Shown here: positions 1 through 23,430 of the stretch, one piece after another
Layout: each line of letters starts with the position of its first letter
Position numbering within the stretch: position 1 is the stretch's first letter
Virus record (IMG/VR): IMGVR_UViG_3300031857_001437
Span: 1 to 23,430 of that record
Length of the DNA stretch: 23,430 nucleotides
Reading direction: 5' to 3' (one strand)
Source: a virus
Made by a program: the position numbers and the translations under genes
The notes under the pieces: model-generated
What the model was told of the DNA's origin: nothing
The model's database searches: none
Seen by the model: only the letters and a program-made list of their open reading frames with translations

Positions 1-65
1 CAGGTTGGGACGCGCTCGCAGCGGCTTTGCGTGATGATGCAGACAGGGCTCTGGCCCCGGTCCTG

Positions 66-1235
66 ATGGCCCGCGACTACGATTTCGACGCGCTTTTGAG
101 CGTCGCCGACACGGATTCCCAGCGCAAAAAGATCGAAGCCGTGCGCAAGTTCGGCGTGTCGCAAGGTGCGCGCGAACTGAAAATCACACGGCGCGCCATG
201 CAGATGGTGCTGCAGCGTCTCGTCCGACTGGCTGCCAGGCGCGGGCTTTCGGTCCAGCACGACATGACTCACGCAGTTCCGGCTGAGTACGAGGTGCGGG
301 GAGTCTCGACGCTGTACAACGCCGAGGGCAAAGTTAGCCAGCAGTGGGTGAAGTCCCGGCTGCGGGATGACGACGCGGCGCGGGCGATGCGGGAAGCCAT
401 CGAGGAGATGGCCGCAGAGCACCGTGGCACTGCTAAGCCGGTGAAAGCGCCGGCCAGAAGCATGGCGGGCCTGCTGTCGGTCTATCCCATGGGCGACCCG
501 CATATCGGTGCCTATGCCTGGGCTGCCGAAGCCGGCGAAGACTTTGACGTGAACATTGCCCGGCAGGATCTGCTCGCAGCAGCTGGCCGACTGGTGGAAG
601 TGGCGCCGCCATCTGAGCGTGCGCTGATCGTCAATTTGGGCGACTTCTTCCACGCCGACAGCCTGTCCCAGCTGACCAAGTCCGGCCACAAGCTGGACGT
701 GGACACGCGCTGGCCTCGAGTCCTACGGCTCGGCTGCCATCTGATGGTGGATCTGATCACGCTGGCACTGCGCAAGCACGCCAAAGTGGAAGTGATCAAC
801 GCCATCGGCAACCACGACGACCACTCGTCGATCATGCTGTCGGCGTTTCTGGAAGCGTGGTTCCACGCTGAGCCACGGGTGCATGTCTACCCGACGACGT
901 CCAAGTTCCATTACATCGAGCACGGCCGCTGCCTGATTGGCGTTACGCACGGCGACACGGTTAAGCACTTGGCGCTCGGCGAGCTGATGGCATCTGACCA
1001 GCCGGAAGCGTGGGGTCGTACAGTCCACAGGTACTGGTACACAGGCCACATCCACCACACCAGCAAAACAGAGCTGCGCGGGGCCGTGGTTGAGTCGTTC
1101 CGCACGCTTGCCGCGAAAGACGCCTGGCACGCTTCGCAGGGCTACCGTAGCGGCAGGGACATGTACGCCATCGTGCTGGACAAAGAGCACGGCGAGGTTG
1201 AGAGACACAGGTGTGACATTCGGCAGGTGCGCTAA
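66..1235 (+). CDS. Calcineurin-like metallophosphoesterase with N-terminal HTH
   Basis: A phage metallophosphoesterase, probably acting on nucleic acid or nucleotides; the substrate is unknown. Numbering from ATG 66, the metal-binding signatures come in family order: D144-P-H146, GD193-xx-H196, GNHD (N249, H250, D251), H295 in THGD, and GHIHH (H328, H330). Residues about 15-60 resemble a helix-turn-helix (KFGVSQGARELKITRRAM), so the enzyme may bind DNA. The 5' end is uncertain. The frame is open to the window edge, with a TTG at 27 as another start, so the gene may begin upstream. ATG 66 is preferred because a TGA in another frame (64-66) would give the TGATG overlap used at many junctions here. 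The next gene starts on the base after the stop. The fold is well supported by the motifs; the role in the phage cycle is not. Confidence 0.85.
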   Translation: MARDYDFDALLSVADTDSQRKKIEAVRKFGVSQGARELKITRRAMQMVLQRLVRLAARRGLSVQHDMTHAVPAEYEVRGVSTLYNAEGKVSQQWVKSRLRDDDAARAMREAIEEMAAEHRGTAKPVKAPARSMAGLLSVYPMGDPHIGAYAWAAEAGEDFDVNIARQDLLAAAGRLVEVAPPSERALIVNLGDFFHADSLSQLTKSGHKLDVDTRWPRVLRLGCHLMVDLITLALRKHAKVEVINAIGNHDDHSSIMLSAFLEAWFHAEPRVHVYPTTSKFHYIEHGRCLIGVTHGDTVKHLALGELMASDQPEAWGRTVHRYWYTGHIHHTSKTELRGAVVESFRTLAAKDAWHASQGYRSGRDMYAIVLDKEHGEVERHRCDIRQVR

Positions 1236-1445
1236 ATGGCAACACTCAAACCGATCAAAAGCCGACGCACCGCAGACGCTGAAGTGGTCAAGCTGCGTTG
1301 CAACTGCGGCGACCAAAGCTGGCACTTTCGGATCACGCTGATCGGGAATCAGGTGACCGCTGAATGCAGCGAATGCCTGGCCGATTGGGGGCCGTTTTTT
1401 GTTTCACCCGTTTCACCTGTGAGACCCGACGATGAGCCAAGCTGA
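1236..1445 (+). CDS. Small Cys-rich, possibly zinc-binding protein
   Basis: A 69-residue protein of unknown function. Two cysteine pairs, C22-x-C24 and C44-xx-C47, are spaced like a zinc ribbon, with a short beta-like segment (WHFRITLIGNQVTAEC) between them; the Pro- and Asp-rich tail is probably disordered. The start follows directly on the stop of the phosphoesterase, with a plausible ribosome site (AGGTG, about 1225-1229). The end overlaps the next gene by 14 bases. A nucleic-acid-binding or regulatory accessory to the phosphoesterase is only a guess. Confidence 0.6.
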   Translation: MATLKPIKSRRTADAEVVKLRCNCGDQSWHFRITLIGNQVTAECSECLADWGPFFVSPVSPVRPDDEPS

Positions 1446-1623
1446 ACCGAAAAAGATCCGCAAGTCGCGCACGATTTGGGTGGCTGTAGCAACGGCTGCA
1501 GCGGGCGCTGCGCTGACGGTCGCGCCAGAAGCGATGCCTGTGGCAGCGACTGGTCCGGGTCTGATTCTGATTGCGGCGATTAACGCCGCGCTCCGCGTCC
1601 TGACGTCTCAGCCGGTCAAGTGA
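1432..1623 (+). CDS. Small phage membrane protein, holin-like
   Basis: A 63-residue inner-membrane protein. A basic N-terminus (KKIRKSR) is followed by two hydrophobic stretches, about residues 15-30 and 38-55, separated by a Pro-containing turn. The end, AALRVLTSQPV, resembles the end of small membrane proteins often found in phage lysis regions. Size and topology would suit a class II holin, but no endolysin or spanin is in the window, so the lysis role is inferred. It overlaps the previous gene by 14 bases and is followed after 3 bases by another small membrane protein. Confidence 0.55.
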   Translation: MSQAEPKKIRKSRTIWVAVATAAAGAALTVAPEAMPVAATGPGLILIAAINAALRVLTSQPVK

Positions 1624-1626
1624 TCG

Positions 1627-1830
1627 GTGGATACGGAAGCCATCATCGCCGGGCTAGTCATGGCCGTGCTGGTGTCAATTGTGACCGGCGCCATTGCCGG
1701 CAACGTTGCCTCCCAGCGCACCATTGCCGCGCTGATAGTCCACATCGACTACCTGCGGTCCCACATCGATCGCCACGAAGAAACCATATCCCGAGCCCAT
1801 CGTCGCATCGACGATCTCGAAAAGCGTTGA
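1627..1830 (+). CDS. Small membrane-anchored coiled-coil protein
   Basis: A 67-residue protein with a GTG start. One hydrophobic segment (about residues 5-25, AIIAGLVMAVLVSIVTGAIA) is followed by an amphipathic, charged helix ending in RRIDDLEKR that could form a coiled coil. This single-span-plus-helix layout is seen in XhlA-like and other lysis-accessory proteins, but I recognise no family signature. Three bases separate it from the preceding membrane protein, suggesting a paired function. An alternative reading in the +2 frame (1620-1853) is rich in Arg and His and looks like a shadow. Confidence 0.5.
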   Translation: MDTEAIIAGLVMAVLVSIVTGAIAGNVASQRTIAALIVHIDYLRSHIDRHEETISRAHRRIDDLEKR

Positions 1831-1840
1831 GGATTGAACC

Positions 1841-2278
1841 ATGTCTGCAATGAGCGACTACCTTGAGAACAAGCTGGTTGATTTGACGTTGCGCGGCCAG
1901 GCGTTCACCGCTCCGGCCACGCTGTATTTTGGGCTTCACACCACGGCCACCACGGATGCTGGCGGTGGCACGGAAGTCTCGGGCGGCAGCTATGCGCGCG
2001 TGGCGGTGACGGCATCGCTGGCAAACTTCGCCGGCACGCAGAGCGCAGGCAGCACGACCGCAAGCTCTGGAACCGGCGGCGTCACATCCAACAACGGAAC
2101 CATCACGTTTCCCGCGCCGACGGCGACCTGGGGCACCGTCACGCACTGGAGCGTCTGGGATGCGTCCACCGCCGGAAACATGCTCTATCACGGCGCGCTG
2201 ACCACGTCGAAGACGATCAATAACGGCGACGCAGCACCATCGTTCGCAGCCGCCGCGCTCGTCCTGACGTTCGCTTGA
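1841..2278 (+). CDS. Phage tail-fibre-like structural protein
   Basis: A 145-residue virion protein. It begins SDYLENKLVDLTLRGQAF, followed by APATLYFGLHTT, GGTEVSGGSYAR and TWGTVTHWSVWDAS. This order is typical of a small beta-rich domain often annotated as a phage tail fibre protein. There is a ribosome site (GAGGA, 1829-1833) 7 bases before ATG 1841; a second in-frame ATG at 1850 is possible. It opens a block of structural-type genes that lies upstream of the terminase rather than with the tail genes. Family resemblance is good; the exact place in the virion is inferred. Confidence 0.7.
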   Translation: MSAMSDYLENKLVDLTLRGQAFTAPATLYFGLHTTATTDAGGGTEVSGGSYARVAVTASLANFAGTQSAGSTTASSGTGGVTSNNGTITFPAPTATWGTVTHWSVWDASTAGNMLYHGALTTSKTINNGDAAPSFAAAALVLTFA

Positions 2279-2287
2279 GCCTGACGC

Positions 2288-3040
2288 ATGGCTGACAATT
2301 TTCCGCAGACGCCGGGCACCGGCCGCAACGTCGCAACCGATCAGGTGACCTATAGCGGCGACACGGCTGACGTGCAGCTGGTGCGCGTGGTAAACACGTC
2401 GGGCGCAGAGGGCTCGCGGGTCGTCACAGACAAGCCAGTTTTTCAGACTGAGGACACCGCGCACGCGGACGGCGACCTCGGCGTGCTGATGATGGGCGTC
2501 CGCAATCACACCACCGGCAGCACTGCGGACGGCGAGTATTCTGCGATCAGCGTGTCGAGCACTGGCGACCTGCACACCATTGCGCGTCGTGATGTGCAGA
2601 GAATCTCTGTCGCGGTCGCAGGCACCAGCACCACGGCTTACGCGGCGGGCGACCAAGTCGGCACACTTTGCACGCTCGCCAACGCGGCGCGGATTTCAGG
2701 CGGAACCGGGATGATCCTGGGTGTTAGCCTTCAGGGCTACAATGACGCGATGGGCGCATTTGATGTCGTTTTCTTCGACAATTCAGCCGTGACGCTTGCA
2801 GCGGATAACGCTGCATTCAACCTCGCCACAGACGCTGACGTTTTGGAGTCTGTCGCGGTCGTGCAACTCTCTGGCGCGTACGACCTCGGTGCTAACCGAA
2901 TCGCGCAGGCGTTTAACTTGGCCGTACCGTTTTTTTGCTCGGGTAGCACGTCACTTTACGCTGCGCTAATAACGCGCGCCGCTTTCACAAACGCATCGGG
3001 CGAAACGTTGCAGCTTGTGGTGTATGTCGAGCGTAACTGA
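2288..3040 (+). CDS. Phage structural protein, beta-rich
   Basis: A 250-residue protein without transmembrane segments, rich in Ala, Thr, Val and Asp. The N-terminal third (about residues 1-95) contains short beta-like stretches. The C-terminal domain, from about residue 100, runs TTAYAAGDQVGTLCTLANAARISGG, continues through VVFFDNS and VAVVQLSGAYDLG, and resembles a beta-sandwich domain common in uncharacterised phage virion proteins. It is probably a decoration or fibre-associated protein. The stop overlaps the next start as TGATG. No enzymatic motif is visible. Confidence 0.6.
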   Translation: MADNFPQTPGTGRNVATDQVTYSGDTADVQLVRVVNTSGAEGSRVVTDKPVFQTEDTAHADGDLGVLMMGVRNHTTGSTADGEYSAISVSSTGDLHTIARRDVQRISVAVAGTSTTAYAAGDQVGTLCTLANAARISGGTGMILGVSLQGYNDAMGAFDVVFFDNSAVTLAADNAAFNLATDADVLESVAVVQLSGAYDLGANRIAQAFNLAVPFFCSGSTSLYAALITRAAFTNASGETLQLVVYVERN

Positions 3041-3864
3041 TGGCCTATACATTCGGCGCACTAGCCTCCGACGATGTTACCTTCACATTCGGGTTAACCC
3101 TCGGCGCGACAAACCGCGCGCAGCTTATCGCGGGTTGGTGGTATCCGACGACACTCACAGCAACGCGGGGCCTTTGGTCGGCCGGTAACGTAATGGGCGC
3201 TGAAATAGCGGCCACGACAAGCGAGCTTGTACTCAGAACGGACAACACGACTGACGGGCAGTGGACGACTACCGGTGCAAATCTGGTGGTCAATGAATGG
3301 CGATTTCTCGCGTTTTATCTGACCGCAATAAACACCCCTGCTGCCCAGTGGCGCGTGTGGTCGGGCGACCTGCAAACACCGCCAGCAGCCTGCACGATCA
3401 CGGTGAACACTGCGCCGGCTGGCAGTTTCGTCGGAAACACGAGCTTTTACGTCGGCAACAAAGGTACCAGCGCCACGCAGGCGTTTCAGGGTGCTGTTGG
3501 AAACGTGGCGGGCGCTGCACTGGGCAATGCCGCGCCCCCCTTAGGTATCTTCAATAGCACTGCCTTCGGTCAATTAAACGCCGAGCAAGAGCTGTGGATT
3601 TATCAGAATTACGTTCTCCAGTACTGGCTCGGCGAGGCATGGCCGAGAGCGATGCAGGACACATCCTACGGTGGCGGGGGCAACGTAGCCGCGTTTTTTA
3701 TGGACATGGACTGCACTCCATCCCCACGGGTTTGGCAGTTTTCTAGCGGAACGGCGGCGACGTTTTTGGCGCCAGCAGTCAGCGGTGCAACTAAATCCTT
3801 GCTTCGCTCGCCAATCGGCAACGGGAGCCTGAAAATCTCAAAGCAGATATTCGTGAGGCGCTGA
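3040..3864 (+). CDS. Hypothetical structural protein, lectin-like fold possible
   Basis: A 274-residue protein of unrecognised family. Residues about 20-200 alternate aromatic beta strands (AGWWYPTTL, EWRFLAFYL, AQWRVWSGD, NTSFYVGN) in the way of concanavalin/LamG-like sandwiches, which bind sugars on many phage fibres; this is inference from pattern only. The 3' half (about 3540-3860) is visibly poorer in GC and codon bias than the neighbours, as expected of an exchangeable host-recognition gene. It starts in a TGATG overlap with the previous gene and stops 3 bases before the repeat protein. Confidence 0.5.
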   Translation: MAYTFGALASDDVTFTFGLTLGATNRAQLIAGWWYPTTLTATRGLWSAGNVMGAEIAATTSELVLRTDNTTDGQWTTTGANLVVNEWRFLAFYLTAINTPAAQWRVWSGDLQTPPAACTITVNTAPAGSFVGNTSFYVGNKGTSATQAFQGAVGNVAGAALGNAAPPLGIFNSTAFGQLNAEQELWIYQNYVLQYWLGEAWPRAMQDTSYGGGGNVAAFFMDMDCTPSPRVWQFSSGTAATFLAPAVSGATKSLLRSPIGNGSLKISKQIFVRR

Positions 3865-3867
3865 TCC

Positions 3868-5064
3868 ATGTCGCTCCTGCTGCTGTTTAAAAGCGCAGCG
3901 GCATCGAGCACCGCGCTGGATGCGGCTGCATCCGCCAGCGTCACCAGCTCGGCGTCACTGACGACGCAGATCCGGCTGGCCGCATTTGCCAGCGCGTCCG
4001 TCACGGCATCAGCCGCGCTCACGACGCAGATCAGGCTGGCGTCAACTGTCAGTGCATCGGCGACCTCGAGCGCGGCGATCACCACGGCCGTGCGCCTGGC
4101 ATCAAGCCTGAGCGCATCGGTCACGCAGGCTTCCGCGCTTACAACGCAGATCCCGCTGGCTGCATCGGCTGCGGTATCCGTCACATCGACGGCCGCTCTG
4201 ACCGCACAGATCAGGCTGGCAGCTTCAGCCTCGGCTGCTGTCACAGCGACCTCAGACCTGACGACCAGCACGGCAGGCGCGGCACTGGCCGCCTCGGTCA
4301 ATGTGTCGGTGTCGCAGGACTCGCTGCTCACAGCACAGACGCGTTTTGCGTCATCGGTGCAGGCAGCCGTCACTGCGACGGCAGGGCTGAGCACACAGAT
4401 CCCGCTGGCCGCCTCGGTCAGCACGACAGCGACAGCATCGGCTGCGCTGTCCACGCAGATCCGGCTGGCTGGCTCACAGACCGCGTCGGTCACGCAGACC
4501 AGCGCACTGACAGCGCCAGGCGCAGGGCTTGCCGCATCTGCGTCGGTATCGGTCACATCCAGCGCGGCACTGACGACAGCGGCAGGGTTTGCTGCCTCGG
4601 TGCAGGCAAGCACCACTGCCTCGGCTGCGCTGAGCACAAGTGTGCGGCTCGCCGCGACAGCCAGCGCGAACACGACAGCATCTGCCAGCCTGACCACGGG
4701 CATCCCGCTCGCGGCCACAGGATCGGCAACAGCAACCGGCAACGCATCGATCACCACAGGCATTCGCCTGGTGGCGTCGAATGGCGTGCTGGTGACCGGT
4801 GCGGCAGGGCTATTCACGGGCATCCCGCTGGCTGCGGTGGCTGCGGTGGCGGTCACGGGCAGCGTCACGCTGACGGTGGTTACGGCAGCTGCAGCGCCAA
4901 GCACCAGGACGTTCACGGTCACTGCAGATACGCGCGGCTTCATCGTTGCAGCAGAGACGCGAGGCGGGAGCGTTCCCGCTGAATCCAGAACTTTCCAGAT
5001 CACCACAGAGAACCGGACTCAGACGGTGACGGAGGACGCGCGCGCGTTTGCCATCGCCGCTTAG
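3868..5064 (+). CDS. Repetitive Ala/Ser/Thr-rich fibre-shaft-like protein
   Basis: A 398-residue protein almost entirely made of two periodic arrays. After a short leader (MSLLLLFKSAAASS) come about 16 tandem units of 20 residues (one of 23, one of 21), each running roughly (R/P)LAAS-xx-S-VT-x-SA-x-LTTQI. The last 50 residues switch to a 9-residue period ending in Arg. Charged residues are nearly absent from the first array except the Arg at the unit boundary. Such spacing fits a beta-solenoid or fibrous shaft. The leader is hydrophobic but too short and lacks the charge for a clear signal peptide. A long frame on the opposite strand (3666-5006) arises from the repeat composition. Role inferred: fibre shaft or spacer, working with the next gene. 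Confidence 0.6.
   Translation: MSLLLLFKSAAASSTALDAAASASVTSSASLTTQIRLAAFASASVTASAALTTQIRLASTVSASATSSAAITTAVRLASSLSASVTQASALTTQIPLAASAAVSVTSTAALTAQIRLAASASAAVTATSDLTTSTAGAALAASVNVSVSQDSLLTAQTRFASSVQAAVTATAGLSTQIPLAASVSTTATASAALSTQIRLAGSQTASVTQTSALTAPGAGLAASASVSVTSSAALTTAAGFAASVQASTTASAALSTSVRLAATASANTTASASLTTGIPLAATGSATATGNASITTGIRLVASNGVLVTGAAGLFTGIPLAAVAAVAVTGSVTLTVVTAAAAPSTRTFTVTADTRGFIVAAETRGGSVPAESRTFQITTENRTQTVTEDARAFAIAA
3913..4884 (+). repeat. Tandem 60-nt coding repeats (about 16 units)
   Basis: Degenerate tandem repeats in phase with the reading frame. Units begin at 3913, 3973, 4033, 4093, 4153, 4213, 4282, 4342, 4402, 4462, 4525, 4585, 4645, 4705, 4765 and 4825. All steps are 60 bases except 69 (4213 to 4282) and 63 (4462 to 4525). 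A recurring DNA core is ACGCAGATCCGGCTGGC and variants at the boundary. Units differ from one another, so the array is old or selected at protein level. Confidence 0.9.
4906..5043 (+). repeat. Nine-residue (27-nt) Arg-ladder repeat
   Basis: Arginine codons fall at 4906, 4933, 4960, 4987, 5014 and 5041, exactly 27 bases apart. Each 9-residue unit follows R-T-F-x-V-x-A-E-T with variation (for example RTFTVTADT, RGFIVAAET, RTFQITTEN). It forms the C-terminus of the repeat protein. Confidence 0.85.
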
Positions 5065-5079
5065 CGGTGAGGGTAGCGC

Positions 5080-5346
5080 ATGTTCGCAGCAGTCAAAGAT
5101 CCACAGGCGACGCTGGACTATCGCTTTGACTGGGCCGCATGGCTCACCACAGACACGATCAGCACGGTGACGTGGACGGTGCCTGTCGGCATCACGCAGA
5201 CGGCAGCCACTAATACAACCACGACAGCCACGATCTGGTTGTCGGGCGGGACTGTGGGCACGCGTTACACCATCGTCTGCCGGATCAGCACGGCAGCCGG
5301 ACGCATCGACGAGCGCAGTCTGTTGGTGAGCGTGCAACAAAAGTGA
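5080..5346 (+). CDS. Small phage structural protein, fibre-adaptor-like
   Basis: An 88-residue protein that starts FAAVKDPQATLDYRFDWAAWL, followed by TISTVTWTVPVGI, IWLSGGTVGTRYTIVCRI and DERSLLVSV. This is the pattern of a small immunoglobulin-like beta protein often annotated as a phage fibre-tail adaptor or left hypothetical. A ribosome site (GAGGG, about 5069-5073) precedes ATG 5080. It follows the repeat protein closely and probably works with it. The stop TGA overlaps the GTG start of the HNH gene. The family is recognised by pattern; the adaptor role is inferred. Confidence 0.6.
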   Translation: MFAAVKDPQATLDYRFDWAAWLTTDTISTVTWTVPVGITQTAATNTTTTATIWLSGGTVGTRYTIVCRISTAAGRIDERSLLVSVQQK

Positions 5347-5651
5347 CATGGCATACGACACCACCGGCCTCCCGTGGCTATGGCGCGGCGTGGAAGCGGC
5401 TGCGGAAGGTGGTGATTCAGAGAGACCGAGGTCTCTGCCAGCTCTGCAAGAAAGCGGGATTGGTTCGGGCCGGAACAGACGTCGACCACATCATCAGAAA
5501 GGCCGACGGCGGCACGGACGCACTTGAAAACCTACGGCTCCTGTGTCGTCCGTGTCACGACCGCGTGACCAACGATGCAAACAGCACCGCAATGCCGTTC
5601 GACGCACGAGGCTTCCCGACAAAATCCTGCCACCACTGGGGGGGAGGGTGA
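5343..5651 (+). CDS. HNH endonuclease (packaging-associated)
   Basis: A 102-residue HNH nuclease, GTG start in a GTGA overlap. Zinc cysteines are C32-xx-C35 and C68-xx-C71; the catalytic segment has D48-H49, N63 and H72 in the DHI...NL..LC..CH order. HNH proteins directly before the terminase take part in cos cleavage with the terminase in HK97-like phages. The position here, one gap upstream of the P27-like small terminase, fits that role. The C-terminal tail (SCHHWGGG) is encoded by a G-run. Domain and neighbourhood make this call strong; a homing-endonuclease role is less likely. Confidence 0.9.
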   Translation: MTWHTTPPASRGYGAAWKRLRKVVIQRDRGLCQLCKKAGLVRAGTDVDHIIRKADGGTDALENLRLLCRPCHDRVTNDANSTAMPFDARGFPTKSCHHWGGG

Positions 5652-5724
5652 AACCCTGTTAGAGCTCAGGGTACCGCCGGGGGGGCCACAATTCTTTTAA
5701 TGCTGTAGAACCCGAGCAACCGAC
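5652..5724. other. HNH-TerS intergenic region, candidate cos site
   Basis: A 73-base gap with alternating inverted elements: AGGGT (5645-5649), ACCCT (5653-5657) and AGGGT (5668-5672), able to form two mutually exclusive hairpins, one with a 6-bp stem (ACCCTG 5653-5658 with CAGGGT 5667-5672). It is followed by the palindrome GGTACC and a G-rich block (CCGCCGGGGGGGCC, 5674-5687). HK97-like phages with HNH and P27-like terminases often carry cos here. No overhang can be read from sequence alone. Confidence 0.35.
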
Positions 5725-6162
5725 ATGGAACAACGCGGACGCAAATCCGCCGCCCGACTGGCGATAGCGCCGGTCGCAACGCTGAAGAGAATCCCCGAGC
5801 CGCCACAGCATCTGACGCCTGGACAAGCTGACGTCTGGCGCGGCGTGATGCGCACGGTGGTGTCGGAGTTCATTACCGAGGACGCACACCCGGTCCTGGT
5901 GGAGTTCTGCCGCGCAATCGAATTAGCCGACCAGGTCGCCGCGCAGCTTGCCGTATTTGATCCGGCATGGCTGGCAGATGACGACGGGCTGAAGCGCTGG
6001 GACAAGCTCACACAGATTCAACACCGCAACCAGGGCGTGATTGCTGCACTGGGCGGGAAGCTGCGCATTAATCCATCCAGTCGTGTGCGGGCAGAGAATG
6101 CCGCCACGGTGATGAAGCGCGGCAACGGCGGAAAACGGAAACCGTGGGAAAGCGAAGACTAA
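5725..6162 (+). CDS. Terminase small subunit, P27 family
   Basis: A 145-residue DNA-recognition subunit of the packaging motor. The N-terminal basic segment (RGRKSAARLAI) and the LTPGQADVWRGV, FCRAIELADQVAAQL and LGGKLRINPSSRVRAENAA segments follow the P27-like small terminase layout. It would bind near cos and recruit the large subunit. The ribosome site is weak (GAGCAACCGAC before the ATG). It overlaps the large-subunit GTG start by 19 bases. Size and context agree with the family. Confidence 0.85.
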   Translation: MEQRGRKSAARLAIAPVATLKRIPEPPQHLTPGQADVWRGVMRTVVSEFITEDAHPVLVEFCRAIELADQVAAQLAVFDPAWLADDDGLKRWDKLTQIQHRNQGVIAALGGKLRINPSSRVRAENAATVMKRGNGGKRKPWESED

Positions 6163-7664
6163 GCACCCGCGCCAGCCGGAACGCCGAGTGGATTGAACAC
6201 TTCTGCCGCGTGCCCGAGGGCAAGCTGGTCGGCCAACCGGTGAAGCTGACGGCTGAGCAACGGCAATGGCTGGCGATGATCTACGACACGCCCACGCGTC
6301 TGTTCGTGTTGTCGATGGGAAGGAAGAACGCCAAGACAACGTTTTCGGCCATGCTGCTCCTACTGCATCTGGCGGGACCGGAAGCGAAAGCGAACGCGCA
6401 GCTCTACAGCGCGGCGCAGTCTCGAGATCAGGCGGGCATTCTGTTTGCGCTGGCCGCCAGAATCGTGCGGATGTCGCCGGATCTGAATCATTACGTCCAG
6501 ATCCGAGACACCGCAAAGCAGCTGTTATGCCCCGAGCTCGGCACGGTGTATCGCGCACTCTCGGCAGACGCCAGTACGAACTACGGCCTGTCGCCATCGT
6601 TCGTCGTGCATGACGAACTGGGGCAGGTGCGCGGCCCGCGCTCCGAGCTGTACGAGGCGCTCGAGACAGCCTGCGCGGCGCAGCTGGATCCGCTGTCCGT
6701 GGTGATTTCCACGCAAGCGCCGACCGATGCCGACCTGTTGTCGGTGTTGATTGATGACGCCAAGACGGGCGCGGACCCACTTGCAAAGTTGGCCCTATAC
6801 ACCGCCGACATGGAGCTGGACGCGTTCGGAGACGACGCCATCCGGCAGGCTAACCCGCACTTTGACGTGTTCATGAACAAGGAAGAGGTGCGACGGCAGG
6901 CCGAAGACGCGCGCCGTATGCCAAGCCGGGAAGCCAGCTACCGCAACCTGATTCTCAACCAGCGGGTCGAAGCCCGGCAGCCGTTTATCTCGCGCGCGGT
7001 CTGGGAAGAAAACGGTTCGGCGGCCGAGGGCGAGTTTCCGTCCGGGCCGTGCTGGCTGGGGCTAGACCTGTCCAGCGTGTCCGATCTCACGGCGTTGGTA
7101 AGTGTTAGCCCGCGCGATGACGCGTGGGATGTTCACAGCACGTTTTGGCTGCCGGCTGATGGGCTGGTGGAGAAGTCCCGTGCCGACCGCGTGCCTTATG
7201 ACCTTTGGGAAAAACAGGGCTTTCTGCGGACCACGCCGGGCGCGTCGATTCAATACGACTTCATCGCGGAATATTTGCGCTGGCTGTTCGACACCTGCGA
7301 TGTTCGGGGCGTCGCTTTTGACCGATACAACATGCGTTTCCTCAAGCCATGCCTTGTGCGGGCGGGCTTCAGCGATGAAGAGCTTGAGCGTTTCCACGAC
7401 TTCGGGCAGGGCTTCGTGTCCATGTCCCCGGCGCTGCGCGAGCTCGAAGCGCTCCTGCTGGGTCGCAAGCTCCGGCACAGCACGCACCCGGTGCTGACGA
7501 TGAACGCGGCCAACGCCACGGTTCAGTCAGACCCCGCAGGAAATAGGAAATTCACTAAAGCCAAATCATCCGGCCGCATCGACGGCATGGTGGCACTTGC
7601 AATGGCGGTCGCGATCGCCACCGTGGAGGAAGAGATGGTTGCTGACTTGTGCATGGTGCTCTGA
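6144..7664 (+). CDS. Terminase large subunit
   Basis: A 506-residue ATPase-nuclease that pumps DNA into the prohead. Walker A is GRKNAKTT (residues 59-66); Walker B ends in VVHDE with D157 and E158. Candidate nuclease acidic residues are D308 in GLDLSS (with D314 nearby), D393 in AFDRYN and D480 in GRIDGM, in the usual order of the RNase H-like domain. The GTG start at 6144 lies inside the small-subunit gene, and the stop overlaps the portal start as TGATG. Length and motifs are those of a full-length HK97-type enzyme. Confidence 0.95.
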   Translation: MGKRRLSTRASRNAEWIEHFCRVPEGKLVGQPVKLTAEQRQWLAMIYDTPTRLFVLSMGRKNAKTTFSAMLLLLHLAGPEAKANAQLYSAAQSRDQAGILFALAARIVRMSPDLNHYVQIRDTAKQLLCPELGTVYRALSADASTNYGLSPSFVVHDELGQVRGPRSELYEALETACAAQLDPLSVVISTQAPTDADLLSVLIDDAKTGADPLAKLALYTADMELDAFGDDAIRQANPHFDVFMNKEEVRRQAEDARRMPSREASYRNLILNQRVEARQPFISRAVWEENGSAAEGEFPSGPCWLGLDLSSVSDLTALVSVSPRDDAWDVHSTFWLPADGLVEKSRADRVPYDLWEKQGFLRTTPGASIQYDFIAEYLRWLFDTCDVRGVAFDRYNMRFLKPCLVRAGFSDEELERFHDFGQGFVSMSPALRELEALLLGRKLRHSTHPVLTMNAANATVQSDPAGNRKFTKAKSSGRIDGMVALAMAVAIATVEEEMVADLCMVL

Positions 7665-8914
7665 TGTTTGGACTCACCACCCAGAAAGAACTCAACCGCC
7701 AGCTGAACGCGCTGCGCGACGAGTTCAAGAATGTGTCCGGCTGGCAGAACGCAGACTCCGCGCTGTGGGATGCGTTCGGCGTGGTGCCTACTTCGGCCGG
7801 TGTATCGGTCACGCCGGAGAGCGCGAAGCGCTGCTCGGCTGTGTCGGCCTGCGTCAACCTGATTGCCGGGACGATTGCGTCCACGCCGCTGCCGATCTTC
7901 CGCCGCACGCCGGAAGGGCGGGAGCGCGCGGACCACGAATTCTGGTGGCTGCTGAACGAGCAGCCCACGCCGGAGATGACGGCGGCCAGTTGGTGGGAGT
8001 GGATGATCAGTTCGATGCTGCTCCGCGGTGACGGCATCGCCGAGATCGTCCGCGCCACGCCTGGCAGCTCCATCATCAAAGCGCTTGTTCCGCTGGAGCG
8101 TGAAGACGTCGTCGTGGCCGAGGGCTCGGATGGCGCGCTCGTTTACGGCTACCGCGAAGACGGCAAGACGCGCGGGATCCGGCAGGAAGATGTTCTCCAC
8201 TTCCCCGGCTATGGATTCAACGGTCTGTCCGGCCAGTCCGTAATCACTGCTGCCGCGCGCCAGGCTATCGGCACCGCGCTCGCAGCGGATGAATACGCGG
8301 GCGGGTTCTTCAGCCGTGGCGCCTCGCCATCGGTTGCGATCGAGTACCCGGCCGGCGTCGCACCGAAGCCCGAGCAAGCTGAGTTCCTGCGGCAACAGTT
8401 TGACGACCGCTATAGCGGCGTGAAGAACAGCCACCGCCCATTGGTGCTGATCAATGGCGGCAAGCTCTCGCCGGTGTCTCTGACGCCGCAGGACAGCCAG
8501 CTGCTGCAGACGCGGCAGTGGCAGGTGATCGACATTGCGCGCGCGTTTGGCGTGCCGCCCGTCCTGATCGGCGAATCCGAGAAGACATCGAGCTGGGGCT
8601 CGGGCGTTGAGCAGATCCTGCGGGCGTTCCTGACGTTCACGCTGAATCCCCGCCTGGTGATGATCGAGCAGGAGTTGAACCGCAAGCTCTGGCCAAACCG
8701 CGAACGCTACTTCGCTGAATTTAATCGGCAGGGCTGGCTTGAGGGCGACTCTGCCGCGCAGGCCGAATACTTCCAGCGCGCACTGGGCGGTCCCGGCGCA
8801 CAGGGCTGGATGACCGTTAACGAAATCCGACGCATGAAGAATCTCCCACCCATCGCCGGTGGCGATGAAATTGTCAAAGCAGGAGCCACGAATGCACCAG
8901 CGCAGTCAGCTTGA
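7664..8914 (+). CDS. Portal protein, HK97 family
   Basis: A 416-residue portal subunit forming the ring through which DNA enters and to which the neck attaches. Typical elements are an alternating N-terminus, SAVSACVNLIAGTIAS (about residues 57-72), a long middle including GFFSRGASPSVAIEYP, and a late segment GVPPVLIG followed by SSWGSGVEQ that marks HK97-type portals. ATG 7664 in a TGATG overlap is chosen over the in-frame GTG at 7649. The C-terminus overlaps the protease gene by 23 bases. Confidence 0.93.
   Translation: MFGLTTQKELNRQLNALRDEFKNVSGWQNADSALWDAFGVVPTSAGVSVTPESAKRCSAVSACVNLIAGTIASTPLPIFRRTPEGRERADHEFWWLLNEQPTPEMTAASWWEWMISSMLLRGDGIAEIVRATPGSSIIKALVPLEREDVVVAEGSDGALVYGYREDGKTRGIRQEDVLHFPGYGFNGLSGQSVITAAARQAIGTALAADEYAGGFFSRGASPSVAIEYPAGVAPKPEQAEFLRQQFDDRYSGVKNSHRPLVLINGGKLSPVSLTPQDSQLLQTRQWQVIDIARAFGVPPVLIGESEKTSSWGSGVEQILRAFLTFTLNPRLVMIEQELNRKLWPNRERYFAEFNRQGWLEGDSAAQAEYFQRALGGPGAQGWMTVNEIRRMKNLPPIAGGDEIVKAGATNAPAQSA
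8881..8885 (+). promoter_or_regulatory. Ribosome binding site deciding the protease start
   Basis: AGGAG lies six bases before ATG 8892 and points to that codon rather than the in-frame GTG at 8859. Confidence 0.7.
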
Positions 8915-9623
8915 GATTGTGAACATGACGACGCCGCGCGAAAAGCTCCGCATCGTGAACGCGGCCGACATAGCCACCGTCTACCTCTACGACATGATCG
9001 GCGGCTGGGATGGCGTGCAGGCCGGTGACTTCGTCCAGGCGCTGAACGCGCTGGATGTGAAGCACATCAATCTGCGCATCAACTCACCCGGCGGTTCCGT
9101 GTTCGACGGCCGCGCCATGGCCACCGCTATCAAGGCGCACCCGGCCAGCGTCACGGCTTACGTGGACGGCATCGCCGCCTCGGCCGCCAGCTGGATCGCC
9201 ATTGCCGCGGATTCGGTTGTCATGGCTGACGGCAGCTTTCTGATGATTCACAACGCGCAGGCCGGCGTGCTGGGTGACCGCCATTCCATGCTCGACATGG
9301 CCGGCGTGCTTGAGCAGTTGGACAACAGCTTCATCGCCGATTACGCCACGAAGACGGGCAAGCCTGCCGCCGAGCTCGGCGCGCTGATGGACGCCGAGAC
9401 GTGGTTCTCCGCACAGGATGCGGTGGACATGGGCTTCGCTGATCGCGTCGAAACCGGCAAGCAGGCCAGCAACCGCTGGAACCTGACGGCCTACCGCAAT
9501 GCTCCGCAGGAGCTGCTTGCGCCGGCGCCCACACCGACACCCACAAACACCCAACCCGCGGCACCTGATCGCCGCGCACTGGCCGAGAAGCGCCTCGCGC
9601 TGCTCGAGAGGCTGGCCGCCTAA
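8892..9623 (+). CDS. Head maturation protease, ClpP-like (S14)
   Basis: A 243-residue prohead protease that trims the capsid N-terminal domain. ClpP-fold signatures from ATG 8892: INSPGGSVFDGRAMA, nucleophile S97 in GIAASAAS, H120 in MIHNAQ, and the acidic residue of DAETWFSAQDAVDMGFAD. The C-terminal 35 residues are Pro/Thr-rich (PAPTPTPTNTQPAAP) and then helical, with a flexible linker that may target the enzyme to the prohead. Two terminator-like hairpins follow before the capsid gene. Confidence 0.93.
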   Translation: MHQRSQLEIVNMTTPREKLRIVNAADIATVYLYDMIGGWDGVQAGDFVQALNALDVKHINLRINSPGGSVFDGRAMATAIKAHPASVTAYVDGIAASAASWIAIAADSVVMADGSFLMIHNAQAGVLGDRHSMLDMAGVLEQLDNSFIADYATKTGKPAAELGALMDAETWFSAQDAVDMGFADRVETGKQASNRWNLTAYRNAPQELLAPAPTPTPTNTQPAAPDRRALAEKRLALLERLAA

Positions 9624-9645
9624 ACCGCCAAACACACCACGAAAC

Positions 9646-9670
9646 AAAGCGCCTCCGGGCGCTTTTTTTT
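9646..9670 (+). terminator. Intrinsic terminator 1 (protease-capsid gap)
   Basis: AAAGCGCC (9646-9653), loop TCCG, GGCGCTTT (9658-9665), continuing into a run of T to 9670. This is an 8-bp perfect stem followed at once by a U-tract, 22 bases after the protease stop. Confidence 0.8.
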
Positions 9671-9715
9671 CGCCTCCGAATCGCAGCAACGGCGCTCGCC
9701 GCCTCGCTCGATAAC

Positions 9716-9742
9716 AGCCGCCATTTGGCGGCTTTTTTGTTT
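9716..9742 (+). terminator. Intrinsic terminator 2 (protease-capsid gap)
   Basis: AGCCGCC (9716-9722), loop ATTT, GGCGGCT (9727-9733), then TTTTTGTTTT. A 7-bp perfect stem with a U-tract, ending about 20 bases before the capsid start. It makes a tandem pair with the terminator about 50 bases upstream. Confidence 0.75.
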
Positions 9743-9763
9743 TCACCAACGAGGAAAGCCACC

Positions 9764-11014
9764 ATGGCATTGAACGTCAACGAGATGCGCGAGCGCCGCA
9801 ACTACGTCGCCAAGCAAGCGCGAGAACTGCTGAACGGCAGCGCCGAGAAAGAGTGGACTGCTGATCTTCAGTCCAAGTACGACACCCACATCGCCGAGAT
9901 CGACGGCATCGATGCGCGCATCGCAAACGTGCAGAAGATCGCCGACCGCGACGCCGAGAAGGCGTTCGAGGACATGGGCGGCCGTGAGGTGCAGAACGTG
10001 GACGCGCGTCAGGTGTTCAACACCTGGGCACGCCGCGGCGTTGAGGGCATGAACGCGGAGCAGCTCTCGCAGTTCCGCAACACCATGTCCACCACGACGA
10101 GCTCCGAGGGCGGCGCGACGGTTCCGACCATCGTCAGCCAGAACCTGATCGACTCGATGAAGGCCTACGGCGCCATGCGCGCTGTCTCCACGGTTCTCGC
10201 CACCAGCGACGGCAAGCCGCTCACGTTCCCGACCTCCGACGGCACGTCTGAGACGGGCGAGTGGATTGCGCAGAACGTCACCGCCACCGGCGCGGATCCG
10301 ACGTTTGGCACCGTAAGCCTGAACGTGTTCAAGGCCTCGTCCAAGATCGTGGCGGCTCCCATTGAGCTGCTGCAGGACTCGGCCATCAACATCGAGGCGT
10401 TTATCGTTGCCCGACTGGCGCAGCGTCTGGGCCGTGTGGCTAACACCGGCTACACCACCGGCGGCGGCTCCACCGTTCCCGATGGCGTGGTTCCCCGCTC
10501 CAGCGCTGGCAAGGTCGGCACCACCGGCCAAACCACCACGATCATTTTCGAGGACATCATCGACCTGATCCACTCGGTCGATCCGGCTTACCGCAGCAAC
10601 CGCTGCGTGTTCATGGCCTCCGATGCTCTCGTCAAAGTGATCCGCAAGCTGAAGGACGGCTCCAACCGTCCGCTCTGGACGCCCAACGACACGCAGGGCA
10701 TCCAGACCGCTCCCAACGGCGGCGGCAATGGTGGTTACAGCGCGCAAGACGCAGCGGTTCCCTACGACCTGCTGATGGGCTATCCGCTGTACATCAACAA
10801 CGACATGGCCTCGCCTGCGGCCAACGCGAAGTCGCTGGTCTTCGGTGACTTCTCCAAGTACGTCATCCGCGACGCCATGGACGTGCAGATGTTCCGCTTC
10901 ACCGACTCGGCGTACACCAAGCTCGGTCAAGTGGGCTTCCTCGCGTGGATGCGCACCGGCGGCAACCTGCTCGACACCGCAGCGGTCAAGCACTACGCCC
11001 ACAGCGCTACCTAA
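9764..11014 (+). CDS. Major capsid protein, HK97 family
   Basis: A 416-residue capsid subunit. The first 95 residues are charged and helical, like the delta domain removed or used as scaffold in HK97-type heads. The fold proper begins near residue 119 (TVPTIVSQNLIDSMKAYGAM), followed by LTFPTSDGTSETGEWIAQ (E-loop region), KIVAAPIELLQDSAINIEAF and a C-terminus with GFLAWMRTGGNLLD. The strong ribosome site GAGGAAAG (9751-9758) selects ATG 9764; an in-frame ATG at 9725 lies inside terminator 2 and is rejected. It follows the protease, as in the family. The opposite strand carries a long but meaningless frame. Confidence 0.95.
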   Translation: MALNVNEMRERRNYVAKQARELLNGSAEKEWTADLQSKYDTHIAEIDGIDARIANVQKIADRDAEKAFEDMGGREVQNVDARQVFNTWARRGVEGMNAEQLSQFRNTMSTTTSSEGGATVPTIVSQNLIDSMKAYGAMRAVSTVLATSDGKPLTFPTSDGTSETGEWIAQNVTATGADPTFGTVSLNVFKASSKIVAAPIELLQDSAINIEAFIVARLAQRLGRVANTGYTTGGGSTVPDGVVPRSSAGKVGTTGQTTTIIFEDIIDLIHSVDPAYRSNRCVFMASDALVKVIRKLKDGSNRPLWTPNDTQGIQTAPNGGGNGGYSAQDAAVPYDLLMGYPLYINNDMASPAANAKSLVFGDFSKYVIRDAMDVQMFRFTDSAYTKLGQVGFLAWMRTGGNLLDTAAVKHYAHSAT

Positions 11015-11027
11015 GCGCCACCGCGCT

Positions 11028-11045
11028 CGCCATCTTCGGGTGGCG
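11028..11045 (+). other. cUUCGg-capped hairpin after the capsid gene
   Basis: CGCCATC (11028-11034), loop TTCG, GGTGGCG (11039-11045): a seven-pair stem with one T-G pair, closed by the very stable cUUCGg tetraloop. There is no strong T-run after it, so it is more likely an RNA-stabilising or processing element than a terminator. Confidence 0.45.
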
Positions 11046-11077
11046 GGCGCACCTCTTCCTCTTTCTGAGACTTACAC

Positions 11078-11257
11078 ATGGCTCGAAAGAAACCCGATGC
11101 GAGCGGCGCTGTGCGCGCTCGTGTTCTGACTGATTGCCAGCTTGGCAAAGCCAACGACGTCGTCGAGCTCCCCGCAGAAGCGGCCGAGCAGATGGCAGCG
11201 TTTGGCCTGATCGATACCGACGCAGACGCCGTCGATTACGCCGAGAGCCTGGCATGA
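11078..11257 (+). CDS. Small protein between capsid and connector
   Basis: A 59-residue protein, MARKKPDASGAVRARVL followed by a small beta-like domain (ANDVVELPAEAAEQMAAFGLID) and an acidic tail. Proteins of this size and pattern often sit between capsid and head-tail connector in HK97-like phages, but their function is not known to me. The stop codon overlaps the next start as ATGA, which supports reality. The ribosome site is poor (TCTGAGACTTACAC), and a stable hairpin lies upstream. Confidence 0.65.
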   Translation: MARKKPDASGAVRARVLTDCQLGKANDVVELPAEAAEQMAAFGLIDTDADAVDYAESLA

Positions 11258-11904
11258 AGCTGGTCACCGTCACCGCGCCCACCGAAGAGCCGGTGAGTCT
11301 CGACGACGCCAAAGCGCAGGTATCAATCATCGACGACACCAGCCACGACGCACGGCTTCTGCGCCTGATCAAAGCTGCGCGCCTGCAGGCTGAAGCGCAC
11401 ACCGGAATGCGTGCGATGACGCAGACGGTACGGCTGGAGCTGGACACGTTCCCGTCCAGCCGCAGCGACGTCGGCCGGTGGGAAGCCGAGATGATCTCCG
11501 TCTCCCGGAATGAATATCGAGGCTTCCGCTCGCACGGCGCGATTGATTTGGGCGTCTATCCCGTGCAGTCCATTACGTCTGTGCAGTACGACGACACCAA
11601 TGGCGTGCAGCAGACGCTGACGCTGAATACCGATTACTACGCCGACATCTCCGGCATGGTCCCGCGGATTCTTCCGGTCAATTCCTGGCCGGATACCAAA
11701 GACGGCAAGCCGGGATGCGTGCGCATCACGATGGTCGTGGGCCACACGTCGGCGGATCTGGTGCCGGAAGACTTTAGCCAGGCAGTGCTGATGCGACTGG
11801 CTGAGCTGTTTGACCAGACGGCCGAGAGCGTCCAGGGCATGAGCAATGCTGCCTCGGTAGGCTTTGAGCTTCTTCTGTCGCCGCACCGCCGGATGACGGT
11901 CTGA
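11254..11904 (+). CDS. Head-tail connector, phiE125 gp8 / gp6-like
   Basis: A 216-residue neck protein. The order PVSLDDAKAQV, DDARLLRLIKAARLQAEAHTGM, a middle beta domain with LGVYPVQSITSVQYDD and LNTDYYADIS, and a helical end (FSQAVLMRLAELFDQ) are those of the phiE125 gp8/HK97 gp6 adaptor that docks under the portal. ATG 11254 overlaps the previous stop (ATGA); an upstream GTG/ATG-less extension in the same frame is rejected because it runs through the small gene. The end overlaps the next gene as TGATG. Confidence 0.85.
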   Translation: MKLVTVTAPTEEPVSLDDAKAQVSIIDDTSHDARLLRLIKAARLQAEAHTGMRAMTQTVRLELDTFPSSRSDVGRWEAEMISVSRNEYRGFRSHGAIDLGVYPVQSITSVQYDDTNGVQQTLTLNTDYYADISGMVPRILPVNSWPDTKDGKPGCVRITMVVGHTSADLVPEDFSQAVLMRLAELFDQTAESVQGMSNAASVGFELLLSPHRRMTV

Positions 11905-12212
11905 TGCGCCTGCTTTCGAGCACGGCTGTCATCAAGCAGCCGGTGTCATCGCGGGATGCGTATGGCGCACTGGTCACGACGTGGACCACATTTGCCACCG
12001 TGCGCGCATCCATCAACAGCAGCCGGGGCGGTGAAGACGAGCCGCACGGGACGCAGCGCGGGACGCTCAACCACGCGATTTTTATTCGCTACCTGGCGGG
12101 CATCAACAACCTGATGCGCGTCGAGATTGAGGGCCGCACGCTTGAGGTGCTGGCCGTGGTCGAGCAGGGCAGGAAGCACATGATCGAGCTGTCCTGCAGG
12201 GAGTTGCTGTGA
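11904..12212 (+). CDS. Head closure / head-tail adaptor protein
   Basis: A 102-residue protein with the SPP1 gp16-like layout: TAVIKQPVSSRDAYGALVTTWTT at the start, TVRASI in the middle, then FIRYLAGINNLMRVEIEGRTLEVLAVVE and a closing strand (MIELSCREL). It plugs or extends the neck below the connector. TGATG start overlap and GTGA end overlap with its neighbours. Confidence 0.85.
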   Translation: MRLLSSTAVIKQPVSSRDAYGALVTTWTTFATVRASINSSRGGEDEPHGTQRGTLNHAIFIRYLAGINNLMRVEIEGRTLEVLAVVEQGRKHMIELSCRELL

Positions 12213-12652
12213 TTGATTCGCGGGAGTTTGACGCTTCGCTCAAAGACCTGCTTAAGCGGCTGGATGAACTGCCGGGGAAAATCGAAGCTAACATTGTGCG
12301 CGGCGCTCTGCGCGTGGCGCTTAAGCCAATCTTTGAAGCCGCCAAAGCGGACGCGCCAGTTGGTGATACGGGCAGGCTGCAGCAGTCTGTTCGCGTGTCA
12401 TCAAGCATCAAATCCAAGCGCGGTGAAGTAATTTCGCAAGTTAAGGCCGGCGGCAAAACGCCTAAAGGCTACGCCTTCCACGCCTACATGGTGGAACGTG
12501 GAACAAGGCCGCACGGAAAGCATCCCGGAACACCGGCGCGTCCGTTCATGGAGTCGGCGTTCAATGAGCACTCTGACGAGTTCGTGAAGCTCTATTCGGA
12601 CTACATGCGTAAGCGCATTCCAAAGGAACTAGGCAAGCGTGGCATCAGCTGA
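12209..12652 (+). CDS. HK97 gp10-like neck/tail completion protein
   Basis: A 147-residue protein with GTG start. An N-terminal helical part (DASLKDLLKRLDELPGKIEAN) is followed by APVGDTGRLQQSVRV, YAFHAYMVERGTRPHGKHPGTPARPFMESAF. This GTGRL...VE.GT..H...PARPFM order is the mark of the HK97 gp10 family. It acts at the head-tail joint. It overlaps the next gene by 14 bases. Confidence 0.88.
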   Translation: MIDSREFDASLKDLLKRLDELPGKIEANIVRGALRVALKPIFEAAKADAPVGDTGRLQQSVRVSSSIKSKRGEVISQVKAGGKTPKGYAFHAYMVERGTRPHGKHPGTPARPFMESAFNEHSDEFVKLYSDYMRKRIPKELGKRGIS

Positions 12653-13022
12653 ACAGATCGTGTATTCGCTGCTGTCCGGCGTTGCTTCTGGCGCGGTGTA
12701 TCCGCTCAAGCGGCCGACGCTGACTACCTGCCCGGCCGTGGTGACGCACTTTCTTTGGATGTCGCCAGAGCCAACGCTCTCGCAGAGCGCAGGCGCAAAC
12801 CTGTACACCGCACGCGTGCAGGCGGACTGCTTCGAGCAGACATACGCAGGACTAAAGACGCTGGTGGACGCGGTGCGCGCTGCCGTGCATTTGAAGTCCG
12901 GTGTCTTCGCAGGCAAAACACTTGCCTCGTCTGTTCTTGACATGGTTTCACAGGACGAATACGACTCCGAAAACAGCATATTCGCGCAGTCCGTTGTTTT
13001 TCAGATTCTCTACTACGACTAA
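12639..13022 (+). CDS. Tail completion/terminator protein, DUF3168-like
   Basis: A 127-residue protein with GTG start inside the previous gene. The pattern AEQIVYSLLSGVASGAVYPLKRPTL at the start, ARVQADCFEQTYAGLKTLVDAVRAAV in the middle and a terminal strand (FQILYYD) resemble the DUF3168/gp11-type tail terminator, which caps the tail tube. The position directly before the tail tube gene fits. Confidence 0.75.
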   Translation: MASAEQIVYSLLSGVASGAVYPLKRPTLTTCPAVVTHFLWMSPEPTLSQSAGANLYTARVQADCFEQTYAGLKTLVDAVRAAVHLKSGVFAGKTLASSVLDMVSQDEYDSENSIFAQSVVFQILYYD

Positions 13023-13058
13023 TTTCTGTCCCACGCTGGCGATGCCGGCTTAACCACA

Positions 13059-13075
13059 TTTCCCGCGTTGGGAAA
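13059..13075 (+). other. Short hairpin upstream of the tail tube gene
   Basis: TTTCCC (13059-13064), loop GCGTT, GGGAAA (13070-13075), 23 bases before the tail tube ATG and before its ribosome site AGGAGAG (13087-13093). No T-run follows, so it is not a terminator. It may shape the leader of this highly expressed gene. Confidence 0.35.
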
Positions 13076-13098
13076 GTTCACGCATCAGGAGAGCCCAA

Positions 13099-14310
13099 AT
13101 GCCTATCGCAACCGGTATTGCCAAGCAAGTCCGATACAAGACGGAAGTTACCTACAACACAGCGCCTGGCGCCGCCAGCGCGCAGCTGCTGCGCCGGGTG
13201 GAGTCCACAATTGGCGTTGAGAAAGACACGTACCAGTCTGCGGAACTTCGGAGCGACTATCAGATCTCCGACTTCCGCCACGGCACCCGCCGCACGATGG
13301 GCAGCATCAAGGGCGAGCTGTCGCCGCGGACCTATTCGGATTTCATCGGTGCCGCCTTGCGCCGAGACTTTGCTGCAGTCACCGCGATTGCTGGCGCATC
13401 AATCACCATTGCTGGCGCCGGCCCCTACACCATCACCCGCGCAGCCGGTTCGTTCCTGACCGACGGCATCAAAGCGGGCGATGTGATCCGGCTTTCTGTT
13501 GGCACGTTCAACGCCAACAACCTGCTGAAAAACATCTACGTCGTAAGCCTGACGTCTACGGTCTTGACGGTGATCGTGCCCAACGGATCGACGCTGACCG
13601 CCGAGGGTCCGATTGCATCGTCGACCGTGACCGTGTTTGGCAAGAAGACGTTTACGCCGGCCACAGGCCACACCGATAAATCGTTTGCCATTGAGCACTG
13701 GTTCTCCGATGCCACGCTCTCCGAGCTCTACACCGGTTGCAAGATTTCCACGCTGGACCTGGCGCTGCCGCCCACCGGCATGGCCACCATTGATGTCGGT
13801 CTGATGGGGTCTGGCGGAATCACCACGGCGTCATCGGCCTACTACACCAGCCCGACCGCAGCCACCACCACCGGCATCGCTGCCGCCGTCAACGGCGTGC
13901 TGTACATCGGCGGCTCTGCGGTAGCCACCTGTACCGGGCTTTCGCTCAAGGTGGATGGTGGATACAGCGGCGACCCCGTGGTGGGCTCCAATGTCATGCC
14001 GTCTATCTTTGCTGGCCGCGTCAACGTAACCGGCCAGTTCTCGGCATATTTTGATTCGGCCACCTACCGTGATGCGTTCCTGAACGAGTCCGAGCTCGCC
14101 ATCAGCGTAGTGCTGACGTCTGACAACACGGCCGCCTCGGATTTCGTGGCGATCACGGTTCCGCGCATCAAACTGGGATCGGCTCAGCGCTCGGATGGAG
14201 AAAAGGGGCTAATGCTGACGTCTGACTTCCAGGCGCTGTTCAATGGAACGGGCGGCACCGGCACATCGTCTGAGCAGACCACGCTTTCAATTCAAGATTC
14301 CGCAGCCTGA
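13099..14310 (+). CDS. Major tail tube protein
   Basis: A 403-residue subunit of the tail tube. After the start come AKQVRYKTEVTYNTAP and ELRSDYQISDFRHGTRRTMGSIKGELSP, a pattern shared by phage tail tube proteins of this type. An internal domain (about residues 95-180) with repeated Thr/Val strands follows, then FAIEHWFSDATLSELYTGCKI and a C-terminal Ig-like-looking domain. The good ribosome site (AGGAGAG) and the isolation from the preceding gene by 76 bases fit high expression. Place in the order between tail terminator and assembly chaperone agrees. Confidence 0.82.
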   Translation: MPIATGIAKQVRYKTEVTYNTAPGAASAQLLRRVESTIGVEKDTYQSAELRSDYQISDFRHGTRRTMGSIKGELSPRTYSDFIGAALRRDFAAVTAIAGASITIAGAGPYTITRAAGSFLTDGIKAGDVIRLSVGTFNANNLLKNIYVVSLTSTVLTVIVPNGSTLTAEGPIASSTVTVFGKKTFTPATGHTDKSFAIEHWFSDATLSELYTGCKISTLDLALPPTGMATIDVGLMGSGGITTASSAYYTSPTAATTTGIAAAVNGVLYIGGSAVATCTGLSLKVDGGYSGDPVVGSNVMPSIFAGRVNVTGQFSAYFDSATYRDAFLNESELAISVVLTSDNTAASDFVAITVPRIKLGSAQRSDGEKGLMLTSDFQALFNGTGGTGTSSEQTTLSIQDSAA

Positions 14311-14319
14311 GGATTCTGC

Positions 14320-14718
14320 ATGTTTGATATTTCGTCGATTGTCGAGAATGACACCGGGGTGGTTGAGCTTCGCCATCCCGAGTCGAACGCTCTCTTGGGC
14401 GCGTCCATCACCGTTGCCGGTCTTGGCCACCCTAAGCGCAAGCGCATTGAGTTTGCCCGTGCCCGCGCTCTGCGGGCTCGGGTGGCGAAGCGTGGGCGCT
14501 TGGAGCTGACCGACCCGGTTGAGGATGAGGAGTACGAGATCGAGCGGCTGGCAGCCTGCACGCTTTCATGGGAAGGCATCAACCGTGACGGCAAGGCGAT
14601 TCCCTGCACGCCGGAGGAATCGGCCGCCTTGTATGAGAGCGCTGCTTGGATTCGCCGCCAGGTGTCCGCGTTTCTGGATGACGCGGTAAATTTTATCGCC
14701 AGCTCGGCGAAAGACTAG
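14320..14718 (+). CDS. Tail assembly chaperone, short form (gpG-like)
   Basis: A 132-residue protein made when no frameshift occurs. It has a beta-rich front (VVELRHPESNALLGASITVAG), a basic helix (AKRGRLELTDPVEDEEYEIERLAACTLSW) and a C-terminal helical part ending SAFLDDAVNFIASSAKD. In lambda-like tails such a protein coats the tape measure during tube assembly. The ribosome site GAGGA (14309-14313) precedes ATG 14320. Near its end lies a complete -1 frameshift signal, so a fraction of ribosomes should make a longer form. Confidence 0.85.
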   Translation: MFDISSIVENDTGVVELRHPESNALLGASITVAGLGHPKRKRIEFARARALRARVAKRGRLELTDPVEDEEYEIERLAACTLSWEGINRDGKAIPCTPEESAALYESAAWIRRQVSAFLDDAVNFIASSAKD

Positions 14719-14763
14719 CGCGAAGGGTCGGCCGTGATGTCCGCCTTAACCGGCGCCGAGCTG
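14688..14763 (+). promoter_or_regulatory. Programmed -1 frameshift signal
   Basis: The heptamer A-AAT-TTT (14688-14694) is in the zero frame as X-XXY-YYZ. Five bases later begins CAGCTCGGCG (14700-14709), whose exact complement CGCCGAGCTG is at 14754-14763: a 10-bp perfect stem closing a 44-base loop. The zero frame ends at TAG 14716-14718 inside the loop, while the -1 frame is open to 15050. Confidence 0.85.
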
Positions 14764-15050
14764 ATGGCTCGACGCTGCGCGAGCACTTCATGGCAGCCGA
14801 GCGTGCCGGGGTTGAAACCGGCGAGCTTGACGAGGAGCCGTTGCCAGCGGGGTGTGAACTGCTGCTTGAGTTGTATTGGCAGCTTCGGCGTGCAGCTGGC
14901 TCAGGTGGATTCGGTCACGCAGCGATTGCGTTTTCAGAGATTGCTGCCTGGCAGTCTCTGACGGGCGTTGAGCTGACGTCTGCCGAGCTTGATTTGTTGA
15001 CCGACATGGATGCCGCCGCCTTGGCGGCATTTGCGGAGAGCGTGGAATGA
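14694..15050 (+). CDS. Tail assembly chaperone, -1 frameshift extension (T-part)
   Basis: The -1 frame from the slip site adds about 118 residues (starting YRQLGERLARRVGRD after the shared NF) to make a gpGT-like fusion of about 243 residues. The added part is helical with a Pro/Glu linker (GELDEEPLPAGC), ELYWQLRRAAGSGGF and EIAAWQSLTGVELTSAELDLL, as in T-domains that bind tail tube protein. An internal ATG at 14790 exists but lacks a ribosome site, so an independent gene is unlikely. The stop overlaps the tape measure start as ATGA. Confidence 0.82.
   Translation, partial: YRQLGERLARRVGRDVRLNRRRADGSTLREHFMAAERAGVETGELDEEPLPAGCELLLELYWQLRRAAGSGGFGHAAIAFSEIAAWQSLTGVELTSAELDLLTDMDAAALAAFAESVE
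15010..15030 (+). other. Hairpin just before the tape measure start
   Basis: ATGCCGCC (15010-15017), loop GCCTT, GGCGGCAT (15023-15030): an 8-bp perfect stem inside the frameshift extension, ending 16 bases before the tape measure ATG. It may tune translation of the downstream gene. Confidence 0.35.
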
Positions 15051-18000
15051 GCACAACCGTCGGCGAGCTGGTCGTTGAGGTCCGCGCAAAAGTGGACCGC
15101 CTTGCCGGTGACATGGACAAGGCAAAGGGGTCTGTCAACCGGTCCATGAATGACATCAAGGGCGCGGCATCGGCCGTGACGGGGTACCTGTCGGCGATTG
15201 GCGTAGGCGCGTTCGCTGGCTACATCAAGTCGGCCATCGATGCGGGCGGCGCGCTGTTTGATCTGTCGAAAAAGACGGGCATCTCGACAAAGGATCTGTC
15301 ATCGCTGGAATACGCTGCAAAGATGTCCGGCACCACGCTTGAGGGCGTGGCGGGTGGCTTGAAGAAGCTCGCCAGCAACATGGTGGCCACTTCGCAGGGC
15401 GCATCGTCTAACGCAGAAGCATTCAAGGCGCTAGGGATCTCCGTAACGGATACCGGCGGCAACCTGCGCAGCACTCAAAGTGTGATGCTCAGCGTGGCTG
15501 ATCGGTTTGCTGGGATGCAGGACGGCGCAGAAAAGAGCGCGCTAGCGGTAAAGCTCTTTGGCAAGTCCGGCACTGATCTGATCCCGCTGCTGAACGAAGG
15601 ATCCAAAGGCATTGAGAAGATGCAGGGCACGGCTTCCGCGCTTGGCCTCACGCTCACGGATGAAGCCGCTGCGGGCATGGAAAGCCTCGGCGATAGCATG
15701 GACACCATCGGCATGGCGGGGCAGGGCATCGCACGTCAGTTTGCGGCAGAGCTGACGCCAGCCATCAGCGCTATTGCGGGCTCTTTTCTCGGCGCTGCCA
15801 CTGAGGGTGGCGCACTGGCGGGGGCTGTGGCTTTGCTTTCAAAGGCCTTCAAGTCTTTGGTGTCGGTTGCGGTCGGCGTTGTTGCGGTTTTTGATGTGCT
15901 GGCGCGCGCCACACTAACAACCTTTTCTATCATCGGCAACGCCATCAAGGGCGACTTTACGCAGGCGCGCAACGACTTCCAATTTCTCACGGAGGACATG
16001 AGCACTATATTCAGCGAAGCGGGCGCCAAAATAAACGCGGTATGGGCATCTCAAGAAGCCGCGCAGAAGCCGGTCACAGAAGGGTTGCGCGAGCATGAAA
16101 CGCAGACCCGCAACGTCACTGCCGCGGTTGGCGAGAACGCGTCCAAACTTCAAGGCGTCATCAAGGCGCTGGACGATGAGCGCGAGATGCTTGGATTGAC
16201 GGCTGAGCAATCCGAAATCTATAAACAACAAACAGCGGCTGGCGTCGCGGCAAACTCTGAGGCAGGCAGGCTTATCGCGGAAAAAGTCACGCAGCTTTTT
16301 GCAGAGCGCCAGGCTGTTGACGAGGCCACCGCTGCAGCAGAGGCGGCTGCAACTGCGTCCAAAGAGCACCAACAGGCAATCGCAGAGCAGACAAACACCC
16401 TGCGCGAACGGGTGGACACTCTGAGCGAGGAGATGGAAGTTGCCGGAATGACAGGCCAGCAGATTGAGGAGCTGGCGCTTGTTCGTTTGCGTGAGCGCGA
16501 GGCGCAACTCGATGCCATCATCGCCTCCTCTGGAATGACAGCGGAGCGCCAGGCGGAAAAGGAAGCGATTGCCGAGCAGATCAGGCTGCAAACTGACCTG
16601 GTGTCGCTGGTTGGAAGGAAAGAAATCGCAGAAGCACAAACCGAGCAGGCTGCCGCCGCGAAAGAAGCGTGGACGGAAACCGCGCGCAGCATTGAAAACG
16701 CTTTAACCGATTCGCTTATGCGCGGCTTCGAAAGCGGCAAGGGCATGGTGCAGTCGCTTAAAGACTACATCGTTAATGCTTTTAAAACGACCGTGGTCAA
16801 GTTTGTCGTGCAGGCCATCATGGGTGGGGTGGGTGGAATGATCCCCGGCATGGCTAGCGCTTCAACTGGCGCAGGCGGCGCAATGGGGACGCTGAGCAAT
16901 TTGGGTTCGTTGTTCAGTGCCGGCAAGTCACTCTTTAGCGGCGGGTTCAGTTCAATGCTCAGCGGCCCAGGCGGCGCGCTGGGTGACAGCCTATCGTCTC
17001 TCCGGTTCGGGCTCGGCGACATCGCCAGCAAGCTTGGCTTTGACAAAATGGCCGCCGGGTTCAACTCCCAAGCGCTTGAGATCAAGAGCTTCGGCGCCAA
17101 CATCATGGACATCGGCGCCAACATGGGCGCCGGATTCCTCGGCAGCTTGGCAGGCAACAAACTCGGACAAGCTATTTTCGGCGAGCGCCAAACCACCGGA
17201 ATCGGCGGAACCATCGGCGGCGTTCTGGGGTCGGCCGGCGGGCCAATTGGCACCATGATCGGCAGCTTCCTCGGCAGCCTAGCGGAGAATGCAATCGGGA
17301 AGATTCTGGGTTTGGGCGATCAGGCCAAGTGGGGAAAGCTGGGTATCACGACCGGCAGCGATGTGCCAACAGACGGGTCTGCGCTTCAAACAATGACGGG
17401 CGCCTCCGGCCTGCAGCTCACCGCTGTTGCCAAACGAACGGACGAAGCGGCCGCGCTTCAGCTGCTGGAAGGCTTTGCAGCGATAGACCAGTCGCTGACC
17501 ACGTTTGCGCGCGCGGCCGGCGTCACCGTGGACTTTTCCAAGAAAGTCCTGGGAAACACAAATCTAAACGTCGAAAATCAAGGCCCGAACAACTCGTTCG
17601 GGGTTGGCGACCGGCTGGACAAGTTCAGCGCGGACAAAATCAAGACATCAGCCGACGACTTTGCGCGCGCGTGGGTGTCGGAAATCGACGATCAACTTTC
17701 AAGCCGCATTAAATCCATCATGGGCGACACCAGCCGGCGCACTGCAGGGCAAATCGTCGAGCTGTTTGGCTTTGCCACGACGATCGACAAGCTGCTCAGC
17801 GTAAACGTGGTCCAGGAGGCGGCCAAAGCGCGCGAGGCGGCCGAGTCGCAATCCCGCAGTCTTGACGTCTACTCCGAGGCGTCAAACAAAGTGCGACAGC
17901 TGTCAGAAGACTTTGACGGCAGCACGCAGTCAATGACCGCGCTGTCAGAAGCGCTAACCGCCCAGAAAGTGATCGCGGCACAAATCGCGCAGGCGTATGA

Positions 18001-18634
18001 GGAACTGGCGGTTGCCATCAATGCGTCATTTTTGAGCGCAATTGATGAAATCCGGCAGTCGCTAATGTCGCCGGAGGAGACGATTTCGGCGAACAAGTCG
18101 CGAATCGACGCGGCTGTTGCAGAGCTTCGCGCAGCCGCCGACCCCGAGACTATCGCCAACCTGTCGGCCGAAATCCAGTCTCTCGTGAAAGCCACGTTTG
18201 GCATGTTGGACAAAGACCAGCAGAAAGTGCAAGGCCAGCAGTTCATTGATTTGCTGACAGAGTCCAACGCAATCGCCGCGGCGCGGCTTGAGGAGAGCAA
18301 AGCGGCGCTTGCGGCAAATGAAGAAGCGCTGAAGAACAGCGTGGACCAAAGCCTGGCGGCATTTGCCGCTAGCGTTGAGTCGCTGGCGTCATCACAGGCA
18401 GCGCAGTCCGCGGAGGCCGCAGACCGGACGGCAATCGCCATCGCGGGGCTAAACGGCTCGGTTCAGGCGGGCACCGCCTCTGTTGTCGGCGCTATCAGCG
18501 GGCTGCGCGAGTCGATTGCATCGGCCGTAAACTCAGCGGCAACGTCGTCGTCATCGGCCATTGCATCGCTGACCAGCAGGTTGGATGCGATTGAGTCGTC
18601 GGCGCGCCTACAGCGGGCAGGGCCGAATGGCTGA
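15047..18634 (+). CDS. Tail tape measure protein
   Basis: A 1195-residue tape measure that sets tail length and leaves with the DNA at infection. The N-terminus (TVGELVVEVRAKVDRLAGDMDKAKGSVNRS) and the following GYIKSAIDAGGALFDLSKKTGISTKDLSSLEYAA to ALAVKLFGKSGTDLIPLL are typical of the family. A hydrophobic stretch lies near residues 258-290 and a Gly/Ser/Met-rich region near 590-770; between and after them are long helical, Gln/Glu/Ala-rich coiled coils, ending SSSSAIASLTSRLDAIESSA. It is by far the longest gene of the window and directly follows the chaperone. The start overlaps the previous stop (ATGA); the end overlaps the next gene by 8 bases. Confidence 0.95.
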   Translation: MSTTVGELVVEVRAKVDRLAGDMDKAKGSVNRSMNDIKGAASAVTGYLSAIGVGAFAGYIKSAIDAGGALFDLSKKTGISTKDLSSLEYAAKMSGTTLEGVAGGLKKLASNMVATSQGASSNAEAFKALGISVTDTGGNLRSTQSVMLSVADRFAGMQDGAEKSALAVKLFGKSGTDLIPLLNEGSKGIEKMQGTASALGLTLTDEAAAGMESLGDSMDTIGMAGQGIARQFAAELTPAISAIAGSFLGAATEGGALAGAVALLSKAFKSLVSVAVGVVAVFDVLARATLTTFSIIGNAIKGDFTQARNDFQFLTEDMSTIFSEAGAKINAVWASQEAAQKPVTEGLREHETQTRNVTAAVGENASKLQGVIKALDDEREMLGLTAEQSEIYKQQTAAGVAANSEAGRLIAEKVTQLFAERQAVDEATAAAEAAATASKEHQQAIAEQTNTLRERVDTLSEEMEVAGMTGQQIEELALVRLREREAQLDAIIASSGMTAERQAEKEAIAEQIRLQTDLVSLVGRKEIAEAQTEQAAAAKEAWTETARSIENALTDSLMRGFESGKGMVQSLKDYIVNAFKTTVVKFVVQAIMGGVGGMIPGMASASTGAGGAMGTLSNLGSLFSAGKSLFSGGFSSMLSGPGGALGDSLSSLRFGLGDIASKLGFDKMAAGFNSQALEIKSFGANIMDIGANMGAGFLGSLAGNKLGQAIFGERQTTGIGGTIGGVLGSAGGPIGTMIGSFLGSLAENAIGKILGLGDQAKWGKLGITTGSDVPTDGSALQTMTGASGLQLTAVAKRTDEAAALQLLEGFAAIDQSLTTFARAAGVTVDFSKKVLGNTNLNVENQGPNNSFGVGDRLDKFSADKIKTSADDFARAWVSEIDDQLSSRIKSIMGDTSRRTAGQIVELFGFATTIDKLLSVNVVQEAAKAREAAESQSRSLDVYSEASNKVRQLSEDFDGSTQSMTALSEALTAQKVIAAQIAQAYEELAVAINASFLSAIDEIRQSLMSPEETISANKSRIDAAVAELRAAADPETIANLSAEIQSLVKATFGMLDKDQQKVQGQQFIDLLTESNAIAAARLEESKAALAANEEALKNSVDQSLAAFAASVESLASSQAAQSAEAADRTAIAIAGLNGSVQAGTASVVGAISGLRESIASAVNSAATSSSSAIASLTSRLDAIESSARLQRAGPNG

Positions 18635-20174
18635 GATTGTTACGATTGATGTGACGGCTCACAACGGCACCACAACCACCACGCTTCGGTTCGCCACGCA
18701 GGCCTATACGACATCCGCAACCGACTCGCCAGCGCATTCGTTTTATGACGGCAGGGTAGCCCAGCCGGGCAACATGCGGCGCACAGCTTTTGATCAGGGC
18801 ACGACCTACGGACTGAGCCAGATCGGGTACGGGGAGGTTGTGCTCGTCAATGTGGACGGCAGGCTGGATCAATACCTGACCTACGGGTTTGCCGGTTTCG
18901 GGATTGTGATCAAGCGCGGCGTGAAATCGCCAAATCAGGCCACGCCGACATGGACAACAGTGCTGTCCGGCGTGATGGATTCGGTCGACTTTTCATGGTC
19001 TGAGGTGTCGATCAAGATCCGCGACAGACAGCAAGAGCTGCTAAATCCGCTGCAGGCGGCGCGCTATGGCGGCACGAACGCGCTGCCGGCCGGGCTTGAT
19101 GGCGTGGCAACCGACCTGCAAGGCAAGTGCAAGCCTATCTTGTTTGGTCGTGCGCGCAATGTTTCGCCGCCATGCGTCAACACCACCCGTCAAATCTATC
19201 AGTTGAGCGATGGGGTGATCCAGTCGGTTGATGCCGTCTATGACCGCGGGACAGCGCTTACCGCTGGGGCGACCTATGCGTCGCAGGCGGACATGGAAAC
19301 CAACGCTCCTGCCGCGAGCCAGTATCGCGCGTGGCTGAACGCCGCCGGCTCATTCATCCGCCTCGGCTCTGCGCCTGCCGGGACGCTGACGGTGGATGCG
19401 TCGCAGGGCGCTGCGGTCAGCAACCGCACGCCTGCGCAGCTGATGTCCCAGGTGCTGCAGAAGGCAGGCATAGCCGCCGGGGACATTTCGTCCGCTGACA
19501 TCACCGCGTTGGATGCCGTTGCGGCGTTCGAGTGTGGCCTGCTGACCGACTTTCAGTCGGAGCAGACCGGGCGGCGCGCAATGGATGCGCTTGCCAATTC
19601 AGCTGGTGCCTTCTGGGGCGTGGATCGGCTTGGAAAGTTTCGGATGAAGCAGCTGGCTGCCCCATCCTCCGGCGACTCGATTGGCACGCTGTCGGCTGTT
19701 GATGTTCTTGCGATCGATCGCGTGCGGTCAGGCGATTCCGGCGGTGGCGTGCCGGCGTGGCAAGTAAAGGTGCTGTATTCAAAAGTTGAAACAGTCCAGA
19801 AAGACCTGGCGGCAACGATCGCGCAAACGTACAAAAACGAACGATCCGAGCAATACCGCAAAACCGTTGCGAATGATTCGGCCATCAAAACTCAGTGGCC
19901 GCGCGCGGTTGAGCTAGAGTTTGAGACTGTCTTGCTTTCGGCGACTAATGCCGCCGCCGAAGCCACCCGGCGGCTGAACCTATACAAGGTGCGGCGTGAC
20001 ACGCTTTCAGTTCGCGCTCGGCTTTCCAATGCGTTGGCGGCATTGATTGATATTGGATCAACCGTTGTTCTGGCGTTGCCACGCTTTGGGATGTCCGCAG
20101 GCAAGCCGTTCATTGTGACCGGCATCCGCACCGATCTGAGAAACAACATTTTCGAGCTGACGCTCTGGGGTTGA
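18627..20174 (+). CDS. Phage tail protein (tail tip/baseplate region)
   Basis: A 515-residue tail protein placed after the tape measure, where distal-tail or hub proteins lie. Recognisable pieces are GEVVLVNVDGRLDQYLTYGF, SIKIRDRQQELLNPLQA, CKPILFGRARNVSPPCVNT, QSVDAVYDRGTALTAGATYAS and FRLGSAPAGTL-like strands, a set common in proteins annotated only as phage tail protein. ATG 18627 is preferred over the in-frame ATG at 18585, because the earlier one would add 14 Arg/Ser-rich residues wholly inside the tape measure gene. No catalytic motif is seen. Confidence 0.72.
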   Translation: MAEIVTIDVTAHNGTTTTTLRFATQAYTTSATDSPAHSFYDGRVAQPGNMRRTAFDQGTTYGLSQIGYGEVVLVNVDGRLDQYLTYGFAGFGIVIKRGVKSPNQATPTWTTVLSGVMDSVDFSWSEVSIKIRDRQQELLNPLQAARYGGTNALPAGLDGVATDLQGKCKPILFGRARNVSPPCVNTTRQIYQLSDGVIQSVDAVYDRGTALTAGATYASQADMETNAPAASQYRAWLNAAGSFIRLGSAPAGTLTVDASQGAAVSNRTPAQLMSQVLQKAGIAAGDISSADITALDAVAAFECGLLTDFQSEQTGRRAMDALANSAGAFWGVDRLGKFRMKQLAAPSSGDSIGTLSAVDVLAIDRVRSGDSGGGVPAWQVKVLYSKVETVQKDLAATIAQTYKNERSEQYRKTVANDSAIKTQWPRAVELEFETVLLSATNAAAEATRRLNLYKVRRDTLSVRARLSNALAALIDIGSTVVLALPRFGMSAGKPFIVTGIRTDLRNNIFELTLWG

Positions 20175-20175
20175 T

Positions 20176-21036
20176 GTGGCGAATATCACGCTTGCATGGC
20201 AAAACCGGACAGACGAGGGGACGCTCAGTAACGGCTCGTGGTTGTCCACGCTGCCACTGACCAACCTGCAGGACCGCACGGTTCAGAAAGTGGCACGATC
20301 CACAAATGCGAACCTAACATCAACGAAGTTTGACATTGACCTTGCAAGCGCCAGATCTATTGGCGTTGTTGCGCTGGTTGTCCACAACGTCAGCGTCGTC
20401 GGCAAAATCAGAATCACAGGTGATGATGCGTCCGACTTCCTGACGCCGGTGTACCAGACTGCGTGGATTGACTGCTGGCCGTCCGGGCAAATTCCTCAGA
20501 GCCTGCTGGAGTGGGAGGAGGACAACTTTTGGCTGGGCACGCTCTCATCCAACGCTCGCGCTGGCTACCAAAGTCCGTTCATCCACTTGCTGCCCACCGC
20601 GCAGGTGCTGCGCTATTGGCGCGTGGAAATTGACGACACCGCAAACAGTGACGGCTATCTGCAGGTTGGTCGGCTTTTCATGTCAGCCGCATGGACACCG
20701 ACGCTGAACTACACGCTAGGAGCGACGCTTGGATACACGGACCAGAGTCCCGTGGATACGTCGTTGTCGGGCGCGGAGTTCTTTGATGTTCGCAGCCGTG
20801 CGCGAGAGTTTGATTTGGCGCTTGACGGCCTGACCGACTCCGAAGCCTATGACTACGCGCTGCAGATTCAGCGCTTGGCCGGCACCACCGGCGAGGTGTT
20901 GGTAATTCCCGACTCGGCGGACACCACGCGGGTTGCCATCCGAAGCTACCTCGGGCGCCTGGTCGGTCTGTCGCCGGTGGAGCAAGTGCAGCAAAACCGA
21001 CACCGCGTCGGGTTCAGACTGAGGGAGCTTCTCTAA
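20176..21036 (+). CDS. Phage tail tip protein
   Basis: A 286-residue protein with GTG start one base after the previous stop. Its N-terminal half (SLPLTNLQDRTVQKVARST, FDIDLASARSIGVVALVVHNVS, KIRITGDD) resembles discoidin-like beta sandwiches. The C-terminal half is a second domain (SRAREFDLALDGLTDSEAYDYALQIQ, EQVQQNRHRVGFRLRELL). It probably belongs to the tail tip with the preceding gene. The stop overlaps the next start as TAATG. Confidence 0.6.
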   Translation: MANITLAWQNRTDEGTLSNGSWLSTLPLTNLQDRTVQKVARSTNANLTSTKFDIDLASARSIGVVALVVHNVSVVGKIRITGDDASDFLTPVYQTAWIDCWPSGQIPQSLLEWEEDNFWLGTLSSNARAGYQSPFIHLLPTAQVLRYWRVEIDDTANSDGYLQVGRLFMSAAWTPTLNYTLGATLGYTDQSPVDTSLSGAEFFDVRSRAREFDLALDGLTDSEAYDYALQIQRLAGTTGEVLVIPDSADTTRVAIRSYLGRLVGLSPVEQVQQNRHRVGFRLRELL

Positions 21037-21545
21037 TGGCATCGGTTACGTTTTCGGTTTCGGTCGGTGGTGACGGATCAACCGTCACAGATGATGCCAA
21101 CGCCACCACAGGACTTGGCAACGGCGGCCACAGGACGCGTTTTGTGCCGTCCCTGGCGCAGGTAGTAGCGGTTGCTTCGCAAATGGTCGCCACAGCCACC
21201 ACAGTGGCCTCTCAGGCGTCGCAGGTATCGCTCGACGCGGCAGCTACGGCGCTGGCGTATGACCAGTTTGACGACCGGTGGTTAGGCGCAAAAGCGGCCA
21301 ACCCGACGCTGGACAATGACGGCAACGCGCTGCTCACAGGCGCGGCATATTGGAACACGGTAAGCAATCAGATTCGCATATGGACCGGCTCGGCTTGGGT
21401 GGTTCAAACATTCATCCCGACCGCAGCGAGCGGTGTCACGGTGGCAGCTGACGCGGGAGTCACGGCAACCGACGTGCAGTCAGCAATCGAAGAACTTTCC
21501 GCCTCGGCGAATCTGTTCGCGTTTTCAAATCTGGGAGGTTTCTGA
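21036..21545 (+). CDS. Tail fibre-like protein
   Basis: A 169-residue protein. A helical Ala/Thr/Ser/Gln segment (about residues 40-72) leads to FDDRWLGAKAANPTLDNDGNAL, GAAYWNTVSNQIRIWTGSAWV, a segment commonly seen in phage tail fibre proteins before the receptor-binding tip. The C-terminus (VTVAADAGVTATDVQSAIEEL) is another familiar fibre segment. It is short for a complete fibre, so it may be an attachment base for others. Overlaps the next gene as TGATG. Confidence 0.7.
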   Translation: MASVTFSVSVGGDGSTVTDDANATTGLGNGGHRTRFVPSLAQVVAVASQMVATATTVASQASQVSLDAAATALAYDQFDDRWLGAKAANPTLDNDGNALLTGAAYWNTVSNQIRIWTGSAWVVQTFIPTAASGVTVAADAGVTATDVQSAIEELSASANLFAFSNLGGF

Positions 21546-21988
21546 TGCCCGCTAATTTCAAGCCTATTTTCCCGCTTACGCCTTACGTTAAATCGCTCTC
21601 GCTTGCTGCGGTCTCGGCCTGCACCACGCGCGCCCCGACGGCTACGGCGAGCCTGGCGGCTGCGAATATTTTGGAATTGACGCCCGTCAGCACCAACGGC
21701 CGGCGCATTGACCGCATTGAAGTGAACGCAGCATCGAGCAGCATCACTGCAACGACTGCCGCGCAACTGGTGGGGATTTGGGTCTGGGATGGCACGACGG
21801 CTTACCTCGTGGACGAAATCCCCGTGACCGCGCAGGCGCCCAGTACAACGGCCGCGGCGTTTACGCTGTCCCGCGATTACACGACGCTGGTGCTGCCTGC
21901 GGCGTTCAAGCTGTTTGCCTCGACCACGGTGGCGACGACGGCCAGCACGACGGCGCTGGTCGTAACCGTTTTTGGCGGGGACTACTGA
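21545..21988 (+). CDS. Hypothetical virion protein, beta-rich
   Basis: A 147-residue Ala/Thr/Val-rich protein of unrecognised family. Regular strands (NGRRIDRIEVNAASSS, AQLVGIWVWDGTTAYLVDEIPV, TTLVLPAAFKLFAST) suggest a single beta-sandwich, with no enzymatic motif. The position between a fibre-like gene and another small beta protein suggests a tail-tip or head-decoration component. One base separates it from the next gene (stop TGA, then C, then ATG). Confidence 0.5.
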   Translation: MPANFKPIFPLTPYVKSLSLAAVSACTTRAPTATASLAAANILELTPVSTNGRRIDRIEVNAASSSITATTAAQLVGIWVWDGTTAYLVDEIPVTAQAPSTTAAAFTLSRDYTTLVLPAAFKLFASTTVATTASTTALVVTVFGGDY

Positions 21989-21989
21989 C

Positions 21990-22442
21990 ATGGCGTTTGC
22001 GTCGGTTGGAGGATCACGGTCTGGGCCGTTTCAACGCGGCACGGCACTGGTTGCAAGCGCGGCGTTTCCGGCGTCTGGCGGCGTTTTTGCTAACTTTCCG
22101 GGCAGCTCCACATCCTCGGGCGCGCTGACAATCGGCCAGTGGAAGACGATCGTGGATATTTCAGGCGCGGGAATTGCTGGCGTTATGGCGGCCGTGTGGG
22201 CCAACACCGACACCATTACCCTGAACGTGACGATCGACGGCCGGACGATTTACGAGGGGTCGCTGCTTGGCTCTAGCAACAGTTTTTTATCATGGAATGC
22301 GGCAATCACAGGACTCAATGTTAGCACCTACTTTGCTACGGCGGCGCTTCCAATTCCCTTTTTTAGCAGCCTGAAGGTGCAGGTGAAAAGCACCGGCACA
22401 ACAGCTGTAACGGTCTCAACTCATTACATGGTGAGCGCATGA
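21990..22442 (+). CDS. Hypothetical virion protein, beta-rich
   Basis: A 150-residue protein, unrecognised. It starts MAFASVGGSRSGPFQRGTALV and has beta-like stretches (IGQWKTIVDISGAG, ITLNVTIDGRTIYEG, LKVQVKSTGTTAVTVSTHYMVSA) that look like a jelly-roll decoration or receptor-binding module. ATG 21990 is chosen over the in-frame TTG at 21972, which lies within the previous gene. The stop overlaps the next start as ATGA. Confidence 0.5.
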   Translation: MAFASVGGSRSGPFQRGTALVASAAFPASGGVFANFPGSSTSSGALTIGQWKTIVDISGAGIAGVMAAVWANTDTITLNVTIDGRTIYEGSLLGSSNSFLSWNAAITGLNVSTYFATAALPIPFFSSLKVQVKSTGTTAVTVSTHYMVSA

Positions 22443-22771
22443 TCAGCATGGAAACCAACGAGGCTGGCGAGCCAGTCAAAGTAACGCGCATTGGCAACAG
22501 CGTCATACGGGAGCTGTTCTTGCCGGTTGCGCAAGCGCCATCTGTGTGGCGGTCATATGGGTATGCCGAGTTCATTGACGCCCTAACGCCTGACGAGGCG
22601 GTCGCCTTCGTGCAGGCCAAAGCCGCCCAGCCACGGCTGGAGGTCTGGGTCGAGCTTGCGCGGGTGCGTGGCATCAACTTCGACGACCCTGCCACGCGAG
22701 CAGCTGCGCCGCTCTTGGTCTCGCTTGGCGTGCTGACGTCGGCCCGGTTGGATGAGTTGATGGGGGGCTGA
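22439..22771 (+). CDS. Small protein ending the tail operon
   Basis: A 110-residue soluble protein of unknown function. The first third is beta-like (EPVKVTRIGNSVIRELFLP), the rest helical and charged (YAEFIDALTPDEAVAFVQAKAAQPRLEVWVELARVRGINFDD). The position after the fibre-like genes would suit a fibre assembly or capping protein, but no family is recognised. A second ATG at 22448 could be the start. After the stop the same frame stays open for 24 more codons to 22846 with coding-like composition. Confidence 0.5.
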   Translation: MISMETNEAGEPVKVTRIGNSVIRELFLPVAQAPSVWRSYGYAEFIDALTPDEAVAFVQAKAAQPRLEVWVELARVRGINFDDPATRAAAPLLVSLGVLTSARLDELMGG

Positions 22772-22843
22772 GTCCTTGCTTCTAAGCGGCTGGCGCGGGA
22801 GTGCCTGACGTTTGCCCCGCAGAGCCTGTCAGAACTGCACAAA

Positions 22844-22866
22844 TAGGTCGCCTGACCTAGTTTATA
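22844..22866 (+). terminator. Possible weak terminator after the tail operon
   Basis: TAGGTC (22844-22849), loop GCCT, GACCTA (22854-22859), followed by GTTTATAT. The stem is 6 bp and the T-tract is interrupted, so this is only a candidate. Confidence 0.25.
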
Positions 22867-22919
22867 TCCCAACTTTCTCCCAGTTTTTCCGAAAGCTGTA
22901 TCGACGTACAGCCATGCCA
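22857..22919 (-). pseudogene. Remnant of an integrase 3' end
   Basis: On the - strand the frame reads SEKLGESWDIN and stops at 22857-22859. This matches the end of the neighbouring integrase (LEKLGGSWE). At DNA level 22867-22890 equals 23061-23084 in 23 of 24 positions. Further upstream in this frame no integrase similarity remains, so only about a dozen codons survive. It is probably a leftover of another element's integrase at the same attachment site. Confidence 0.55.
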
Positions 22920-22984
22920 AGCCGCCAACCCATTGATTCATAAAGGCCTAGCGTGGCCTCTTGCGGCGTGTAATGGCCGAAAAG

Positions 22985-23012
22985 AGAGTTCGAATCTCTC
23001 CGGGTGCGCCAC
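22985..23012 (+). other. tRNA 3' end, probable attachment site core
   Basis: GAGAG (22985-22989), loop TTCGAAT, CTCTC (22997-23001) form a perfect T-arm, followed by CGGGTGC as 3' acceptor strand, discriminator G and CCA (23010-23012), then CTTTTT. No matching 5' half (a tRNA beginning GCACCCG) lies upstream, so it is a fragment, as carried by phages that integrate into tRNA genes. The acceptor would fit an Arg tRNA, but the anticodon is absent. Confidence 0.7.
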
Positions 23013-23056
23013 TTTTTAGTCTATTGGATCAACAGGTTAGGCATGGGGTGGTTGGT

Positions 23057-23430
23057 TTACTCCCAACTTCCTCCCAGTTTTTCCAGCTTGGCCAGTTCGT
23101 TTTTGTCCCGCTCGCCACCAATCCAGCGCGCGTAATGGCGCAGAACCGTCTCGATCCTGTCGCCCAGCTGCGACGCCAGCCACGACGGCTCAACACCCGC
23201 TGACAGCGCCCTGCTGGCGTATGTATGCCGCAGTGTGTACGGCCTCCGATACCGCACGCCCGCGCGTTCACAAGCGCTCACGAACGCCTCCGTCAAATGC
23301 TCCTCGGCGTAGGGGTTGTTCTTGCTGGTGACGAACACCCACGACCCGGCAAACCGGGTGGCGGTGTGTTCTTTCAAGATGCGCTTGGCCTCACGCGTCA
23401 GCAGCACCCGCCGTGACTGGTGGGTTTTTG
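23057..23430 (-). CDS. int: Tyrosine-family phage integrase (C-terminal part)
   Basis: The C-terminal catalytic part of a site-specific recombinase; the 5' part lies beyond the right edge of the window. The visible 124 residues include the KTHQSRRVLLTREAKRIL strand region, the Arg-His box in YTLRHTYASRAL, QLGDRIETVLRHYARW with the presumed nucleophile Tyr, and a charged tail ending LEKLGGSWE. The position usually held by His in LGH is Asp here (LGD). The gene points toward the tRNA end 45 bases away, the usual arrangement for int beside its attachment site. It is the only - strand gene of the window. Confidence 0.92.
   Translation of the reverse strand, partial: KTHQSRRVLLTREAKRILKEHTATRFAGSWVFVTSKNNPYAEEHLTEAFVSACERAGVRYRRPYTLRHTYASRALSAGVEPSWLASQLGDRIETVLRHYARWIGGERDKNELAKLEKLGGSWE

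Follow-up and report, generated by a model that had tools for sequence, protein, structure and literature searches.

Two overlapping reading frames before the tape measure gene

Between the tail tube and tape measure genes of this virus lie two overlapping open reading frames (ORFs), which is the arrangement that marks lambda-type G/GT genes. This raises the question of whether the second ORF is a gene in its own right or whether, as in phage lambda, it is reached by ribosomes that slip back one base near the end of the first. Such tail-chaperone frameshifts are of a well-known kind (Xu, Hendrix and Duda 2004, as far as that work is relayed in PMC5009743). The window, by which we mean the whole 23,430-base record (G+C 61%), otherwise carries an ordinary siphophage cassette of terminase, portal, protease, capsid, connectors, tube, G, T and tape measure. 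Comparison with related loci argues, at a probability of about 0.93, that the window adds a new member to the lambda-like G/GT class, with a -1 frameshift in its tail-chaperone gene. The features involved are as follows.

13099..14310, + strand: tail tube protein, upstream neighbor (Phage_tube_2, E 7.5e-35)
14320..14718, + strand: zero-frame ORF, gpG-like tail assembly chaperone of 132 aa (PHROG 313 "Tail assembly chaperone", E 2e-11)
14682..15050, + strand: -1-frame ORF with a T-like domain (Pfam Phage_TAC_18, PF23812, 42.7 bits)
14688..14694, + strand: slippery heptamer A_AAT_TTT, in frame with ATG 14320; tandem slip AAU to AAA and UUU to UUU
14695..14699, + strand: spacer ATCGC, 5 nt; the family's structure signal starts about +5 after the heptamer
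14700..14709, + strand: 5' arm of a candidate stimulatory stem (perfect 10-bp repeat), matching in position the 5' arm of the relatives' hairpin
14716..14718, + strand: zero-frame stop TAG, end of the short product, 7 codons past the slip codon
14754..14763, + strand: 3' arm of the window's own stem, a pairing not common to relatives
15047..18634, + strand: tape measure protein, downstream neighbor (PHROG tape-measure families; best named phrog_8462, E 1e-34)

A letter-by-letter check upheld every coordinate of an earlier sequence-only reading of this DNA, covering the heptamer, spacer, 10-bp stem, loop, TAG and -1 frame. As that reading had described, the -1 frame stays open through the zero-frame stop, running from 14682 (after TGA 14679-14681) to TGA 15048-15050, directly before the tape measure gene, whose ATG at 15047 overlaps the end of the T ORF. 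The two chaperone ORFs overlap by 37 nt, and the heptamer lies inside this overlap.

Both products belong to recognized families. PHROG 313 was matched by 34/34 aligned G homologues and Phage_TAC_18 by 34/34 homologues of T, and the window's T ORF scores above the Phage_TAC_18 gathering cut-off of 27 bits. Both domains were also predicted to fold with high AlphaFold pLDDT (93 for G, 92 for T, the first helix of T spanning residues 2-18), from input that left out three rows from annotated phage records. PDB structure searches found no solved structure resembling either predicted domain, so that family profiles and gene order carry the case for a chaperone role, and likeness to lambda was assessed through membership in PHROG 313 and Phage_TAC_18.

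Elsewhere in the window, a 145-aa protein encoded at 1841-2278, ahead of the terminase gene, matches Pfam Gp80 (podophage GP4 fiber protein) with E 5.8e-50, while the rest of the genome looks siphophage-like. Directly 3' of the tape measure gene, 18585-20174 and 20176-21036 strongly match PHROG 8917 and PHROG 8610, both families of unknown function; their products are probably distal tail proteins.

The second frame is conserved, coding and has no convincing start

Searching viral contigs directly with G and T did not turn up relatives, whereas the better conserved tube protein did, and so we collected loci with the tube query and read downstream of the tube gene. This gave 104 usable loci including the window, or 84 that were non-redundant at 95% identity. 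Nothing among named phages lies near the window at the DNA level, and no relative with a tube identity above about 76% was found in IMG/VR or among 399 genomes from the order to which one relative belongs. In the Bradyrhizobium phage ppBdUSDA122-1 and similar named-phage homologues, the two ORFs are annotated with no link between them, and in the former (L027, 3983-4432) the chaperone is labelled "branched-chain amino acid ABC transporter", probably in error.

The T ORF lies in the -1 frame in 82 of the 84 non-redundant loci and in the +1 frame in the other 2, and the zero-frame stop falls 7 codons past the slip codon in 67/84. Between that stop and the window's first -1-frame start codon, changes at codon positions 1/2/3 numbered 82/86/191 when read in the -1 frame (32 independent pairs of relatives), the pattern of a coding sequence. 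Given that the frame relation and the slip codon are conserved and that the -1 frame is coding before any start codon, the frameshift is very probably real. The lambda-like -1 shift that had been proposed for this gene is thus supported by its position, its frame relation, the conservation of its slip codon and -1-frame coding upstream of the starts.

Two separate genes, with T started either at its own ATG (14790) or through re-initiation once ribosomes have met the TAG, would be the simplest alternative, and we consider it very unlikely. An in-frame ATG does exist at 14790, the first ATG/GTG/TTG of the T ORF, and an SD-like 4-mer of some kind precedes the first start codon in 17/78 relatives. 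However, ATG 14790 has no Shine-Dalgarno sequence before it, while the G start at ATG 14320 is preceded by an SD-like GAGG. A protein begun at 14790 would also lack 32 residues that are conserved (L8, L18 and DG 24-25) and evolve as coding sequence, among them the predicted first helix of T, and the position of the first start codon varies among relatives (a median of 23 codons after the slip, and at least 25 in 39/78). Together, the -1-frame coding ahead of 14790, the missing Shine-Dalgarno and the lost helix make independent initiation unlikely. Transcriptional slippage might be suspected since the slip site is an A/T run, but it is hardly credible: the runs are merely 3 A and 4 T, shorter than the polymerase-slippage runs known so far, the bases around TTT vary in relatives, and a sister clade carries TTT_CGA with no homopolymer. 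An error in sequencing or assembly, or decay of the gene, has a negligible probability of explaining the overlap; the record is a metagenomic contig, although nothing specific points to an error, and the same frame relation at the same codon recurs in 82/84 non-redundant contigs and in named phages. On this evidence we rejected all three.

A phenylalanine codon is kept while the rest of the slip site varies

The window heptamer fits the X_XXY_YYZ pattern, with both codons re-pairing after a -1 shift. Most of its relatives do not: 54/84 break the pattern (for example, G_CTT_TTT_A), and their preceding codons are mostly poor at re-pairing (CTT, GCT, CGT, CAT and others), yet they retain a T_TTT or T_TTC context, T_TTT usually being followed by A. 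The aligned site reads NNT_TTT in 72/84 non-redundant loci, whereas at other positions of these genes TTT accounts for 28% of Phe codons (141/504) and NNT for 12% of all codons. The 57 bases from the heptamer onward align without gaps in 76 loci, with T4-T6 invariant and T7 present in at least 90%. The slip codon, Phe125, is invariant in G alignments, where it is the sole invariant residue or one of two.

Loci that lack T_TTT usually carry another heptamer, either A_AAT_TTC, G_GGT_TTC or, a few codons away, G_GGA_AAC. Three loci (L039, L078 and L094) are of the last sort, with no T_TTT but a canonical G_GGA_AAC no more than a few codons off, as though another slip site had taken its place.

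Given that 54/84 relatives break X_XXY_YYZ and yet keep T_TTT, the Phe-tRNA is probably the essential slipping tRNA, and slippage of this tRNA on T_TTT is probably the core event in the family. In vitro work on dnaX, in which -1 slippage happens during translocation and mismatches are tolerated at one codon (PMC6787027), is compatible with that role.

The sequence-only reading had held that related phages keeping these genes but losing the heptamer and stem would speak against the frameshift. Half of this came true, in that most relatives lack a canonical heptamer and the window's stem was seen in none of them, but T_TTT at this codon and the relation between the frames persist in them, often along with a different hairpin. 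We therefore interpret the differences as turnover of the signal, not as absence of frameshifting.

Downstream RNA structure in the family and in the window

Downstream structure is probably used in this chaperone family, as judged from folding and covariation. In 60-nt windows beginning 5 nt past the slip site, the mean folding z was -1.59 +/- 0.18 (84 loci), compared with values between -0.15 and -0.39 in control windows 60-180 nt upstream of the site. Pairing in register i+j=47 reached at least 6 bp in 33/78 loci, and register 38 accounted for 10 loci. In register 47, 65 cells were changed on both sides versus 43.9 +/- 4.7 in shuffles, and covariation was 0.233 versus at most 0.154 in slid registers. 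When arms were swapped between sequences, loci with at least 8/10 pairs fell from the 26 observed to 12.6 (maximum 22). Part of this covariation signal could come from relatedness and from conserved Leu-Arg/Ala-Glu codons. Non-canonical slip sites go with stronger hairpins (median z -2.22 vs -0.10, Mann-Whitney p 0.004), which is suggestive of hairpins compensating for weak slip sites; because the comparison holds only 3-4 phylogenetically independent pairs, we do not claim this.

In many relatives the covarying hairpin has the 5' arm position of the window's stem and a nearer 3' arm, the window's 3' arm sitting about 27 nt further downstream than that of the family. The window's own stem is the perfect inverted repeat CAGCTCGGCG, pairing 14700-14709 with 14754-14763 across a 44-nt loop. 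The description of heptamer, spacer and stem as a complete cassette was only partly sustained: all three elements are present and the stem is non-random, but relatives lack its pairing and the RNA is predicted to fold otherwise. A pseudoknot with the GCTCG...CGAGC hairpin (14767-14784) had also been suggested but found no support; the arms are present at 14767-14771 and 14780-14784, but in the predicted fold GGCTCG pairs instead with the 3' arm of the 10-bp stem.

The stem could equally well be incidental, with stimulation coming from an alternative fold (a hairpin at about 14751-14780) or not being needed at all, and we regard the odds of this as even. Equilibrium folding disfavors the stem: it dominates only in RNA truncated at about 14770, its pairing probability drops below 0.015 once the next 10-30 nt are added, and forcing it into the fold costs 5.5 kcal/mol relative to the free minimum (-37.2 vs -42.7). 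The folding z of the whole region is -0.20, and with the 40-60 nt windows that were applied across the family, the window's z is positive (1.27 and 1.36). Its pairing was not shared by relatives, including the closest (L040 and L041), and the weaker downstream structure of canonical-heptamer relatives, described above, points the same way. Against this, a Watson-Crick run of at least 10 bp with its 5' arm starting 3-12 nt after the heptamer arose in just 7/5000 synonymous recodings of the -1 frame (P about 0.001), the 5' arm coincides with that of the family hairpin, and the stem could be favored by local folding in the wake of a moving ribosome or polymerase. The window's version of the downstream structure is thus plausible but unproven.

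A sister clade probably shifts the other way at the same codon

Relatives of Curvibacter phage P26059A and Limnohabitans phage DC31 form a sister clade with T in the +1 frame, and in alignment their slip codon falls on the Phe codon of the -1 family. The 30 non-redundant +1 loci have AAC/AAT_TTT at this place, followed by C in 28/30 and by CGA in 20/30 (the clade's loci L021, L022 and L127-L180 being mostly AAC_TTT_CGA). CGA is rare in the tube genes of this clade, at 9/355 Arg codons, and TTT makes up 38% of Phe codons there. The tube tree requires two changes of direction. One -1 member, L173 (A_AAT_TTT_ACG), groups with +1 members with full SH-aLRT support in a quick tree; L173-L176, with A_AAT_TTT_ACG and a -1 shift, use the same aligned Phe codon as their close relatives L166/L179/L021, with AAC_TTT_CGA and a +1 shift. 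A limited search of open-access papers found no description of a +1 shift in tail chaperones.

These comparisons lead us to favor, by a little over even odds, a model in which the tRNA of one invariant Phe codon slips alone: backward (-1) on U_UUU_A, aided by a hairpin, for the majority of members, and forward (+1) on UUU_C, at a rare CGA codon, in the sister clade, the direction having flipped at a single homologous codon. For the window phage itself, slippage of tRNA-Phe alone (on U_UUU_A, in the P site or during translocation, with the preceding AAU dispensable) is a substantial possibility, if somewhat short of an even chance. It would accord with the poorly re-pairing codons before T_TTT or T_TTC in the 54/84 relatives and with the retention of the same Phe codon, as TTT_C, in the +1 clade. 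However, the A_AAT_TTT of the window and its nearest clade lets both tRNAs re-pair, and the one-codon mismatches that measured -1 sites tolerate (PMC6787027) leave room for a tandem slip in the window.

Proposed mechanism and comparison with known systems

Under the proposed frameshift, most ribosomes would translate 14320-14718 to give the 132-aa gpG-like chaperone. In a minority, a one-base backward slip at A_AAT_TTT (14688-14694) would carry translation beyond the TAG in the -1 frame as far as 15050 and produce a fusion protein of about 243 aa (...DDAVNF-YRQLGERL...). The tRNA-Phe on U_UUU would be the essential slipper, with tRNA-Asn presumably slipping alongside it in the window phage, and mRNA structure from about 5 nt downstream of the slip site would help the shift. 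By analogy with lambda, the short form may coat the tape measure and the long form may recruit tail tube subunits. We infer the shift itself, its rate and the chaperone function.

This locus resembles lambda G/GT in its site before the tape measure gene, its overlapping ORFs, its -1 direction and its short and long products from one start. It differs in that lambda slips at G_GGA_AAG (PMC5009743, PMC7618472), while the window heptamer is A_AAT_TTT and relatives mostly depart from X_XXY_YYZ; moreover, tRNA-Phe takes the place of lambda's tRNA-Lys, and a downstream hairpin is present in much of the window's family. Escherichia coli dnaX, where A_AAA_AAG acts with a stem-loop and the -1 slip is reported to occur during translocation (PMC6787027), similarly combines a heptamer with a stem a few bases downstream, which in the window is a candidate stem; dnaX further carries an SD-like stimulator upstream and reaches 70-80% shifting, whereas the predicted role in the window needs only a minority product. 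In the PRFect analysis of SEA-PHAGES genomes, most annotated frameshift overlaps, mainly in tail chaperones, had no X_XXY_YYZ motif (PMC10885494). Compared with those annotated motifs, our series follows one homologous codon across 84 non-redundant loci, with background rates and covariation. The +1 clade, mostly TTT_CGN with a rare Arg codon, recalls influenza A PA-X, which shifts +1 at UCC_UUU_CGU; the study that describes it predicted a class of +1 sites with UUU_C (PMC3498833). Unlike PA-X, the clade consists of phages of bacteria and uses a codon where homologues, the window among them, shift -1.

The probable frameshift in the window is of a sort that gene callers miss. More interesting than this single site is the turnover of signals across the family around an invariant Phe codon, together with the apparent flip in direction. 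The chaperone family forms a natural series in which the slip sequence, the stimulator and even the direction of the shift vary at one codon, and with this series one can test whether slippage of one tRNA, aided by a hairpin, is able to substitute for tandem slippage, and how a -1 site turns into a +1 site.
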